Below are positions 1 to 64,000 of a stretch of 64,000 nucleotides of DNA, in pieces. The number at the start of each line of letters is the position of its first letter. Within the stretch, counting starts at the first letter, position 1. Both the position numbers and the translations under genes were made by a program. The stretch is from Asticcacaulis aquaticus. GTDB taxonomy: Bacteria > Pseudomonadota > Alphaproteobacteria > Caulobacterales > Caulobacteraceae. A model generated the notes under the pieces. It saw nothing but the letters and a program-made list of their open reading frames with translations. It was not told the origin of the DNA and ran no database searches. The stretch is from contig NZ_JAQQKX010000007.1 in NCBI RefSeq assembly GCF_028550415.1, forward strand, positions 62,001 through 126,000, given 5' to 3'.

Positions 1-88
1 GACCAGCCAGAGGCTCAGTATGCGTGCCATCGCCAAACCTTTCGCAATCGCGAAACGCTAACCTGCGACCGCGCGCCCGGCAATCCCA

Positions 89-2068
89 TTATGCAGCATA
101 GACGCCGCTGGCCGCTTCCAAGAACCGCACGCCGATCTCGCCCTTGCCCCGACGGGCGATGCGGCAGCGGCGGCGGCCCGGCTCATCGACGACCTCCAGA
201 TCGAAGACCTCGGGCAGGTGCTGATGGTCGGCCAGAATCAGCTTGGCGCCGCTTTTCGACAGATTGCGCAGCGAGCAGTTGACCGAGCCGCCGTGCGGCA
301 GGATCAGGCGCGCCGGCTTGGCCGTGCGCACGCGGGCGTCGAAGCGGCGCTCCTCCATGCCGATGATCCAGTCGTCGAGATTGCGCCCGATATCGGCCAC
401 GCCGCCGGCCGCCACGTGCATATTGGCGGAAATTTCCTGCGTCACGGCGCTCTGTTCCTGGATCGAACCCGTCGCCGTGTCAACGAAGCCCTGAACCTCG
501 TCGATGGCGGCCGTGATCGATTCCAGCGCGCCGACGACCTGATCGGACAGGGTCTGCATCCCGGCGATTTCGCTGGAAATGCGCGTCGTGGCGGCGCTGG
601 TCTGGGCCGCCAGCACCTTGACCTCGTTGGCGACGACGGCAAAGCCGCGACCGGCCTCACCGGCGCGCGCCGACTCGATGGTGGCGTTGAGCGCCAGCAG
701 GTTGATCTGACCGGCGACCTGCGCGATCAGTTGCACCACGCCGTCCATAGATTGCGCCGCCTGACGCATTTCGCCGGTCGAACGCCCCGCCGCGCTGGTG
801 CGTGCATGGATCTGGTCGACGGCCTCCTTGGTGCGCAGCATGCCGCTGGCGATATCGCTGACCGAGGCGTTCATTTCCTCGGCAGCGGCAGCGACGGTTT
901 CGACATTGTTGAGCGTGTCTTCGGCGGCTTCGACGGCGCGTGAGCGGGCGCCCATGCTGGCGGTGATGTCGGTGGCGTATTTGACGACCTTGACCGGGCG
1001 GCCATTGGCGTCGAGGATCGGATTATAGGTCGCCTGAAGCCAGATCAGTTTCCCGCCCTTGCCGAAGCGCTGATAGATGGCCGACAGGGCTTCGCCGCGC
1101 CCCAACCGCTCCCAGAAGACGCGGTATTCGTCGCTGGTGGCGTAATGCTTCGCCACGAACAGACGGTGGTGCTGGTCCTTGATCTCGGGCAGGCGGTAAC
1201 CGGTCGCGGTCAGGAAGTTCTCGTTGGCATCGATGATCGTGCCATCCAGACGGAACGAAATGACGGCCTGGGTCCGGTTGATGGCGGCGATCTGACCTTC
1301 GTAGTCGGCGTTGCGACGCTTTTCGGCGGTGACGTCGGTGGCGAACTTGACGACCTTCACTGGGCGGCCGCTGTCGTCGAGGATCGGGTTATAGGTGGCG
1401 CGAATCCATACTTCGCTATGCCCCTTGCCGATGCGACGGAATTCACCGGCCTGAAACTCGCCGCGACGCAGCGCCGCCCAGAAATCGGCATAGGCCGCCG
1501 AGGCCGCATCCTCAGGCGTCAGGAACATACGGTGATGATGGCCGGCGATCTCGCTCAGGCCATACCCCATGGCGCCGAGGAAATTGTCGTTGGCGTCGAG
1601 GATGGTGCCGTCCATATTGAACGAGATAACGGCCTGCGACCGCTGGATGGCGGCGATCTGACCGGCATCGCTGAGCGCGCGGTGCTTGTCGGCGGTGATA
1701 TCGGAGGCGATCTTGACGATGCGCGTCACGCGACCGCGCGAATCTACTACCGGATTATAGGTCGCCTGCAACCAGATTTCGCGTTCGTTTTTCGCGACCC
1801 GGCGGAATTCGCCTTCCTTGAACTGCCCGGCGCGCAACGACGCCCAGAACGACCGGTAGGCATCGCCGTCGGCCTCGCCATCCGGCATGAACATGCGGTG
1901 CGGCTTGCCGATCACTTCGGCGGCACTGTAGCCCATGGTCTTGAGGAAATTGTCGTTGGCCTCAAGCAGCCGGCCATCGGTATCGAAACTGACCACCGCC
2001 ATCGACTGATCGATCGCGCGTTGAAGCGCCGCATTGCGGTTGAACGAGGCAGGGGTCCACAGGGGCAT
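89..2068 (-). CDS. Soluble methyl-accepting chemotaxis protein with three PAS domains and a C-terminal PilZ-like domain
   Basis: 659 residues, no membrane segment, so a cytoplasmic receptor. Three tandem PAS repeats (about 20-130, 140-250, 265-370) share phrases such as '[10 protein letters not shown]' and 'LDANDNFL'. An MCP signalling hairpin follows (about 380-565), with the family tip '[20 protein letters not shown]'. The last 90 residues, with 'NLSKSGAKL' and 'GVRFLE', look like PilZ, a cyclic-di-GMP-binding fold. PAS domains probably sense an internal ligand or redox state and the hairpin should talk to CheA/CheW. The PilZ link to c-di-GMP is inference, because its N-terminal RxxxR motif is not obvious. 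The ATG at 2066-2068 begins immediately before the first PAS region. No che genes lie nearby. Confidence 0.9.
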
Positions 2069-2123
2069 GGGCGCGCTCCATACGCATACTACTTAGAGGT
2101 GTGGATAAGATTGCCCGGTTCGG

Positions 2124-2138
2124 TAAATTTACACTTAA
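2124..2138 (+). promoter_or_regulatory. Possible CtrA-type box upstream of the PAS-MCP gene
   Basis: Two TTAA-like half sites, TAAA and TTAA, are separated by 7 bases about 60 bp upstream of the chemoreceptor start. The Caulobacter CtrA consensus is TTAA-N7-TTAA, so one position mismatches. Such a site would fit cell-cycle control of a motility gene, but short AT-rich matches occur by chance. Confidence 0.25.
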
Positions 2139-2166
2139 CCTGAACACCGTGGTGTAGGCCCTGCAC

Positions 2167-2191
2167 AAAAAAAGCGGACCCGAAGGCCCGC
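2167..2191 (-). terminator. Rho-independent terminator after the 58-residue gene
   Basis: On the minus strand a GC-rich stem GCGGGCC / GGTCCGC with a TTCG loop is followed by seven T residues. It lies 15 bp beyond the stop of the small gene at 2206-2382. Confidence 0.8.
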
Positions 2192-2205
2192 ATATGGGTT
2201 ACCAA

Positions 2206-2382
2206 CTACCGGTCCTGCTGGTTACCCGAATGGATTGTATTGATCTTCGTATTGGCCGACTGGCCCTTCTGATCCGGATTGACCGAGGTATCGGCGATGT
2301 GCGGATCGGCATTGGTCGCGTGAGCGTCCGACGGCCCGTTCGGGCTGCGACTGGCCGGAGGGATGGGCGGTAAATGGCTCAT
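2206..2382 (-). CDS. Small hydrophilic protein of unknown function
   Basis: 58 residues from the ATG at 2380-2382 (MSHLPPIPPASRS...), preceded by an AAAGG ribosome-binding site and followed by a clear terminator. An in-frame start 30 bases upstream exists, but the Shine-Dalgarno position favours the shorter form. The protein is rich in Pro, Asn, Ser and Gln, has no membrane segment or cysteine and is probably disordered. Short proteins with an MSHLPPVPPA-like start are, from memory, common and uncharacterised in Caulobacterales and sphingomonads. No function is assigned. Confidence 0.6.
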   Translation of the reverse strand: MSHLPPIPPASRSPNGPSDAHATNADPHIADTSVNPDQKGQSANTKINTIHSGNQQDR

Positions 2383-2609
2383 AGGGATACGCCTTTGACG
2401 AAACGGGAGCATAGCCGCGGCAGGCGTAAGCGCGCGATAAGGTCCCCGAGCCGAGACCTAAAGCTTTGATCGAAATCGGGTTTTATGACTCAGAGCCCAA
2501 ATGAAAATAAAGAGGCAATAGGAAAGCGGTTCCAAAAAAGATTAACCTGTTATAAACAGGCCGCTCGTACCCTGAGATCACCTGTTCCCCCGTTGAGCGA
2601 GACGCGTAT

Positions 2610-2813
2610 ATGTCCTTTGCCCAAAAACTGCTGCTGCCGCGCAAGATCATGATCGCCGCCTGGGTCATGGTCGCCACCCTCTGGCTGGCCATCGCCGTCG
2701 AGCATTTCAGTGCCGTGCAGACCCTGCCCTTCGTCAAGACGGTCTTCTTCTATCTGCTGCTCGACTATGTGTGGGCCTCGCTGTCGCGCGAGTGGTCGAA
2801 CAGCGAGTCCTGA
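2610..2813 (+). CDS. Small membrane protein of unknown function
   Basis: 67 residues with two hydrophobic stretches (about 13-29 and 42-55) separated by a short segment, so probably a two-helix inner-membrane hairpin. The ATG at 2610 follows a weak purine-rich stretch, and a strong bidirectional terminator starts 25 bp after the stop. No family is recognised. The frame is supported by the terminator and by its lone position between two minus-strand genes. The opposite strand is open over part of the same interval, but its product lacks any recognisable feature. Confidence 0.55.
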   Translation: MSFAQKLLLPRKIMIAAWVMVATLWLAIAVEHFSAVQTLPFVKTVFFYLLLDYVWASLSREWSNSES

Positions 2814-2837
2814 CGCCTAAGGCAGCCTCTGATACGG

Positions 2838-2870
2838 AAAAAGAGCGGGCCTTCTGTCCCGCTCTTTTTT
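2838..2870. terminator. Bidirectional rho-independent terminator
   Basis: The stem GAGCGGG / CCCGCTC has a short loop, five A before it and six T after it. It can therefore serve both the rightward membrane-protein gene and the leftward EF-hand gene ending at 2900. Confidence 0.9.
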
Positions 2871-2899
2871 AGTTTTCGACCCGTCTGCGGTCTTCGGGT

Positions 2900-3853
2900 T
2901 TACGCCGCCACCGAGGTCGTGGTGGTGGTCGTCTGGTCCGCGATGACGCTGGCCATGGACTGCATCCAGCGGCTGGTCAGGGCCGCGAACTTGGCAGCGG
3001 TCGCATCGCTGCCGGAAGTGCTATCAGAAGCGCTGTCGGCTTGTGTCGGTGCGCCTTGCGGCGGCGGCGGGCCATTGGCGCGCATCTGCTCATCGAAGCT
3101 CGACTTCTCCGTCTCGGTCACCGAACCGTCGCCATCGGAGTCCATGGCCGAGAACAGTTCTTCGATCTTGGACGTGTCGCCGCTTTCGTCGGTGCCGGAC
3201 GCCGCCATCATTTCGTCTAGGCTGACCGTGCCGTCCTGATTGGTGTCCAGAGCGTCGAAGCTTTGAGCGCCGCCCCCCATACCGCCTGCGCCCTGAGGGC
3301 CGCCCGGACCGCCCGGCGGCGGGCCGTTGGCGCGCATCTGCTCATCGAAGCTCGACTTCTCCGACTCGGTCACCGAACCGTCGCCGTCAGCATCCATAGC
3401 CGAGAACAGTTCCTCGATCTTCGACGTGTCACCGCTTTCGTCGGTGCCGGACGCCGCCGTCATTTCGTCGAGGCTGACAGTGCCGTCTTCGTTGGTGTCG
3501 AGTTCGTCGAAGGTTTGCGGCGCGCTGCCGCCCTTCGCCCCGCCCATCGGCGGCGGCCCACTCTGACTTGCTTCCTGGGCCTGCAACATGCTGCCCATGG
3601 TCCCGGAGGCGATCTGGGTCTGGAGGTAACTTACGCTTTCCTCTTCGGTCACCGAACCATTGCTGTCGGTGTCCATGCTGGCGAAGCGCTTGGCCACCGA
3701 CGCCGCGTCTTCGGTCTTGCCCGTCTTGCTGGTGGGGGCACCGGAGGTCATTTCCTCCAGCGTAATGCCGCCGTCGCTGTTGGCGTCGATTTTGGAAAAA
3801 ATCTTCGCCTGCATTTGCGCCAAGGCGGCCGCAGATGTCGATCCGATCTGCAT
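2900..3853 (-). CDS. EF-hand calcium-binding protein with six EF loops
   Basis: 317 residues. Canonical 12-residue calcium loops lie at about 23-34, 61-72, 119-130, 154-165, 203-214 and 238-249, for example DTNEDGTVSLDE and DADGDGSVTESE. Residues 116-180 and 200-264 are almost identical, an internal duplication with an 84-residue period. Linkers are rich in Gly and Pro, and the tail is Thr/Ser-rich with six consecutive Thr. There is no obvious signal peptide, so the location is uncertain. The ATG at 3853 has a strong AAGGAGA site. It ends at the bidirectional terminator at 2838-2870. A calcium buffer or sensor role is inferred from the loops alone. Confidence 0.9.
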   Translation of the reverse strand: MQIGSTSAAALAQMQAKIFSKIDANSDGGITLEEMTSGAPTSKTGKTEDAASVAKRFASMDTDSNGSVTEEESVSYLQTQIASGTMGSMLQAQEASQSGPPPMGGAKGGSAPQTFDELDTNEDGTVSLDEMTAASGTDESGDTSKIEELFSAMDADGDGSVTESEKSSFDEQMRANGPPPGGPGGPQGAGGMGGGAQSFDALDTNQDGTVSLDEMMAASGTDESGDTSKIEELFSAMDSDGDGSVTETEKSSFDEQMRANGPPPPQGAPTQADSASDSTSGSDATAAKFAALTSRWMQSMASVIADQTTTTTTSVAA

Positions 3854-4296
3854 AATCCATCTCCTTTTACAAAGTTCGTCAACAGGACGAACCCCACATG
3901 AAGATGTTCTTATTGTTAATGATGTATTGAATTAACACTCATTTCTTAAATGAAACGAGAAAGACATATTTTAAACTTTAATCATGCCTGATTTAATTTA
4001 CACTATATCATAAAAAATACAAATCAAGAGCTTTTTGCTTACCGGCAAAAATTGCCTTGCTTGGCGCGAGCGCAACATCCTTCCAATTTAAAGCCCATTT
4101 TTTTGTCGCGCATTTGATTCCAAAAACCGTTGCACACTTTTTGGAATGCGCTCTTTTTGTTTTCGCGCATTTGATTCCAAAAACCGTTGCACACTTTTCG
4201 GAATGCGCTCTATGTCATTGCCGCCATATTCCAACCATGTAAAAAGCACATATGGACTTCAAATAAGCGTCCAATATATCCGGCGGGAACCTCCTT
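3854..4296. other. AT-rich intergenic region between two EF-hand genes
   Basis: 443 bp between divergently transcribed EF-hand genes. The first 200 bp are markedly AT-rich compared with the rest of the window, as expected for a promoter region or poorly conserved DNA. The right half contains two tandem copies of a GANTC-containing repeat, described separately. No RNA gene or further coding frame was recognised. Confidence 0.6.
4107..4211 (+). repeat. Two tandem copies of a GANTC-containing palindromic intergenic repeat
   Basis: Two copies of a roughly 47-bp unit, 4107-4154 and 4164-4211, with a 57-bp period. Each begins CGCGCATTTGATTCC and ends GGAATGCGCTCT. The core ATTCCAAAAA / TTTTTGGAAT can form a hairpin (one mismatch in copy 2), and GATTC is a GANTC methylation site. 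Related copies occur at 11918-11966 and 21818-21865. Intergenic repeats associated with CcrM sites have been described in Caulobacter and relatives. Confidence 0.85.
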
Positions 4297-5052
4297 ATGA
4301 CGACCAAAACCTTCTTCTGCGCCAGCCTTTTCGCTCTGGCTTTTGCGGCGCCCGTGCTGGCGCAGCCGGGGCCTCCGGGCGGCGGGCAGGGACGCCCGAA
4401 CATGGGCCCGCCGCCGTCGGGCGAACAAGGCCCCAAGGCCGACGGCCACACGGTCGGTCAGGCGGTGTTTTTCAGCCCGTCGGGCGAAGTGTTCAAGGCC
4501 CCTCTGAAAGACCCCTACCCGACGGCGGTCTGGTTCGCCGCGGCGGACACGGATAAGGACGGCGCCTTGTCGCGCGACGAATTCATGAACGACGCCCTGC
4601 GCTTTTTCGCCATCGTCGACCGCGACGGCAAGAAGGTGATTACCTCACAGGACAACAGCCATTACGAAGCCGTTCTGGCGCCGGAAATCGCCGGTTTCAG
4701 CCCGCTGGTCGCCCAGCCGAAGAACCCGCGCCGCGCCGAGGACGAAGGCGACAAGGAGGCCGCCCAGAACCGCTACGTGAAACGCGTCGTCGGCGCCGCG
4801 CAGTTCAGCCTGATCAACGAACCGCAGCCGATCCGCAACGCCGACACCAATTTCGATTTCCGCATTACGGTCGACGAATGGATCAATGCGACCGGCCAGC
4901 GCTTCGACATGCTCGATGCCAATAAGGACGGCAAGCTGACCCTGGCCGAACTGCCCAAGACGCCGCTGCAGCGCGGTCTGGAGCAGCGCGCCGTCGAACG
5001 CGAGAAGGAAAAGAAGAAAGGCGGCGGACTGTTCGGCGGCAAAAGAGAATAG
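4297..5052 (+). CDS. Secreted EF-hand domain protein
   Basis: 251 residues with a clear signal peptide (hydrophobic stretch ending FAAPVLAQ at about residue 23), so periplasmic or secreted. A Pro/Gly-rich linker follows. Good EF loops lie at about 84-95 (DTDKDGALSRDE) and 207-218 (DANKDGKLTLAE). Two degenerate ones lie at about 108 and 183 (DTNFDFRITVDE). The C-terminus is very basic and Lys/Gly-rich. Transcribed divergently from the six-loop EF protein. Role unknown beyond probable calcium binding. The ATG start fits the signal peptide, though no strong ribosome site is visible. Confidence 0.85.
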   Translation: MTTKTFFCASLFALAFAAPVLAQPGPPGGGQGRPNMGPPPSGEQGPKADGHTVGQAVFFSPSGEVFKAPLKDPYPTAVWFAAADTDKDGALSRDEFMNDALRFFAIVDRDGKKVITSQDNSHYEAVLAPEIAGFSPLVAQPKNPRRAEDEGDKEAAQNRYVKRVVGAAQFSLINEPQPIRNADTNFDFRITVDEWINATGQRFDMLDANKDGKLTLAELPKTPLQRGLEQRAVEREKEKKKGGGLFGGKRE

Positions 5053-5370
5053 ATTACCGCTTTCAACTTGAACTTTGCTTGCCGTCGATGCCGAACAACC
5101 GGTGTCGGCGGCACTTTATTTAGTAACAAAAGAAACGTCTTCCGATTTAAGAACGAATGCAACCGGTTTGTTTGCAAAAGCAACGACAGGTTCGTGCAAA
5201 TTTTTGCCACGACACGCAAGATATTTGCAAAACCACCCTCATTTTCTGCAAATTCCATCTAATTATGCGCGGGTTTGGCGTTTAATGTCGCACACCTGTT
5301 TAGAACATGCTACTTCGCGTCCCTTCCAAAAAAGCTGGCCAAACAGCTATCTAAAAAGCGACGTGACGTG
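5053..5370. promoter_or_regulatory. Intergenic region with phased TTTGCAAA-like motifs upstream of tyrA
   Basis: 318 bp without a supported gene. GCAAA occurs at 5174, 5196, 5227 and 5248, with an inverted TTTGC at 5203 and a near-match GCAAG at 5216. The spacing is therefore about two helical turns. This could be an operator array for tyrA, but no known regulator is implied. Confidence 0.3.
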
Positions 5371-6129
5371 GTGAAAAAAGTTCACAAACTGGGTTTGTTC
5401 GGGTTAGGCGCCTTCGGCCGCCTCATCGTGCGTCATCTGGCGCCCTATTTCGACATCCTGGCTTATGATCCGTCCCCCGAAGCGAAAGCCTATGCCAAAC
5501 GGCACAATGTCTCGCTGGTCTCGCTGGAAGAAGCCGCCGGCTGCAAGGTCGTGATCCTCGCCACGCCGATCCGTACGCTGAAGGAACTGGCGACGAAGAT
5601 CGGGCCGCACGTGCCGCTGGACGGCCTTGTCATCGACGTCGGCTCGGTCAAGGTCAAGCCCGCGGCGTGGTTACAGGAGGCCCTGCCGCCGCAGGTTTCA
5701 ATCCTGTGCACCCACCCCTTGTTCGGCCCGCAGTCGGCGAAATACGGCATCCACGGCATGGAAATCGTCGTTTGCCCGGTGCGCGTGCGTCACCTGAAAC
5801 CCATCGTGCAGTTCTTCGAGCGGACGCTGGACCTCAAAGTCTCGCTGGCGACGCCGGAAATCCACGACCGCGCCCTGGCCGCCGTGCAGGGCCTGACGCA
5901 CATGATCGCCAAGGTCCTGAGCGGCCTTGAGCCTCTGCCGCGCGTCCACACCACGCGTTCCTACGACCTGATGATGCAGGGCGTCGGCCTCGTGCAGGGT
6001 GACTCGGACGAACTGTTCATGTCGATCGAGCGCGACAATCCGTTTGCCGCCGAAATCCGCAAGCGCTTCTTTGCCGAGATCGACGGTCTGCGCGACCGGC
6101 TGGAAGCCCACAGCCACGCGGCGGATTAA
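5371..6129 (+). CDS. TyrA-family prephenate/arogenate dehydrogenase
   Basis: About 252 residues. An N-terminal Rossmann fold with GLGAFG binds NAD(P), and the TyrA signature CTHPLFGPQSA contains the histidine that is catalytic in the family. It oxidatively decarboxylates prephenate or arogenate in tyrosine synthesis. The start is uncertain: GTG codons at 5368 and 5371 place the protein at the Rossmann strand (KKVHKLGLFG). A TTG at 5275 would add an unlikely basic extension. No strong ribosome site is visible. The length is slightly below usual for TyrA and no ACT domain is present, as in short cyanobacterial and plant-like arogenate dehydrogenases. Substrate preference cannot be read from sequence. 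Confidence 0.8.
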   Translation: MKKVHKLGLFGLGAFGRLIVRHLAPYFDILAYDPSPEAKAYAKRHNVSLVSLEEAAGCKVVILATPIRTLKELATKIGPHVPLDGLVIDVGSVKVKPAAWLQEALPPQVSILCTHPLFGPQSAKYGIHGMEIVVCPVRVRHLKPIVQFFERTLDLKVSLATPEIHDRALAAVQGLTHMIAKVLSGLEPLPRVHTTRSYDLMMQGVGLVQGDSDELFMSIERDNPFAAEIRKRFFAEIDGLRDRLEAHSHAAD

Positions 6130-6134
6130 GATTT

Positions 6135-6291
6135 TTTGACCACGAAAAGCACGAAAAACACTAAAAATTCATCGCGTTGAATCTTTGCGCGAAGCGCCTT
6201 AACATATGCACAGCCGCTAATGATTTAGGGCGCTTCGCGCAGGAATTTAAGCGCTCTCTTTTTAGTGTTTTTCGTGCTTTTCGTGGTCAAA
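6135..6291. repeat. 157-bp nested inverted repeat (MITE- or REP-like)
   Basis: A perfect 33-bp inverted repeat (6135-6167 against 6259-6291, arm starting TTTGACCACGAAAAGC) encloses a second perfect 12-bp inverted repeat (GCGCGAAGCGCC at 6187-6198 against 6229-6240). It fills the gap between tyrA and the orphan small gene. Arms containing CACGAAAAGCACGAAAAAC-type sequence recur in many bacterial genomes. It could act as a bidirectional terminator, but its length and perfection suggest a small mobile or REP-like element. Confidence 0.85.
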
Positions 6292-6296
6292 TCTTC

Positions 6297-6464
6297 TTAT
6301 CTTATGAAGGCCCGATTGCGAGCAATTACATCAGCCGCTGACACAACTTTGTAGGACTCCTCAGGCGCTGCAAAAGCATGAGTCAATTCCACTTTCAATT
6401 GCTCGAAAGCCAATTCATCGACCTCGACATTCTTACAGACGGTTTTAGGCGTTTTACGTGACAT
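6297..6464 (-). CDS. Small protein, possibly an orphan antitoxin
   Basis: 55 residues (MSRKTPKTVCKNVEV...), starting at the ATG 6462-6464. It begins 5 bases after the antiporter stop, with GGGGGAGG about 11 bases upstream, so it is probably translated from the antiporter transcript. The C-terminal phrase VVSAADVIARNR resembles the tails of small antitoxins that precede RelE/ParE-type toxins, but no toxin gene follows. The inverted repeat at 6135-6291 is immediately downstream. The antitoxin idea is weak; the coding call rests on ribosome site, spacing and clean frame. Confidence 0.5.
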   Translation of the reverse strand: MSRKTPKTVCKNVEVDELAFEQLKVELTHAFAAPEESYKVVSAADVIARNRAFIR

Positions 6465-6469
6465 AAAAC

Positions 6470-8293
6470 CTATGCCTCCCCCGCCACCTTGCGTAACGTC
6501 GAGCGCAGGATACGCGGCACGTGGCCGTCCGGCGCGTATTTGAGCAGGTCCTTGCGGAACTCGTCGCGCTTTTCGTGGATCGAGGCCAGGACCAGCCCCA
6601 TCGGCACCCCCAGATCGACCAGCGTGTTTTCCGCCAGTTGCAGCGACGCCTCGATGGTTTCCGGTACGGCGTCTGTGACCCCCAGACCGTAGAGCTTCTC
6701 CGCGTGGCGGGCGTCTCTGGCCCGCGCGATCAGACCGACATCGGTACGCACCGTGCGCACCGCCGCCACCACGTTATCGGTAAAGATGGCGTTCGACACG
6801 GTGATGACCACCGCCCGCACATTGTCCAGCCCCATACGCCTGAGCATTTCCGGATGCGAGGCGTCGCCGTACCAGGCTTCGACGCCTTCACGCCGGGCGC
6901 GCGAGGTCACCTTCGGATTGGCGTCGATCACCGCGAACGAAATATCGTGCCGCCGCAGCATATCGACCACCAGCTCTCCGACGCGGCCATAACCGACCAC
7001 CAGCACGTCGACCTTTTCGGATACCTGAGACGGGGCTTCAGCGGGTGCTGCTTCGGCGGTCGCAGATTTGCGATTGACCTTGCCGCCCAGCATGGCCAGC
7101 GCCGGGACCATGAACATCGAGACGATGGCCGAGACGATCACCGCGTGGCCGAAACCGGAACTGACCAGATTACGCCCTATGGCCTCGTCGATGATGACGA
7201 AGGCGAATTCCCCGGCGGGTGCCAGCACGGCAGCAGCCTCCAGTGCGCCGCGCCAGCTCAGGCCGAAGCCGCGCGCGATCGGGGCTACGACCGCGATCTT
7301 GATGGCGATCAGGGCGAAGGCGAAACCCAGCACCAGCACCGGCTGGGCCATGACGATGGCGAAGTCGAGCCGCGCGCCCACCGTGACGAAGAACAGGCCG
7401 AGTAGCAGGCCCTTGAACGGCTCGACCATCATTTCGATTTCGCGACGGTACTCGGTTTCCGCCAGCAGCAGCCCGGCGATAAAGGCCCCTAAGCCCATGC
7501 TCAACCCGGCCCAGACGGCCAGTTGTCCGGATACCAGCACGACGAGGAAACAGGCAGCCATGAAGATTTCCGCGCTCTTGGCCAGCGCCGCCGAACGGAA
7601 CAAAGGCCTGAGCAACAGGCGCCCGCCGATGACGATCAGGCCGATGGCGAGGATGGCGGGGATAAGCGCCAGCAGGCCGCTGATGCCGAAGGAATCCGTG
7701 CCCGAAGCCAGGACGATGACCGTGACCATGATCGGGGCGACGGCCAGATCCTGCGCCAGCAGAACGGCGAAGACGCTGCGCCCCGTCGCCGTATGCAGGC
7801 GCTTGCGTTCGGCCATGACCGGCATGACCATCGCCGTCGAGGACAGGGCCAGCCCCATCGCCACGGCCACCGCGCCGCCGACCCCGCGCCCCAGCAGCAG
7901 AAACAGCCCGGTCAGCACCGCGGCGCAGATGACGATTTGCAGCGCCCCCAGTCCGAAGACCATCCGCCGCATGGCCTTGAGGCGTTCCCAGGTCAGTTCC
8001 AGCCCGATGGCGAACAGCAGGAAGACGACCCCCAGCTCGGCGAGCTGATGCACGTCCTCGGTCTGGGAAATGGTGAACATCGATACGAAGGGCACGTGGT
8101 CTTCGAGCCGCCCCAGACCGAACGGCCCCAGAAGCGCGCCGACCAGCAGAAAGCCGAGCACCGGCGACACGCGAAAGCGATGGAAAAAGGGAACAAAAAC
8201 CGCTGCGGCGATCAGAAAGGCGATACCCGACGAGCTGGTGCCTGACGTCGCCACGTGTGCGGCGGTTCCTTCCGGTAGCAAACCCATCGGCAA
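6470..8293 (-). CDS. Kef-type monovalent cation:proton antiporter (CPA2) with TrkA-N domain
   Basis: 607 residues. About 12 hydrophobic segments form the sodium/hydrogen exchanger module (20-395), with typical phrases FLLFAIGLELTWERLK and ALSSTAMVMPVMAERKRL. The cytosolic TrkA-N (RCK) domain at about 430-545 has the nucleotide-binding motif VVGYGRVGELV. It probably exports potassium or sodium against protons and is gated by a nucleotide or thiol ligand. The TTG at 8291-8293 is chosen because AAGGA sits 9 bases upstream; an ATG two codons later is an alternative. No KefF/KefG partner is adjacent. The small gene at 6297-6464 follows in the same transcript. Confidence 0.9.
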   Translation of the reverse strand: MPMGLLPEGTAAHVATSGTSSSGIAFLIAAAVFVPFFHRFRVSPVLGFLLVGALLGPFGLGRLEDHVPFVSMFTISQTEDVHQLAELGVVFLLFAIGLELTWERLKAMRRMVFGLGALQIVICAAVLTGLFLLLGRGVGGAVAVAMGLALSSTAMVMPVMAERKRLHTATGRSVFAVLLAQDLAVAPIMVTVIVLASGTDSFGISGLLALIPAILAIGLIVIGGRLLLRPLFRSAALAKSAEIFMAACFLVVLVSGQLAVWAGLSMGLGAFIAGLLLAETEYRREIEMMVEPFKGLLLGLFFVTVGARLDFAIVMAQPVLVLGFAFALIAIKIAVVAPIARGFGLSWRGALEAAAVLAPAGEFAFVIIDEAIGRNLVSSGFGHAVIVSAIVSMFMVPALAMLGGKVNRKSATAEAAPAEAPSQVSEKVDVLVVGYGRVGELVVDMLRRHDISFAVIDANPKVTSRARREGVEAWYGDASHPEMLRRMGLDNVRAVVITVSNAIFTDNVVAAVRTVRTDVGLIARARDARHAEKLYGLGVTDAVPETIEASLQLAENTLVDLGVPMGLVLASIHEKRDEFRKDLLKYAPDGHVPRILRSTLRKVAGEA

Positions 8294-8703
8294 CGCGAAT
8301 ATTCCTTATAAAATATGGTTGAAATTCCCCTATTCCGTAACCTGCGGCATAGCTTCTGATTATGAAAGAAATTTTATGAGACGAACGCAAAAAAATGCGT
8401 CATGGTGCCGCGTCGTTTCAAATGAGCCTATTTTTCACTGGGAACGACACCACTACTTTTACAGCCTGTATAAGCCGCCCTTAATACTCCCCTACTCTGT
8501 GGGGGAGGTGGATTTTTGAGCGTCAGCTCAAAAAGACGGTGGGGGGCCTTGCGAAGGATCAACCCGCACCGCGCGTTGAACGTCCCAAAGGCCCCCACCA
8601 CCGCATCTAGCGCTTCGCGCGTCGTGCGGTCCCCCTCCCCGGTACACCGGGGAGGTATGAAAGGTGTCTCAACAGTTCCTTCATCACCAATTCCGGACAG
8701 ACC
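8294..8703. other. Intergenic region between the antiporter and M13 peptidase genes
   Basis: 410 bp between divergent genes. It contains presumptive promoters for both and, at 8486-8657, a pair of inverted palindromic repeats listed separately. No RNA or short gene was recognised. Confidence 0.5.
8486..8657. repeat. Paired palindromic intergenic elements, inverted orientation, no gene inside
   Basis: Left element 8486-8547: CTCCCC...GGGGGAGGTGGA, then the hairpin TTTTTGAGC...GCTCAAAAA, then GACGGTGGGGGG. Right element 8591-8657 is the mirror type: CCCCCACCACCGC, a GC-rich middle, CCCCCTCCCC and the terminal palindrome CTCCCCGGTACACCGGGGAG. The 43-bp spacer has no coding sequence. Each element has an outer palindrome, a second inner hairpin and a GGTGGGGG inner end. 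Confidence 0.75.
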
Positions 8704-10845
8704 ATGCGTACACGTTTCCCACTGCTCGCTACCACCGCCCTGGCCCTCAGCCTCGTTACCCCCGCCCTTGCACACGCCGATGAGCGTCGCTGCCTCGACG
8801 AGATGTGCTTCTACCAAAGCCTGCCCACCGTCGATGCCCTGCTGTCGGGTGCCGGTGCGGATGGCACAGAACCGGGCGGCGTCAATTCGACGGTCGCGCG
8901 CACCTTCGGCACCTGGGGCGTCGACCTCAAGGGCATGGACACCTCCGTCAACCCCGGCGACGATTTCTTCCGCTACGTGAACGGCAAGGCCGTCGACGCC
9001 ATCGTCATCCCCGACGATCGCACCTCGTGGGGGGCCTTTGCCGAGCTGCGCAACCTGTCGGACAACCGCCTGAAGGTCATTATCGACGATCTGTCGACGA
9101 AACAGGGCCTGACCGGCGACGAAAAGAAGATCGCCGACTTCTATAATTCGATGATGGACACGAAGGCGCGCAACGCGCTCGACGTCGCCCCCCTGGCCCC
9201 GACGCTGGCCAACATCCGCAATATCAAGACCAAGGGCGAGATGGCCGCCTATATGGGCCAGACTTCGGGCAAGTTCGGCGCCTCGATCTTCGGTCCGTCG
9301 ATCAATGCCGACCAGAAGAACCCCGGCATCAACATCCTGTACGTGTCGCAATCAGGCCTCAGCCTGCCGGACCGCGACTACTATCTGAAGGACAGCTTCG
9401 CCGCCAAGAAGACGCTCTACGAAGCCTATGTCACCGACGTCCTGCGCATGGTCGGCTATCCGAACGCCGCTCAGGCGGCCAAGGACATCGTCGCCTTCGA
9501 AACGAAGATCGCCGAGGCCTCATGGTCGCGCATCGAAAACCGCGACGACAACAAGACCTACAACCCGATGACGATCAAGGAAATCGCCGCATCGTCGCCG
9601 GGCTTTGACTTCGTTACCTTCTTCAAGGCCTCGGGCCTCGACAAGGCCGAGAAGATCGTCGTGTCGCAAAACACCGCCTTCCCGAAGATCGCCAAGATCT
9701 ACGCCGACACGCCGCTGGAAACGATCAAGGCGTGGCAGACCTTCAAGACCGTCGACGAAGCCGCGCCCTACCTGTCGGACCGTTTCTCGACGCGTCAGTG
9801 GGAGTTCCGTTCGCGCGACCTGAGCGGTGCCAAGGTGCAGCGTCCGCTGTGGAAGCGCGCCCTGTCGGTCACCGACGGCGCCATGGGCGAAGCGCTCGGC
9901 CGCGAATACGTCAACCGCTACTTCCCGGCGGAATCCAAGACCATGATGCAGGGCCTTGTCGCGGACCTGAAAACCGCCATGGGCAAGCGCATCGACGGTC
10001 TGACCTGGATGAGCGCAGAGACCAAGGCCAAGGCGCACGAGAAGCTGAACAAGTTCGGCGTCAAGATCGCCTATCCGGACAAGTGGAAGGACTATTCCAA
10101 GCTGGAGGTGAAGGCCGACGACCTGTACGGCAATATAGTCCGTAACTCGCAGTTCCGCTGGAACGAGCGTCTGGCCAAGCTCAACAAGCCGGTCGATCCG
10201 CTCGAATGGGGCATGACGCCGCAAACCGTCAATGCCTACTATTCGCCGACGCGTAACGAGATCGTCTTCCCCGCCGCCATCCTGCAACCGCCCTTCTTCG
10301 ACCCGAAGGCCGATCCGGCGGTCAATTACGGCGCCATCGGCGGCGTCATCGGCCACGAAATCACCCACGGCTTCGACGATCAGGGCCGCAAATCGGACGG
10401 CGACGGCGTCCTGCGCGACTGGTGGACGGCAGAGGACGGCGCCAAGTTCGACGCTCAGGCCAAGATTTTCGGCGCGCAGTACGACACCTACGAGCCGCTT
10501 CCCGGCGCGCATGTGCAGGGCGGCCTGACCATGGGCGAGAACATCGCCGATCTGGGCGGCGTGCTGATGGGCCTCGAAGCCTACCGCCTGTCGCTCAAGG
10601 GCGCTGAGGCCCCGGTGCTCGACGGTATCACCGGCGATCAGCGCGTCTTCCTGGGCTTTGCACAGGTCTGGGCGACCAAGTACCGCGACGACGCCCTGCG
10701 CGCGCAGGTCGTTTCCGACCCGCATTCGCCGGGCATGTTCCGCGTCATCGGCCCGATGCGCAATATCGACGACTGGTACAAGGCCTTCAACGTCAAGGAC
10801 GGCAAGTACTACCTGAAGCCGGAAGATCGCGTCCGCATCTGGTAA
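8704..10845 (+). CDS. M13 family zinc metallopeptidase (neprilysin/PepO-like)
   Basis: 713 residues with an N-terminal signal peptide (ALALSLVTPALAHADE), so periplasmic. The peptidase motif HEITH is at about 551-555 within GGVIGHEITHGFDDQG. The third zinc ligand and conserved pair occur in ENIADLGG at about 612. The NAYY motif (NAYYSPTRNEIVFPA) is present at about 513. Two cysteines follow the signal peptide (CLDEMC). Length and motif spacing are normal for the family, which degrades peptides of up to a few kDa. Monocistronic, with repeat elements on both sides. Confidence 0.95.
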   Translation: MRTRFPLLATTALALSLVTPALAHADERRCLDEMCFYQSLPTVDALLSGAGADGTEPGGVNSTVARTFGTWGVDLKGMDTSVNPGDDFFRYVNGKAVDAIVIPDDRTSWGAFAELRNLSDNRLKVIIDDLSTKQGLTGDEKKIADFYNSMMDTKARNALDVAPLAPTLANIRNIKTKGEMAAYMGQTSGKFGASIFGPSINADQKNPGINILYVSQSGLSLPDRDYYLKDSFAAKKTLYEAYVTDVLRMVGYPNAAQAAKDIVAFETKIAEASWSRIENRDDNKTYNPMTIKEIAASSPGFDFVTFFKASGLDKAEKIVVSQNTAFPKIAKIYADTPLETIKAWQTFKTVDEAAPYLSDRFSTRQWEFRSRDLSGAKVQRPLWKRALSVTDGAMGEALGREYVNRYFPAESKTMMQGLVADLKTAMGKRIDGLTWMSAETKAKAHEKLNKFGVKIAYPDKWKDYSKLEVKADDLYGNIVRNSQFRWNERLAKLNKPVDPLEWGMTPQTVNAYYSPTRNEIVFPAAILQPPFFDPKADPAVNYGAIGGVIGHEITHGFDDQGRKSDGDGVLRDWWTAEDGAKFDAQAKIFGAQYDTYEPLPGAHVQGGLTMGENIADLGGVLMGLEAYRLSLKGAEAPVLDGITGDQRVFLGFAQVWATKYRDDALRAQVVSDPHSPGMFRVIGPMRNIDDWYKAFNVKDGKYYLKPEDRVRIW

Positions 10846-10857
10846 GATATCCATTAT

Positions 10858-11022
10858 ACCTCCCTGCCTTTGGCGGGGAGGGGGACCGCACGAACAGACG
10901 AAGTCGGTGAGATGTGGTGGTGGGGTGTCTTTCTCGGGCACAATATATCCGTAGAAAGAACACCCCACCCGTCATCGCTCCGCGATGCCACCCTCCCCGC
11001 ACTGAAGTGCAGGGAGGTATAA
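10858..11022. repeat. Paired inverted palindromic intergenic elements, no gene inside
   Basis: Left element 10858-10926: ACCTCCC..GGGGAGGGGGACCGCACG ending GTGGTGGTGGGG. Right element 10961-11022 is inverted: CACCCCACCC, the hairpin ATCGCTCCGCGAT, CACCCTCCCC, then the palindrome GCACTGAAGTGC and AGGGAGGTAT. The spacer is about 34 bp. Same architecture as the pair at 58648-58818 and the pair that brackets the DUF559 gene at 30771-31142. Confidence 0.8.
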
Positions 11023-11030
11023 GTAAAAAA

Positions 11031-11060
11031 GCCCTCCGGTTTGTGCCGGAGGGCTTTTTT
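11031..11060. terminator. Bidirectional terminator after the XRE regulator gene
   Basis: Nine-base-pair stem GCCCTCCGG / CCGGAGGGC with a 6-base loop, preceded by six A and followed by six T. It serves the leftward regulator gene ending at 11076. Confidence 0.9.
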
Positions 11061-11075
11061 CATTGCGGCGACAGA

Positions 11076-11510
11076 TCAGTCTTCGTCCAGTTCCGCCAGC
11101 GACCGGACCAGTTCCAGCACCTTGCGGCGCTGCTTTGCCGACCGGATACGCGGAAAGGCCTCGGCCAGTTCAATGCCTTCGCCCGACATCAGGAACGCGT
11201 GCACGGCCTGTTCGCTATGCGATTCGCTGAACCCCTCGGTCTCGTTCGCGCCGAAGCCTTCGAAGTAATAGGCCACCGGCGTTTTCAGGACATGCGAAAT
11301 CTCATAGAGCTTCGACGAACTGATGCGGTTGGTGCCGCGCTCGTATTTCTGGACCTGCTGGAAGGTCAGGCCGATCTGGTCGGCCAGCGCCTCCTGACTG
11401 AGGCCGAGAAATTTGCGGCGCATGCGCACACGGGCACCGACGTGGATATCAACGGGATTAGGCGCCTTGTCATCTACGGACACCGGCGCATTCTTAACAG
11501 GCGAATTCAT
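11076..11510 (-). CDS. XRE-family helix-turn-helix transcriptional regulator
   Basis: 144 residues. The N-terminal HTH at about 25-80 has the phrases RVRMRRKFLGLSQEALADQI and FQQVQKYERGTNRIS typical of the family. The C-terminal 60 residues are acidic and helical, rich in Glu and Leu. Proteins with this layout are widespread in Rhizobiales and Caulobacterales, often with targets in envelope or cell-cycle genes; the target here is unknown. The ATG at 11510 is the first in frame. A strong terminator follows. It is transcribed in the same direction as the small membrane gene at 11621-11857 and could share its transcript, although 110 bp separate them. Confidence 0.9.
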   Translation of the reverse strand: MNSPVKNAPVSVDDKAPNPVDIHVGARVRMRRKFLGLSQEALADQIGLTFQQVQKYERGTNRISSSKLYEISHVLKTPVAYYFEGFGANETEGFSESHSEQAVHAFLMSGEGIELAEAFPRIRSAKQRRKVLELVRSLAELDED

Positions 11511-11620
11511 TCTGTACTCATACCAATTTGCGACACATTACGCGTGCCTTACGGTTGCACTGCAAGTGCTACGCCGTTATACGCGAAAATGCCGATTCTG
11601 GATGACACAGATATGTGAAT

Positions 11621-11857
11621 TCAGCGTTTATGCGATGAGGCGACACCGATCAGGCGCAGCACGATCCCCGTCGCCAGCACAGCCCCGCCGATTTCCGCCT
11701 GCACCAAATAGCGGTCCATATGACCGAACAGGTCGTTGGCGGGCGAAACGCCGTGCTGAAACCTGGCCAGCACCCCATAGACCATCAGTACCGGCGCCAG
11801 GGCCAGCCCACCGCCGGCCAGCATGATCGTACGCGCAGAATTTTGAAAACGAACCAT
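11621..11857 (-). CDS. Small membrane protein, divergent from the TetR regulator
   Basis: 78 residues from the ATG at 11855-11857, with AGGA 8 bases upstream. An ATG three codons earlier has a poorly spaced site. Two hydrophobic segments (about 10-30 and 52-70) are separated by a loop containing FGHMDRYLVQAEIGG, so probably an inner-membrane hairpin. It is divergent from tetR and may be controlled by the operator array at 12084-12154, although that lies more than 220 bp upstream with a repeat between. The open frame continues far upstream, but that part translates the intergenic repeat and is not supported. Function unknown. Confidence 0.5.
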   Translation of the reverse strand: MVRFQNSARTIMLAGGGLALAPVLMVYGVLARFQHGVSPANDLFGHMDRYLVQAEIGGAVLATGIVLRLIGVASSHKR

Positions 11858-11917
11858 GACAAACATCCTGTTTGTTTGAAGAACCGCGCCCTGAACAGCC
11901 CGCGCGTGTGGCTCAGA

Positions 11918-11966
11918 AAAGCGCATCCCCAAAAGTGTGCAGCGGTTTTGGGAATCAGATGCGCGA
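11918..11966 (-). repeat. Copy of the GANTC-containing palindromic repeat
   Basis: Reads AGCGCATCCCCAAAAGTG...AGCGGTTTTGGGAATC...ATGCGCG. It is the reverse orientation of the copies at 4107-4211, with CCCAAAA / TTTTGGG as hairpin and GAATC as GANTC site. Confidence 0.75.
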
Positions 11967-12083
11967 CTAAGAAAGTTCGATTCGGGGAGTTGGGGCGAAA
12001 CGGCTGGGAACCGTTTCGCCCTCCCCCTCGCTCCGGCCCCCCGGAGGATGAAAGCGTCTTTAACATGGGGACAACATATGTTA

Positions 12084-12096
12084 TGAACGCCGTTCA
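12084..12096. promoter_or_regulatory. Palindromic operator-like site A upstream of tetR
   Basis: TGAACGCCGTTCA is a perfect TGAAC-N3-GTTCA inverted repeat of the same class as the two sites nearer tetR. It lies 34 bp (centre to centre 35) from site B, so it may be an accessory site. Confidence 0.5.
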
Positions 12097-12117
12097 CAAT
12101 TGTGATGTAGCGCACAT

Positions 12118-12132
12118 TTGAACGACGTTCAA
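12118..12132. promoter_or_regulatory. TetR operator site B
   Basis: TTGAACGACGTTCAA, a 15-bp inverted repeat 47 bp upstream of the tetR start. The exact reverse complement occurs at 50490-50504 in front of an unlinked secreted-protein gene. Confidence 0.7.
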
Positions 12133-12139
12133 TATAAAA

Positions 12140-12154
12140 ATGAACATTGTTCAA
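12140..12154. promoter_or_regulatory. TetR operator site C
   Basis: ATGAACATTGTTCAA, centred 22 bp from site B. Its counterpart TTGAACAATGTTCAA at 50512-50526 has the same 22-bp centre spacing to the counterpart of site B. A T-rich tract and the tetR start follow, so binding here should block tetR transcription (autoregulation, inferred). Confidence 0.7.
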
Positions 12155-12178
12155 AATATTTTTTTTTGAGCACCTGCC

Positions 12179-12805
12179 TTGACCGATACCCCCCCTGCCT
12201 CCGCCGCCAAATCGTCGACCATCAGCCGCCGCCGCGAAGCCCAGTTCGAAGCCCTGATGGAGGCTGCGGAAAAGCGCATCGTGGCCGAGGGGGTTGGCGC
12301 CCTGAAGGCCCGCGATCTGGCCGGCGATATCGGCATCGCGCTAGGCGGGCTCTATAATATCGTCGCCGATATGGACGATCTAATGCTGCGGCTGGCTCAA
12401 CGGACCATGGGGCGGCTCGACGCGGCGCTGGAAGCCGGCGCGACCGTCACCGACGAGCCTGTGGCTCAGCTTCAGGCCATCGCTCTGGCCTATTACGACT
12501 TCGCGCGACAAAACCTGCAACTGTGGCGGGCCCTGTTCGAGATGCGCCTGAAAAACCCCGACCTGCCCGAATGGAACGTCGCCGCACAGCTGGGCCTGTT
12601 CCGCCACATGAACGGCCCGATGGCGCGCCTGATGCCGGACAAGTCGGAGATGGAACGGACTCTGGTCGCCCGGACCCTGTTTGCCGCCGTGCACGGCATC
12701 GCGGTTATCGGGCTGGAAGAACGCCTGATCGCCGTCCCGCCTCAGGCTCTGGCGGCGCAAATCCGCTGGCTGGTGCGCGCCGCGTGCAAGGACGTAGCGA
12801 GCTAA
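12179..12805 (+). CDS. TetR/AcrR-family transcriptional regulator
   Basis: 208 residues from a TTG start. The N-terminal HTH spans about 20-70 (ARDLAGDIGIALGGLYNIVADMDDL split around the recognition helix). The C-terminal ligand domain (about 90-200), with ALAYYDFARQNLQLWRALFE, resembles the TetR_C WHG type. The palindromes at 12118-12154 immediately upstream suggest autoregulation. An identical pair upstream of 50563 suggests a second target in trans. No ribosome site is obvious before the TTG, but the reading frame and domain start support it. The ligand cannot be predicted. Confidence 0.9.
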   Translation: MTDTPPASAAKSSTISRRREAQFEALMEAAEKRIVAEGVGALKARDLAGDIGIALGGLYNIVADMDDLMLRLAQRTMGRLDAALEAGATVTDEPVAQLQAIALAYYDFARQNLQLWRALFEMRLKNPDLPEWNVAAQLGLFRHMNGPMARLMPDKSEMERTLVARTLFAAVHGIAVIGLEERLIAVPPQALAAQIRWLVRAACKDVAS

Positions 12806-12829
12806 AAAATCAACCTTTAGGAAAATTGA

Positions 12830-12870
12830 CAGATGCGTCAGAATTAACTCTGTTAATTCTGACGCATCTG
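12830..12870. other. Perfect 18-bp hairpin downstream of tetR
   Basis: CAGATGCGTCAGAATTAA and its exact reverse complement, separated by CTCTG. It lacks a T tract, so it is not a standard intrinsic terminator; it could be a protein-binding site, an RNA processing signal or a remnant of a mobile element. Confidence 0.8.
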
Positions 12871-12879
12871 AAATTAGAA

Positions 12880-12916
12880 AGGCCCGGCAATGGGGGATAA
12901 TCACACTGCCGGGCCT
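12880..12916 (+). terminator. Candidate terminator hairpin downstream of tetR
   Basis: Stem AGGCCCGGCA / TGCCGGGCCT with a 17-base loop, followed by CTTCTGTTTT. The stem is strong, but the T tract is interrupted and the loop is long. Confidence 0.5.
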
Positions 12917-13108
12917 CTTCTGTTTTATAGAGCGTTTCCTCCCCGAAACGCCGGGAACTGACTTCATCTCTCTGGCGAAGTTCCGTTCTCTTGAGACCAG
13001 AGAAAACAGCTTTTTGGTGGCTGTGTCAACGCCTTTTATCGCATTATGTCAAAAATAATCCGGGAGCTTGCGGTTATGTCAAAAAGCTGTAAAGACAGGC
13101 TTGATAAT

Positions 13109-13122
13109 TGACAGCGATGTCA
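13109..13122. promoter_or_regulatory. TGACA-N4-TGTCA palindrome in the hisS 3' flank
   Basis: TGACAGCGATGTCA has the same half sites and central CG as the candidate LacI operator upstream of zwf (46717-46730). It lies at the 3' end of hisS, where no promoter is evident, so it may be coincidental. Confidence 0.3.
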
Positions 13123-13155
13123 TTCTTAAGGCAAGGTTAACCCTACGAAAGCCTT

Positions 13156-14667
13156 TTAACCATTTACGATAGATTTCAGATGGTTAATCGCCTCAGCGCG
13201 CGGCAGGGTCACCTGCCCTGGACGCGCTTCGCGCCATTCCTTGTTGTCGGAAATTTTACCGGCCAGTTCACGGCCCTGATCGAGATCCTTGATGGTTACG
13301 GTACCATTTGCCATCTCGTCGCCGCCCAGCATGACCACGGCGGGCGACAAACGACGGTCGGCGTATTTCATCTGCGCCTTCATGCCCGAACGGCCGAGAT
13401 ACACCTCGACGGCGAGTCCGGCGGCCCGGATGTCGGCGGCCAGCTTGAAATATTCGCCCATGTCGGCCTCGGAAAAGGCGATGATGACGATGGGGCCGCG
13501 CACGGGCTGCACCGCACCGGTTTCCGCCCCAGAATCTGCTAATGCCAGCGCCGCCGCCAGACGCGACACGCCGAACGAGAAGCCCGTCGCCGGAACGCGC
13601 TCACCGGTGAACCGCGCCACCAGGTCGTCGTAGCGCCCGCCGCCGCCGACCGAACCGAACTTGACGAGGTTGCCCTTTTCGTCGCGCGTCTCCATCAGCA
13701 GCTCGGCCTCGAACACCGCGCCGGTATAGTATTCCAGCCCGCGCACGATCGACGGATCGAACAGGGCTTCCGATTCGGCCACACCGAGACCGGCCAGCGC
13801 CGTCGAAATGCGCGACAGGTCTTCAAGCCCCGCCTGCCCTTCCGGCGAATTGGCCAGCACGGCGGCGAGTTTGTCCAGCACCGCACCGCGTTCGGCCTGA
13901 CCGCCCGACGCGTCACGACCGGCAGCGACGAAGCTCAGCACGGCCGCAATGGCCGCGTCGTTGAGGCCCGCACCCTTGGTGAAATCGCCCGACTCGTCCT
14001 TGCGCCCGCCGCCGAGCAGCAGTTGCACGCCCTCAAGCCCCAGACGGTCCAGCTTGTCGATGGCGCGCAGGACGCCCATCTGCTGACCGGCGCTGTCGAC
14101 GCCGAGCGACGCCAGAAGCCCGTTGAGCAGCTTGCGATTATTGATGCGCAGCACGGTCGGCAGGGCATTGGCCTTGAACCCCGCGACGGCCAGGGCGATG
14201 ATTTCGGCATCGGCTTCCGGGCGATCCGTGCCCACCGTGTCGGCGTCGCACTGCATGAATTCGCGCAGGCGACCCGGCCCCGGCTTCTCATTGCGCCACA
14301 CCGGCCCGAAGGCGTAGCGGCGGAAGGGCTTGGGCAGGGTCTCCCAGTTCTGCGCCGCGAACCGCGCCAACGGTGCCGTGTGGTCGTAACGCAGCGCCAT
14401 CCACTGATCATCGTCGTCCTGCAGCGAGAAGACGCCGACGTTCGGGCGGTCGGCGTCGGGCAGGAACTTGCCCAGCGCGTCGGCATATTCAAACGCCGAG
14501 GTCTGCAGCGCCTCGAAGCCGAAGTCTTCATAGACCTTCGACACATTGGCGATCAGCTTGCGCTCGATAGCGATCTGCGACGCGCGCTTGTCGGCAAAGC
14601 CGCGCGGGGCCCGCGCTTCGGGGCGGAAATCGGTGAATTCGGCGGTGTTGGGGGCGTTTTCGGTCAT
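13156..14667 (-). CDS. hisS: Histidyl-tRNA synthetase
   Basis: 503 residues, a class II synthetase that charges tRNA-His in the cytosol. Class II motif 2 is visible in FGPVWRNEKPGPGRLREFMQ and the histidine-binding motif in LEYYTGAVFE and GGGGRYDDLV. The C-terminal anticodon-binding domain spans about 395-500. Slightly longer than the E. coli enzyme (424) because of an insert between motif 2 and the histidine motif, as in the alphaproteobacterial subgroup. In Caulobacter and relatives the usual requirement for G-1 of tRNA-His is known to be lost; this copy appears to be of that group. The ATG at 14667 is the first in frame. Confidence 0.95.
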   Translation of the reverse strand: MTENAPNTAEFTDFRPEARAPRGFADKRASQIAIERKLIANVSKVYEDFGFEALQTSAFEYADALGKFLPDADRPNVGVFSLQDDDDQWMALRYDHTAPLARFAAQNWETLPKPFRRYAFGPVWRNEKPGPGRLREFMQCDADTVGTDRPEADAEIIALAVAGFKANALPTVLRINNRKLLNGLLASLGVDSAGQQMGVLRAIDKLDRLGLEGVQLLLGGGRKDESGDFTKGAGLNDAAIAAVLSFVAAGRDASGGQAERGAVLDKLAAVLANSPEGQAGLEDLSRISTALAGLGVAESEALFDPSIVRGLEYYTGAVFEAELLMETRDEKGNLVKFGSVGGGGRYDDLVARFTGERVPATGFSFGVSRLAAALALADSGAETGAVQPVRGPIVIIAFSEADMGEYFKLAADIRAAGLAVEVYLGRSGMKAQMKYADRRLSPAVVMLGGDEMANGTVTIKDLDQGRELAGKISDNKEWREARPGQVTLPRAEAINHLKSIVNG

Positions 14668-14779
14668 GCTGCGCGATTAAAGCAAACGCGGGCGGGAGAC
14701 AAGACCCACGACGGCGGCTTGCCAAAAAGCATAGTGACGATACTTTGCATCGCTAAGTTAATTTGGGGGAAGCGGGCCC

Positions 14780-15307
14780 ATGTATGCGACCTTTACGGAT
14801 CGGTTTACCCAGCGCCCGCAAGGTCGGTTGGAATTATGGCTGCCCGTCCTGATAATCATTGCCATGCTTCATGGACTGGGTTTGTGGCACGCTCAGGTCA
14901 ACAGCCGGTACGAACTGGAACATGAGTCCACGTTTTGTCCCTCCCACCCTCTGTTTTTCCCCACCATTATATCTCCGCCGCGTCCTGTTGATGCCGCGAT
15001 AGAGGTTCGTCCTCCCATAAGCGTCAAATCGTCTGTCGAGCCTTTACCCGCCCTGACCTTCCTGAAACGGCCCAATGATGCCGAGGCCCGGCAGGCGCTC
15101 GGGCAAACCACCCTGACAGGTTCGCAACGCGTGACCTTATTCTGCAAGGTGGAAAGCGACGGGCGTCTGTCCGCCTGTCGTTCGCTAACGCGGCCTGACG
15201 ACCCCTTGGGCGATATCACCGCGCACCTGTTCGAACAGCACACGCAACTGGCCGCGCCATACCCGCCGTCACGGCAGGTCTTCGTGCATTACGACTGGAA
15301 GTCATAA
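14780..15307 (+). CDS. Membrane-anchored periplasmic protein with a TonB-C-like end
   Basis: 175 residues. One membrane segment lies near the N-terminus (about 20-38, LWLPVLIIIAMLHGLGLW). A Pro-rich stretch follows, then a C-terminal domain of about 80 residues starting TGSQRVTLFCKVESDGRLSA. The pattern of strand, VxxDGRLxxC and final aromatic strand (VFVHYDW) resembles the TonB C-terminal fold. A similar arrangement ends the caspase-like protein at 55190-56428. No TonB box partner, ExbB or ExbD is nearby, so energy transduction is not shown. A weak terminator follows the stop. Confidence 0.6.
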   Translation: MYATFTDRFTQRPQGRLELWLPVLIIIAMLHGLGLWHAQVNSRYELEHESTFCPSHPLFFPTIISPPRPVDAAIEVRPPISVKSSVEPLPALTFLKRPNDAEARQALGQTTLTGSQRVTLFCKVESDGRLSACRSLTRPDDPLGDITAHLFEQHTQLAAPYPPSRQVFVHYDWKS

Positions 15308-15309
15308 AA

Positions 15310-15335
15310 AAAGCGCCCCGTTGCCAGAGCGCTTT
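15310..15335. terminator. Candidate bidirectional terminator between convergent genes
   Basis: Stem AAAGCGC / GCGCTTT with a 12-base loop, preceded by A residues and followed by CTTGTTTT. It lies between the TonB-C-like gene and the DUF4167 gene. The large loop makes it weaker than the other terminators here. Confidence 0.45.
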
Positions 15336-15341
15336 CTTGTT

Positions 15342-16382
15342 TTAGGCCTCGTCGGCACCGACTTCCTGAGCCAGAGCGTCTTCCGGCTTCTTGCGGCGGG
15401 CGCGGGGCTTTTTCGGTGCCGCCTCCTCCGAAGCGGCTTCGGCGTCGACCGGCGCGCTGACCGGCGTCGGGGTGCGCAGAAAGGCCGGCAGGTGCGAATG
15501 ATCGTCGGCCTCAGCGACCGGGGCGGTCCGGGCGCGCGGCGCGCGGGCAGGCTTCGGCGCCACCTCAACCGGCGCTTCGGCGGCAGGCGCAATCGGCGTG
15601 GCTTCCGGTGTCACGACGTCGAAACCGGCCACATTGACCTCAGCGGCGTCCGGTGCGGCGGCGCTAAACGGCTCGGTCGAGGCGATAACCTGTTCCTGCT
15701 CGTTCAGGCGTTGCAGACGGCGACGCTCATAGCGCTCGCGACGGCTTTCGCGGCGACCACCGCCCTCGCCTTCGCCACCCTCACGGGCCACGAATTCGCG
15801 CGGTTCGCGTTCCGGGCGGTCGTTATTATTGCGATCACGGTTGTTGCGGTCGTCGTTGTTACGGTCGCGGTTATTGCGCTCGTAGCGGTCGTTGTTGTTC
15901 CGGTCACGGTCGCGATTGCCGTTGTTGCGATCATTGCGCTCACCGTTGTTACGGTCGCGGTCGCGACGGTTCTCGTAACGCGGCTGATCGTCGCCGCCCT
16001 CGGCGTCCGGCTGTTCGCTGTCGGTCTCAGCCTGTTCCTGAACCGGTTCGCCGTCCAGTTCTTCGTCGAAGTCGAAGCCGGTCGAGAACGGATCGCGTTG
16101 CAGGAACTCCGCCACCGGGCGGTTCGGCTGCATCTGACGGATCAGGCGGAAATAGTGTTCGGCGTGCTGAAGATAGTTTTCGGCCAGAACCCGGTCGCCC
16201 GACGAATTGGCGTCGCGGGCCAGCTGCTGATACTTTTCGTAGATGGTCTGCGCATTACCGCGCACCTTCGTCGTATCGGGGCCGTTCGATTCGTAGGCGC
16301 GATTCGGGTTGTTATTCTGCTGATTGCCAGTGGGTTTGCGATTGCGGCTACGTTGCCGTTTCATACCCCGAAAATCTTTCAT
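15342..16382 (-). CDS. DUF4167 domain protein, probable RNA-binding
   Basis: 346 residues. The N-terminal 115 residues match DUF4167 (MKRQRSRNRK, then YEKYQQLARDANSSGDRVLAENYLQHAEHYFRLI in two parts). The middle (about 150-225) is a low-complexity Arg/Asp/Asn-rich stretch with repeated RDRNNNDR units. The tail is Ala/Pro/Glu-rich with a basic PKKPRARRKKPE block. The composition suggests nucleic-acid binding and disorder, but the molecular role of the family is unknown. An ATG six codons downstream is an alternative start. In related genomes it is a neighbour of prmC, as here. Confidence 0.85.
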   Translation of the reverse strand: MKDFRGMKRQRSRNRKPTGNQQNNNPNRAYESNGPDTTKVRGNAQTIYEKYQQLARDANSSGDRVLAENYLQHAEHYFRLIRQMQPNRPVAEFLQRDPFSTGFDFDEELDGEPVQEQAETDSEQPDAEGGDDQPRYENRRDRDRNNGERNDRNNGNRDRDRNNNDRYERNNRDRNNDDRNNRDRNNNDRPEREPREFVAREGGEGEGGGRRESRRERYERRRLQRLNEQEQVIASTEPFSAAAPDAAEVNVAGFDVVTPEATPIAPAAEAPVEVAPKPARAPRARTAPVAEADDHSHLPAFLRTPTPVSAPVDAEAASEEAAPKKPRARRKKPEDALAQEVGADEA

Positions 16383-16479
16383 GTGATGTAACCGTATGCA
16401 GGCCCCGCCTCAAACGCGCGGGTGCGAATTAATTATGTTGCACAAGGCCGGAAGGCGTTTTGTCCGGTGCGGGCCTTGG

Positions 16480-16650
16480 AATCTGGAGGTGTGTTCTGAG
16501 CGTAAGCCGTTTTATGAGGTTTTTGCTGCGGATGCCTTTGCGGGCCTGTACCGGGCTGTAGCCCCCCTCACAGGCACTCAGGGTCTCTGCATCGAGCCTG
16601 AACAAACGCGTTCAAACACATCCTTTGGGGCGGACGTAACCGTCCGGCCG
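16480..16650 (+). ncRNA. ssrS: Candidate 6S RNA (ssrS)
   Basis: The plus strand folds into a long rod. GGTGTGTT (16488-16495) pairs with AACACATC (16615-16622). After a small internal loop GAGCGT (16498-16503) pairs with GCGTTC (16608-16613). A large central bubble follows, then GATGC / GCATC (16531, 16589). The apical arm is GCCTGT / ACAGGC (16544-16549, 16570-16575) enclosing GGGCT / AGCCC. Closing stem, central bubble and apical arm are the 6S plan, in which the bubble mimics an open promoter and sequesters sigma70 polymerase. Boundaries are estimates. I could not compare it with a covariance model, so the family name is inference. Confidence 0.4.
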
Positions 16651-16692
16651 TCGAACCATAATTGCAGGAGACATACTAGTGTTAGCCGCAAA

Positions 16693-16731
16693 CGCGCCGG
16701 TTTCCAAGCAAAATTTTCGCAAACCGGCGCG
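16693..16731 (-). terminator. Hairpin downstream of prmC
   Basis: Perfect 11-bp stem CGCGCCGGTTT / AAACCGGCGCG, 10 bp beyond the prmC stop. It lacks a clear T run, so it may act in mRNA 3'-end protection or factor-dependent termination. Confidence 0.5.
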
Positions 16732-16741
16732 CCGAACCAAA

Positions 16742-17620
16742 TTACAGACCAATCTTGGTGCCGACGACGATACGCGGCTGATCGGACAGGTCCTTATAGG
16801 TGACCACATTGAAGAAACCGGCCTTTTTCATCAGGCCTTCGACGGCGTCGGCCTGATCGTAGCCGATCTCGACCCATGCCCCGCCGCCCTTTTTCAGGAT
16901 GCGGTAGAGGTCGGGGATCAGGTCCACATAGGCATCCAGCCCCGATTCGCCGCCATCGAGCGCCAGCATCGGGTCGTGGTCCTTGACTTCGGGTTCCAGC
17001 GTCGGGATGACGTGCGACTGGATATAGGGCGGGTTCGACGCCACGTAATCGAAGCTTTCGTCGTCCAGTCCCGACGCCCACGAGGTCCGCAGGAAGGCCG
17101 CCCGACTGCCTATACCCAGATTGGCGGCATTGTCGCGCGCCACGGCCAGCGCCTCTTCGGACACGTCGGTGCCGAGGCCCTTGGCGGCGGGACGCTCGCT
17201 AAGGATCGACAGCAGGATGGCGCCGGAGCCGACGCCGAGGTCGGCCACGGTAAAGGCCTGATCCGGAGTCGTCGTCTTGAGGATCATGTCGACCAGACAC
17301 TCGGTTTCGGGCCGCGGCACCAGCACGTCGGGCGTCAGGTTGAGCAGCAGCTTCCAGAAGCCCTTGCGGCCGAGGATACGCGCCACGGGGACACGCTTTT
17401 CACGGCGGCTGAGATAGTCGTCGAGCGTGGCGTTCTGTTCCGGCGTGATCAGCTTGTACGGATCGGTGATGATGTCGGTGCGCGTAAAGCCGGTCGCGGC
17501 TTCGAGCAGCAGGCGCGCATCGATAGCGGGCGAGTCGATGTGGGCGGCCTTGAGACGCTTCTGCGCGCCGTTCCAGGCTTTGACGAGGGTCAGGTCGGTG
17601 GTGTTTGAGGTATCGGTCAT
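16742..17620 (-). CDS. prmC: Peptide chain release factor N5-glutamine methyltransferase
   Basis: 292 residues from the ATG at 17618-17620; the frame is open further upstream, but that part translates an intergenic repeat. The N-terminal helical domain is at about 1-85. The SAM-dependent methyltransferase motif I is ADLGVGSGAIL and the substrate motif NPPYIQSHV is present. It methylates the GGQ glutamine of RF1 and RF2. Release-factor gene prfA, often the upstream partner, is not adjacent; a repeat pair and ubiG lie there instead. Confidence 0.93.
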   Translation of the reverse strand: MTDTSNTTDLTLVKAWNGAQKRLKAAHIDSPAIDARLLLEAATGFTRTDIITDPYKLITPEQNATLDDYLSRREKRVPVARILGRKGFWKLLLNLTPDVLVPRPETECLVDMILKTTTPDQAFTVADLGVGSGAILLSILSERPAAKGLGTDVSEEALAVARDNAANLGIGSRAAFLRTSWASGLDDESFDYVASNPPYIQSHVIPTLEPEVKDHDPMLALDGGESGLDAYVDLIPDLYRILKKGGGAWVEIGYDQADAVEGLMKKAGFFNVVTYKDLSDQPRIVVGTKIGL

Positions 17621-17630
17621 GGCACTTCTA

Positions 17631-17747
17631 ACCCCCTCTCCCCTGCGGGGAGAGGGTTGGGGTGAGGGGGAAACGGTTGCAGCAGGCCCCCTCACCCAGC
17701 GCTAAAGCGCCACCCTCTCCCCCCCCGAAAGTCGAGAATGGGGGAGA
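17631..17747. repeat. Paired inverted intergenic repeats, CTCTCCCC type
   Basis: Left part CCCCCTCTCCCCTGCGGGG, then AGAGGGTTGGGGTGAGGGGG. A short spacer follows, then the inverted CCCCCTCACCCAGCGC, TAAAGCGCCACCCTCTCCCC and a closing GGGGGAGAGG. Same two-hairpin logic as the CCTCCCC family but with different ends. A second pair of this type lies at 61315-61460. When read as protein these give the spurious SPSPQPSPRRGE string seen in many annotations. Confidence 0.75.
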
Positions 17748-17767
17748 GGCGAAGGGACGCAAGGGAG

Positions 17768-18574
17768 CTACAATAAATCCCGTCTGGCGACGATCATATA
17801 GTTGACGCCGGTATCGTTTGAAAGGGCCCAGCGCGCAGTGATCGGGTTATAACTCACACCCACCGCCGGATCGGGGCTCACACCGGTGTCGCTTAGGAAC
17901 CCTTCGATCTCTTCGGGTTTCAGGAACTTGTTCCAGTCATGCGTCCCCTTCGGCACCCATTGCAGGATATATTCCGCCGCCACAATACCCAGCGCATGGG
18001 CCTTCAAGGTTCGGTTCAGCGTCGCCACAAACAGCAGACCGCCCGGCTTGACCAGAGAGGCGCAGGTTTTCAGGAAGCTTTCCGGGTCGTTGACGTGCTC
18101 GATGACCTCCATGGTCAGAACGACGTCGAAACCGTCTTCGCCCGACGCCGCAAGCTGTTCGACCGTCTGCGCCATGTAGCGGATATCGAGCCCGCCCTGC
18201 GCCGCATGGGCCCTGGCCGTACCGATATTCTTTTCTGACGCGTCAAGGCCGGTGACCTCGAACCCCATACGTCGCATGGGTTCGGACAACAGCCCGCCGC
18301 CACAGCCGATATCGATCAGCCTCAAGCCTTCAAAGGGCTTCAACGCATAGGGATCGCGCTGGAAATGGTCCTGCACCGTCTCGCGGATAAAGCTGACGCG
18401 GGTCGGGTTGAATTTGTGCAGCGGTGCGAATTCGCCCTTCACGTCCCACCACTTGGCGGCCAGCGCCGAAAAGCGCGCCACGTCTTCGGCGTCGATACTC
18501 GGTCCGGCGGGCGCTTCCAGCAATTCAGTGTCATTTGTAACTGATTTTGCAGGTTTTTTTGCCGGATCGGCCAT
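17768..18574 (-). CDS. ubiG: Ubiquinone biosynthesis O-methyltransferase
   Basis: 268 residues. SAM-binding motif I is [20 protein letters not shown], and the UbiG-specific phrases [20 protein letters not shown] and [13 protein letters not shown] are present. It catalyses both O-methylations in ubiquinone synthesis, probably at the membrane surface. The N-terminus has a short Lys/Pro-rich extension of about 20 residues. Divergent from lysC across 146 bp. The ATG at 18574 fits the family start. Confidence 0.95.
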
Positions 18575-18720
18575 GAGACAGCTCCAAAATCGTATCTGAA
18601 CGCCCGAAATAGCCCAAAAAGCGCCCTCCGTGTGCGATTTTTTCGCAAAAAAGCTTCACAGTCCGGTGCAGGAGCTTTAAAGCGGGCGCGATTTTAGTGC
18701 TTTAAGAAAGAGACACACAG

Positions 18721-19977
18721 ATGACGCGCTTGGTGATGAAGTTCGGCGGCACCTCGATGGCCGACCTTGAACGCATCCGCAGGGCCGCCCGCCTGGTGGC
18801 CGCCGAAGCCGACGCCGGCCATAAGGTCGCGGTGGTCGTTTCGGCCATGTCGGGCAAGACGAACGAACTGGTGGCGTGGACCGACGGCGCCGGTAAGGCT
18901 TCCGGCAAAGCGATTGAAGGCGACGACGAATACGACGTGGTCGTGGCGTCGGGCGAGCAGGTGACCGCCGGTCTTTTGTCGATGACGCTCCGCAATATGG
19001 GCTACGACGCCGTGACCATGTTGGGCTGGCAGGTGCCGATCATCACCTCGGACGTGCATGGCAAGGCGCGCATTCTCGACATTCCGCCCGCCAAGCTTGA
19101 AACGGCACTCGATGCCGGTCAGATCGTCGTCGTTCCGGGCTTTCAGGGCGTCACCGAGTCGGGCCGCATCACGACGCTGGGCCGTGGCGGTTCGGACACG
19201 TCGGCTGTGGCCGTTGCCGCCGCCGTCAAGGCCATCCGGTGCGACATCTATACCGACGTGGACGGCGTCTATACGACTGACCCGCGCGTTGAATCCAAGG
19301 CCCGCCGCCTGAAAAAGATTTCCTTCGAGGAAATGCTGGAGATGGCGTCGCTAGGGGCCAAGGTCCTGCAAACCCGCTCGGTCGAGCTGGCCATGGGTCA
19401 GCGCGTGCCGGTGCGCGTACTCTCTTCTTTCGTCGAACCCGGCGAAAACGTTGATCAAGGCACCATCGTGTGCGACGAGGATGAAATCGTGGAAAAGCAT
19501 ATCGTTTCCGGCGTGGCCTTCAGCCGTGATGAAGCCAAGATCACCCTACTCGGCCTGCCGAACAAGATCGGCGTCTCCGCCGCCGTCTTCGCCAAGCTGG
19601 CCGAAGCCAATATCAATGTCGACATGATCGTGCAGTCGGAAAAGCGCTCGGGCGACTACGCCAACCAGCTTTTCACCGTCGGGCGTCGCGACGCCAAGGC
19701 CGCCGCCGATCTGATGCTGTCGGTCAAGGAAGAGATCGGCTTCGACGACATCAAGGTCGATGAAAACGTCGCCAAGGTCTCGATCGTCGGCGTCGGCATG
19801 CGCTCGCACACCGGCGTGGCCCAGACCATGTTCCAGGCCCTGTCGGAAAAGGGCATCAATATTCAGGTCATCTCGACCTCGGAAATCAAGATCTCGGTCC
19901 TTATCGACGAAGCCTATACCGAACTGGCCGTGCGCGCCCTGCACGCCGCCTATGGCCTCGACAAGATCGGCGCCTAA
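18721..19977 (+). CDS. lysC: Aspartate kinase
   Basis: 418 residues, the monofunctional aspartokinase that phosphorylates aspartate for lysine, threonine, methionine and diaminopimelate synthesis. The kinase motif VMKFGGTSMADLERI is at the N-terminus. LGRGGSDTSAVAVAAA and DIYTDVDGVYTTDPR are also present. Two ACT regulatory domains (about 265-340 and 345-415, with VGMRSHTGVAQTMFQAL) suggest feedback inhibition by lysine and threonine. ATG with a weak AAAGAG site. In Caulobacter lysC is close to ptsP; here three chemoreceptor genes lie between. A terminator follows. Confidence 0.97.
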   Translation: MTRLVMKFGGTSMADLERIRRAARLVAAEADAGHKVAVVVSAMSGKTNELVAWTDGAGKASGKAIEGDDEYDVVVASGEQVTAGLLSMTLRNMGYDAVTMLGWQVPIITSDVHGKARILDIPPAKLETALDAGQIVVVPGFQGVTESGRITTLGRGGSDTSAVAVAAAVKAIRCDIYTDVDGVYTTDPRVESKARRLKKISFEEMLEMASLGAKVLQTRSVELAMGQRVPVRVLSSFVEPGENVDQGTIVCDEDEIVEKHIVSGVAFSRDEAKITLLGLPNKIGVSAAVFAKLAEANINVDMIVQSEKRSGDYANQLFTVGRRDAKAAADLMLSVKEEIGFDDIKVDENVAKVSIVGVGMRSHTGVAQTMFQALSEKGINIQVISTSEIKISVLIDEAYTELAVRALHAAYGLDKIGA

Positions 19978-19999
19978 GTCGCATCTGACCGTCTAAACG

Positions 20000-20034
20000 A
20001 AACGCCGTCCTGTTCATTCAGGGCGGCGTTTTTG
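20000..20034 (+). terminator. Terminator after lysC
   Basis: Stem AACGCCGTCCTG / CAGGGCGGCGTT (one G:T pair) with a TTCATT loop and a short T tail, 25 bp beyond the lysC stop. Confidence 0.8.
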
Positions 20035-20129
20035 ATTTACAGCGCATTAACCGTCCCCGCCTAAGCTACCGCTAACAAACAAAAATGCAGGGCCGTCCGT
20101 CTTATCGGACAAGGAAGCGGGAGTATTCC

Positions 20130-21815
20130 ATGAATTTCGACCACTGGCCGCTCAGGGCCAAGATGGGCGCACTGGTCTCGGTCATGGGGCTGGTCGCCAT
20201 CGGCGCCGTGCTGTTCGCGCTGATGCGCATGGGGCAGATCGACACGACCTATACCCGCATCGTCAACGGCCCGGACAAGGCCATGGTCTATCTGGCCCGC
20301 GCCACGCGGCAGATGGCGTGGACCGAACGCGCCATGTACAAGATGCTGGCCTCGACCACCCCCGACGATATCAAGGCGTCGGAAGAGGCCATGACCAAGG
20401 CCTTCGTCAAGTTCACCGAATATGCCGACCTGGCCGCCACCGCCCTGGCCGGACGTGCGACCGACATCCATACCCTGCGCGACACCTTCAACCACGCGGT
20501 CGAGACCACCTGCGCCCCCGTCATGGCACAGGCCCGCGCCGGTCAGCGCGAGACGGCGCTTGCGACCATGACCGCGACCTGCGGCCCGGCGATGAACGTC
20601 GCCATCGAACAGGCCAAGGTTATCTTAGAGGGCACCATCACCGCCACCGACGCTCAGGCCGCTGCCGCGACAGCCGCCGCGAAAGCGACCATGTGGACGA
20701 CGCTGGCGATCATCCTCGCCGGGATGGGGGTGGTCCTGACCGGTGCCTTTGTGCTCATCCGCCGCAGCGTCGTCGATCCGGTGCGCGCGCTCAACGCCGC
20801 CATGAGCCGCCTCGGCGACGGCCACTACGACCTCGACATCCCCGGACGCCACCGCAGCGACGAGTTGGGGGCCATGGCCACGGCGCTCGACGGTCTGCGT
20901 CAGGGGCTGGCCGACGGCCACACGACGCGTCAGGCCGCCGAAACTGCCCGCAACGCCGAACTGAACCGCCTGAGCCGCGAACGCGGCATCGTCGAGCGCT
21001 TCAATGGCCGCATGATCGATCTGGCCGCAGGCTTTGTACGGGCGTCCGCCGAAATGTCCGAGGCCGCGCAATCCCTGTCGACTACCGCCGAAGAAACCGC
21101 CCGTCAGGCGCAGGTCGTGACCGGGGCGGCCGAAGCCGCCGCCGCCAACGTGCAGACTGCCGCCGCCGCGACCGAGGAAATGTCGGTTTCCGTCCGCGAT
21201 ATCAATCAGCAGGTCGGCCGCGCCGCCGTGGTGGTGGATGAGGCCTCCGCCGAGGCGAACCAGACCCATACCGAAATCCAGTCGCTCAGCGCCGCCGCCC
21301 AGCAGATCGGTGAGGTGGTTAGCCTGATCAACTCGATCGCCGCCCAGACCAACCTTCTGGCGCTCAACGCCACGATCGAGGCCGCCCGCGCGGGCGATGC
21401 AGGCAAGGGCTTTGCCGTCGTCGCCACAGAGGTCAAGTCGCTGGCGACCCAGACCGCGCGCGCCACCGAGGACATCGGGCGCAAGGTCGCCGAGATCCAG
21501 ACCGCGACGCAACGCACCGTCGCCTCCATCGGACGCATCGTCGGCACGATCGAGGAAATCCGCTCCAATTCCGGCAATGTCGCCGCCGCCGTCGAGCAAC
21601 AGGGCGCCGCGACGAACGAAATTGCCCAAAACACCAGCCGCGCCGCCGAAGGCACGCAGTCGGTAACCGAAAACATCCTCGGCGTCGGGCGCGCGGCGGA
21701 ACAGACCGGCGCGGCCTCGTCGCAGCTCATGGCCCTGTCCGGCGACCTGTCGGCTCAGGCCCACGCGCTTCAGGCCGAAATGGACGGCTTTCTGCGCGAC
21801 CTGAACGCCGCCTGA
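20130..21815 (+). CDS. Transmembrane methyl-accepting chemotaxis protein
   Basis: 561 residues from the ATG at 20130, which has GGAAGCGGGAG upstream. TM1 is at about 12-33, a periplasmic four-helix-bundle-type sensor spans about 35-190, and TM2 about 200-225. HAMP follows, with [17 protein letters not shown]. The MCP signalling hairpin has the tip [20 protein letters not shown]. Two cysteines (TTCAP and TATCGP) in the sensor could form a disulphide. Closely related to the next gene, from which it probably arose by tandem duplication. A GANTC-type repeat remnant follows 2 bp after the stop. Ligand unknown. Confidence 0.93.
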
Positions 21816-21817
21816 CC

Positions 21818-21865
21818 AGAGCGATATGCCGAAAAGTGTCAGCGGTTTTCGGCTCCAATATCGCG
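21818..21865 (-). repeat. Diverged copy of the palindromic intergenic repeat
   Basis: AGAGCGATATGCCGAAAAGTG...AGCGGTTTTCGGC, read in two parts, with hairpin arms CCGAAAA / TTTTCGG. It resembles the copies at 4107-4211 and 11918-11966 but has lost the GANTC site. Confidence 0.65.
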
Positions 21866-21937
21866 ACAAAGCTAGCCTGTGGAAAAATATGCGCGTGAAA
21901 CCGATTGCACGACCGTTTCAGGCGTTGGTTTTTAAGT

Positions 21938-21951
21938 CACGGTTAACCGTG
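21938..21951. promoter_or_regulatory. 14-bp perfect palindrome upstream of the second transmembrane chemoreceptor
   Basis: CACGGTTAACCGTG, 81 bp before the start at 22032. It contains TTAACC, a CtrA half-site-like sequence that also occurs upstream of the preceding receptor near 20047. A regulator is not identified. Confidence 0.4.
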
Positions 21952-22031
21952 TTTTTCTATCCTGAATTGCGATAGGCGGTTTCTCCTGTGGATGAACCGT
22001 GACGCCACAGGCCAGCAGTTCGGAGTACCCC

Positions 22032-23720
22032 ATGTCGTTCAACAATATCCCCATGATCGGCAAGGTGCTCTCCTTGCTTGCCCTGCTGGCCCTGCTCGGC
22101 ATCGGCGCGGTGGCCTTCGCTGCCTTCCAGATGATGGACATCACGCAGAAATACGATGAAGCGCTACAGGGTCCCGCCCGCGCCAATGTCGCCCTCGCCC
22201 GCGCCGGGCGCCACGCGGTATGGACCTCGCGCTCGATCTTCAAGCTGGCCACCTCCGAAACGCCCGAGGGGCGCGCCGCCTCCGAAGCCGATGTCAAACA
22301 GGGGCACGCCAGCTTCAACACCGAAATGGACACGGCGCTGGCCGCCATGCCCGAACGCAAGGCCGAGATCGAAGCGCTGCGTCAGGCCTATCTCAACGTG
22401 ATGGATACCGTGTGCTGGAAGACGGTCGATCTGGGCAAGGGCGGGCAATCCGCCGCGGCCCTGAGCCACATGAACGCCGAATGCGGCCCGCAGCTCCTGA
22501 CCATCATCACCGGCATCTCGAAAATGGTCGACGAAACCGTCGCCGCCAACGAAGCCCTGGTCGCCCGTCTAAATGCTCAGGCCGACGAAGCTGTCACCCT
22601 GTCGATCGCCGTCGGGGCCATCGGCCTGATCGTGGTCATGGGCCTCGCCGTCTGGCTGACGCGCGGCAGTATTTCCGGCCCGCTGCGCCGCCTGACCGAC
22701 ACCATGTCGTCGATGGCGCACGGCAAGCTCGATATCGAGGTCGGCGGCGGTCAGCGCAAGGACGAACTGGGGGCCATGGCCCGCACGGTCGAAATCTTCC
22801 GGCAGGGACTGGCTGAGACCGAACGCCTGCGCGAAGAGGCGGCCGATACCGAAAAGGCCAATGCCCAGCGCCTGCGTACTGAGCGCAACGCCATCGCCGA
22901 CCAGTTCCAGTCGAGCATGGGTGCCCTGGCCGAAGCCTTTGCCCGCTCGTCGGTCGAGGTGTCGGACGCCGCGCAATCCCTGTCGGCCACTGCCGAGGAA
23001 ACCGCCCGTCAGGCGCAGGTCGTCTCCGGCGCTGCCGAGGAAGCCGCCGTCAACGTCCAGACGGTTGCCGCCGCCACCGAGGAAATGTCGGTCTCCGTCC
23101 GCGACATCAACGCTCAGGTCTCGCGCACCGGCACCGTCGTCGGCGAGGCGTCGGGCGAGGCCGGTCGCACCCACGCCGAGATCCAGTCGCTCAGTGCCGC
23201 CGCCAACCAGATCGGCGAGGTCGTCAGCCTGATCAACGACATCGCTTCGCAGACCAATCTGCTGGCGCTCAACGCCACCATCGAAGCCGCCCGCGCCGGT
23301 GACGCCGGCAAGGGCTTCGCCGTCGTGGCGTCGGAGGTCAAGACCCTGGCCACGCAAACCGCCCGCGCTACCGAGGACATCAGCCGCAAGGTCGGTGAAA
23401 TCCAGACGGCGACGCAACGCACGGTCGCCTCCATTGCCCGCATCGTCGACACGATCGAGGAAATCCGCGCCAATTCCGGCAATGTCGCCGCCGCCGTCGA
23501 ACAGCAGGGCGCGGCCACCGCCGAGATCGCCCAGAACACCAGCCGCGCGGCCTCGGGCGCGCAACAGGTGACCGAGAACATCTTCGGCGTCGGGCGCGCC
23601 GCCGAAATGACCGGCGCGGCCTCGACCCAGCTCATGGCCCTGTCCGGCAACCTGACCGAACAGGCCCAGGCCCTGAAAGGCGAGGTCGAAACCTTCGTCC
23701 GGCAACTGCGCAGCGCCTGA
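22032..23720 (+). CDS. Transmembrane methyl-accepting chemotaxis protein, paralogue of the preceding gene
   Basis: 562 residues from the ATG at 22032, with CGGAG upstream. TM1 is at about 10-32 and the sensor at 35-190, with two conserved cysteines (DTVCWK and NAECGP). TM2 is at about 195-220 (IAVGAIGLIVVMGLAVWL). HAMP and a signalling domain follow, the latter nearly identical to that of the neighbour ([22 protein letters not shown]). The sensor is more diverged than the signalling domain, as expected if the pair diverged in ligand. The same receptor class is implied. Confidence 0.93.
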   Translation: MSFNNIPMIGKVLSLLALLALLGIGAVAFAAFQMMDITQKYDEALQGPARANVALARAGRHAVWTSRSIFKLATSETPEGRAASEADVKQGHASFNTEMDTALAAMPERKAEIEALRQAYLNVMDTVCWKTVDLGKGGQSAAALSHMNAECGPQLLTIITGISKMVDETVAANEALVARLNAQADEAVTLSIAVGAIGLIVVMGLAVWLTRGSISGPLRRLTDTMSSMAHGKLDIEVGGGQRKDELGAMARTVEIFRQGLAETERLREEAADTEKANAQRLRTERNAIADQFQSSMGALAEAFARSSVEVSDAAQSLSATAEETARQAQVVSGAAEEAAVNVQTVAAATEEMSVSVRDINAQVSRTGTVVGEASGEAGRTHAEIQSLSAAANQIGEVVSLINDIASQTNLLALNATIEAARAGDAGKGFAVVASEVKTLATQTARATEDISRKVGEIQTATQRTVASIARIVDTIEEIRANSGNVAAAVEQQGAATAEIAQNTSRAASGAQQVTENIFGVGRAAEMTGAASTQLMALSGNLTEQAQALKGEVETFVRQLRSA

Positions 23721-23961
23721 ACCCGATAGCCAGTCGATTCGACCGGAAGGGCCTTGCGGCAGCGTTTATGCACCTTAACGGCGACAACCGTACAGTCTCG
23801 TATAGTGGAACGTGCATTTTACGAACGAAACCGGCAATTATGGTTAAAAAACACCGCAGAGGCGGCTTTTGTAAACATATCGTTCACCCTTTCCGCGGCA
23901 ACTTGACATCCATTCGCAGTACAACACCGTACGCAACCACCGCACCGATGGATCGCACCCC

Positions 23962-25440
23962 ATGCTGTTTGCCAATGCCGATATGGCCTCGACCCTCGCC
24001 GCCCTCAACGCGGCTCTGGCCGTGATCGAGTTCTCGCCGTCCGGCGACATCCTGACGGCCAATGACAATTTTCTCAGGACCATGGGCTATACGGCAGGAG
24101 AACTGCGCGGCCAGCACCACCGGCTGTTCTGTGATCCCGCTTTTGCCGCCTCAGACGCCTATCGCCGCTTCTGGGCCGATCTGGCCGCCGGTCGGCAGCA
24201 ATCGGGGGAGTTCAAACGCTACGGCCGCGACGGATCGCCGGTCTGGCTGCAGGCCTCCTACACTCCGGTACGCGACCGTCAGGGGCGGGTGACCAAAATC
24301 CTCAAATGTGCCGCCGACATCACCGGGGCGAAATCGACCGCGCTGGACCATGCGGGGAAGATCGCCGCCATTTCACGCTCTCAGGCGATCATCGAATTCA
24401 CCCCCGACGGCACGGTCCTGACGGCCAACGACAACTTCCTCAAAACCATGGGCTACCGCCTCGACGAGATCGCGGGCCAGCCGCACAGCCTGTTCTGCGA
24501 ACCCGAATTCGTCCGCTCGCGCGACTATGCCGACCTGTGGCAGTCGCTGCGCGCCGGACAGTTCGTCGCGGGCACCTTCAAACGCATCGGCAAGGGCGGT
24601 CGCGAAGTCCATATCGAAGCCGCCTATAACCCGATCTTCGACGATACCGGGGCGGTGGTGAAGGTCGCCAAATTCGCCACCGACGTGACGGCTTCCGTGC
24701 AGCGCCGCCTGCGCAACGACGCCCTGAGCGGTGAGATCAACGACGATCTGGGCGGGGTGGTCGACCGCATCAGCGACGCCAGCCACATGGTGACCGGGGC
24801 GTCGGGCGCCTCAACCGAAACCGGGGCTATCGTCAATTCGGTCGCCGCCGCCGCCGAGGAACTGCGCCAGAGCGTGCAGGAAATCTCCGGCAGCATGGGG
24901 CAGGCCCGCGCCGCCGTGCAAAACGCCTTTACCCAGACGGAGAAGGTCAACCATTCCGCCGGGAACCTGACGCGCACCACCGAGTCCATGGGCAGCATCG
25001 TCACCTTCATTCAGGAAATCGCCTCTCAGATCAACCTGCTGGCGCTCAACGCCACCATCGAGTCGGCGCGCGCCGGTGAGGCTGGGCGCGGCTTCGCGGT
25101 CGTCGCCACCGAGGTCAAGTCGCTGGCCAACCAGTCCTCGGCCTCCTCGGCCCGCATCGCGCAGGAAATCTCGAACATGCAGGGCGTCGCCGACGAGGTG
25201 GTGAGCGCCCTGAGCGAGGTCACCACCCAGATGACCCTGGTGCTCGACAACGTCATCGCGGTGGCGTCGGCCATCGAGCAGCAAAGCACGGTGACGCAGG
25301 AAATCTCCGGCAACATGCACTCTGCGGTTACCGCCGTGCAGGAGATCGAGCAAAGCCTCGGCCACATCACCACGACGTTTGAGGCGATCACCCATGCCTC
25401 AGGCGAGGTGAAACGCCGGGTCGAAACGCTGGTGGCGTAA
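23962..25440 (+). CDS. Soluble methyl-accepting chemotaxis protein with two PAS domains
   Basis: 492 residues without membrane segments. Two PAS repeats (about 10-125 and 130-250) contain [19 protein letters not shown] and [19 protein letters not shown]. The signalling hairpin has [18 protein letters not shown]. The PAS and hairpin sequences resemble the 659-residue receptor at 89-2068, which has a third PAS and an extra PilZ-like end. Probably a cytoplasmic redox or energy sensor feeding CheA. There is no strong ribosome site before the ATG at 23962; the first PAS starts about 15 residues in. The preceding 240 bp hold only presumed promoter DNA. Confidence 0.92.
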
Positions 25441-25449
25441 ACCTTTCTT

Positions 25450-25478
25450 ATACCTCCCCATCAAAGATGGGGAGGTAT
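25450..25478. repeat. Solitary terminal palindrome of the CCTCCCC repeat family
   Basis: ATACCTCCCCATC AAA GATGGGGAGGTAT, a 29-bp palindrome identical to the outer end of the element at 31163-31229. The inner hairpin and GGTGGTGGGG end are missing, so this looks like a solo remnant. Confidence 0.75.
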
Positions 25479-25628
25479 GAATTTCAGAGTCACTTCTGTT
25501 TATTTCTTCTATGTGAACCGTAAAGTCTTCGTGACTTGTCTTGCCCTTCCCGCCTCTATAGACAGCGCCTCATATAATTTCTTATTATGTAAGCGTATTT
25601 TCAAACGGCTGATGGGGAGCAAGATCAG

Positions 25629-27896
25629 GTGAGTCCAAGCCTCGTTCAGGGCGCGCGCGGACAGCGCGGCCTTCTGCGGCAAATCCGCGAGGTCATGGCC
25701 GACGGGTCCAGCGCACAGGCGCGTCTGGACGGCGTCGTCGCCATCATCGCCGGATCTATGGTCGCAGAAGTCTGCTCGATCTATCTGCGCCGCACCTCCG
25801 ACGAACTGGAACTGTTCGCCACCGAAGGTCTGAACCGCGACGCCGTCCACAATACGCGCCTGCGCCTGACCGAAGGTCTGGTCGGTGAGGTCGCCCGCTC
25901 GGGTCAGCCGCTGAACCTCAACGACGCCCCGTCGCACCCCAGCTTCTCGTACCGTCCGGAAACCGGCGAAGACCCGTACAACTCCTTCCTCGGCGTGCCG
26001 CTGCTGCGCGGCGGGCGGACCATCGGCGTCCTCGTCGTGCAGAACATGGCCTTGCGCCAGTATCAGGACGAGGAGGTCGAGGACCTCCAGATCATCGCCA
26101 TGGTTCTGGCCGAAATGGTCACCGCCGGCGATCTGGTCGGCGGCGCAGAACTGAAAGACATCGAACTGGCCCCGCAAAAGCCCGAGCGGCTCAAGGGGTC
26201 GAGCTTCGCCGACGGCATCGCCATCGGGGTCGTCATCCTGCACGAAGTGGCCGTGACGCCGGATCACCTGCTGTCGGACGACGCGGTGGCCGAAGAGGCG
26301 CGGATGCTGAAGGGCATCGGCGACCTGCGCGACCAGATCGACGAAATGTTCGAAGGCCAGCACGGTCTGTCCGGCCCGACCTTCGACGTGCTGGAAACCT
26401 ACCGCATGTTCGCCCACGACCGCGGCTGGACGCGCAATCTGGTCGAGGCCGTGCGCTCGGGCCTGACCGCCGAAGCCGCCGTGGAACGCGTCCGCAACGA
26501 GCAACGCGCCCGCCTCAACAGCGCGCGCGACGCCTATATGCGTGAGCGCCTGCACGACCTCGAAGATCTGGGCAATCGATTGCTGCGCGTCCTGGCGGGC
26601 AAGAACACCATCGCGCGCGAAATCCCGGAAAACGCCATCCTCGTCGCGCGCGACCTCGGCCCCGCCGACCTGCTCGAATACGACCGCAAGCGCCTGAAAG
26701 GCATATTGCTCGAAGAAGGCTCTGCCGCCAACCACGCCGCCATCGTGGCGCGTGCCCTGCAAATCCCCTGCGTCGGGCGGCTCGACCGCCTGCGCGACAA
26801 GGTCAATCAGGGCGACGTCGTCGTGGTCGACGGCGAAACCGGCGAATCCTATCTGCGCCCGCGTCAGGACGTGCTGGAGGCGGCCAATGCCCGCATCGAC
26901 ATGCGCGCCGCCCGCCGCGCCGAGTTCGACAAGCTGAAGGACGTTCAGGCCGCTACCCGCGACGGCCACCGCATCTCGATGCTGATGAACGCCGGCCTTG
27001 AGTTCGATCTCGAACTGATGAGTGAAACCGGCGCCGAAGGCATCGGCCTGTTCCGCACCGAGTTCCAGTTCATGGTCTCCGAGGACCTGCCGCGCCTCAA
27101 GCGCCAGACGGAGCTCTATACCCGCGTCCTCGATCTGGCGGGGGACAAGCCGGTCACCTTCCGCACGCTCGATCTCGGCGGTGACAAGATCCTCCCCTAT
27201 ATGGAAACCGAGCGCGAGGAAAACCCGGCGCTGGGCTGGCGCGCCATCCGCATGGGCCTCGACCGCCCGGCCCTGCTGCGGATGCAGGTGCGCGCCCTGA
27301 TCACCGCCGCCGCCGGGCGCGAACTGCGTATCATGTTTCCCATGGTCGCTTCGGTCGACGAATTCCGTCAGGCGCGCGAATATGTCGATGTCGAATGCGC
27401 CTGGGCCAAGCGCCGCGGACGTCCGCTGCCCAGCGTCCTGCGCGTCGGCGTGATGATCGAATGCCCGTCGCTGCTGTTCCACCTCGATGCCCTGCTGCCG
27501 ATGGTCGATTTCGCCAGCGTCGGCACCAACGACCTGACGCAGTACCTGTTCGCCGCCGACCGCACCAATCCGCGCATGTCGGATCGCTACGACATCCTGT
27601 CGCCGCCGATGCTGCGCGCCCTGTCGATGATCCAGAAGGCCGCCGACGATTCCGGCACGCCGGTCTCGGTCTGCGGTGAAATCGCAGGCAAGCCGCTGGA
27701 GGCCTTCGTGCTGATCGCGCTGGGCTTCAACCGCCTGTCCATGCCGCCCGCCGGGATCGGTCAGGTCAAGCGGATGATCCTGTCGCTGGATCGCGAGACG
27801 GCGTCGAAGGCCATCCAGAAGATGATGAACACCTCCTACGGCTCGCTCCGCAGCGAAGTGCTGGCTTTGGCGCGCAAGCTGAATGTGAGATTGTAA
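25629..27896 (+). CDS. ptsP: Phosphoenolpyruvate-protein phosphotransferase of the nitrogen PTS (EI-Ntr)
   Basis: 755 residues from a GTG start. The N-terminal GAF domain (about 1-165, LRLTEGLVGEVARSGQPLNL) is followed by the enzyme I modules. The phospho-acceptor His is about residue 369 in SAANHAAIVARALQIPC. PEP-binding motifs include TEFQFMVSEDLP, LDLGGDKILPY and SVGTNDLTQYLFAADR. It transfers phosphate from PEP to NPr. In Caulobacter this pathway links nitrogen state to the (p)ppGpp synthase SpoT. GAF-mediated glutamine sensing is known for the family. Length and motif order are normal. Confidence 0.96.
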   Translation: MSPSLVQGARGQRGLLRQIREVMADGSSAQARLDGVVAIIAGSMVAEVCSIYLRRTSDELELFATEGLNRDAVHNTRLRLTEGLVGEVARSGQPLNLNDAPSHPSFSYRPETGEDPYNSFLGVPLLRGGRTIGVLVVQNMALRQYQDEEVEDLQIIAMVLAEMVTAGDLVGGAELKDIELAPQKPERLKGSSFADGIAIGVVILHEVAVTPDHLLSDDAVAEEARMLKGIGDLRDQIDEMFEGQHGLSGPTFDVLETYRMFAHDRGWTRNLVEAVRSGLTAEAAVERVRNEQRARLNSARDAYMRERLHDLEDLGNRLLRVLAGKNTIAREIPENAILVARDLGPADLLEYDRKRLKGILLEEGSAANHAAIVARALQIPCVGRLDRLRDKVNQGDVVVVDGETGESYLRPRQDVLEAANARIDMRAARRAEFDKLKDVQAATRDGHRISMLMNAGLEFDLELMSETGAEGIGLFRTEFQFMVSEDLPRLKRQTELYTRVLDLAGDKPVTFRTLDLGGDKILPYMETEREENPALGWRAIRMGLDRPALLRMQVRALITAAAGRELRIMFPMVASVDEFRQAREYVDVECAWAKRRGRPLPSVLRVGVMIECPSLLFHLDALLPMVDFASVGTNDLTQYLFAADRTNPRMSDRYDILSPPMLRALSMIQKAADDSGTPVSVCGEIAGKPLEAFVLIALGFNRLSMPPAGIGQVKRMILSLDRETASKAIQKMMNTSYGSLRSEVLALARKLNVRL

Positions 27897-27981
27897 CGCC
27901 GTCCTCCCTACGCCGTGGGGAGGAGGGAGATCACCCCGCACCGCATCATAAAAATTTCGCGGAATAACAGCGGCCACAACC

Positions 27982-28010
27982 TTGACTCTCACGCCGCCCC
28001 GCCCTACCTC
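27982..28010 (+). promoter_or_regulatory. Candidate groESL promoter
   Basis: TTGACT at 27982-27987 and a weak TACCTC -10 element at 28005-28010, separated by 17 bases. The CIRCE operator begins 10 bases downstream, consistent with HrcA control. CTTGACTC also resembles a sigma32 -35 box. Confidence 0.4.
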
Positions 28011-28019
28011 AGGGGCGCA

Positions 28020-28046
28020 TTGGCACTCACCACGGGTGACTGCTAA
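28020..28046. promoter_or_regulatory. CIRCE operator upstream of groESL
   Basis: TTGGCACTC-N9-GACTGCTAA. It matches the HrcA-binding inverted repeat (TTAGCACTC-N9-GAGTGCTAA) with two changed positions, 38 bp upstream of groES. HrcA-CIRCE repression of groESL is established in Caulobacter. hrcA is not in this window. Confidence 0.85.
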
Positions 28047-28083
28047 CACCGCATTTCAAAAACCGTAAACCGGAGATACCCCA

Positions 28084-28374
28084 ATGAGCTTTCGTCCCCT
28101 GGGTGACCGCGTGCTGATCAAGCGCGTCGAAGAAGAAGCCAAGACCAAGGGCGGGATCATCATCCCCGACACCGCCAAGGAAAAGCCGCAGGAAGGCGAA
28201 GTCGTCGCCGTCGGCCCTGGCAACCGTAACGAAAAGGGCGAGCAAGTCGCCCTCGACGTCAAGGCCGGCGACCGCGTTCTGTTCGGCAAGTGGGGCGGCA
28301 CCGAGGTCAAGCTTGACGGCGAAGACCTGCTGATCCTGAAAGAGTCCGACATTCTGGGCATCGTGACGCGCTAA
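28084..28374 (+). CDS. groES: Co-chaperonin GroES
   Basis: 96 residues. The GroES motif [18 protein letters not shown] and the mobile loop [15 protein letters not shown] are present, and the C-terminus has [11 protein letters not shown]. It forms the heptameric lid of the GroEL chamber. The ATG has a CCGGAGA ribosome site. groEL starts 43 bp downstream in the same operon. Controlled by the CIRCE site upstream. Confidence 0.98.
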
Positions 28375-28411
28375 GCGCTCCGTTCCCGACCCAGCAATCC
28401 TCAAGGAATAA

Positions 28412-30061
<1,650 letters not shown>

Positions 30062-30090
30062 TCCACGCTTCACAGCCTCACAAACGGAAA

Positions 30091-30117
30091 GAGCGGGTCG
30101 CAAGGCCCGCTCTTTTT
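30091..30117 (+). terminator. groESL terminator
   Basis: Stem GAGCGGG / CCCGCTC with loop TCGCAAGG and six T. The right half plus T tract (CAAGGCCGCTCTTTTTTG) recurs at 32416-32433 at the edge of the duplicated segment. Confidence 0.92.
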
Positions 30118-30121
30118 TGTT

Positions 30122-30681
30122 TCAGAGCACTTCGCTGTAGATCCAGACCTCTCGCGTCTTTTCATAAGGCGGATCAAACGTGTCATCACGCCAATAGGTA
30201 CGGTAGCCGCGTTCTTCAAACTCTTCCGTTACACGCAGACCATAGGATTCAAAAGGCTCCGTGAGGGGGGCAAGGGTATCCACAGGTCATCAGGATTATG
30301 CCGCTCGGCAAACCTCTGCCAGTAGCTTTCATCGAAAAAGATATGCACGCCGCTATCGAACAGTTTCGGCAAGGTCAGGATAGCGGTGACCCGCGTGCCT
30401 TGTGCCGTGTCAGGCTTTTGGCTCCGCATATTGACGGCAGCCTTTAGAACCAGATCGATATAACGCCGCTGCGTATGCCGCGACGAATGCGGCAAATTGA
30501 CCAGACTCCCGGTCACAGGTGTCTTCCAGCTATCGAAACCGGCTCCGCGCGGGTGAGTATCCGGCCATTTGTCCGCAAGGGTATCCGACCAGAGCTTCAG
30601 GTCCCGCAGCATGGTTTTCGTGCGACTGCTGTGCCGGTAGGACCGGCGTCTAGCGAACATATCTACATAGTGCTTATTCAT
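30122..30681 (-). pseudogene. Frameshifted copy of the DUF3916-like gene
   Basis: This is a close relative of the intact gene at 32435-32995, and the two align over the full length. The frame is good from MNKHYVDMF to about residue 143 (LWIPLPPSRSLL). One T is then missing: GGATTCAAAAGG near 30246, against GGATTTCAAAAGG in the intact copy. The rest continues in another frame to the same C-terminus (TREVWIYSEVL). Adjacent to the groEL terminator, so this site seems to be the ancestral one although its gene is broken. An element of the CCTCCCC repeat family begins 17 bp upstream of its start. Confidence 0.85.
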
Positions 30682-30698
30682 AGTCATTTCATATCTCA

Positions 30699-30768
30699 TA
30701 CCTCCCCAACTTGTTGGGGAGGGGGACCGCACGAACGAACGCAGTGAGTGAGATGTGGTGGTGGGGGT
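30699..30768 (+). repeat. Left inverted element bounding the DUF559 gene
   Basis: TACCTCCCCAACTTGTTGGG is the outer palindrome. GACCGCACG and an inner hairpin-like segment (GAACGCAGTGAG) follow, then GTGGTGGTGGGGG at the inner end. The DUF559 stop codon follows 2 bp later. It is the mirror image of the element at 31163-31229. Confidence 0.85.
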
Positions 30769-30770
30769 TC

Positions 30771-31142
30771 TTACTTACTTGCCCGCAGCGCCGCTCGCTC
30801 TGACGCCAGCAGAATCACACCATCCGCAGCTGCATCCGGATCGCGATAAACGTCAGCCGCCGGGAGACGGTAAATTTCAAGTCCTTGGGCTCTGAGCCAT
30901 CTTTCGCGGATGGCATCTTTTTCGGCTTGCGCATTTTCGCTATGAACCGCGCCATCTACCTCGATGACCAATCGCGCTTTGAAGCAATAGAAGTCGAGAA
31001 TATAGGGCCCCATCGCGTGTTGGCGTTTAAAGGTCAAACCCTGTGTACGTGATTTCAATCGCTCCCAAAGCAGCCATTCAGGCTGTGTCAGAGCTTTACG
31101 CATTTGACGCGCCAAAGCTGTTTTGCGCGTAACCTCTATCAT
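30771..31142 (-). CDS. DUF559 endonuclease-fold protein (Vsr-like), bounded by inverted repeats
   Basis: 123 residues from the ATG at 31140-31142, with GGGGAG upstream. DUF559 belongs to the PD-(D/E)XK/Vsr-like nuclease fold. The core here is MGPYILDFYCFKARLVIEVD followed by GAVH, with acidic residues placed as expected for metal binding. The N-terminal helix has QPEWLLWERLKSR. Gene and flanking elements form a compact unit (30699-31229) inserted between the frameshifted DUF3916-like gene and an SRPBCC gene remnant. A second, damaged copy lies at 46913-47271 between similar repeats. DNA cleavage is inferred from fold; the target is unknown. Confidence 0.85.
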   Translation of the reverse strand: MIEVTRKTALARQMRKALTQPEWLLWERLKSRTQGLTFKRQHAMGPYILDFYCFKARLVIEVDGAVHSENAQAEKDAIRERWLRAQGLEIYRLPAADVYRDPDAAADGVILLASERAALRASK

Positions 31143-31162
31143 TGCGCTCCCCAAGCAAGAAA

Positions 31163-31229
31163 CCCCACCACCGCATCTAGCGCTGCGCGCGTCGTGCGGT
31201 CCCCCTCCCCATCAAAGATGGGGAGGTAT
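31163..31229 (-). repeat. Right inverted element bounding the DUF559 gene
   Basis: Begins CCCCACCACCGCATC, then GCGCTGCGCGCGTCGTGCGG, CCCCCTCCCC and the outer palindrome CTCCCCATCAAAGATGGGGAG. Inverse orientation to 30699-30768, so the outer palindromes face away from the gene. Confidence 0.85.
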
Positions 31230-31232
31230 AGA

Positions 31233-31302
31233 TTACGCCGAAACCAGCGCCTCCAATTGCGAGAACGGCTCGTCGAGGTCTCTGGTCGCGCCGGAAATCA
31301 CG
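31233..31302 (-). pseudogene. 3' remnant of an SRPBCC (AHSA1-like) gene
   Basis: About 23 codons ending in TAA encode ISGATRDLDEPFSQLEALVS, matching the end of the intact SRPBCC protein at 33688-34164 (ISGATSGFDEQFAQLEALVS). DNA identity is roughly 80-85 percent by eye. Similarity stops abruptly at about 31302, next to the hydrolase stop codon. It marks the right end of the left copy of the duplicated segment. Confidence 0.85.
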
Positions 31303-31306
31303 GACC

Positions 31307-32332
31307 CTACTTTGTACGCACGTCGGCAACCGTCTGTTCAATGGCGTCGATGACCGCCTTCGGCTGATTAATCTGGATATAGTGACGGCTGTCGGGAACC
31401 ACGATATGGCGGCCCCGCCTTGACAGGGCGGCGAGCCTGGCATGCGCGGCTATCCACTTGTCCTCGTTTTGCTTATGCTGATCCGGAGTGTCCCCCGGCC
31501 TTAAGGGCATATTGCCATGCGTCAGGATAATCAGCGGCTTATCGCCGAATTGAGGGTTGAGGGCGTCAATTTGAGCCGTATTCACGGAGATCCAGCTTGG
31601 CGCTGACGGCGTCATGCTCTGAATCTCCGAAATTTTGGTGCTGATGGTCACGGGGTTCGCCTGCTGCAGTTTGTCCGTGCGCCGCAGGACGTCGTCAAGC
31701 GATCGGTTTTCACGCACACAGGCTTTGGCGGCATCCGTCTTCGGTTCCTGCAACTCGCCAGACTTCGCCAGAGCAAGGCACGCCGCTAAAGGTGCCCACG
31801 GCGGTGGGGGTTGATCCGTCGGATCCAAAGGCGCCGGCCACCTGCCCATGTCCGCATAAGACGGGTCGACCAGAACCATAGCCGCAACATCGGCGGGATA
31901 TTTTCCCTGCAAACCTACGCCGTAAAGACCCGCAACCGAATGGCCGACATAGATAATCGGGCCGTCCGTTCCCATAGCCCTGAGCAACAGGTGGATGTCT
32001 CTGGCCGTCGCGTTGACGTCCGACGCGCCCGGCGGCGGATCGGAAAAGCCATAGCCGGCGCGATCATAACTGCAAGCCCGCGTTGTCTTGGCGACCTCAC
32101 CCTGGACATAACGCCACGACGCCGTCGTATCACCGCTGCCTGCATCGAAGAGAACCGTCGGCGTGCCCTGACCGAGGCAGAACACATTAAGGCGGCGATG
32201 GCCGTCGATGACGACCAGGCGCTGCGGATGAGCATAATTTTCGGACTGGATCGCGGGTTGCTCGGCAAGAGCGCCTGCTGCCACGAAGCTCAATGTCAGC
32301 GCGACAAAAACCGACGTTTTCACTTTGCGCAT
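31307..32332 (-). CDS. Secreted alpha/beta-fold hydrolase
   Basis: 341 residues. A signal peptide (LTLSFVAAGALAEQ) suggests periplasmic location. The nucleophile elbow IYVGHSVAGLYG, the oxyanion-region DAGSGD, a late Asp (SYDRAG region) and a C-terminal His (DSRHYIQINQP) fit an alpha/beta hydrolase, with a cap domain at about 180-270. Substrate unknown; members include esterases, lipases and haloalkane-type enzymes. The gene sits exactly between the SRPBCC remnant and the second copy of the groEL-terminator sequence, that is, at the junction of the duplicated segments. Start at the ATG 32330-32332. Confidence 0.85.
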   Translation of the reverse strand: MRKVKTSVFVALTLSFVAAGALAEQPAIQSENYAHPQRLVVIDGHRRLNVFCLGQGTPTVLFDAGSGDTTASWRYVQGEVAKTTRACSYDRAGYGFSDPPPGASDVNATARDIHLLLRAMGTDGPIIYVGHSVAGLYGVGLQGKYPADVAAMVLVDPSYADMGRWPAPLDPTDQPPPPWAPLAACLALAKSGELQEPKTDAAKACVRENRSLDDVLRRTDKLQQANPVTISTKISEIQSMTPSAPSWISVNTAQIDALNPQFGDKPLIILTHGNMPLRPGDTPDQHKQNEDKWIAAHARLAALSRRGRHIVVPDSRHYIQINQPKAVIDAIEQTVADVRTK

Positions 32333-32415
32333 TTTCCCCCCGGCTCAAATGTAAATCATCCCTAAGGATGATCTGTGTCTCCTGTTAATAACTTAATACT
32401 GACGTTATTAAATAA

Positions 32416-32434
32416 CAAGGCCGCTCTTTTTTGT
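32416..32434 (+). other. Fragment of the groEL terminator at the edge of the duplicated segment
   Basis: CAAGGCCGCTCTTTTTTGT matches the right half of the groESL terminator (CAAGGCCCGCTCTTTTTTGT) with one base missing. The flanking TTCAGAGCAC continues into the DUF3916-like gene in both places. The left half of the stem is absent here. Confidence 0.75.
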
Positions 32435-32995
32435 TCAGAGCACTTCGCTGTAAATCCAGACCTCTCGCGTCTTTTCGTAAGGCGGATCGAACGTGTCATC
32501 GCGCCAATAGGTACGGTAGCCGCGCGCCTCAAACCCTTCCGGTACACGCAGACCGTAGGATTTCAAAAGGCTGCGCGAGGGGGGCAAGGGTATCCACAGG
32601 TCATCCTGATGGTGCCGCTCGGCAAACCTCTGCCAGTAGCTTTCGTCGAAAAAAATATGCACGCCGCTATCGAACAGTTTCGGCAAGGTCAGGATAGCGG
32701 CGACCCGCGCGCCCTGTGCCGTGTCAGGCTTGTGGTTCCGCATATTGACGGCAGCCCTCAGGACCAGTTCGATATAGCGCCGCTGCGTATGCCGTGACGA
32801 ATGCGGCAAATTGACCAGACTCCCGGCCACAGGCGTCTTCCAGCTATCGAAACCGGCTCCGCGAGGGTGAGTATCCGGCCATTTGTCCGCAAGGGTATCC
32901 GACCAGAGTTTCAGGTCCCGCAGCATGGTTTTTGTGCGCCACCGCCGGTAACGGGATAGATCGCCCGCAAATATTTCCATGTAACGCTTGGCCAC
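32435..32995 (-). CDS. DUF3916-like protein of unknown function, third gene of a toxin-antitoxin operon
   Basis: 186 residues starting at a GTG 2 bases after the toxin stop, so probably translationally coupled. The start aligns with that of the pseudogene copy at 30122-30681. The protein is soluble, basic in the N-terminus, with WSDTLADKWPDTHPRGAGF, VNLPHSSRHTQRRYI, HIFFDESYWQRF and YEKTREVWIY. The layout resembles DUF3916 from memory, not from a search. Function unknown. Position suggests co-expression with the toxin-antitoxin pair. Confidence 0.75.
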   Translation of the reverse strand: MAKRYMEIFAGDLSRYRRWRTKTMLRDLKLWSDTLADKWPDTHPRGAGFDSWKTPVAGSLVNLPHSSRHTQRRYIELVLRAAVNMRNHKPDTAQGARVAAILTLPKLFDSGVHIFFDESYWQRFAERHHQDDLWIPLPPSRSLLKSYGLRVPEGFEARGYRTYWRDDTFDPPYEKTREVWIYSEVL

Positions 32996-32997
32996 TC

Positions 32998-33273
32998 CTA
33001 AAACCCTTTCATCCGCGCTGCATGTTTGAGGCGCAGGATTTCAATGCGGAGAGGCCGTGTTTTCACGTGATAAACAGCGATATAGTTGTGGTGGATTACC
33101 AACTCTCTTGTACCGGTTATCCGTCCGGTACGGCCTCTCCGCGGATAATTCCGTAACGCCTCGATCGAGGCTCTCAACTCCTGCCCAAAGCCGGTAGCGC
33201 GATCAGGATTGTCCTGAGCGATATACCGAACAAGTCCCAGAAGATCATCAACGGCTTGAGGCCGCCAGTCCAC
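32998..33273 (-). CDS. RelE/ParE-family toxin
   Basis: 91 residues (MDWRPQAVDDLLGLVRYIAQ...). It has the family pattern: an N-terminal helical hairpin DLLGLVRYIAQDNPDRA, then NYPRRGRTGRI and TRELVIHHNYIAVYHV, and a final IEILRLKHAAR. ParE members inhibit gyrase and RelE members cleave ribosome-bound mRNA; sequence suggests the ParE side because the late Arg/His set typical of RelE catalysis is not evident. The antitoxin gene ends 9 bp upstream. The DUF3916-like gene follows at once. Confidence 0.9.
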   Translation of the reverse strand: MDWRPQAVDDLLGLVRYIAQDNPDRATGFGQELRASIEALRNYPRRGRTGRITGTRELVIHHNYIAVYHVKTRPLRIEILRLKHAARMKGF

Positions 33274-33282
33274 GACTAGTCG

Positions 33283-33564
33283 TCAGGCACCGCATTTCAC
33301 GCCTGCGGCATGACGTGCGATTTCGGTATCCATCATAGCCATAACCTCGTCATGAGGAATACCGGGACGCGGGTCGTCCAGCGCGTCCTGAACCTGCTGA
33401 CGGAACCATGCATCGTAATCCGAGGAGTCTGATTTTAGCTCCACATAGTCGCGCATCACATCACTGAGAACATCGGCCACAGAACGACCTTCGGCTTCGG
33501 CGACAGCACTGAATACCTCTTTCAGGTCTTCGTCGATCTGGAAGGTGAATTCGGCCTTACCCAT
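33283..33564 (-). CDS. Ribbon-helix-helix-type antitoxin of the ParD/RelB class
   Basis: 93 residues. The N-terminal strand-helix-helix (EFTFQIDEDLKEVFSAVAEA, then EGRSVADVLSDVMRDYVE) fits a DNA-binding ribbon-helix-helix. The acidic C-terminal half (AWFRQQVQDALDDPRPGIPH, then DEVMAMM) is of the kind that wraps the toxin. First gene of the operon, so it should autorepress the promoter in 33565-33687. Antitoxin-toxin order and spacing are standard. Confidence 0.88.
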   Translation of the reverse strand: MGKAEFTFQIDEDLKEVFSAVAEAEGRSVADVLSDVMRDYVELKSDSSDYDAWFRQQVQDALDDPRPGIPHDEVMAMMDTEIARHAAGVKCGA

Positions 33565-33687
33565 GATGACTCCGCATTCAGGCGCGATATCAGGAAACTT
33601 ACCTGACGCGATAAATATATCATACCCCTGTCATACGCCAAGAGGTCTGCGGTATGGTCCTTATCAAGATAAGCAGCGTAGCATAGC

Positions 33688-34164
33688 CTATACCGAAACC
33701 AACGCCTCCAACTGCGCGAACTGTTCGTCGAAGCCGCTGGTAGCGCCGGAAATCATCGCCTCGTCCAGCGCCTCTTTCGACGGATAGAGATCGTGCCAGA
33801 CCACCACCGTCTGCTCGTCGCGGTCCTCGAAGGTCACCGTGGTGACGGCCCCCGCCTCTTCGCCACCTTCCTCGTTGGTCCAGACGATACGGGCGTTCGG
33901 CACCACGTCGAGATACCGACCGAAGAAGGCCATAGGTTCCGGCATCGACGGATGGCTGATGACCAAACGATAGGTGCCGCCGGTCCGCACGTCCATCTCG
34001 CACGACAGGATGGTCATGCCGAACGACTTCGGCGTCCACCAGCGCCGGAACAGTTCCGGATCGCTCCACGCCTTGAAGACGATATCAACCGGACCATTGA
34101 CGGTCCGCGTCACCACGAATTCGCGCTCGGACGTGCGTTGGGTGGTCGTTTCCGGTGTCGTCAT
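33688..34164 (-). CDS. SRPBCC (AHSA1-like) domain protein
   Basis: 158 residues from the ATG at 34162-34164. Activator of Hsp90 ATPase homologue-type fold with VTRTVNGPVDIVFKAWSDPE, LFRRWWTPKSFGMTILSCEM and DEQFAQLEALV. A hydrophobic-ligand-binding fold of unknown substrate. The start overlaps the end of the ArsR-type regulator gene by 4 bases, a widespread ArsR-SRPBCC operon. The 3' end of this gene is duplicated at 31233-31302. Confidence 0.93.
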   Translation of the reverse strand: MTTPETTTQRTSEREFVVTRTVNGPVDIVFKAWSDPELFRRWWTPKSFGMTILSCEMDVRTGGTYRLVISHPSMPEPMAFFGRYLDVVPNARIVWTNEEGGEEAGAVTTVTFEDRDEQTVVVWHDLYPSKEALDEAMISGATSGFDEQFAQLEALVSV

Positions 34165-34505
34165 GTCGGGTTTCCTTGTTTCAGTTCCTGCACGATTGCA
34201 TCCAGCGCGTCGAAGCGCTCGGTCCATATCCGGCGTTGTTGGTCGATCCATGCCGCCTCGGTTTCCAGCATACCCCGCCCCAGCCGACAGATGCGCACGC
34301 GCCCGACCTTCTCGGTCGTCACCAACCCCGCCGCTTCCAGCAGGCTGACGTGCTTCTTCATGCCCGTGAGCGTCATGTGAAAGCGGTCGGCCAGATCGCT
34401 GATCGACGCGTCCGCCCGGCCAAGCTGCTCCAGCACCCCACGGCGCGTGGGGTCCGACAGGGCGGCAAAGGACGCATCGAGGCGATGGGATATATACTGA
34501 ACCAT
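34161..34505 (-). CDS. ArsR-family transcriptional regulator
   Basis: 114 residues from the ATG at 34503-34505 (MVQYISHRLDASFAALSDPT). Winged helix with LSDPTRRGVLEQLGRADASI, MTLTGMKKHVSLLEAAGLVT and VGRVRICRLG. It lacks the metal-binding ELCV motif, so it is the SRPBCC-associated class, not a metal sensor. It ends in overlap with the SRPBCC gene and probably regulates its own operon. An upstream open extension encodes hydrophobic sequence without support. Confidence 0.92.
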   Translation of the reverse strand: MVQYISHRLDASFAALSDPTRRGVLEQLGRADASISDLADRFHMTLTGMKKHVSLLEAAGLVTTEKVGRVRICRLGRGMLETEAAWIDQQRRIWTERFDALDAIVQELKQGNPT

Positions 34506-34642
34506 TAAGTTCAGTATTAGCGTAAAAAAGAGATGACGGCAAGACAAACCTTTCCCCATTCGACGACCGCACTACACATATCGCAAAAACGAAAGATCGC
34601 CCCTTTTGGAAGCGGTAAATTCTTAGCCCCAAGCGCCAAAGA

Positions 34643-34671
34643 TTGACAAAAACCGCGTTCTGTAAATAACT
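34643..34671 (+). promoter_or_regulatory. Candidate promoter for the two secreted-protein genes
   Basis: A perfect -35 TTGACA at 34643-34648 and an AT-rich TAAATAACT around 34663-34671; the -10 fit is poor at optimal spacing. It lies about 30-55 bp before the ATG at 34700, which has an AGGGG site. Confidence 0.35.
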
Positions 34672-34699
34672 GGTCACAAAGACATTTCAGGGGTCGATC

Positions 34700-35098
34700 A
34701 TGAAGACAAAAATCTTTTCCGGTCTGGCGCTTGCAGGCGCAGCCCTCGCCATAGCGGGCATGGCCTTCGCACAGAGCGGCTATTCCAAGTGGTACTATCT
34801 GAACGGATCGAGCGGCGTCGACGTCTATTATTCCGTGCGCGTCGATCAAAGCGAAATCCGCGTCATGTGGAAGTGCGTCAATACCACCTCGACGGCTAAA
34901 TCCTGTTCGGTCGGCGCCGGTCAGGAGAAAATCTACTTTTGTCGCGCCAACGGTAGCGGCGTCGGCTCGACCAATTCGCTGGGTGAACGCGCCACGGTCA
35001 ATGCCAATGCGGAATACGTCTTCCCGTCGGACTTTGCCTGTCGCGGCCTTGGGGCGACCGAGGTCCAGCCGTCCGTGCGCATCTCGATCGAAAACTGA
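34700..35098 (+). CDS. Secreted protein of unknown function
   Basis: 132 residues with a signal peptide (LALAGAALAIAGMAFAQ, cleavage near residue 25). The mature part is short, with four cysteines (WKCVN, KSCSV, YFCRA, FACRG) that could form two disulphides, and predicted strands (VDVYYSVRVD, IRVMW). No family is recognised. The next gene begins 3 bases after the stop, so they form an operon, and both products are exported. Confidence 0.7.
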   Translation: MKTKIFSGLALAGAALAIAGMAFAQSGYSKWYYLNGSSGVDVYYSVRVDQSEIRVMWKCVNTTSTAKSCSVGAGQEKIYFCRANGSGVGSTNSLGERATVNANAEYVFPSDFACRGLGATEVQPSVRISIEN

Positions 35099-35101
35099 GT
35101 C

Positions 35102-35650
35102 ATGAAAACACTTTTCTGTGCGGCGGCGCTTATCCTGACAGCCCCTGTCGTTCACGCTCAGGAGGCGATTCTTAAATGTGCGTGGGATGCGGCTGAAAAC
35201 CCGCAACTCAGAATTAATGCCAGCACCGACTATTACCGTATTTCGCAAAATAGCTGGAAGCAGTGGAACCCGACGACCCGCACATGGACCGATAAGCCCT
35301 GCGTCAGCCTGTCGCCATTCGACAGTAATGGTCCCGGCATATACGCGGAACCTAATGTTTATAAACTCACCTGCGCGGTAGACATCACCGGGTCAGAATA
35401 TGGTTTCACCCTGACCGGAGAAGCCATTTCATTCGCCGCCAGCGGCCATGTTGTCAGCAGCACCTCCGGCAACTATTTCATTCGCATCAATCGTATGGAC
35501 GGCAGTGCGGCACAAAAAACCGTACAGGAACAAACGATCCCCTCCACGGGCAAATCGTCCTCCATGAACATCGTCGGCTATGGTAAATGCGAAAAATCTG
35601 TCGATCCGGCGACCATCGAGCCGCCGCCCGCGCCCAAGCCGATCATGTGA
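35102..35650 (+). CDS. Secreted protein of unknown function, second gene of the pair
   Basis: 182 residues with a signal peptide (LFCAAALILTAPVVHAQ). The mature chain has four cysteines (LKCAW, KPCVS, LTCAV, GKCEK) and ends in a Pro-rich tail (EPPPAPKPIM). It has no recognisable domain. The ATG is 3 bases after the preceding stop, so co-translation is likely. The rich Thr/Ser/Asn content suggests an extracellular beta protein. Confidence 0.7.
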   Translation: MKTLFCAAALILTAPVVHAQEAILKCAWDAAENPQLRINASTDYYRISQNSWKQWNPTTRTWTDKPCVSLSPFDSNGPGIYAEPNVYKLTCAVDITGSEYGFTLTGEAISFAASGHVVSSTSGNYFIRINRMDGSAAQKTVQEQTIPSTGKSSSMNIVGYGKCEKSVDPATIEPPPAPKPIM

Positions 35651-35728
35651 TTGCCCATCTGTTTAGCCTCGCCGGAACACAAACTCTGTTCAGGATAACG
35701 GCGCGCCGGCCCTACCGGCTTCTGATAC

Positions 35729-37579
35729 CTACTTCACCTCAAGCCGGATGGCGTCGTACATGACCTGACCGGGGGCGCCGGTGCCGGGGGCCTGATCGTC
35801 GTCGGCCGCCGCGTCCGACGCCGCCTTGACCAGCGCTGGATCGAAGACCTGACCGTCGGCGTGGCGGAACGTCAGGTCGTTATCGCCTTTCAGCAGCTTC
35901 GCGTCGAAGGTCAGGGTCACGAGGTTATAGTTCTGGTCCTGCATCCCGCCGCGATAGCCCGCCGTGCCGGTCTTGGGCAGGCGGATCGCCCCGATCTCCT
36001 GCCCATTGATCGCCACGCGCACATCCGTCAATTTTCCCTTCGCGGGCTGGGCGGAGGCAATCCCGATGGTCAGGGTCGCCTGCCCCGTCTGCGCCGGGGC
36101 GGTGAACCGCAGGTGCCATGAAGGCTCCTTCATATACCAGGACCATTGCGCGTAGTTCCAGTCGCGCGCCGCCACGCTCTTGCCCACAGTGAAGTCGACA
36201 TCGTTGGGGAATTGCTGCGGGTAGAGGGTGAACATCTGATAGCCGCGCGACGCATCACCATTGCGGAACTCCGCCGCGCGCCGGTCGAAGCTCCCCAGTT
36301 GCCACAGGGTCTTGCCGTGCATCTCGCGCGCCCAGTTCAGCGTTCCGGCATCCTGCTCGCCTGCCTTTATGGTGACCGTCTTTCCGATGAAATCCGTCGG
36401 CTGATCGGCCCCCGTGACGCTCAGCGCATAGGTGCCCGGCGCGATGCCCTCGATGCGGAATTGCCCATCGGCTGAGATACTACCCCAGTAGTTATAGCCC
36501 TTGACGCTGTCCGGCCACGGCGTATTGACGTCGGACAGAATGACCTTTGCCCCGCCCGCCGCCGCGCCGTTCAAACGCACCTTGCCGGTCAGGCTACCGC
36601 GCGTTTTCGCATAGTCCGGCGCGGTGACGAAGCCATAGGGCCACTGCGCTTTTTCGGCGCTCAGTTGCCGGTCGATATCGGTCCACAGAGCCTGCGGCGA
36701 CGCCCCCTGATTGGCGTAGATCAGGAACGGGCCGTAGACCTTCGACCATGTCTCACCGGCCTGCACATCGACCGATTTCGCGCCGAAATGCGCCGATTGC
36801 AGGACGCGCAGCAGCACGTCGTCGTGGACGGTCTGACCCTGCTTGATCGGCCCGCCATTGTGGTATTCCGGCGAAGGCTCCAACATCCAGATGCCGCGGC
36901 TTTTGTCGTTGCTCACCGCCAGCGTCCCATAGGCGGGCACCTCGCCCCAATAAACCGAATTGAGATATTTCGTCTTCACCGTCCCGTCGGCCAGCCGGAA
37001 GGTGGCGTCCATCAGCTTCGAGACCACCTCGGCGCGCGGAATGCGGATCAGGTTGTCGCGCGACACGCTCCACACGTTAAAGACATCCGGCGAGGTGCGG
37101 ACAACAAACCGCGTCTGCCACAGCCGTGCCGCAGGCATATCCGCCGCATGACGGAAGACGACATAGGCATAGAGGCCGCTCAGACCGTCCTTCATGACGT
37201 AGTGACGCTCGGCGCGGAAGCCGAAATGCTCGGTCGGACCGCTGGTGACGGTCACATCGGCCTGAGCGGGTGTGGCGGCCAGCGCAACGGTCGTCTGGTC
37301 CGGCGACGGGCGGTAATAGCCCTTCTTCGGCGGCGTCGTGGTCGTAGGGCCGATGGCTTCGGCATTGGCGTCCCAGTAGATCTTCTGGCCCTTTTGCACC
37401 ATCTCGACCGGCCCACCGCGCAGGTCTTTAAACGACACTACGTCGCCATTGGCGTCGATCACCGCCTCGATCAGCCCGTTATTCAGCTTGACGCGGCCAT
37501 CGGTCTTCGTCGCCGTCACCTCCGCCAAAGCCACGGACGGCAGGAGACAACAGAGGGCGACAATCATCAGGCGTTTCAT
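35729..37579 (-). CDS. Polysaccharide lyase family 4, rhamnogalacturonan endolyase-like
   Basis: 616 residues with a signal peptide (MIVALCCLLPSVALAE). Three-domain PL4 layout: catalytic beta-sandwich (about 20-330, VKLNNGLIEAVIDANGDVVS and RIPRAEVVSKLMD), an Fn3/carboxypeptidase-regulatory-like domain (about 345-425, LTGKVRLNGAAAGGAKVILS) and a C-terminal carbohydrate-binding-like beta domain (about 440-616, NDLTFRHADGQVFD). The family cleaves rhamnogalacturonan I of pectin by beta-elimination, which fits a plant-polymer-degrading Caulobacterales lifestyle. No other pectinase is adjacent. A GAAC-GTTC palindrome lies about 95 bp upstream of the start. Confidence 0.88.
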   Translation of the reverse strand: MKRLMIVALCCLLPSVALAEVTATKTDGRVKLNNGLIEAVIDANGDVVSFKDLRGGPVEMVQKGQKIYWDANAEAIGPTTTTPPKKGYYRPSPDQTTVALAATPAQADVTVTSGPTEHFGFRAERHYVMKDGLSGLYAYVVFRHAADMPAARLWQTRFVVRTSPDVFNVWSVSRDNLIRIPRAEVVSKLMDATFRLADGTVKTKYLNSVYWGEVPAYGTLAVSNDKSRGIWMLEPSPEYHNGGPIKQGQTVHDDVLLRVLQSAHFGAKSVDVQAGETWSKVYGPFLIYANQGASPQALWTDIDRQLSAEKAQWPYGFVTAPDYAKTRGSLTGKVRLNGAAAGGAKVILSDVNTPWPDSVKGYNYWGSISADGQFRIEGIAPGTYALSVTGADQPTDFIGKTVTIKAGEQDAGTLNWAREMHGKTLWQLGSFDRRAAEFRNGDASRGYQMFTLYPQQFPNDVDFTVGKSVAARDWNYAQWSWYMKEPSWHLRFTAPAQTGQATLTIGIASAQPAKGKLTDVRVAINGQEIGAIRLPKTGTAGYRGGMQDQNYNLVTLTFDAKLLKGDNDLTFRHADGQVFDPALVKAASDAAADDDQAPGTGAPGQVMYDAIRLEVK

Positions 37580-37673
37580 GGATTATCCTTTGCGTTGTCC
37601 GTCAAACGCCGAGGCGATGATGATCCGTCTCAGCCTGTCGAAACTTTAATGGGACAAAAAGCCTCGAATCTGC

Positions 37674-37688
37674 AAGAACGTTGTTCTT
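37674..37688. promoter_or_regulatory. Palindrome between the PL4 gene and the small membrane gene
   Basis: AAGAACGTTGTTCTT, a perfect inverted repeat with GAAC-N3-GTTC core like the TetR sites near 12.1 and 50.5 kb, but with A/T flanks instead of T/A. It lies 22 bp before the ATG at 37710. Confidence 0.35.
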
Positions 37689-37709
37689 TTATCTCATAAG
37701 GGGGTTTGC

Positions 37710-38084
37710 ATGATTTCGCGTTGGTTTCTGCGTCTGGCCGTCGTGTTCGGCCTCATCGGTATGGGCATGGGTGTCGCGATGGGCGCGACGCACGACTTCG
37801 TTCTGGCGCCGGTCCATGCCCATATCAATCTGGTCGGCTGGGTCGGCATGTTCCTCGCCGGACTGTTCTATGCCGCAAAGCCCGAAGCGGAGACGACACT
37901 GGCCAGGGTGCATCTGGTCGGCCTGACGCTCGGCCTGTGCCTGCTGGCACCAGGCATCGCCGGGGCGGTTCTGGGGATTGCCGCCCTGACGCCGCTGGCC
38001 ATCGCCGGGTCGATCGTCACCTTCGCCTCGATGGCGCTGTTCGTGGGGATCGTCTTCCGCCACACCGGTCCGGCGAAGGCATAA
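37710..38084 (+). CDS. Four-helix membrane protein of unknown function
   Basis: 124 residues with four hydrophobic segments (about 8-28, 42-58, 66-88, 92-116). The phrase HAHINLVGWVGMFLAGLFYA resembles a helix of haem-copper oxidase subunit I, and such short proteins are widespread in Proteobacteria, sometimes annotated as NorB- or CcoN-like. A haem role is not shown. The ATG has AAGGGGG upstream. A bidirectional terminator follows, shared with the convergent transporter gene. Confidence 0.8.
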   Translation: MISRWFLRLAVVFGLIGMGMGVAMGATHDFVLAPVHAHINLVGWVGMFLAGLFYAAKPEAETTLARVHLVGLTLGLCLLAPGIAGAVLGIAALTPLAIAGSIVTFASMALFVGIVFRHTGPAKA

Positions 38085-38090
38085 AAAAAA

Positions 38091-38114
38091 GCGCCCCGCA
38101 AAGGGCGCTTTTTC
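38091..38114. terminator. Bidirectional terminator
   Basis: Stem GCGCCC / GGGCGC with loop CGCAAA, eight A before and five T after. It lies between the small membrane gene and the convergent sugar transporter gene. Confidence 0.88.
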
Positions 38115-38118
38115 ATTT

Positions 38119-39711
38119 CTACCACAGCGTCACATAGAGCGCCGTCAGGATCAGGATTACCCCGACCCCCAGAATATTGAACGCCGTCGAGGTCTTGAAA
38201 TTGACCCCTTCCAGCGTCAGGGTCGAGACCGGCTTTTTGTTCGGCACGATCAGCGATACCAGCACGCAGAGTGCTAGCGACGCCCCGAAGACCCAGCCGA
38301 CGCGGTCCATGAACGGCACGTCCGGCAGGACGTACTTGGCCGCCGTCGACAGGATGACCGAGGCCGCCACGGCGACGAAGGCCCCCGCGGTCGAGCAGCG
38401 CTTCCAGAACATGCCCAGCGCGAAGATCACCACGATCCCCGGTGTGAAGAAGCCGGTGAATTCCTGAATGAACTGGAAGGCCTGATCGGTTTTGCCGAGC
38501 AGCGGCTGCGCCACCGCCATGGCCACGACCACCGCCACGACCGAGGCGATACGCCCGATGGTGACCAGCTTCGCATCAGGGATGTCCTTGCGCAGCGGCG
38601 CCACGACATCGAGCGTGAAGATGGTCGAGATCGAATTGATCTTCGACGCCAGCGACGCGACGATCGCCGCGACCAGCGCCGCGAAGACCAGACCCAGCAG
38701 ACCGTTCGGCAGAAGCTGCATCATGGCCGGATAGGCGTGGTCGGCCTTGGGGATATCCGGCGCGAGGATGAGCGCGGCCAGCCCCGGAAACACGACGATG
38801 ACCGGCATCAAGAGCTTGAGATAGGCGGCGAAGGCGATACCCTTCTGGGCTTCACCGATCGACTTGGCGGCCAGTGCGCGCTGGATGATGTACTGGTTGA
38901 AGCCCCAGTAGGAGATGTTCATGATCCACAGACCGCCGACCAGAACAGCGATGCCGGGCAGGTCCATATAGTGCGGGCTGTCCTTCGACAGGATCATGTC
39001 GAAATGCTCGGGGAACTTCGTATGGAGGGTTTGCAGACCGCCCATGACGCCCGCCTCGCCGCCGATCTTCGAGAACGAGATGAAGACGATGATCAGGCCA
39101 CCGAGGATCAGCAGGGCCACCTGCACGATGTCAGTCAGGGCCACGGCCTTGAGACCGCCATTGATCTGATAGGCCAGGGCGAAGACGCCGATGGCGATGA
39201 TGGCGTAGATCGGCTCGATACCGGTCACACCCGAAATCGCCGTCGCCCCCAGCCACAGGATCGAGGTCAGGTTCACAAACACATAAAGCACCAGCCAGAA
39301 GATGGCCATCAGGTACTTCACGCTGGGGCCGAACCGCTGCTGCAGGAAGCCCGGCATGGTCATGACGCCGTTCTGGATGAACACCGGCAGGAAGTATTTC
39401 CCCACGATGATCAGGGTGATCGCCGCCATCCATTCGTAGGAGGCGATGGCCAGACCGATGCGGAAACCCGACCCCGACATGCCGATGATCTGCTCGGCCG
39501 AGATATTGGCGGCGATCAGCGACGCCCCGATGGCCCACCACGGCAACTGATTGCCGGCGAGGAAATAGCCCTTGGACGAGACTTCTTCGTTGGTTTTACG
39601 GCGCGAAACGACCTGCGCCAGGATGAAGATGCCGACGATATAGGCCAGCACGATATAGATATCGAGATCGGCCAGTATGTTCTTGCCCTCGGGCAAAAGA
39701 CTGGAAAGCAT
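38119..39711 (-). CDS. sglT: Sodium/glucose (galactose) cotransporter, SSS family
   Basis: 530 residues from the ATG at 39709-39711, which has GGGGG upstream. About 14 membrane helices. Very close to Vibrio vSGLT by memory: LAGNQLPWWAIGASLIAANI, SAEQIIGMSGSG, IASYEWMAAITLIIVGKYFL, YWGFNQYIIQRALAAKS, AFQFIQEFTGFF. The vSGLT sugar-contacting Gln, Glu, Asn, Lys and Gln all appear conserved in these phrases. It imports glucose or galactose with sodium and supplies the Entner-Doudoroff enzymes encoded upstream on the same strand. The LacI-type gene precedes it by 96 bp, so it may be the last gene of the operon. Confidence 0.93.
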   Translation of the reverse strand: MLSSLLPEGKNILADLDIYIVLAYIVGIFILAQVVSRRKTNEEVSSKGYFLAGNQLPWWAIGASLIAANISAEQIIGMSGSGFRIGLAIASYEWMAAITLIIVGKYFLPVFIQNGVMTMPGFLQQRFGPSVKYLMAIFWLVLYVFVNLTSILWLGATAISGVTGIEPIYAIIAIGVFALAYQINGGLKAVALTDIVQVALLILGGLIIVFISFSKIGGEAGVMGGLQTLHTKFPEHFDMILSKDSPHYMDLPGIAVLVGGLWIMNISYWGFNQYIIQRALAAKSIGEAQKGIAFAAYLKLLMPVIVVFPGLAALILAPDIPKADHAYPAMMQLLPNGLLGLVFAALVAAIVASLASKINSISTIFTLDVVAPLRKDIPDAKLVTIGRIASVVAVVVAMAVAQPLLGKTDQAFQFIQEFTGFFTPGIVVIFALGMFWKRCSTAGAFVAVAASVILSTAAKYVLPDVPFMDRVGWVFGASLALCVLVSLIVPNKKPVSTLTLEGVNFKTSTAFNILGVGVILILTALYVTLW

Positions 39712-39770
39712 GGACGCCCCCTGAGGTTGCAGCGGTCTTTGCGCCGCCAATTATCACACAATTAACCGAT

Positions 39771-39787
39771 ATTGCCGGTTTGGCAAT
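39771..39787. promoter_or_regulatory. Inverted repeat between lacI-type gene and transporter gene
   Basis: ATTGCC GGTTT GGCAAT, 6-bp arms, in the 96-bp gap 60 bp before the transporter start. It could be an operator or an attenuating hairpin; it does not match the zwf upstream palindrome. Confidence 0.35.
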
Positions 39788-39807
39788 CGATTTAAAGTGG
39801 TGGAGCT

Positions 39808-40854
39808 TCAGAGTTTGCGCACCGACTGGCGCTCGATCAGGCGGAACGGCAGGATCTGCTGGGCGTCCGCCGCCCCCTCGCCCGTTTCGCGGCACAGGAG
39901 GATATCGGCGGCGGCATAGGCCAGCGCTTCGGCGGGGTGGCGGATCGTGGTCAGGGCGGGCCAGATGCGCATGGCACCGGGCACGTCGTCGAAGCCGCAG
40001 ATCGAGATATCTTCGGGAATGCGCAGGCCCAGCTTGCGCGCGCTGGTCATCACCCCCAGCGCCATATAGTCGCTGGACGCGAAGATCGCCGTGGGCCGCG
40101 TCGGGGCCGAGAGGATGGCATCCCCGGCCTCGACGCCAGATTCATAAGAGAAATAACCCTGCCCGACGCGTTCCGGCGGCACGGTTAGTCCGGCCTCATC
40201 CATGGCGCGACGGAACCCCTCATGACGCAGATGGCTGGCCCCGTGGTCGGGGTGGCCGAGCACAAAGCCGATATCCGTATGGCCCTGCGTCAGCAGGTAC
40301 TGCGTCATCTCGTAGGCGGCCTTGCTTTCGTTCATGGCGACCGTCGCCGACCGTTCGGGCGCGGTGACCGACGAGACGCGGACATAGGGCACGCCCGCCG
40401 CCTCGATGGCGTCCAGCACCACCGGCATGTCGCACAGCGGCGGCGTCAGTATGACCCCGTCCAGCCGGATCGTGCCCAGCAGGTTGGTAATGCGCTGCGC
40501 CAGATCCGGGGCCTGACTGTCCTGCGGTTCGATCAGCAGGTGATAGTTGGATTCGCGCGTCCGCCGGATGACGCCGCGCTGCATGTCGTTGATATAGTTG
40601 GCGTTCGGGTTATCGTAGAACAGGGCCAGCAGGAAGCTGCGCGACCCGGCCAGGGACCGGGCCAAAAGGTTCGGACGATAGCGCAGGCTGTCGGCGGCGG
40701 CCTGCACCTTGTCGCGGGTTTCCTGCCGCACGTTCGGTTCGTTGTTCATGACGCGCGAGACGGTCTTGATCGACACTCCAGCCAGACGCGCCACGTCATT
40801 GATCGTGGATGCGCCGCCGACGCCAGTGTGGGATCTGATACTGTCTTCCGCCAT
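39808..40854 (-). CDS. LacI-family transcriptional regulator of the glucose module
   Basis: 348 residues. The N-terminal HTH TINDVARLAGVSIKTVSRVM is complete, with hinge helix RPNLLARSLAGSRS. The periplasmic-binding-protein-like effector domain spans about 75-345. In Caulobacter a LacI regulator sits at the same place next to zwf-pgl-edd-glk. It probably represses zwf and its operon at the TGACAACGCTGTCA palindrome upstream of zwf (inference), responding to a sugar or sugar phosphate. eda ends 25 bp upstream; same strand. Confidence 0.93.
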   Translation of the reverse strand: MAEDSIRSHTGVGGASTINDVARLAGVSIKTVSRVMNNEPNVRQETRDKVQAAADSLRYRPNLLARSLAGSRSFLLALFYDNPNANYINDMQRGVIRRTRESNYHLLIEPQDSQAPDLAQRITNLLGTIRLDGVILTPPLCDMPVVLDAIEAAGVPYVRVSSVTAPERSATVAMNESKAAYEMTQYLLTQGHTDIGFVLGHPDHGASHLRHEGFRRAMDEAGLTVPPERVGQGYFSYESGVEAGDAILSAPTRPTAIFASSDYMALGVMTSARKLGLRIPEDISICGFDDVPGAMRIWPALTTIRHPAEALAYAAADILLCRETGEGAADAQQILPFRLIERQSVRKL

Positions 40855-40879
40855 GCTCAGGCACCGGCCTCCAAAGGTC

Positions 40880-41509
40880 TTACGCGCTGAACTTGGCCAC
40901 GGCGTCGGCCGCCAGCTTGGTGATCTCGGCCCAGTTGCCGTCCTTCATCGCCTTTTCCGGGGCGACCCACGATCCACCGACGCACAGGACGTTGTCGAGC
41001 GCCAGGAAGTCGGCGGCGTTGTTCAGGCCGATGCCGCCCGTCGGGCAGAACTTGACCTGCGGCAGCGGGCCGCCGATGCCCTTGAGCATGGGGATGCCGC
41101 CGGCCGGCACCGCCGGGAAGAACTTCAGGCGGGTGAAATCCCACTCCAGCGCCTTCATGACTTCCGAAGCGGTCGAAACCCCCGGCAACAGCGGCAGCGA
41201 ATCCTGTTTGGCGAGGCTCTTGGTCAGGCCCGGCGACACGCCGAACTTCGCGCCCGCCTCGGCGGCCTTTTCGGCGTCCTTCGGCGTCAGCAGCGTACCG
41301 GCACCGACAATGGCCTCCGGGCGCTCTTTCGCGATGAGTTTGATGGCGTCCAGCGCGCAGTCGGTGCGCAGGGTGATTTCCAGTACCCGGATGCCGCCCG
41401 CGATCAGGGCGTCGGCCAGCGGCAGAGCCATCTCGATGTCGGGAATGACCATGACCGGCAGGACGGGACCGGTGGTCATGATGGTGTGAACGTCGAGCGG
41501 CTTGGACAT
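40880..41509 (-). CDS. eda: 2-dehydro-3-deoxyphosphogluconate aldolase
   Basis: 209 residues. Schiff-base lysine in TRLKFFPA, catalytic glutamate in RVLEITLRT and phosphate loop FCPTGGIGLNNAADF. It splits KDPG into pyruvate and glyceraldehyde-3-phosphate, the last Entner-Doudoroff step. Length is typical. It lies downstream of glk with a 61-bp gap that holds a degenerate CTCCCC/GGGAG palindrome. ATG with GGAAAT upstream is weak. Confidence 0.96.
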   Translation of the reverse strand: MSKPLDVHTIMTTGPVLPVMVIPDIEMALPLADALIAGGIRVLEITLRTDCALDAIKLIAKERPEAIVGAGTLLTPKDAEKAAEAGAKFGVSPGLTKSLAKQDSLPLLPGVSTASEVMKALEWDFTRLKFFPAVPAGGIPMLKGIGGPLPQVKFCPTGGIGLNNAADFLALDNVLCVGGSWVAPEKAMKDGNWAEITKLAADAVAKFSA

Positions 41510-41570
41510 GGTGGCATTTCCTTATGGGGTCAGCGCTCCCCGTTTAGCAGGGAGAAGTATTGCGTTGGGT

Positions 41571-42545
41571 CTAAGCCCTTATCTCCCGCTCCGTCAAGGC
41601 GTTTGCCGCCCCGACCAGCGCCGGATAGGGATGGGTGATGACCCGCGACGGTATCGACTCGACCAGAGTCGCCATCGGGGCCTTGGCCTCCATGCGGGCG
41701 CGAAAACGCCCCTCATCGAGATATTTGATCAGCTTGGGCGTAATGCCACCGGCGATATACATGCCACCAGTCGCCCCGTGCAGCAGCGCCAGATCGCCGC
41801 AGACCGAGCCCAGAATGTCGAAGAAGGTCTCGACCGTGTAGCGCGACCCCTGCGCATCCGGACCGTCCAGATTGGTGATCTGGGCCGGGGTGAGGTCGAG
41901 CGTCGGCTCGCCGCGAACGAAGGTGATCGCCTCGTAAAGATGGACCAGACCCGGGCCGGACAGAACCATTTCGATGGTCACCCGACCGTATTTCTTCGAC
42001 AGGAACTTATGGATATCGCGCTCGAAATCGTTGACCGGCGCCCAGCTGGCGTGGCCACTTTCGGTCGACAGGCAGGTGCGCCCCTCCACCAGCACCGCTG
42101 CGCCGAAGCCGGTCCCCGCGCCCATCACCGAAAGGGTTTTGCTCTCACCTTCGCGCACCGTGCCCAGCAAATGGCAGTCGGCGTCAGTGAGGTGCGGCAG
42201 GGCATAGGCGATCGCCGCCAGATCATTGATCAGCCGCGTCGTCCGGGCCCCTGTGCGTTTCGCCAGCTCGACCTCCGATACCACCCAGTCGAGATTGGTG
42301 AAGTGGATCTCGCCATCGACCACGGGTCCGGCGACCGCCAGAACCGCAAAATCGAGGTCGGTCTGCCCCCCCGCCTGTTCGAAATAGGCGTCGATGACCG
42401 CGTAGAGATCGGGGTAGTCGTCGGTCTCGAAAACCTTGACCCCGCTTAGCGTCGCCGTACCGCCCGCCCGTTCGGCGATGGCGAAGCGCGCATTGGTGCC
42501 ACCGATATCGCCGACCAGTCCGCGAAAGGTTTCAGGCCCGGTCAT
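41571..42545 (-). CDS. glk: Glucokinase
   Basis: 324 residues from the ATG at 42543-42545, one base after the edd stop, so translationally coupled. ATP-binding motif LVGDIGGTNARFAIAE, and substrate motif STESGHASWAP (equivalent of the ESGH sequence of group-A glucokinases). MGAGTGFGAAVLV is the second phosphate loop. It phosphorylates imported glucose to glucose-6-phosphate for Zwf. A longer open frame upstream overlaps edd and has no support. Confidence 0.96.
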   Translation of the reverse strand: MTGPETFRGLVGDIGGTNARFAIAERAGGTATLSGVKVFETDDYPDLYAVIDAYFEQAGGQTDLDFAVLAVAGPVVDGEIHFTNLDWVVSEVELAKRTGARTTRLINDLAAIAYALPHLTDADCHLLGTVREGESKTLSVMGAGTGFGAAVLVEGRTCLSTESGHASWAPVNDFERDIHKFLSKKYGRVTIEMVLSGPGLVHLYEAITFVRGEPTLDLTPAQITNLDGPDAQGSRYTVETFFDILGSVCGDLALLHGATGGMYIAGGITPKLIKYLDEGRFRARMEAKAPMATLVESIPSRVITHPYPALVGAANALTEREIRA

Positions 42546-42546
42546 C

Positions 42547-44361
42547 TTACCAGAACACCGAACCGCCGGTGACGGCTTCGCCGACCAGACGCCGGAACGG
42601 GGCGAACAACTCGCGCCCCAGACCATCGGCTTCCGGCGGTCGCGGGGCCGGGTCGCGCGCCAAAAGTTCCGCCGCATCGCCAAGGAAGTTGAGCGCCCCG
42701 TTTTCGCAATCGACACGCACGATGTCGCCGCTGCGCAGTTTGGAAATAGGGCCGCCGTCGACGGCTTCGGGTGTCAGGTGGATGGCCGCCGTGACCTTGC
42801 CGCTGGCCCCCGACATGCGACCGTCGGACACCAGCGCCACCTTGCGCCCCTGATCGAGCATGGCGGACAGCGAGGGCGTCAAACTGTGCAGTTCGGGCAT
42901 GCCGTTGGCCTTGGGGCCCTGGAACCGCACCACGCAGATGAAGTCGCCCTCAGGCAGGTTCCCGGCCTTGAAGGCGGCCAGAAAATCGTCCTGATCGTCG
43001 AAGACGGCGCATGGCCCTTCGACATATTGGTGCTCGGGCTTCACCGCCGAGACCTTGGTCACCGCGACGCCGAGATTGCCGGTCAGTTCGCGCAGGCCAC
43101 CTTCGGGCGAGAACGGGTTCGACACCGGACGCAGGATGTTTTCATCGAGCGACCGCACCGGGCTGTCCTGCCAGATCAGCTTGCCGTCTTTCAGCGTCGG
43201 CTCCTGACCGTAGGCGCTCAAACCCTTGCCCCAGATGGTGTTGACGTCCTCGTGCAGCAGCCCCGCCGAGAGCAGTTCGCGGATCACGAAGCCAATGCCG
43301 CCCGCCGCGTGGAAGTGGTTCACATCCGCCGAACCGTTCGGATAGACGCGCGCCAGCAACGGCACGACCTTCGACAGGTCGTTGAAATCTTCGGGCGTCA
43401 AAAGGATACCCGCCGCCCGCGCCATAGCCGGCAGGTGCAGGGCGTGGTTGGTCGAACCGCCGGTGGCCAGCAGGCCCACCACGCCGTTGACAATGGCGCG
43501 CTCATCGATGACATCCGCCATGCCGATGGGGTCTTCAGACAGGGCCGAGGCCTTGGCCGCACGTTCGACAGCGGCGCGGGTCAGGGCGTCGCGCAGGTCG
43601 CCGCGTGGCGGCACGAAGGCCGCACCGGGGACGTGCAACCCCATCATCTCCATCAGCATCTGATTGGAATTGGCCGTGCCGTAGAAGGTGCAGGTGCCTT
43701 CGGCGTGGTACGACGCCATCTCAGCGGCCAGCAGGGCGTCGCGCCCGACCTCGCCCTTGGCATAGGCGGTGCGGACCTTGGCCTTTTCCGGATTGGGCAG
43801 GCCCGACGACATCGGCCCCGACGGCACGAAGATGACCGGCAGATGCCCGAAGGCCAGCGACCCCATGACGAGGCCCGGCACGATCTTGTCGCAGATGCCC
43901 AGACACAAAGCCGCATCAAACGCATCGTGGGTCAGGGCGATGGCCGTGCCCATGGCAATCACATCGCGCGAAAACAGCGAGAGTTCCATGCCCGGACGAC
44001 CTTGCGTCACCCCGTCGCACATGGCGGGTACGCCACCCGCAACCTGCGACGTGGCCCCCGCATGACGGGCATAGTCGAGGATCTTTTCCGGATAACGGTA
44101 ATAGGGGGCGTGCGCCGACAGCATGTCGTTGTACGAGGTCACCACGCCGATATTGGGTACCTTATCCAGCGCCAGAGCCAGCTTGTCGTTTTCCGTCATC
44201 GGCGCCGCGATGTGCGCATAGTTGGCGCAGGACAGTTTCTTGCGTCGCGGCTCGCGCAGCCGGTAACGGTCGACGCGCGCCATATATTCGGCACGGGTGG
44301 CTTTGGAGCGCGCGATGATGCGCTCGGTGACGGCTTTCAGGACGGGATTCAACTCGGTCAT
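42547..44361 (-). CDS. edd: Phosphogluconate dehydratase
   Basis: 604 residues, matching the E. coli enzyme (603). IlvD/Edd family with DKIVPGLVMGSLAFGHLP (adjacent cysteine in LCLGICDK is a cluster ligand) and SNQMLMEMMGLHVPGAAF. The phrase SDGRMSGASGKVTAAIH near the C-terminus is also typical. It dehydrates 6-phosphogluconate to KDPG using an iron-sulphur cluster. Coupled to glk. Preceded by pgl with a 25-bp gap. Confidence 0.96.
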   Translation of the reverse strand: MTELNPVLKAVTERIIARSKATRAEYMARVDRYRLREPRRKKLSCANYAHIAAPMTENDKLALALDKVPNIGVVTSYNDMLSAHAPYYRYPEKILDYARHAGATSQVAGGVPAMCDGVTQGRPGMELSLFSRDVIAMGTAIALTHDAFDAALCLGICDKIVPGLVMGSLAFGHLPVIFVPSGPMSSGLPNPEKAKVRTAYAKGEVGRDALLAAEMASYHAEGTCTFYGTANSNQMLMEMMGLHVPGAAFVPPRGDLRDALTRAAVERAAKASALSEDPIGMADVIDERAIVNGVVGLLATGGSTNHALHLPAMARAAGILLTPEDFNDLSKVVPLLARVYPNGSADVNHFHAAGGIGFVIRELLSAGLLHEDVNTIWGKGLSAYGQEPTLKDGKLIWQDSPVRSLDENILRPVSNPFSPEGGLRELTGNLGVAVTKVSAVKPEHQYVEGPCAVFDDQDDFLAAFKAGNLPEGDFICVVRFQGPKANGMPELHSLTPSLSAMLDQGRKVALVSDGRMSGASGKVTAAIHLTPEAVDGGPISKLRSGDIVRVDCENGALNFLGDAAELLARDPAPRPPEADGLGRELFAPFRRLVGEAVTGGSVFW

Positions 44362-44386
44362 TTTTTTATATTTCCTCCCCTTGGTT

Positions 44387-45160
44387 TCAGGGGGCCCAGA
44401 TTATATCGACAGGGCCGGGATATTGACTGAAGAACGCCCCTATCGGAGCCCACTGCGGATCAGGATTCGCGATGGCCGCAGCTAAAGCACTGAGCTTGGC
44501 CTGCCCGGTGATGTACAGCACGATGCGGCGCGAACGGTTGAGCGCCGGAACCGTCAGGGTGATGCGCGGTAGCTTCGGCTCGGCCCCAGTTTCGGAGGCC
44601 GCGACGGGTAGGACCAGCATATCGCTATCGTAAACCTCGTCGTTAATCGGGTGGCCCGGAAAGATCGAGGCGTAGTGTTTGTCCCCGCCCATACCAAGCA
44701 GGGTCAGGTCGAAAGACGGTACATCTTCGCTCAGGTTACGCAACATCGTTTCCGCTTTTTCGGAACAAATGGCTAGGTTGCTTATATCCTGAATCAGGCT
44801 GAGGAAGGTCATGCCTTTTTCAATCACCGTCGCTGCGGCCTCGGCCATCATCTTGCTGTTGGATGAGGCATCATCGAGCGGCACAAAGCGCTCATCGACC
44901 TGAGACAGGGTCACCTTGTCCCACGCCAGATCGAGCGTCGAAAGCTGTTCATACACCGGCTTGGGCGTGCCGCCCCCGGCCCCTATCCACAGCGCCTTGC
45001 CGCGCTCGGTTATGGCCGTAGAGAGCGCATTCTCAATGAGACGCAATACAACAAACACGGCACCGTCCGGGTCATCATAGACACGAACATTGACGGTCCC
45101 CGCAGGCCCTTCAAGCGGATAGACCCTGTTCCAGCGTGACTGAAGGATCTCCTCAGTCAT
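44387..45160 (-). CDS. pgl: 6-phosphogluconolactonase with a divergent active-site motif
   Basis: 257 residues from the ATG at 45158-45160, overlapping the zwf stop by 8 bases. N-terminal GAGGGTPKPVYEQLS and VTLSQVDERFVPLDDASSNS match the SugarP-isomerase-like lactonase fold. The usual G-x-D-G-H-T-A-S motif reads GMGGDKHYASIFPGH: Gly and Thr are replaced by Lys and Tyr, while Asp and His are kept. It hydrolyses 6-phosphogluconolactone between Zwf and Edd. Operon position confirms the assignment. Confidence 0.93.
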   Translation of the reverse strand: MTEEILQSRWNRVYPLEGPAGTVNVRVYDDPDGAVFVVLRLIENALSTAITERGKALWIGAGGGTPKPVYEQLSTLDLAWDKVTLSQVDERFVPLDDASSNSKMMAEAAATVIEKGMTFLSLIQDISNLAICSEKAETMLRNLSEDVPSFDLTLLGMGGDKHYASIFPGHPINDEVYDSDMLVLPVAASETGAEPKLPRITLTVPALNRSRRIVLYITGQAKLSALAAAIANPDPQWAPIGAFFSQYPGPVDIIWAP

Positions 45161-46634
45161 TCCACACCCGCTTATCGCGCTCCAGCAGCATGTGCGCGCT
45201 GATCGGTCCGTTCGAGCCCGCCGGATAGAGCTGCGGTTTCGGATAGGCTTCGGCCCACGCCGCCGAAATGCCGTCGATCCACGTCCATGCGGCCTCGACC
45301 TCATCCCGACGCACGAAGGCCGCATTATTACCGTTCAGCGCATCGAGGATCAGGCGCTCATAGGCGATGCGGCGACGCGACGGCTTATCGCCGTTCGAAT
45401 CGAAGGCATTGGTGAGCGACAGCGACAGATCGAGCGGTTGCAATTGCATCCCGTCGGCGCTCAGGCCGGGGGCCTTGTTCATGACGGTCAGCTTGATGTC
45501 TTCGTCGGGTTGCAGACGGATAACCAGCCGGTTCGGCTGCGCCGCCGCCCCGAAGATCGAGTGCGGCACGGCGCGGAACTGAATGACGATCTCGGTCGTC
45601 CGCGACGGCAACGCTTTACCCGTGCGCAGATAGAACGGCGTGCCGGACCAGCGCCAGTTGGCGACCTCGGCCTTGATGGCGACATAGGTTTCGGTATTGG
45701 ACGGTGATCCTTTTTCGGCCTCGTAGCCGGCGACCTGATGGCCCTCGGCGAAGCCCGCGCCGTACTGACCGCGCGCCGTGACCTCCTTCACCACATCAGC
45801 GGTGATCGGTTTCAGCGAGCGCAACACCTTGACCTTTTCGTCGCGCAGGGCGTCGGAATTGAAGTTCGACGGCGGCTCCATGGCCAGCAGACAGACCAGT
45901 TGCAGCAGGTGGTTCTGCACCATGTCGCGCAGGGCGCCGTAGTCGTCGTAATAGCCGAGGCGGTCGCCGGTGCCGACGGTTTCCGACACGGTGACCTGAA
46001 CGTGATCGATCGACTGCGCGTTCCACAGCGGCTCGAACACCGTATTGGCGAAGCGCAGCGCCAACAGGTTCTGCACCGTTTCCTTGCCCAGATAGTGGTC
46101 GATGCGGAAGGTGCGCGTCTCCTCGAACGCATGGGCGACCGAGTCGTTGATCACCTTCGACGAGGCCAGATCACGGCCCAGCGGCTTTTCGATAATGACG
46201 CGGTTCGGCGCGCGACTGAGGCCTGCGGTTTCCAGATGCTCGCAGATCGGCTTGAACAGGGTCGGCGATACCGACAGGAAATAGACGATATCGAGGGTGT
46301 CGATGTCGCCCAATTCGGCCTTGAGTTTGTTGCCCCATTCGGGGTCCGAGGCGTCGAGCGCCACGTGGCTGACGCGCTTCAGGAACCGGTCGAGCGTCCC
46401 GTCTTCGAGGTCTTTGTTGATGCGCTTTTCGATCGCGCCCTGAACCCGGCCGAGGAATTCCGTTTTGGCCACGGCTTCGCGGGCAACAGAGACGACGCGC
46501 AGATCGTCCGACAGGAACCCGTCCTGATCGAGCATGGCCAGAGACGGCCACAACATGCGCAAGGCCAGATCGCCGGTGCCGCCGACAAGGACGAACACGG
46601 GTTGACGCGCGGGAGACAGTTTCGATGGAGACAC
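45153..46634 (-). CDS. zwf: Glucose-6-phosphate 1-dehydrogenase
   Basis: 493 residues from a GTG start with AGGAA 7 bases upstream. Coenzyme motif LVGGTGDLALRMLWPSL (usually GASGDLA) and the substrate motif FRIDHYLGKETVQNLLALRF are present. It oxidises glucose-6-phosphate to the lactone with NAD(P). First gene of the operon zwf-pgl-edd-glk-eda. The candidate LacI operator lies about 85 bp upstream. Confidence 0.97.
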   Translation of the reverse strand: MSPSKLSPARQPVFVLVGGTGDLALRMLWPSLAMLDQDGFLSDDLRVVSVAREAVAKTEFLGRVQGAIEKRINKDLEDGTLDRFLKRVSHVALDASDPEWGNKLKAELGDIDTLDIVYFLSVSPTLFKPICEHLETAGLSRAPNRVIIEKPLGRDLASSKVINDSVAHAFEETRTFRIDHYLGKETVQNLLALRFANTVFEPLWNAQSIDHVQVTVSETVGTGDRLGYYDDYGALRDMVQNHLLQLVCLLAMEPPSNFNSDALRDEKVKVLRSLKPITADVVKEVTARGQYGAGFAEGHQVAGYEAEKGSPSNTETYVAIKAEVANWRWSGTPFYLRTGKALPSRTTEIVIQFRAVPHSIFGAAAQPNRLVIRLQPDEDIKLTVMNKAPGLSADGMQLQPLDLSLSLTNAFDSNGDKPSRRRIAYERLILDALNGNNAAFVRRDEVEAAWTWIDGISAAWAEAYPKPQLYPAGSNGPISAHMLLERDKRVWND

Positions 46635-46716
46635 GTTTTGATTCCTGGATCGCTACCTTGTGACGCTTGACCTTATATGCCTTCCCTTAAGGAAATGCGA
46701 TCATTCAACGCAACAC

Positions 46717-46730
46717 TGACAACGCTGTCA
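46717..46730. promoter_or_regulatory. Candidate LacI-type operator upstream of zwf
   Basis: TGACAACGCTGTCA has TGACA / TGTCA half sites around a central CG, typical of LacI-family operators. It lies 83 bp before the zwf GTG. The cognate regulator is probably encoded at 39808-40854. Confidence 0.6.
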
Positions 46731-46852
46731 TAAGCCTTCCGCGTCACCGGGTCAAGCCGGTATTTTTATACGGTACGCAAACCTAGGCCCAACGATGTTA
46801 AAAGGCGATATAGAACCGGTTGGCGGCGGGAGGCAAGGCTAATCCCCACTTT

Positions 46853-46914
46853 ACGCCCCCGGCGTGCCGGGGGAGGTGGATGCGAAACCTTGGGTTCGCA
46901 GACGGAGGGGGGCT
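46853..46914 (+). repeat. Left palindromic element at the second DUF559 locus
   Basis: ACGCCCCCGGCGTGCCGGGG is the outer palindrome, followed by GAGGTGGA, the inner hairpin TGCGAAACC..GGTTCGCA and GACGGAGGGGGGC. The stop codon of the DUF559 frame (46913-46915) overlaps its inner end. Confidence 0.8.
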
Positions 46915-47271
46915 AACGCAGGTCTTTTAACCGCTCCGCCGCCAACCGGTACACGCCGTCGGCCACCTCATCGGCATTACGATAGATATCCGACGCATTG
47001 ATACGATAGGTCTCGATGCCTTGAGATTTCAGCCATTCGTCGCGGCGGACATCCTTTTCAGCAACATTTTCGAGACCATGCTGCTGACCATCGACCTCGA
47101 CCGCAAGTTTGGCCTTAAAGCAATACATATCCAGCACATACGGACCCACCGCATATTGCCGTCGAAATACCGGACCACCGTCCTGACGCACCTTGAGCCG
47201 GTCCCACAGCATGAACTCCGGCGGTGTCAGTTTTCGACGGAGCGTTCTGGCAGAGTGTATTTCGGCGTCAT
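46913..47271 (-). pseudogene. DUF559 endonuclease-fold gene with an N-terminal frameshift
   Basis: From the ATG at 47269-47271 the first codons read MTPKYTL. The homologous ARTLRRKLTPPEFMLWDRLK then continues in another frame. Restoring one G after CTG (CTGCCAGA to CTGGCCAGA near 47251) joins them and aligns with TRKTALARQMRKALTQPEW of the intact gene at 30771-31142. The core VGPYVLDMYCFKAKLAVEVD is intact. An internal ATG at 47212 could still give a 99-residue protein. Flanked by palindromic elements whose outer ends face away, as at the first locus. Confidence 0.75.
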
Positions 47272-47280
47272 CTACCCGAG

Positions 47281-47339
47281 CCCCCCCTCCGTCTTTTTAG
47301 CTTCGCTAAAAATCCACCTCCCCCGGCACGCCGGGGGAG
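47281..47339 (-). repeat. Right palindromic element at the second DUF559 locus
   Basis: CCCCCCCTCCGTC, inner hairpin TTTTTAGCTTCGCTAAAAA, TCCACCTCC and outer palindrome CCCCCGGCACGCCGGGGG. Inverse orientation to 46853-46914. Confidence 0.8.
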
Positions 47340-47359
47340 TAGCAACTTCCCCTAACTTT

Positions 47360-47419
47360 ACGCCCCCAGTTTACTGGGGGAGGTGGCGTTGAACGCAGTG
47401 AAACGACGGAGGGGGGCTA
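47360..47419 (+). repeat. Third palindromic element downstream of ppc
   Basis: ACGCCCCCAGTTTACTGGGG, GAGGTGGCG, inner hairpin-like GTTGAACGCAGTGAAAC and GACGGAGGGGGGCTAA. Same orientation as 46853-46914, 36 bp from the ppc stop. It is a tandem neighbour of the second DUF559 unit. Confidence 0.8.
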
Positions 47420-47455
47420 ACTCAGCTTGCCAAACACTCCCCTACCATAATCAAA

Positions 47456-50128
47456 TCACCCCGTGTTCCTGAGCGCCGACGCAATCCCGTTGACCGTCAA
47501 TTGCATGGCCAGCTTGACCAGCTTGTGCTTGTTGCCATCGCGGCGCTTTTTCAGCAGCTTGACCTGCATCCGGTTCAACGTCTGCAACAGACCGTGCGAG
47601 CGCGCGATCGAACCGCGCAGCTGTTCGTGCGTCGAGAGCAGCGTGCCCGACTTGCGGATACGCTTGGCCAGCGCCGTCATCTCTTCGTGCTCGGTGCGGA
47701 TGGTGGCGAAGATGCGCTTCGCCTCTTCCGGCTCCGCCGCCATGTCGGCATAGAGCGCGGCGATTTCCATATCGGACTTGGCCAGCGCCATTTCCATATT
47801 GGCCAGGAAGACCTCGAAGAAGTCCCACTCGTTGCACATGTCGATCAGGGTTTGATCGTCGACGCCCAGCTTTTTCACCGCCGCGTTGAAGCCGTAAAAG
47901 CCCGGCAGGACCATGCGCGACTGCGACCACGAAAAGACCCACGGAATGGCGCGCAGGTCCTCGATCTTGCCCGACGCCGTCCGCGAGGCGGGGCGCGAGC
48001 CGATCTTGAGGTCGGTCAGTTCCGCCACCGGCGTCGCCGTGCGGAAGAAGCTGAGGAAGTGCGGATCGTCATAGACCAGCCCGCGATAGGCCTCGAACGA
48101 CGCCTGACACAACTGCTCCATCAGCGGCGTGTATTTCGCCTCGGCCTCGGCTTCGCGTTGTTCGTCCGCGGTCTTTTCCACGCTCGGCAGCGAGGCGAGG
48201 AAGACGGCGGCGGCAAAAGAATCGAGCGTCTTGCCCGCCGTGACCTTGTTGCCGAACTTGCGCGCGATCATTTCGCCCTGTTCGGTGACACGGATCTGAC
48301 CGCCGACCGTCCCTTCGGGTTGCGCCAGAATGGCGGCGAACGACGGCCCGCCCCCGCGACCGACAGACCCACCGCGACCGTGGAACAGGCGCAGCGCCAC
48401 GCCCTTCTGCTGACAGACGGCCTTGACCGCCGACGACGCCTTGTGCAGCGACCAGCGCGACGCCGTGTAGCCGCCGTCCTTGTTCGAGTCGGAATAGCCG
48501 AGCATGACCTCCTGAATCGCCGGGCGGCCCAGCAGCGAGCGCATGGCCGGCAGCCCCAGCCAGCGCTTCATGATGTCGGGCGCGGCCTCAAGGTCTTCGA
48601 TGGTTTCGAACAAAGGCGCGACGTGGATCATGGTGTGCGGCGACGGCCCGCCATAGACGAGGCCCGCCTGCTTCATCAGGACCAGCGGTTCGAGGATGTC
48701 GGACACCGACTTGGCCATCGAAATGACGTAAGAGCCGATGGCGTCGGGACCGAAGGTGCGGATGACCTCGGCGGCGGCATCGACGATCTTGAGCTCGCGC
48801 CGCGTCTCGTCCGAATATTTGGCAAACGGCCAGCGCAGCAGACGGTCATTGGTCAGTTCGGCGACCAGGGCCGAGACGCGCTCGTTTTCCGACAGCGACG
48901 AATAGTCGAGCAGTTCCGACGACTGCGCGAACAGTTCGGCGATGACCCGCTCATGCACGGCCGAGTTCTGACGCATGTCGAGCGACAGCAGGTGGAAACC
49001 GCACGAGCGGGCGATCTGAATGGTGGTTTTCAGCGTCCGCCCGATCAGGCGCTTGCCGCCGTGCGCCACCAGCGAGTCGCGCATGATCAGCAGGTCGGCG
49101 ATGAAATTGTCGGCGGTTTCATAGGCGCCAGCCAGCGGCGTCGCCAGCGGGTGCGGCACCTTGAGGATGTTCTGCGACGTGGCCGCCAGACGTGCCTTGA
49201 TATAGGTGATGGCGCGGCGATAGGGTTCATCGACGCGGTGGACATTGGTTTCCGACGACTTGCGCGCCAGTTCCAGCAGCGCATCCGACACCGGCGCCAG
49301 TTCCTCCGACAGGGTCAGCTCCATATCCAGCTTGTCGAGCTGCTGGAAATAGAAGCCCAGCACCAGCTTGGCCTGACTGTGGAAGGCATAGTTCATCGTC
49401 GTGTCGTCGACGTGCGGGTGGCCGTCGCGGTCGCCGCCGATCCACGAGCCGAGCTTGAGCACCTTGGGCAGTTCGCCTTCGAGCTGAATTTCGCGGCCCC
49501 AGTCACCGTAAAGCTCGGTCAGGGCGGGCAGGATGGCACGGCGCACCGCCCCCAGCGAATTCTGGATTTCGTCAGCAACCGTGATGCGTTCGGGACGGTT
49601 GAGGCGCGTATTGAACAGCAGCGCCACGGCGCGATAGAGGTCTTCTTCCAGCGTCACCTTTTCCGAAGCGCGGGTCGAGTTTTCGAATTGCGAAAGGAAC
49701 TGCGTGATGTCGTATTCGCGTTCGACGACCGAGGCGCGGCGCATTTCGGTCGGGTGAGCCGTAAAGACCGGAGAGGCGAGAATGCCGTTCAGGGTATCCT
49801 CGATCTCCTGCTGGCTATGGCCCTTGTCGCGGGCGATCTTGACGGCGTGCGCCAGCGTGATGGCCTCCTGCGTGCCGGGGAAGGTCTCGACGCGCTTGAG
49901 GTTGGCCACGTCCTCGGAAAGCACCGTTAGGGTCGACAGGCAGGTCAGGATGCGTGCGGCGTGGGCGGCCTCGGATTCGCTTAAGGAGTCGACATCGAAC
50001 TCGGCGGTGCGCAGGGCGTCAATCTTGGTCAGGACCCCGGCCCGCCCGAATTCGGCCACGGCCTCATTCAGGAACCCCTCCAGCATGGCGGTGTTTTGCT
50101 TGACATGGTCGATCATGGCGTCCGTCAT
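47456..50128 (-). CDS. ppc: Phosphoenolpyruvate carboxylase
   Basis: 890 residues. Active-site motifs VFTAHPTEMRRASVVERE and VMLGYSDSNKDGGYTAS are complete, as are FHGRGGSVGRGGGPSFAAIL and FSWSQSRMVLPGFYG. The C-terminus LTVNGIASALRNTG is typical. It carboxylates PEP to oxaloacetate and refills the citric acid cycle when glucose is metabolised through the Entner-Doudoroff route encoded nearby. The ATG at 50128 is used; an ATG four codons later is possible. Length is normal. Confidence 0.97.
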   Translation of the reverse strand: MTDAMIDHVKQNTAMLEGFLNEAVAEFGRAGVLTKIDALRTAEFDVDSLSESEAAHAARILTCLSTLTVLSEDVANLKRVETFPGTQEAITLAHAVKIARDKGHSQQEIEDTLNGILASPVFTAHPTEMRRASVVEREYDITQFLSQFENSTRASEKVTLEEDLYRAVALLFNTRLNRPERITVADEIQNSLGAVRRAILPALTELYGDWGREIQLEGELPKVLKLGSWIGGDRDGHPHVDDTTMNYAFHSQAKLVLGFYFQQLDKLDMELTLSEELAPVSDALLELARKSSETNVHRVDEPYRRAITYIKARLAATSQNILKVPHPLATPLAGAYETADNFIADLLIMRDSLVAHGGKRLIGRTLKTTIQIARSCGFHLLSLDMRQNSAVHERVIAELFAQSSELLDYSSLSENERVSALVAELTNDRLLRWPFAKYSDETRRELKIVDAAAEVIRTFGPDAIGSYVISMAKSVSDILEPLVLMKQAGLVYGGPSPHTMIHVAPLFETIEDLEAAPDIMKRWLGLPAMRSLLGRPAIQEVMLGYSDSNKDGGYTASRWSLHKASSAVKAVCQQKGVALRLFHGRGGSVGRGGGPSFAAILAQPEGTVGGQIRVTEQGEMIARKFGNKVTAGKTLDSFAAAVFLASLPSVEKTADEQREAEAEAKYTPLMEQLCQASFEAYRGLVYDDPHFLSFFRTATPVAELTDLKIGSRPASRTASGKIEDLRAIPWVFSWSQSRMVLPGFYGFNAAVKKLGVDDQTLIDMCNEWDFFEVFLANMEMALAKSDMEIAALYADMAAEPEEAKRIFATIRTEHEEMTALAKRIRKSGTLLSTHEQLRGSIARSHGLLQTLNRMQVKLLKKRRDGNKHKLVKLAMQLTVNGIASALRNTG

Positions 50129-50489
50129 CGGCAGGCCCCTTACACTCTCGGCAGATCAGTTGTTTGGCTTGGGGGTCGCAGGCGCGGCCGCCGTCGCAGG
50201 CGGCAGGGACGGCGTCAGCCGGGTCACGCTGGCGCGCACCGGAGGCCTCCCTCAAGTCGGATATTCTCCAAACTAGCGCAAAATTTGTGCGCCGCAAGGC
50301 AAGTTTCCGCCCCATTTTGTCAGAGTTATTAATATTGCAAACAATTACAAATGCTTGCCGTGATACCGCTGTCAAAAAATTTTGCAGACAGTGTAAATAC
50401 CTGACTTCACACAGGAAAAGCGGTTTTAATTGAAACCATAAAGTTAGCGCTACCATAACCCAGCATGGATTAAAGGCGACCCATTTACA

Positions 50490-50504
50490 TTGAACGTCGT
50501 TCAA
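50490..50504. promoter_or_regulatory. TetR operator site D
   Basis: TTGAACGTCGTTCAA is the exact reverse complement of site B (12118-12132) upstream of tetR. Confidence 0.7.
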
Positions 50505-50511
50505 ATAATTA

Positions 50512-50526
50512 TTGAACAATGTTCAA
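50512..50526. promoter_or_regulatory. TetR operator site E
   Basis: TTGAACAATGTTCAA is the reverse complement of site C except for one flanking base. Centre-to-centre distance to site D is 22 bp, as between sites B and C. The gene start is 37 bp downstream, so binding would block its promoter. Confidence 0.7.
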
Positions 50527-50562
50527 TATTGTGCTGCAATGGAAGTCTCACGGGAGGACGGG

Positions 50563-51189
50563 ATGATGACCAATACAACCATAGCCGCGCTGGCGCTTTT
50601 GGCCTTTTTATCGACCACCGCCGGTCACGCTCAGGACCGCAGCGGTCCGGCGGCCAACATCGCGGACTGCGTCTGGGACCACGTCGCCGACAGCGACAAG
50701 ACGATGTTTCTGGCGCACTATACCGGCAGGGGCGGCCTGCGCGAACGGATGAACCGGGCAACCGCCGGGCTTGGGCCGCGCGATGCCGCCCTTCAGGCCG
50801 CCTATGCCGAATGCGACGCCACGCCGGGGGTTCCCAAACCGTGGCGGACAGCGCTCATCGGCAGCCGCGCCATCCAGTACGGGGCCGCTCACCGGCTCAT
50901 GGAAACCCGGCGGTTGAGCCGTGACGCCCTCGATGCCCTGTGGGACGACGCGCCCCCCGCGACGCGTGAGTGTTTTATGGCCAATGCAGCGAAAGTTTTC
51001 GGGCCCTCGCCCAAATCCTGTTCCGATCCGAAGGCCAGCACCTGGTTCGCCGACGCCTTGTCGCTTTCGCTCCAAAAGGCGGAAGACCGTGACGCCATCG
51101 CCGAGTTGCTGATTTTCATGAACGCCAAGGCGCAGGAAGACTGGGCGGTTACCCTGATCGGCGAATACCACCGACGTAATCCGGCTTAA
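50563..51189 (+). CDS. Secreted protein of unknown function, probable target of the TetR regulator
   Basis: 208 residues from the ATG at 50563, with GGGAGG upstream; the next codon is also ATG. The signal peptide (IAALALLAFLSTTAGHAQ) suggests export. The mature part is helical, with five cysteines (ADCVWD, AECDA, RECFM, KSCSD and others). No family is recognised. The operator pair D/E, matching the pair at tetR 38 kb away, makes control by that regulator likely. The stop overlaps that of the convergent haemoglobin gene by 3 bases. Confidence 0.75.
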   Translation: MMTNTTIAALALLAFLSTTAGHAQDRSGPAANIADCVWDHVADSDKTMFLAHYTGRGGLRERMNRATAGLGPRDAALQAAYAECDATPGVPKPWRTALIGSRAIQYGAAHRLMETRRLSRDALDALWDDAPPATRECFMANAAKVFGPSPKSCSDPKASTWFADALSLSLQKAEDRDAIAELLIFMNAKAQEDWAVTLIGEYHRRNPA

Positions 51190-51590
51190 GTCTGATCTTT
51201 CAAACTTTCATTCATCGCAATCGCCGCCTGAAACGATTGCCCGATGCGCCATGCCTTTTCGCGTAGCAATTCGGCGCGTGGGGCGTCGAACAGTTCCCCC
51301 GTCGTTTCGGCCCACAGATCGAGCCAGCGGTCGAAATGCGCAGCCCTGAGATTGAGCACGAAATGCTTGGGCAAGGGCCGCCCTTTGAACGGTTCCACCC
51401 CCGGCACCGGACCGTTGATCACCATGCCCCAGAACGCGGTCAGGGTCTCGAAATGCTCCGGCCAGTCGTGCACCGCGCGGTCGAACACCGGCCCCAGCAG
51501 GGCGTCGGCCCGCGCCTTGTCGTAGAACCGTTCGACGAGGGTGCGCAGGTCTTGCGGCGGGATGATGAAATCAGGCTTGGTCTCTGGCAT
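51186..51590 (-). CDS. Group III truncated haemoglobin
   Basis: 134 residues with the group III pattern: LRTLVERFYDKARADALLGP and FDRAVHDWPEHFETLTAFWG near the haem pocket. LNLRAAHFDRWLDLW contains the proximal histidine region. Two-over-two globins of this class bind oxygen or NO; their role is detoxification or redox sensing. A single gene, convergent with the secreted-protein gene. ATG at 51590. Confidence 0.93.
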   Translation of the reverse strand: MPETKPDFIIPPQDLRTLVERFYDKARADALLGPVFDRAVHDWPEHFETLTAFWGMVINGPVPGVEPFKGRPLPKHFVLNLRAAHFDRWLDLWAETTGELFDAPRAELLREKAWRIGQSFQAAIAMNESLKDQT

Positions 51591-51726
51591 GTGTTAAAAC
51601 CGGTTAAGCATAGGCCCACACCAAATCCTAAAACCTTGCGGTTAGTCTGAGGGATGGCGTGGTATATCCGACCTATATAGTCAGGTTTTCAATCCACGCC
51701 ATGCGTCAAATTGCACCGGAGTTGTC

Positions 51727-52320
51727 ATGGCCAAGGCTGTCTTTCACCGTCACCAGCGCGTCTATGTCGAGCCGGTCGGGACCTGGGCCATCATCGATAA
51801 GGTTAATCCGGTCTGGGCCAAGGGCTTCGAGGAACCGGTGCGCGTGACCTACGACTGCGGGTTGGGGCGCGAATTCCGCGCCGAGGAACTGACCGCCGAA
51901 AGCGAAGTCGACCTGCAATCTGACGACGGCGCGGCCAGCCATCAATGGCGGCTGATGCGCGCGAAGAACAAGTGGCAGACGCCGGAAAATTGCGCCCACC
52001 ACCCCTTCCCCGGCACCTATCCGATCGTGGTGACCGACCCCAATGACTGGGGCGGCTGGCGCGTGCCGGGTGCCGAATACGACCGCGACCCGGCCCTGAT
52101 CGAGATGCAGGCCCGCCTGATCGCCGCCGCCCCGCGCTTCATGCGTCTGGCCAAGGACCTGACCGACTATGTGAAAAGCGAAGGCGACGACCTGCCCGAC
52201 GCCCTGATCCGCATGGCCAAACGCTTCGATCAGTTGCGCAAGATCGTCGAGACCCAGGCTCCCGATGCCTATGCCAAGACGACGCCTCAGGACAGCGATT
52301 CCCCTGAAGGAAGCGCTTGA
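51727..52320 (+). CDS. Conserved cytoplasmic protein of unknown function
   Basis: 197 residues, no signal peptide or membrane segment. The N-terminal half (about 1-125), with RQRVYVEP-like strands (HRHQRVYVEPVGTWAIIDKV) and NCAHHPFPGTYPIVV, looks like a small beta domain. The C-terminal half is helical with LAKDLTDYVKSEGDDLPDAL. Caulobacterales contain such proteins next to sensor kinase genes, as here, but the function is unknown. Likely the first of three collinear genes with 52445-52942 and the kinase at 53080. Confidence 0.75.
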   Translation: MAKAVFHRHQRVYVEPVGTWAIIDKVNPVWAKGFEEPVRVTYDCGLGREFRAEELTAESEVDLQSDDGAASHQWRLMRAKNKWQTPENCAHHPFPGTYPIVVTDPNDWGGWRVPGAEYDRDPALIEMQARLIAAAPRFMRLAKDLTDYVKSEGDDLPDALIRMAKRFDQLRKIVETQAPDAYAKTTPQDSDSPEGSA

Positions 52321-52444
52321 TAAAAGCACGTCTTGATAAAATCTTTTTTTAATTTTTATCAAAGCCTTATAGGGGCGTGACTGGCTCCGCACTGCGCGCT
52401 TGTGTTCCACAGGGTAGGCTATAACGCTATAAGGAGCGTTCCCC

Positions 52445-52942
52445 ATGCCCGATACCGATCTTACGACCAAGGTTCCGGAAACCGTCACCCCGACGGATCA
52501 GGATACGACGCCCGAAACGTCGGCGGCGCACAACGCCACGCCCGACGCCAAGGATGAGCCCGCATCGACCGAGGCCCTGATCATCGACATCGAAGATGCC
52601 CGCCACCTGCGCCAGGATCTGGCCGATCTTCTGGAAGGCGTCGAAACCGCGCATCTCAAGGCCGAGGTCAAGGCGCATATCTCCAAGCTCAACGCCTGGG
52701 CCACTCGCTATGTCGAGGGCCTAGACGCCGCCCAGCGCCTGTCGGAAACCGGCCTCGACATGCTGGAAGAGGCCCGCGCCCATATCAGCCTGCAACTGGA
52801 TGAATATCTGCGCCTCGAAGGCGAAGGCGGTCAGGTATCGACGCCCGAACAGAACCGCCTGATCGACGAACTGAACCGGGCGCTGCGCCGCATCAACCGC
52901 CTGACCAAGGCGATGGACTCGCAGTTTTCGGACAATGCCTGA
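52445..52942 (+). CDS. Conserved acidic helical protein of unknown function
   Basis: 165 residues. The first 45 are a Thr/Pro/Asp-rich, probably disordered, segment. The rest is predicted long helices with heptad-like patterns (LRQDLADLLEGVETAHLKAE, LIDELNRALRRINRLTKAMD), so a coiled coil or helical bundle is plausible. The ATG has AAGGAGCG upstream. No family recognised. Confidence 0.75.
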   Translation: MPDTDLTTKVPETVTPTDQDTTPETSAAHNATPDAKDEPASTEALIIDIEDARHLRQDLADLLEGVETAHLKAEVKAHISKLNAWATRYVEGLDAAQRLSETGLDMLEEARAHISLQLDEYLRLEGEGGQVSTPEQNRLIDELNRALRRINRLTKAMDSQFSDNA

Positions 52943-53079
52943 GCGCGCGCGGGGTCACACCGAAAAAGTGTGATCACGTGCGCTACCCTTTAGCCTATTT
53001 CGCTTGGCCTAACCCACCCGAACGCCTATAGACTAAACACTGTCAGGGCCAGAAAAGAGCCCCACAAAGGTAGAGACAG

Positions 53080-53835
53080 ATGAACGCGTTTTCGGGGTCG
53101 GATATGGCGGCGAACGGTCAGGAACCTGACCATATCAAGGAATCGCTGTACCGTCAGATGCTGTCCGCTGTCTCGCACGATCTCAAGACTCCGCTGGCCA
53201 CGATTATCGGCTCGCTCGAAGTCTATACGCTTCTGGAAGCCAAGCTGTCCGAAGAGAAGCGCCGCTCGCTGATCAATTCGGCCCTGTCCGAAGCCTATCG
53301 CCTCGACAAGTTCATCACCAATATCCTCGACATGGCCAAGCTGGAAAGCGACGCCGTGCGGCCGCGCGACGAGCCCGCCAATCTGACGCCGCTGATCAAG
53401 GACTCGATCACGCGTCTGGGGCCGCTCAAGGACAAGGGTGACATCCGCCTGCACGATCTGGGCGGGGCCGAGGCCTTCCAGACCGATACCGTGCTCCTCA
53501 GCCGCGTGATCGGCCTGATCATCGAAAACGCCCTGAAACATACCGGTAAGACGCCCGTGGTCGATATCGACTACGGCGGCACCGCCGACGAGGCCTTCGT
53601 CCATGTGCGCGACCACGGGCCCGGCATCCCGCCTGACAAGATTCGCGCCGTCTTCTCCAAATATACCCGGCTGCAAAAGCAGGATCAGACCAATGCCGGC
53701 ACGGGGCTAGGCCTCAGCATCGCCGAACTGATCATGACCCTGCTGGGCGGCCGGATCGAGGTGAAGAACCATCTGGAAACCGGCGCCGTGTTTAGTCTGT
53801 TCGTGCCGCTGAAACGCGCCGAAGCGGCGGCTTAA
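53080..53835 (+). CDS. Sensor-less histidine kinase resembling the KdpD C-terminus
   Basis: 251 residues without membrane or sensor domain. HisKA phospho-acceptor H33 in SAVSHDLKTPLATIIGSLEV; N box LIIENALKHT; G1 VRDHGPGIPPDK; G2 TGLGLSIAELIM. All catalytic motifs are intact. The kinase core resembles that of KdpD. There is no response regulator adjacent, so it is an orphan kinase; input may come from a partner protein, perhaps those encoded just upstream (inference). The stop overlaps the convergent symporter gene by 4 bases. Confidence 0.9.
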   Translation: MNAFSGSDMAANGQEPDHIKESLYRQMLSAVSHDLKTPLATIIGSLEVYTLLEAKLSEEKRRSLINSALSEAYRLDKFITNILDMAKLESDAVRPRDEPANLTPLIKDSITRLGPLKDKGDIRLHDLGGAEAFQTDTVLLSRVIGLIIENALKHTGKTPVVDIDYGGTADEAFVHVRDHGPGIPPDKIRAVFSKYTRLQKQDQTNAGTGLGLSIAELIMTLLGGRIEVKNHLETGAVFSLFVPLKRAEAAA

Positions 53836-55073
53836 GATTTTTTGATCAGCGCCGATTCCGGCTCGATCAGGCCGTTTTCACGCGCCACCAGAGTCGGGAT
53901 CAGTATCTGCCCCGTCACATTGGTCGCCGTGCGCACCATGTCGATGATCCGGTCGATAGCGGCCAGAAGCGCGATGCCTTCCAGCGGCAGGCCCGCCGTC
54001 GACAGGGTCAGTGTCAGCATGACCGTCGCCACGCCCGGCACCCCCGCGGTCGCCAGCGACCCCAGCATGGCCGTCAGGGCGATGATGACGTAGTGGCTGG
54101 GCGTCAGGGTAATTCCGAAATAGTTGGCGACGAAGATCGAGGCGATGGCCGGATAAATCGCCCCGCAGCCGTCCATCTTCATATTGGCCCCCAGCGGCAC
54201 CGCGAAGCCCGCATAGGCCGGATTGAGCTTCAATTTTTCAATCGCCGCATTCAGCGATACCGGCAGGGTGCCCAAAGACGAGCAGGTGAAAAACGCCGTC
54301 TGCTGCGCTTCGAACACGCCTTTATAGAAGGCGACGACGCTGAGGCCGTGCAGCTTGATCAGGATCGGGTAGACGACGAAGACGTGGATCAGACAGGCGA
54401 GATAGATGGCCCCGATAAAGCTCAGGAGCGGCGCAAGACTTTCCAGGCCATACGACCCGACGACCGAGGCGATCAGACCGAACACCCCGATCGGCGTCAG
54501 TTGAATGACCCAGCGCGTCAGCTTGAACATAAGCTGGCTGCCCTGCTCGACGATGTGGCGCAGGTTGCGGGTTTTTTCCCCGAGCGCGCTCAACCCGGCC
54601 CCGACAAACAGCGCCACGAAGACCACGCTCAGGACCTGTCCTTCGGCGAAGGCCTTGAGGATATTGGTGGGCACGATGCCGATGAGCACGTCCTGCACCG
54701 GCGGGATGACCTTCGGCGTCACCTCGGCCAGCGGCAGGCCGGTCAGGCCCCGCCCCGGTTCTATCAGGTGCCCGATGGCGAACCCCAGACCGACCGCCAG
54801 ACCGGCGGTGATGATGAACCAGACGATGGTGACCACGCCCAGACGCACCGCTTTCCCGCCGCCGTTCTCACCGAGTGCGCCATCGCCCAGTCGCGCGATC
54901 GACGCCGCGATGGTGAAGAAGACCAACGGCACGACCAGCATCTTGATCAGACGCACGAACAGGTCACCGATCGGCTCGACATAGGGCACGGCCTGCTCAC
55001 CGAAGACGACACCGATGCCGGTCCCCAGCGCAAACGCGACCAGAACACGCAACCAGAAGGGAATTTTGGACAT
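53832..55073 (-). CDS. Dicarboxylate/amino acid:cation symporter (DAACS family)
   Basis: 413 residues from the ATG at 55071-55073, with GAGG 7 bases upstream. About 8 membrane helices plus hairpins HP1 and HP2. TCSSLGTLPVSLNAAIEKL and PLGANMKMDGCGAIYPAIAS are the substrate/sodium motifs (compare SSSTLP and NMDG of GltPh; here the motif reads NMKMDG). ATAGVPGVATVMLTLTLS is the HP2 region. It imports glutamate/aspartate or C4-dicarboxylates with sodium or protons. Substrate cannot be fixed. Confidence 0.92.
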   Translation of the reverse strand: MSKIPFWLRVLVAFALGTGIGVVFGEQAVPYVEPIGDLFVRLIKMLVVPLVFFTIAASIARLGDGALGENGGGKAVRLGVVTIVWFIITAGLAVGLGFAIGHLIEPGRGLTGLPLAEVTPKVIPPVQDVLIGIVPTNILKAFAEGQVLSVVFVALFVGAGLSALGEKTRNLRHIVEQGSQLMFKLTRWVIQLTPIGVFGLIASVVGSYGLESLAPLLSFIGAIYLACLIHVFVVYPILIKLHGLSVVAFYKGVFEAQQTAFFTCSSLGTLPVSLNAAIEKLKLNPAYAGFAVPLGANMKMDGCGAIYPAIASIFVANYFGITLTPSHYVIIALTAMLGSLATAGVPGVATVMLTLTLSTAGLPLEGIALLAAIDRIIDMVRTATNVTGQILIPTLVARENGLIEPESALIKKS

Positions 55074-55189
55074 GGATCGGCCTCGTAAATCTTGCATCGA
55101 ACATAAGCCGAAATCGGTCCTGCGCAAACGACCTTTGCTAAGCCTGCCCGTTAGCGAAACTGTTGCAACGGCAACTTACTCGGGCGCTC

Positions 55190-56428
55190 TTATTTGGGCA
55201 CCTGCCAGCGGATAGGAAAGCGCACGCGCTGGCCCGGCGGGAATTTCCCGGTATCGACCCTCGCCTTGGTCGTCAACGCCTTGTGCGCCGCCTCGGCAAA
55301 GCCCATCTCCACCGGCGCCTCCTGCACGGTCAGGCACTGACTCAAACGACCATCGGGTTGCACCACACATTCAACCACCGAACGGCCACCTATATCCTTG
55401 CGCAGAGCCTGAGACGGGTAGAAGTCGATCCAGTCGGGCACCCCGGCCACGTCGTTGAGCGTCGCCGTCATCACAGTACTCGTGCCGCCGGGTCCGGTAC
55501 ATTCGGTGCTTTTCTGCCGTTCGCGCGCCGTGGCGGCGAAGGCGCCTTGCGGGTAGCTGAGCAGATAGGCCTTGTAGTCGGCGCAGGATTTCGACCCGTC
55601 CCACACGGCCTTTTCCTTGTCCCAGTCGCTGGGGCCGGCGGGCGGTAACGGCAGGGGCGTCGGCCCGGCCACCGCGTCGCAGGAGGCCAGACATATCTGA
55701 TCATAGAGCCGGTTATTCGACCACGGGCGCTGCTTGTTCTGGGTCTTTTTAGACACCAGGATCTGCACGCGGCTGAAGACCTGCGTCACGTCCTGCCCCG
55801 CACGACGGATTTCCTGCGCCAGGATCGGCGCATAGACCCCGACATCGGCCACGTCGCCCGTATCGGTGGCATAGGCGATCAGCGTGTTAGTCGAGGCGGT
55901 GACGGGCACCAGCCCCTTCGAGCCCGCCTTGCCGAAGGTCGGCGTCGTGCGACAGGCATCGATGACCATGATCACCGCCTTGGCCCCGGTGGCCGAGAAC
56001 TGTTCATTAAGATCGGACAAGGGCACGCCGAATTCCGGCAGGTCAGACGCCGTGGTCAACTCCGAATCGACCCCCAGCAGATAGTTGTCATTGGCGTCGC
56101 TGGCCGGATCGCGCGACCCGTGGCCGGTATAGTAGATAAACGCCACCGCCCCCGGCGTCGCCGACACCTTGCGGCGGAATTCACGGAAGGTGGTGCTGAG
56201 GCCCTGCTTGGTCAGATTGCTGGCGCGGGTGACCGTGAACCCCACGGCGGTCAGGGACGCCGCGACCTCACCAGCTTCGGTGTCCGCCCCGGCCAGCGGC
56301 GACAGATTGCCGCGATAGGCGACCTGATCGATGACCAGGGCCAGCTTGACCTGCGCGAACGCAGGCGCGGCCATCATCATCAGGCACAGGCTCAGAACAA
56401 CCGTAAAAGCGCTTATAAAACCCCTCAT
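55190..56428 (-). CDS. Secreted caspase-like (C14) protein with a TonB-C-like end
   Basis: 412 residues from the ATG at 56426-56428. A signal peptide ends near APAFAQ. The caspase fold (about 27-240) has catalytic His103 in FIYYTGHGSRDP and Cys159 in VMVIDACRTTP. A Pro-rich linker and a short Trp/Cys segment (KSCADYKAYLLSYPQGAF) follow. A C-terminal domain (about 330-412) resembles the TonB C-terminus, with SVVECVVQPDGRLSQCLTV and a final RFPIRW strand. Periplasmic or secreted caspase homologues exist in Alphaproteobacteria but the combination is unusual. Substrate unknown. Confidence 0.85.
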   Translation of the reverse strand: MRGFISAFTVVLSLCLMMMAAPAFAQVKLALVIDQVAYRGNLSPLAGADTEAGEVAASLTAVGFTVTRASNLTKQGLSTTFREFRRKVSATPGAVAFIYYTGHGSRDPASDANDNYLLGVDSELTTASDLPEFGVPLSDLNEQFSATGAKAVIMVIDACRTTPTFGKAGSKGLVPVTASTNTLIAYATDTGDVADVGVYAPILAQEIRRAGQDVTQVFSRVQILVSKKTQNKQRPWSNNRLYDQICLASCDAVAGPTPLPLPPAGPSDWDKEKAVWDGSKSCADYKAYLLSYPQGAFAATARERQKSTECTGPGGTSTVMTATLNDVAGVPDWIDFYPSQALRKDIGGRSVVECVVQPDGRLSQCLTVQEAPVEMGFAEAAHKALTTKARVDTGKFPPGQRVRFPIRWQVPK

Positions 56429-56480
56429 GCCGCGAGCATATAATACCGAACAACGGTTTGCCAAGCGGCTTAAACAAACA

Positions 56481-56506
56481 TGCCCCGGACCTTGCGATCC
56501 GGGGCA
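56481..56506 (-). terminator. Hairpin downstream of the DegP-type protease gene
   Basis: Perfect 9-bp stem TGCCCCGGA / TCCGGGGCA, followed on the minus strand by TGTTTGTTT. It is 22 bp beyond the protease stop. The T tract is imperfect. Confidence 0.6.
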
Positions 56507-56527
56507 CGATCTTTAGGTCTGCCGAAC

Positions 56528-58036
56528 CTATTTCAGGCTGAGCGGCAGCGGGATATTGCGGCCCGCACGGTTGACCAGAAGCAGGATCGACGGACGATTG
56601 GCCGTCTTCATGTCGGCGACAATCTTGTCGAAATCGGCACGGCTGGCCACCGGCAGGTTGTTGGCCCGCACGATCACGTCACCGGGCTTGAGCCCCTTCT
56701 TTGCACCGTCCGAAGTCGGTTCGATCGCGGTGATGACCACGCCGTTGACCTCCGGCTCGATGCTGAACTCCTTGCGCGCCGCCGGATCGATCGGCTTGAC
56801 GCTGAGGCCTAGCACCGCCGGCGCCTTTTCGCCGTTCGGCGTCGTCTTGTCGCCTTCGCCGCCGTTGACACCCTTGGCCAGAATGTCTTCCGACGGACGC
56901 AGGGCCGCGACGATGGTCAGCTTGACCAGCTTGCCGTTACGCAGAACCTCGACCTCGACCTTTTCGCCCGGACGGACATTGGCCACGTTGCGGGTCAGGT
57001 CGGTGTGGATCTTCACCGGCTTACCGTTGACGGTCTTGACGATGTCACCCAGTTGCACGCCGCCCTTTTCGGCGGGGCCGCCCTTGGTAATATCCGAAAT
57101 ATAGGCGCCGTCCTTATCGGACAAGCTCAGGCTTTCGACATATTCGTCGGTGACGGGCAGGATGCCGACGCCGATATAGCCGCGCTCGACCTTGCCGCCC
57201 TGACGCAGCTTCTGCGTAATGGCGTAGGCGGTGTCGGCGGGGATGGCGAAACCGACCCCGGCATTGCCGCCCGACGGCGTGATGATCGCCGAATTGACGC
57301 CGATGACGCGACCATTGAGGTCGAAGGTCGGGCCGCCGGAATTGCCGCGATTGATGGCGGCGTCGATCTGCATGTAATCGACATAGCCCTGCGCGCCGTC
57401 CGGACGCCCGAAGGCCGAAACGATACCGGCGGTCGCCGTGCCGCTCAGGCCGAACGGGTTACCGACCGCGATGACCCAGTCGCCGACGCGCGGACGCTGC
57501 GTGGTCTCGAACTCGACATAGGGGAAGTTCTTGCCGTCCACCTTGAGCACGGCCAGATCGGTCGCCGGATCGCGCCCGATGACCGTCGCCTTGAGCTTCG
57601 ATTCGTTGTTGAGGACGACGGTGATTTCGTCCGCGCCGTCGATGACGTGGTTGTTGGTCACCACATAGCCGTCGGCGGTGATGAAGAAGCCCGAACCGGC
57701 GCCGCGCACCTCCTGCTCGTCACCCTCGCCCTGGGCCGGGGGTTCGAAGCCCGGAATGATGGGGATGCCCGCAGGCATCTTGACCTTGCCCTTGGTCTCG
57801 ATGGACACCACGGCCGGCGAGACGCGCTCGATGATGTCGGCAAACGACATGGGCGCGCCCGCAGGCGGCTTCATCGGCTTGACGGCGGCGGTCTTGATCA
57901 GGGTCGAACCGTCGTAGCCAGATTGCCCCATACCCGAAACGGCGGCACCGGCGACGGCGGCCCCCAGCATCAGGCCCCCGGCGATCCCGGCAACCATGCC
58001 CTTGTGCGTCTTAACGGAGGTCAAAAGCTTCCCCAT
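56528..58036 (-). CDS. DegP/HtrA-family serine protease with two PDZ domains
   Basis: 502 residues from the ATG at 58034-58036, with AGGA 8 bases upstream. An N-terminal membrane anchor or signal lies at about 14-36. Catalytic His130 (VTNNHVID), Asp160 (ATDLAVLKV) and Ser233 (RGNSGGP) are intact. Two PDZ domains (about 285-375 and 405-495) have the carboxylate loops YIGVGI and LGLSV. A periplasmic quality-control protease/chaperone for misfolded envelope proteins. Symbol degP or degQ cannot be decided. It is followed by a hairpin; ccmH lies upstream, not cotranscribed. Confidence 0.95.
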   Translation of the reverse strand: MGKLLTSVKTHKGMVAGIAGGLMLGAAVAGAAVSGMGQSGYDGSTLIKTAAVKPMKPPAGAPMSFADIIERVSPAVVSIETKGKVKMPAGIPIIPGFEPPAQGEGDEQEVRGAGSGFFITADGYVVTNNHVIDGADEITVVLNNESKLKATVIGRDPATDLAVLKVDGKNFPYVEFETTQRPRVGDWVIAVGNPFGLSGTATAGIVSAFGRPDGAQGYVDYMQIDAAINRGNSGGPTFDLNGRVIGVNSAIITPSGGNAGVGFAIPADTAYAITQKLRQGGKVERGYIGVGILPVTDEYVESLSLSDKDGAYISDITKGGPAEKGGVQLGDIVKTVNGKPVKIHTDLTRNVANVRPGEKVEVEVLRNGKLVKLTIVAALRPSEDILAKGVNGGEGDKTTPNGEKAPAVLGLSVKPIDPAARKEFSIEPEVNGVVITAIEPTSDGAKKGLKPGDVIVRANNLPVASRADFDKIVADMKTANRPSILLLVNRAGRNIPLPLSLK

Positions 58037-58186
58037 GAGTCCAATCCTGAGATTATTGCGCCGTGCAGGCGTTACTGTAACCGTGAACATAGGCATTTTA
58101 GGACCGGAAACCAGAGTTTTCTCCGATCCTGTCCGATCTTTAATGTCCGCCTGTATCTAAACGGGTCTGTGCGGCAAAATCGTGGC

Positions 58187-58660
58187 TTACGATTGTGAGC
58201 CGTTATCGTCGTTCAGGAGACGATCAAGCCGCGCCTGCTCCTCAGGGGTCAATTCGGAAACGACTGTTTTTTCAGGCTTCTTATTCATCAGGGCAAAAAC
58301 CAGACCGCCTGTTAGCAAAATCACCAGCGGCAGGCCCCACAGCAGCGCCGTCCCCGGCGCAAAACGGGGCCGGAAAAGGACATAATCGCCGTAGCGGGCG
58401 CGCATCGTGTCGCGGATCTGCGTATCGGTCAGGCCGTCGGCTATATGCAAGCGGATATCGCGGCGCATGTCGGCGGCGATATCGGCAGAGGAATCGGCAA
58501 TGGATTCGTTCTGACAGACGACGCAGCGCACTTCGGAATAGAGATCGCGGGCGCGCTGATCCTGACGCGGATCGGGCATGGCTTCGCCCGGCAGCACGGC
58601 AGCGGCGATTTGCGTGAAGGCGAAGAGCGTGACGAGGAGTAATCTTACATACCTCCCCAA
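58187..58660 (-). CDS. ccmH: Cytochrome c maturation protein CcmH, start codon uncertain
   Basis: 157 residues in this model. The redox motif VRCVVCQNESIADSSADIA, with the CxxC that reduces apocytochrome haem-binding cysteines, is intact. A signal peptide (LLLVTLFAFTQIAAAVLPGEA) and a C-terminal membrane anchor (LLWGLPLVILLTGGLVFALM) are present. The natural start is not clear: the frame runs back into a palindromic repeat and only a TTG at 58658-58660, inside the repeat, begins upstream of the signal. The nearby ATG (GGAGGTATGTAAG) is out of frame. Repeats therefore seem to have replaced the ribosome site. Last gene of ccmI-E-F-H. Confidence 0.85.
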   Translation of the reverse strand: MGRYVRLLLVTLFAFTQIAAAVLPGEAMPDPRQDQRARDLYSEVRCVVCQNESIADSSADIAADMRRDIRLHIADGLTDTQIRDTMRARYGDYVLFRPRFAPGTALLWGLPLVILLTGGLVFALMNKKPEKTVVSELTPEEQARLDRLLNDDNGSQS

Positions 58661-58818
58661 CTTGTTGGGGAGGGGGACCGCACGAAGGCCGAAGGCCTGA
58701 GATGTGGTGGTGGGGGCTCTTGCTTTCTTAGGACAGTGGTCGTTGAAACGCCGCAAGATACCCCACCACCATTCGCTTCGCGAATGGTCCCCCTCCCCAT
58801 CAGAGATGGGGAGGTATG
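58648..58818. repeat. Paired inverted palindromic elements between ccmF and ccmH
   Basis: Left element: TACCTCCCCAACTTGTTGGG palindrome, GACCGCACG, hairpin AGGCCGAAGGCCT, GTGGTGGTGGGGG. Right element is inverted: CCCCACCACC, hairpin ATTCGCTTCGCGAAT, CCCCCTCCCC and palindrome CTCCCCATCAGAGATGGGGAG. The 46-bp spacer has no coding sequence. Same as the pair bounding the DUF559 gene at 30699-31229. Confidence 0.85.
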
Positions 58819-58830
58819 ATTTTTGAACCC

Positions 58831-60810
58831 TCATCCCTTGTTCCCCTTGCTGGCTACACCGACGCGCAGACGCCGGTCGAACAGCGACAACACGCCCCCC
58901 ACCGCCATCAGCAACGGCCCGAAAAAGATCAGCCGCGCCCACGGATTATACAAAGCTCGTACCTGCCACCCCTGCGGCGACGGTTCGCCCAGCACGAAAT
59001 ACAAATCGTTCAACGGCCTGAAACACAGGGCCACTTCGGTCGTCACGGTCGACGACGCCGGATAGAACCGCCGCTCCGGCGTCGCTTCGCACACCGCGCC
59101 CCGCGCATTGCGGACCTTCAGGATACCGCGCTGGGCCTCGTAGTTCGGACCGGCGACGCGCGTCACGTCCGACAGCGTCACCTCATAGGCCCCGAGTTTG
59201 AGCTTCTGCCCTACGGCCAGATGATCGACGGCGGTCAGCTTGGTTTGCGTTTCGACCACCGCCCCCAGCACAAACAGGCCGAGCCCGATATGGGCCAGAA
59301 CCATGCCGTGCGTCGCCAGCGGCAGGCCGCGGAATCGTCGCCACGCCTCGGCAAACGGCACGTTCAGCAGTTGCGTGCGCGACTGGATGACCTGCCATGA
59401 ACCGAGGATGACCCAGCCGCCGAGCAAAAACCCGACACCGAGGCTCAGGGCGCTTTTAGCGCTCGCCTGACCCATCAGGGTCGCGCCGAGCAGGGCCAGC
59501 AAGAGGCTGATCCCGGCGGCGAGCATCAGGCGCTTCCATACGCTTTTCAGGTCGCCGCGCTTCCACGCCATCAGCGAGGCGAACGGCAGGATGAGCATGG
59601 CCGCGCCCATCGCCGGGATGAAGCTCAGGGCATAATAGGGCGCGCCGACCGAGATGGTCTTACCCGTCGTGGCCTCCATCAGCAGCGGATAGAGCGTCCC
59701 CAGACAGACGGTCGACAGGGCGACGAAAATCAGCAGGTTGTTGAGCACCAGAGCCGATTCACGGCTGACGCTGGCAAACACGCCACCCGAACTGAGGGAG
59801 CCTGCGCGCAGCACATAGAGCGTGAACCCGGCCCCGGCGGTGAGGAACAGGATAATCAGCAAGAGGATGCCGCGCTGCGGATCGACGGCAAAGGCGTGGA
59901 CCGAGGTCAGAACCCCCGACCGAACGAGGAACGCCCCCATCATCGAAAACGTAAAGGCGAGCAGGGCCAGAAACACCGTCCACGATTTCAACGCGTCGCG
60001 CTTTTCCATGACGATGGCCGAGTGCAACAGCGCGGTCGCCGCCAGCCAGGGCATAAAGGACGCGTTCTCGACCGGGTCCCAGAACCACCAGCCGCCCCAG
60101 CCGAGTTCGTAATAGGCCCAGAACGCGCCCAACGTGATCCCGACCGTCAGGAACACCCACGCCAGAAGCGTCCACGGCCTGACCCAGCGGGCCCAGGCGC
60201 GATCGATCCGCCCTTCGATCAGGGCCGCCACGGCGAAGGAAAACACGACTGAGAACCCGACATAGCCAAGATAAAGCAGCGGCGGATGAAAGGCCAGCGC
60301 CGGGTCTTGCAGCATCGGATTGAGCGAGGCGCCCTCAAAAGGCACTTCGGGCAGACGGGCCAGCGGATTGGAGGAAAACAACGTAAAGCCGGTGAACAGC
60401 GCGCTCAAAAGCCCCTGAACCCCCAGCACCTTGTGCTTGAGACCGTCGGGCAGGTTGCGCCCATTGAGCGTTACCAGCGCCCCGAAGCTGAGCATGACCA
60501 TGCACCACAGCAGCATCGAGCCTTCATGGCTGCCCCACGCGCCGGAAATCTTGTACAGCAGGGGTTTCAGGGTGTGCGAATGTTTGGCGACGTTCGACAC
60601 CGAAAAGTCCGAGGTGATGAAGGCATAGAGCAGCGCCGCGAACGACAGGATCGCCGCGACCGCCGCCGCCAGCGACAGGCCTTCGCTGAACCGTGCGATC
60701 CCTCGCAGGGATTTGACGGCACCACCGGCGACGGTTAGCGCCTGAGCGAGCGACAGCACAAAGGCCAGCCCCAGACAGAAGGTGCCTAACTCGACGATCG
60801 CAAGACTCAT
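58831..60810 (-). CDS. ccmF: Haem lyase CcmF
   Basis: 659 residues with about 15 membrane helices. The tryptophan-rich haem-handling motif WGGWWFWDPVENASFMPWL is complete, and conserved His residues occur in ISGAWGSHEGSMLLW and DPALAFHPPLLYLGY. It ligates haem to apocytochrome c at the periplasmic face of the membrane with CcmH and CcmI. The start overlaps the end of ccmE by 4 bases. ccmG, often between F and H, is missing here. Confidence 0.96.
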   Translation of the reverse strand: MSLAIVELGTFCLGLAFVLSLAQALTVAGGAVKSLRGIARFSEGLSLAAAVAAILSFAALLYAFITSDFSVSNVAKHSHTLKPLLYKISGAWGSHEGSMLLWCMVMLSFGALVTLNGRNLPDGLKHKVLGVQGLLSALFTGFTLFSSNPLARLPEVPFEGASLNPMLQDPALAFHPPLLYLGYVGFSVVFSFAVAALIEGRIDRAWARWVRPWTLLAWVFLTVGITLGAFWAYYELGWGGWWFWDPVENASFMPWLAATALLHSAIVMEKRDALKSWTVFLALLAFTFSMMGAFLVRSGVLTSVHAFAVDPQRGILLLIILFLTAGAGFTLYVLRAGSLSSGGVFASVSRESALVLNNLLIFVALSTVCLGTLYPLLMEATTGKTISVGAPYYALSFIPAMGAAMLILPFASLMAWKRGDLKSVWKRLMLAAGISLLLALLGATLMGQASAKSALSLGVGFLLGGWVILGSWQVIQSRTQLLNVPFAEAWRRFRGLPLATHGMVLAHIGLGLFVLGAVVETQTKLTAVDHLAVGQKLKLGAYEVTLSDVTRVAGPNYEAQRGILKVRNARGAVCEATPERRFYPASSTVTTEVALCFRPLNDLYFVLGEPSPQGWQVRALYNPWARLIFFGPLLMAVGGVLSLFDRRLRVGVASKGNKG

Positions 60811-61310
60811 TTTTGGGCCTCACCGAAGGGTTTCGAATCCGGCTTTTGTGCCGATTCCGGCCGCCATTCGCCCTGTGCTTTGATGGCCTTGACGACCTCT
60901 TTCGGCATGTAGGTCTCGTCGTGCTTGGCCAGAACGGTGCGCGCCTCGAAGCGGTCAGTACCCGACATCTGGCCTTCGCAGACCACCCCCTGCCCTTCGC
61001 GGAACAGGTCGGGCAGGTCGCCCTTGAAATGTACGGTCATTTCGGCCTTCTGGTCCCTGACGACGAAGGTCACTTCGCCATCAGTGCCCTTGACGACGCT
61101 CCCCGCCTTGACCAGCCCGCCCAGCCGCATCGTCCGGCCCGGCGTGACGTGCGCCTCATAGGCCTGAGCCGGGGTGTAGAAATAGACGACCTGATCCTTC
61201 ATGGCGAACAGGGCCAGCGCCACGCCCGCGATAAGCACCGGCGCGGCGAACAGGAAGATCATCAGACGCCGGCGCGCCTTCATCGATTTGGGGAGTAGGG
61301 TCATGAGCAT
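60807..61310 (-). CDS. ccmE: Haem chaperone CcmE
   Basis: 167 residues. A membrane anchor (FLFAAPVLIAGVALALFAM) is followed by the periplasmic OB-fold. The haem-binding histidine is in VLAKHDETYMPKEV, and RLGGLVKAGSV is also typical. It carries haem from CcmC to CcmF. The ATG at 61308-61310 is followed by another ATG two codons later. The upstream gap to ccmI holds a repeat pair, so the operon may be read through it. Confidence 0.95.
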   Translation of the reverse strand: MLMTLLPKSMKARRRLMIFLFAAPVLIAGVALALFAMKDQVVYFYTPAQAYEAHVTPGRTMRLGGLVKAGSVVKGTDGEVTFVVRDQKAEMTVHFKGDLPDLFREGQGVVCEGQMSGTDRFEARTVLAKHDETYMPKEVVKAIKAQGEWRPESAQKPDSKPFGEAQK

Positions 61311-61314
61311 TCAT

Positions 61315-61460
61315 ACCCCCTCTCACTCATCTTTGCTTTTTTGGGGGAGAGGGCTGGGCGCGGGCCTGCGAGGCTGAGGGGGAAATGGTAGTCACGAGCG
61401 CGCGGAAACAGTTCCCCCTCACCCGGCCTGCCGGCCACCCTCTCCCTCAGGGAGAGGGGA
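61315..61460. repeat. Paired inverted intergenic repeats between ccmI and ccmE
   Basis: CCCCCTCTCACTC..GGGGGAGAGGGC..GGCTGAGGGGGAA, a spacer, then CCCCCTCACCCGGCCTGCCGG, split here around GGCCTGCC, and CACCCTCTCCCTCAGGGAGAG. Same CTCTCCC type as 17631-17747. Confidence 0.7.
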
Positions 61461-61473
61461 TAAAACGGAGCCC

Positions 61474-62547
61474 TCATTGCGCACCCACCGGGCGTTGCGC
61501 CGTCTCTAAAATCCGTTTGGCCACGTCCGGGCGATCGGCATAGATCCTGTCGATTTGAGCCAGCACGTGCCGTTCGCCCTCGACGTTTTTCAGCACCCGG
61601 TATGAGCGGAGCAAGCGCGCCCAGCCGTCCGGATCGTCCGGCGTCGCTTTCAGCCGCGCCTCAAGCCCCGCGACCATGCCGCCGATCTGGGATTGTGTCA
61701 CCATGGCCGTCTGCGCCGCCTGATTGAGCGCGGCCACTTCCTGCGCGACCACCGCCCGGCGGCCATCGTCGGACGGTAACACGTTCAGCAACCGCTGGAA
61801 AAACCCGCGCGCGGCCTCGAATTGCCCGTCCGCTGCAGCGATCTTGCCGGAATAGAACAGGCCCGACAGGTCGTTCGGATCGCGCTTCAACGCCTCGGCA
61901 AAGGCCTCGCGGGCTTCGGCACCGCTCTCGCCCTTATTCATCAGCGTCAGGGCCTCGCCCATATTCGACCAGGCCTCAGGGTTTTCCGGTTGCAACTTGA
62001 CCGCCCGCTGGAACGATACCGCGCCGTCGTAATTGTCGCCGGCCATGACCTGCATCCGCCCCAGCATCATCCAGAACTGCGGGTCGTTGCCATGCTCGGC
62101 CTGGCGACGTTTCAGCACCTCGGCCAGCGGCTTGGCCTCAAGCGTGTCGGGGTTGGTATTGGCCTGAGCGATCCAGCCGTTCAGCCTCTGCGCATAGGGC
62201 TGGTCCGGCACGCCCGGCCGTCCGACGACGAGATAGAGCGCCAGAGCCCCGCCCGCGATCAGAAACGCCCCGATCAGGCCAATCAGGCGGGTCACGCGCG
62301 GATCGGTCGATGGCGTTTCGCCTTCGCCAGCCCTCAATAGGGCGCGGGCCGCTTCGGTCTTTTCCTCGCGCGCCAGGTCGGCATCGAGGTGCCCCGCCGC
62401 GACACGACGATCAAGATCGGCAACGAAGCCCTCATAGACGCCGCGCGCCGTGTCCGTCGTCCCCGCCGAAGCGCGCCGCAGCCACAGAGCCGCCAGCCCC
62501 AGAAGGGCGGCGCTCAGCAGAGCCGCGATCAGTGAAAACAGGATCAT
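61474..62547 (-). CDS. ccmI: Cytochrome c maturation protein CcmI
   Basis: 357 residues. Two N-terminal membrane segments (about 2-23 and 89-108) enclose a cytosolic loop with GVYEGFVADLDRRVAAGHLD. A periplasmic TPR region (about 130-290, with NPEAWSNMGEALTLMNKGES) follows. It presents apocytochrome c to the CcmF/H ligation complex. First gene of ccmI-E-F-H. A second conserved gene is upstream on the same strand (62604-63968) with a 56-bp gap. Confidence 0.92.
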   Translation of the reverse strand: MILFSLIAALLSAALLGLAALWLRRASAGTTDTARGVYEGFVADLDRRVAAGHLDADLAREEKTEAARALLRAGEGETPSTDPRVTRLIGLIGAFLIAGGALALYLVVGRPGVPDQPYAQRLNGWIAQANTNPDTLEAKPLAEVLKRRQAEHGNDPQFWMMLGRMQVMAGDNYDGAVSFQRAVKLQPENPEAWSNMGEALTLMNKGESGAEAREAFAEALKRDPNDLSGLFYSGKIAAADGQFEAARGFFQRLLNVLPSDDGRRAVVAQEVAALNQAAQTAMVTQSQIGGMVAGLEARLKATPDDPDGWARLLRSYRVLKNVEGERHVLAQIDRIYADRPDVAKRILETAQRPVGAQ

Positions 62548-62603
62548 ACAGGGACGGGCGCGTGGTTACGTAAACACTACGGCTTAAGCCAGTTTACGCC
62601 GCG

Positions 62604-63968
62604 CTACGCAACATTTTTCGGTACGCGATAGACGTCGGCGGACGCGACACGTCGCCGCGCTATATTGGCCTTGTCCTCGCCGCACAGGGCCTGAATCAGA
62701 TCGGTCACGCGCTCGAAACAGGCCATGACGGCGTGGGCGTCAAACGGATCGTCGGCCACGGCAATGCCCAGCACGATCTCGAAATAGCCGTCCATGATCG
62801 TTTCGCAGCCCTGAATGGTCCGCGTCAGCAGGCTGGCAAAGCCGCCGTGACTGGCGGTCGCACGGATATGGTTGAGGAAGGCGATGGTTTGCAGCGCGCC
62901 CTGAAACACCTCGTCCGACGCCCCTTTGAAATCCGGCACGTCGCGGGTGGCGCGGCCGAAAATGCGTTCGGTCTTCACCGGCAGGGCGGAGTCGATGGTC
63001 TTTTCGACGCCCTTCAGCCGGTCCTCGACCAGGGCGGCGATGGTCTGGTGCACCTTGGCGACACGCTTGCCCCAGGCCCCGTCGCGCGACAGCTCGATCG
63101 ACTGTTCGAAACTGTGCAGGATGGTCAGGCACTGCGTCACCCACGCCCCGGCCTCGGACAGTTGCGCGGTTTCGCGGTTGCGCCGCCGCAGCAGGCCTTC
63201 CAGCACCTTGAGGCGCATTTCGGCGGCGTCGATCAGGCGCTCGCCGAACCCGGCCAGTTCGGATTCACTGAGGAAGCGGTCGTTCGGCCGGTCGGACACC
63301 GTCGCCACGAATTTCATGATCAGGGCGCCGTCGTCCAGATTGGCGAACAGGGCCTCAAGGAACCGAAGCCCGCCATCCTCCGACGTCTTGCCCGCATCCT
63401 TGAACATCAGGCGGATGGCGGTGGCCTTTTCGGTGTCGATGCGGCCCATCCAGTCGGGCAGACGCAGGACCGCCGAACGCAGCAGGCGGTGCAGGTCGAG
63501 GTAACAGGCGAATTCAGCCAGGGTGTCCGCGTCGTCTTCGTCGGCATTGGCTGGCAAAACCTCATCCGGCGTGTCGCGGATGATCGCGGCCCCCGCCGTC
63601 ACCAGCCGATAAAACACAACCGGCGTTTCGTCATTGGCGCGCAGGCCGCGGGCCGCGACGCGGGCCTCGGCGAACAGCTGCGGCTCGGCGCGCTCCAGCG
63701 CCCGCCACAGGCGATTCAGCACCCAGTTCGGAAATTCGACGCCTTCAAGCCCGTCCTCACGCGCCTCGAACAGCGGCATGAAGGGCCGAAAGACCGCTTC
63801 CTTGATGTAATGGGATTCCAGCTCGGCGCTGACCAGACGACGCACGGCAGTCAGGCCCTCGTCCTGCGACAGGCTCAGGCTGTTCTCCAGAGGCCGCAGC
63901 AGCGCCACCGGCAGGGTCCGCACCAGACCCTTGACCTTCTCTATTCGCTGCTCAGGAAGTACGCCCAT
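62604..63968 (-). CDS. Conserved helical protein of unknown function
   Basis: 454 residues without signal peptide or membrane segments, predicted mostly helical. Phrases such as VKGLVRTLPVALLRPLENSL, LDLHRLLRSAVLRLPDWMGR and RTIQGCETIMDGYFEIVLGI do not match a family I know. The length and codon pattern support a real gene. It begins 32 bases from the end of the window with no in-frame upstream start visible, so the start could lie outside. Close to ccmI on the same strand, so co-transcription is possible. Confidence 0.75.
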   Translation of the reverse strand: MGVLPEQRIEKVKGLVRTLPVALLRPLENSLSLSQDEGLTAVRRLVSAELESHYIKEAVFRPFMPLFEAREDGLEGVEFPNWVLNRLWRALERAEPQLFAEARVAARGLRANDETPVVFYRLVTAGAAIIRDTPDEVLPANADEDDADTLAEFACYLDLHRLLRSAVLRLPDWMGRIDTEKATAIRLMFKDAGKTSEDGGLRFLEALFANLDDGALIMKFVATVSDRPNDRFLSESELAGFGERLIDAAEMRLKVLEGLLRRRNRETAQLSEAGAWVTQCLTILHSFEQSIELSRDGAWGKRVAKVHQTIAALVEDRLKGVEKTIDSALPVKTERIFGRATRDVPDFKGASDEVFQGALQTIAFLNHIRATASHGGFASLLTRTIQGCETIMDGYFEIVLGIAVADDPFDAHAVMACFERVTDLIQALCGEDKANIARRRVASADVYRVPKNVA

Positions 63969-64000
63969 AAGACCCGCATATGCCGAAACTCAGATTCGTG

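Follow-up and report, generated by a model that had tools for sequence, protein, structure and literature searches.

A DUF559 nuclease gene between inverted palindromic elements in Asticcacaulis aquaticus: a putative small mobile or formerly mobile unit with no transposase between its ends

Why should a single small nuclease gene lie tightly enclosed between two inverted copies of one palindromic repeat? The question is raised by a locus of Asticcacaulis aquaticus, found in a window of 64,000 nucleotides (the whole stretch of DNA that was analysed). A preliminary description of the locus, made from sequence alone, inferred that the nuclease may drive, or may once have driven, the spread of the repeats and that gene and repeats together would form a unit resembling an insertion sequence (IS) without a transposase. 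Here we examine the unit, its relatives, the controls that bear on this inference, and the rival explanations.

The window unit and its relatives in the genome

The open reading frame (ORF) at 30771-31142 (minus strand, ATG start) encodes a DUF559 protein according to its profile match (PF04480, 93.4 bits against a cut-off of 20.6), and the two elements flanking it, at 30699-30767 and 31163-31229, are inverted copies with arms that are 96% and 88% complementary (Table 1). From the outside towards the gene, the order within an element is a CCTCCCC-loop-GGGGAGG outer palindrome, GGGACCGC, an inner hairpin region, and GGTGGTGGGG; in the left element, the G-rich, mirror-type inner end at 30757-30767 adjoins the gene. 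The claim of a gene between inverse elements of one family thus held, as did, for both elements, that of a CTCCCC palindrome on the outside and GGTGGTGGGG at the inner end. The claim of an inner hairpin in each element held only in part: this hairpin differs from copy to copy and is imperfect in the left element of the window unit. The view of the elements as separate from the gene required refinement. In 10 gene-less pairs of the same genome, the conserved element end extends into a TTCTTGCTT-like stretch, and this conserved inner extension contains the gene's stop codon (30771-30773), so that gene and left element overlap.

In the surroundings of the unit, two DUF3916 genes (30229-30690 and 32435-32995) with very similar 3' parts bracket a hydrolase gene together with the DUF559 unit, as might result from a duplication of ~2.3 kb. 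The second DUF3916 gene is followed, at 32998-33564, by a ParE-like gene with a small partner.

Three DUF559 genes were found in the genome surveyed (4.0 Mb, 38 contigs), every one with palindromic elements on both sides and each with another family: A at 30.7-31.2 kb, B at 46.85-47.34 kb, and C in contig 15. A strict family A pattern (27-31 bases) has 75 copies in the genome and none when read backwards, and a looser pattern has 105. Among 100 listed sites of the looser pattern, 13 plus/minus pairs have a spacing of 108-124 bases, and one has a spacing of 480 bases; this last pair is the DUF559 unit, and the unit is therefore the common inverted pair of ~168 bp with a gene in its spacer. Across the loci studied, units of this form, a DUF559 nuclease gene between two elements pointing towards it, measure ~430-590 bp.

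The elements are numerous, and those observed are mostly intergenic. The spacers of gene-less pairs have the same inner extension as the unit, and their centres look, by eye, unrelated to it; whether gene-less pairs arose as internal deletions of the gene-bearing unit was considered and is left open as a possibility. The palindrome at 25453-25478 may be a scar-like remnant, with the look of interior loss. The second DUF559 gene of the window may be damaged or frameshifted at its 5' end, because there is no usual in-frame start upstream of 47212 and the domain match extends to 47257. Apart from DUF559, neither window unit has an ORF of ≥80 aa entirely within its ends.

Table 1. Coordinates of DUF559 units, gene-less pairs, and related features in the window
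Feature	Position	Strand	Remarks
Left element, family A	30699-30770	+	Outer palindrome 30699-30722, inner hairpin region, inner end 30757-30767
DUF559 (PF04480) Vsr/homing-endonuclease-like nuclease gene, 123 aa	30771-31142	-	
Right element, family A, inverted	31163-31229	-	Outer palindrome 31204-31229
Left family B (CGTC-like) element, second DUF559 unit	46850-46913	+	
Second DUF559 gene	46913-47257	-	Profile match 46946-47257; stop codon overlaps element end
Right family B element, inverted	47280-47339	-	
Third family B element	47357-47417	+	Probably corresponds to the lone element that takes the place of the unit in relative G029
Gene-less inverted pair, family A elements, 168 bp	58650-58817	.	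Family C pair at the matching place in G029
Gene-less inverted pair, family A type, right half degenerate	10856-11022	.	
Gene-less hybrid inverted pair, two different families	8486-8658	.	No element at the matching place in G089
Lone outer palindrome	25453-25478	.	Full family A pair there in G029

Flanking of DUF559 genes and pairing with element families

DUF559 genes occur in 76 of 99 Caulobacteraceae genomes sampled, with up to 11 per genome. By inverted alignment of 220-bp flanks (score of ≥20), 23 of 33 DUF559 loci were flanked, whereas none of 370 control window pairs taken from these loci reached that score; three of the 33 are cut by contig ends, and their flanks are misplaced. When full-length loci were compared in either orientation, the values were 27/30 for DUF559, 0/28 for ParE genes of the same 99-genome set, and 0/4 for Y1 loci (2 of 30 ParE and 1 of 5 Y1 loci were excluded for insufficient length). 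In Asticcacaulis, 113 DUF559 matches were found in 23 of the 25 genomes searched. Six of these, all partial matches, were left out, and of the 107 loci studied, 72 scored ≥20 in inverted and 80 in either orientation; many loci below this score have elements of other families. Outside Asticcacaulis (Caulobacter, Brevundimonas, Phenylobacterium, Sphingomonads, Roseiarcus, and others), 41 of 59 loci were flanked, 40 of them in inverted orientation, with a control value of 0/214; this set was obtained from 80 loci by removing 20 from Asticcacaulis and 1 with a short flank. A Pseudomonadota sample gave 16/30 flanked loci (13 inverted) in the alignment test, and one control window pair scored 32.5.

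A strict motif, defined as a full mirror match (see below) within 250 bp and oriented towards the gene, was present on both flanks of 107 of 207 DUF559 loci, on one flank of 77, and on neither flank of 23. The controls were 0/28 for ParE, 0/4 for Y1, and, among 262 shifted pseudo-genes, none with the motif on both flanks and 6 with it on one. Loci at contig ends were left out of this test (27/30, 29/30, and 44/60 loci were used in the three sets from outside the genus), and a few loci may be counted twice. With the mirror motif, 28 of 29 loci of the Pseudomonadota sample are positive on at least one side. Within Asticcacaulis, 18 of 107 loci have the strict motif on neither side, and family C flanks often stand in direct as well as inverted order. 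As a separate observation, a DUF559 locus of a metagenome-assembled genome labelled Planctomycetota (L297) has the same kind of flanking elements; transfer or misbinning is possible.

The expectation that DUF559 genes would be flanked more often than other genes was thus met by a wide margin. Chance flanking by intergenic palindromes was rejected on the strength of the ParE, shifted, and random-window controls. A related explanation is insertion bias, in which palindromes gather in gene-free stretches where DUF559 genes happen to sit. The number of the elements and the mostly intergenic position of those observed speak for it, but it can be almost entirely ruled out, given the ParE (0/28) and shifted pseudo-gene (0/262 on both sides) controls and the same-family rule and tree signal described below.

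The elements obey a mirror rule. When the stretch towards the gene was compared with the outer purine arm in 323 flanks, the mirror copy was the better match in 220, the two directions were equal in 95, and the direct copy was better in 8. The test covers 199 of 226 loci, those with an outer pyrimidine/purine palindrome, and in the mirror match an A position may be A or T; up to 19 of the 226 are second copies of Asticcacaulis loci, and the p value is nominal because flanks are not independent. Arm and inner end also co-vary, with full mirror matches in 65 of 78 cases for GGGGAGG/GGAGGGG, 4 of 4 for GGGAAGG/GGAAGGG, 11 of 15 for GGGAGAAGG/GGAAGAGGG, and 4 of 4 for GAGAGAGGG/GGGAGAGAG. Intrastrand triplexes are built in this way, with a mirror copy of the purine arm beside a hairpin; the sequence signature is shown, and the formation of a triplex is inferred from it. 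Inner hairpins stay paired as their sequence changes: 94% of positions are paired in family D (31% after shuffling), where mean identity between copies is 0.47, with corresponding values of 77% (shuffled, 31%) in family B and 61% (shuffled, 30%) in family A.

Gene lineages and element families are paired. Seven element families were defined, and 100 of the 107 Asticcacaulis loci could be labelled on at least one side. Both sides were labelled at 70 loci, and the family was the same on both in 66, with 19.2 expected by chance. On the DUF559 tree (96 rows), the family label needs 15 changes, compared with a mean of 50.2 and a lowest value of 44 in 200 shuffles; without the deep C clade, the values are 14 and 37.5. 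Near-copies contribute to this signal. The C genes, plus one unlabelled row, form one supported clade, and the D genes do likewise. In genomes holding at least two genes, 69 genes had an own flank score of ≥20, and for 63 of these (13.8 by chance) the best match among all DUF559 genes of the genome was the gene's own downstream element. Protein similarity predicts element similarity (rho of 0.28 for 256 within-genome pairs; none of 500 within-genome permutations was as high). Both the flanking and the cognate pairing are computed results.

Copy numbers follow the genes in some families. Family D has 12, 20, 7, 13, and 12 copies (gene-adjacent ones included) in five genomes with a D-type gene; in 20 genomes without one, there are no copies in 18 and 2 and 6 copies in the other two. 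The five genomes may be one clade and are therefore not five independent events. For family B, gene number and copy number are correlated (rho of 0.56, p = 0.0036; relatedness not controlled). For family A, no correlation of gene number with A copies was found (rho of 0.16, p = 0.45), and one genome (G080) has 42 family A copies and no DUF559 match. At family D loci (L175, L176, L171, L169, L137, and L219), the G-rich inner end (GAGGGGGTAAA ATG) stands at the expected ribosome-binding site of the DUF559 gene.

A search for Y1/RAYT (PF01797) gave no match in this genome; in the family sample, 13 of 99 genomes had matches and 86 had none. The inferred IS-like unit without a transposase is supported. 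RAYT-driven spread within this genome was rejected, as PF01797 was not found and none of four Y1 loci elsewhere was flanked. It could still be argued that gene and elements are shared passengers, moved in trans by an unseen enzyme with the nuclease as mere cargo. In favor of this view, the nuclease fold is without known strand-transfer chemistry and the ends of the unit are IS-like. Against it stand the absence of Y1/RAYT matches from 86 of 99 genomes, this one included (other transposase types were outside the scope of the search), and the pairing of gene lineages with element families. We consider it scarcely tenable.

Dispersed copies, empty sites, and the nuclease

In an all-against-all comparison, many locus pairs are similar over element, gene, and element only. 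Within single genomes, similar units lie at unrelated places: L187/L195 (76% identity, 499 bp), L169/L171 (74%, 502 bp), L194/L222 (79%, 485 bp), and L153/L184 (69%, 471 bp). No flank similarity beyond the unit was found in these four dispersed pairs. Homology begins at CTTCGCCCTCCCC at both ends in L187/L195, at AGAACTCCCCC or one base earlier in L169/L171, and within the palindrome in L194/L222, and the ends are sharp at the elements in the first two; these unit boundaries are shown by computation. Inspection of junctions by eye revealed no target-site duplication. The dispersed pairs are just 69-79% identical, and their movement is therefore not recent.

Two further arrangements were noted. 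In L164/L168 and L137/L219, the unit seems, from junctions read by eye, to be reversed at one place between two species. DUF559 units also stand side by side, up to three in ~1.8 kb (L139/L198/L202 in G104, L130/L165 in G052, and L131/L145 in G108).

Independent insertion of gene and repeats would have spoken against the inference of the preliminary description, but a comparison of occupied and empty sites at the places examined shows them together. The place downstream of groEL was examined in 11 of 25 genomes, and gene and elements are jointly present in 5 and jointly absent in 6. In the six genomes without the gene there, no pair occurs in the ~3.5 kb scanned; stray motifs lie >1.3 kb away in two, namely one family B element at a distance of 2 kb in the first and an inner-end motif in the second. 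At the second window gene, a relative (G029, with groEL 97% alike) has a single element versus the unit plus a third element here. The same relative has a family B pair directly after an apparent stop codon, where this genome has none. Gene-less pairs are thus gained or lost among relatives, e.g., this family B pair and the window pair at 8.5 kb. Joint presence or absence is shown for the places examined.

These data bear on another rival, homing into pairs, according to which the pairs spread by other means and a DUF559 homing nuclease, cutting gene-less pairs, invaded their spacers. Two observations favor it: the gene fills the spacer of an element pair whose inner ends are those also found in gene-less pairs, and the nearest characterized fold is that of the homing endonuclease I-Bth0305I. 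Several others do not: none of the six genomes lacking the gene at the groEL place has a pair in the scanned ~3.5 kb, the relative has a single element rather than a pair at the second gene, the family is the same at both ends in 66 of 70 loci, and dispersed units are homologous to, or nearly to, the element ends. Homing into pairs is therefore unlikely, and movement of the whole unit remains the preferred reading.

The structure of the nuclease was modelled from an alignment of 50 sequences (pLDDT of 86.7), replacing a weak single-sequence model (pLDDT of 61.5). Solved structures matched at a Foldseek E value of ≤0.001 were 3hrl (1.4e-5), a putative endonuclease-like protein of Neisseria gonorrhoeae (NGO0050) that is also the best sequence match, and two I-Bth0305I chains (1.3e-4 and 3.9e-4). 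Matches to PvuRts1I (3.9e-3) and Vsr (0.02) were weaker, and several mitoribosome proteins lay in between. The homing-endonuclease fold (3r3p; E value of 1.3e-4, TM scores of 0.58/0.71) belongs to what we take to be the EDxHD class of homing endonucleases. Residues E22, D50, E61, D63, and H67 are invariant or nearly so in the alignment of 50, and all five are present in 100 of 107 proteins of the genus; their conservation is shown, and a catalytic role is presumed. PD-(D/E)XK-type hydrolases are not known to have strand-transfer activity.

An inner stop is present in 5 of 107 Asticcacaulis DUF559 genes, and dN/dS is 0.02-0.30 in all 12 of 14 pairs that allowed its computation, with dS saturated in some. 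Several units are inherited in place under strong purifying selection, itself a computed result, and some units may therefore serve a host role. In Caulobacter crescentus, VsrA, a protein with a DUF559 domain, is required for the SOS response when ScmA, a methylase acting on cytosine, is missing (PMC12907096), and at least one DUF559 member thus seems to act on cellular DNA.

A further rival is built on such a role: the nuclease would be a domesticated repair or defence enzyme, and the elements, spread otherwise, would be kept as regulatory hairpins or sinks. The VsrA requirement for the SOS response without ScmA (PMC12907096), the strong purifying selection, and the capacity of the G-rich inner end of family D to act as a ribosome-binding site are in its favor. 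It leaves unexplained, however, a lineage-specific family on both sides of the gene, the abundance of families B and D in genomes with the matching gene, and the recurrence of the unit in unrelated surroundings, bounded at or close to the outer ends of its elements. We regard domestication as a very improbable account of the whole, and the reading of the locus as a mobile or formerly mobile unit is retained below.

Related systems, proposed mechanism, and significance

The RAYT/REPIN systems (REPtron, TnpA-REP) of Gammaproteobacteria combine enzyme lineages with their own repeat families. RAYTs are HUH Y1 transposases, and their REPs are GTAG tagged (PMC3733652). The DUF559 system shares with them a single-gene enzyme between inverse palindromic repeats, gene-less inverted pairs in many copies, and lineage-specific repeats; it differs in having a Vsr/homing-endonuclease-like nuclease and an outer palindrome with a mirror third strand, and no GTAG tag was seen by eye at the element ends of families A to D. 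The CGTC REPs (Di Nocera 2013) occur mostly in Alphaproteobacteria and mostly as head-to-head pairs, apparently without a dedicated transposase (PMC3733652). Family B resembles them in its order CCGTC-hairpin-CCACC, with CGTC at the inner ends and a head-to-head arrangement, although no direct sequence comparison was made; DUF559 elements add the outer CTCCCC palindrome and purine third strand, and families A, D, and F are without the CGTC tag.

The G/C-rich triplex motif of Holder 2015 (TM/TM-ECO; CCCTCNCCC-GGGNGAGGG-GGGNGAGGG) was described from >260 genomes. Its E. coli copies are intergenic and linked to genome instability, no transposase or integrase remnants surround them, and the triplex was reported in vitro, without in vivo support (PMC4666352). 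Family C fits the order of this motif, often with a longer second loop; DUF559 elements differ in that they flank and co-occur with DUF559, and in many of them another hairpin precedes the third strand. With Vsr-like nucleases (I-Bth0305I, PvuRts1I, Vsr, and NGO0050), the DUF559 protein shares the fold, conserved acidic residues, and histidine, but the window genes are bounded by repeats, and no intron or intein was seen around them. Insertion sequences and MITEs are likewise comparable in their gene-bearing unit with inverted ends, gene-less short forms, and occurrence at unrelated places with sharp ends (as in L187/L195 and L169/L171); they differ from the present unit, in which there is no transposase between the ends, the end motifs are of triplex type, and no target-site duplication was seen. 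The system is thus neither a RAYT nor a usual IS, and probably not a known homing setting; it behaves like a pair of REP and enzyme. No link between DUF559 and palindromic repeats was found in the open-access literature searched (titles and abstract openings, without preprints and most subscription papers).

Co-occurrence was examined in 299 Pseudomonadota genomes with a triplex pattern modelled on the Holder 2015 motif, a longer second loop being allowed. The pattern is present in 80 of the 299. At least five motifs occur in 49 of 80 genomes with a strong DUF559 match versus 10 of 219 without, i.e., in 29/49 versus 3/37 within the organism's own class and in 20/31 versus 7/182 in other classes. 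Within 14 taxonomic families, 27 such genomes were observed versus 13.7 expected (z = 6.6). The association of motif and gene across genomes is a computed result, with the qualifications that GC content was not controlled, gene-adjacent copies were included, and 28 weak DUF559 matches (E value above the chosen limit of 1e-10) were scored as negative. No searched triplex pattern was found in 19 of the 80 DUF559-positive genomes; Holder's motif does not fit all element families. Among the 10 motif-rich genomes without a strong DUF559 match, one has 130 motifs; such genomes may be relics of lost genes or may be counter-examples. Five genomes (G249, G269, G164, G307, and G142) have 38-130 triplex motifs and no strong DUF559 match.

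We read the locus as a small unit, mobile now or in the past, whose ends are inverted copies of one triplex-type palindrome family, and the gene-less inverted pair scattered in the genome would be its non-autonomous form. We propose the following sequence of events. (i) The nuclease would recognize its cognate end when this is single-stranded or extruded, i.e., as the outer hairpin with its mirror third strand. (ii) It would then cut or nick at that end. (iii) Host repair or replication would copy the unit, or the gene-less pair, into a new intergenic place, by analogy with the use of repair by homing endonucleases. It is likely (probability of roughly 0.68) that the nuclease targets its own ends and that pair or unit is copied in the course of repair or replication. 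Triplex formation, end recognition, the cutting step, and copying by repair are all inferred, and the proposal that the nuclease drives the spread of the elements, as made in the preliminary description, likewise remains inferred rather than shown. The mirror (triplex) rule, the pairing of one lineage with one family, and the spread beyond Caulobacterales had not been part of that description.

Several observations weigh against this reading. No transposition or cleavage has been observed, no target duplication was found, and the dispersed copies are old. Family A shows no correlation with gene number, some genomes have motifs and no gene, and some units are inherited in place. The nuclease has no known strand-transfer activity, the alignment test in Pseudomonadota gave only 16/30, family C can stand in direct order, and 18 of 107 loci lack the strict motif.

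A bolder reading would make these units a new class of mobile element, in which a hydrolytic Vsr/homing-endonuclease-like nuclease replaces the transposase; the intrastrand-triplex ends would be a lineage-specific code of purine arm and mirrored third strand; and DUF559 proteins would be the so far missing agents behind the spread of CGTC-type REPs as well as of the G/C-rich triplex repeats that are widespread in Proteobacteria. Taken jointly, these three propositions could as readily prove wrong as right.

One gene family makes two published questions testable, those of the CGTC REPs (Di Nocera 2013) and of the triplex repeat (Holder 2015), and the data tie such repeats to DUF559 by lineage-family pairing and by the joint occurrence of motif and gene across 299 genomes. 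VsrA, a DUF559 protein of Caulobacter crescentus able to damage host DNA, is a ready laboratory entry. If the nuclease does move the repeats, bacteria would possess a class of mobile elements that relies on a restriction-like nuclease and on ends of non-B DNA, and DUF559, a family without known function, would acquire a role.
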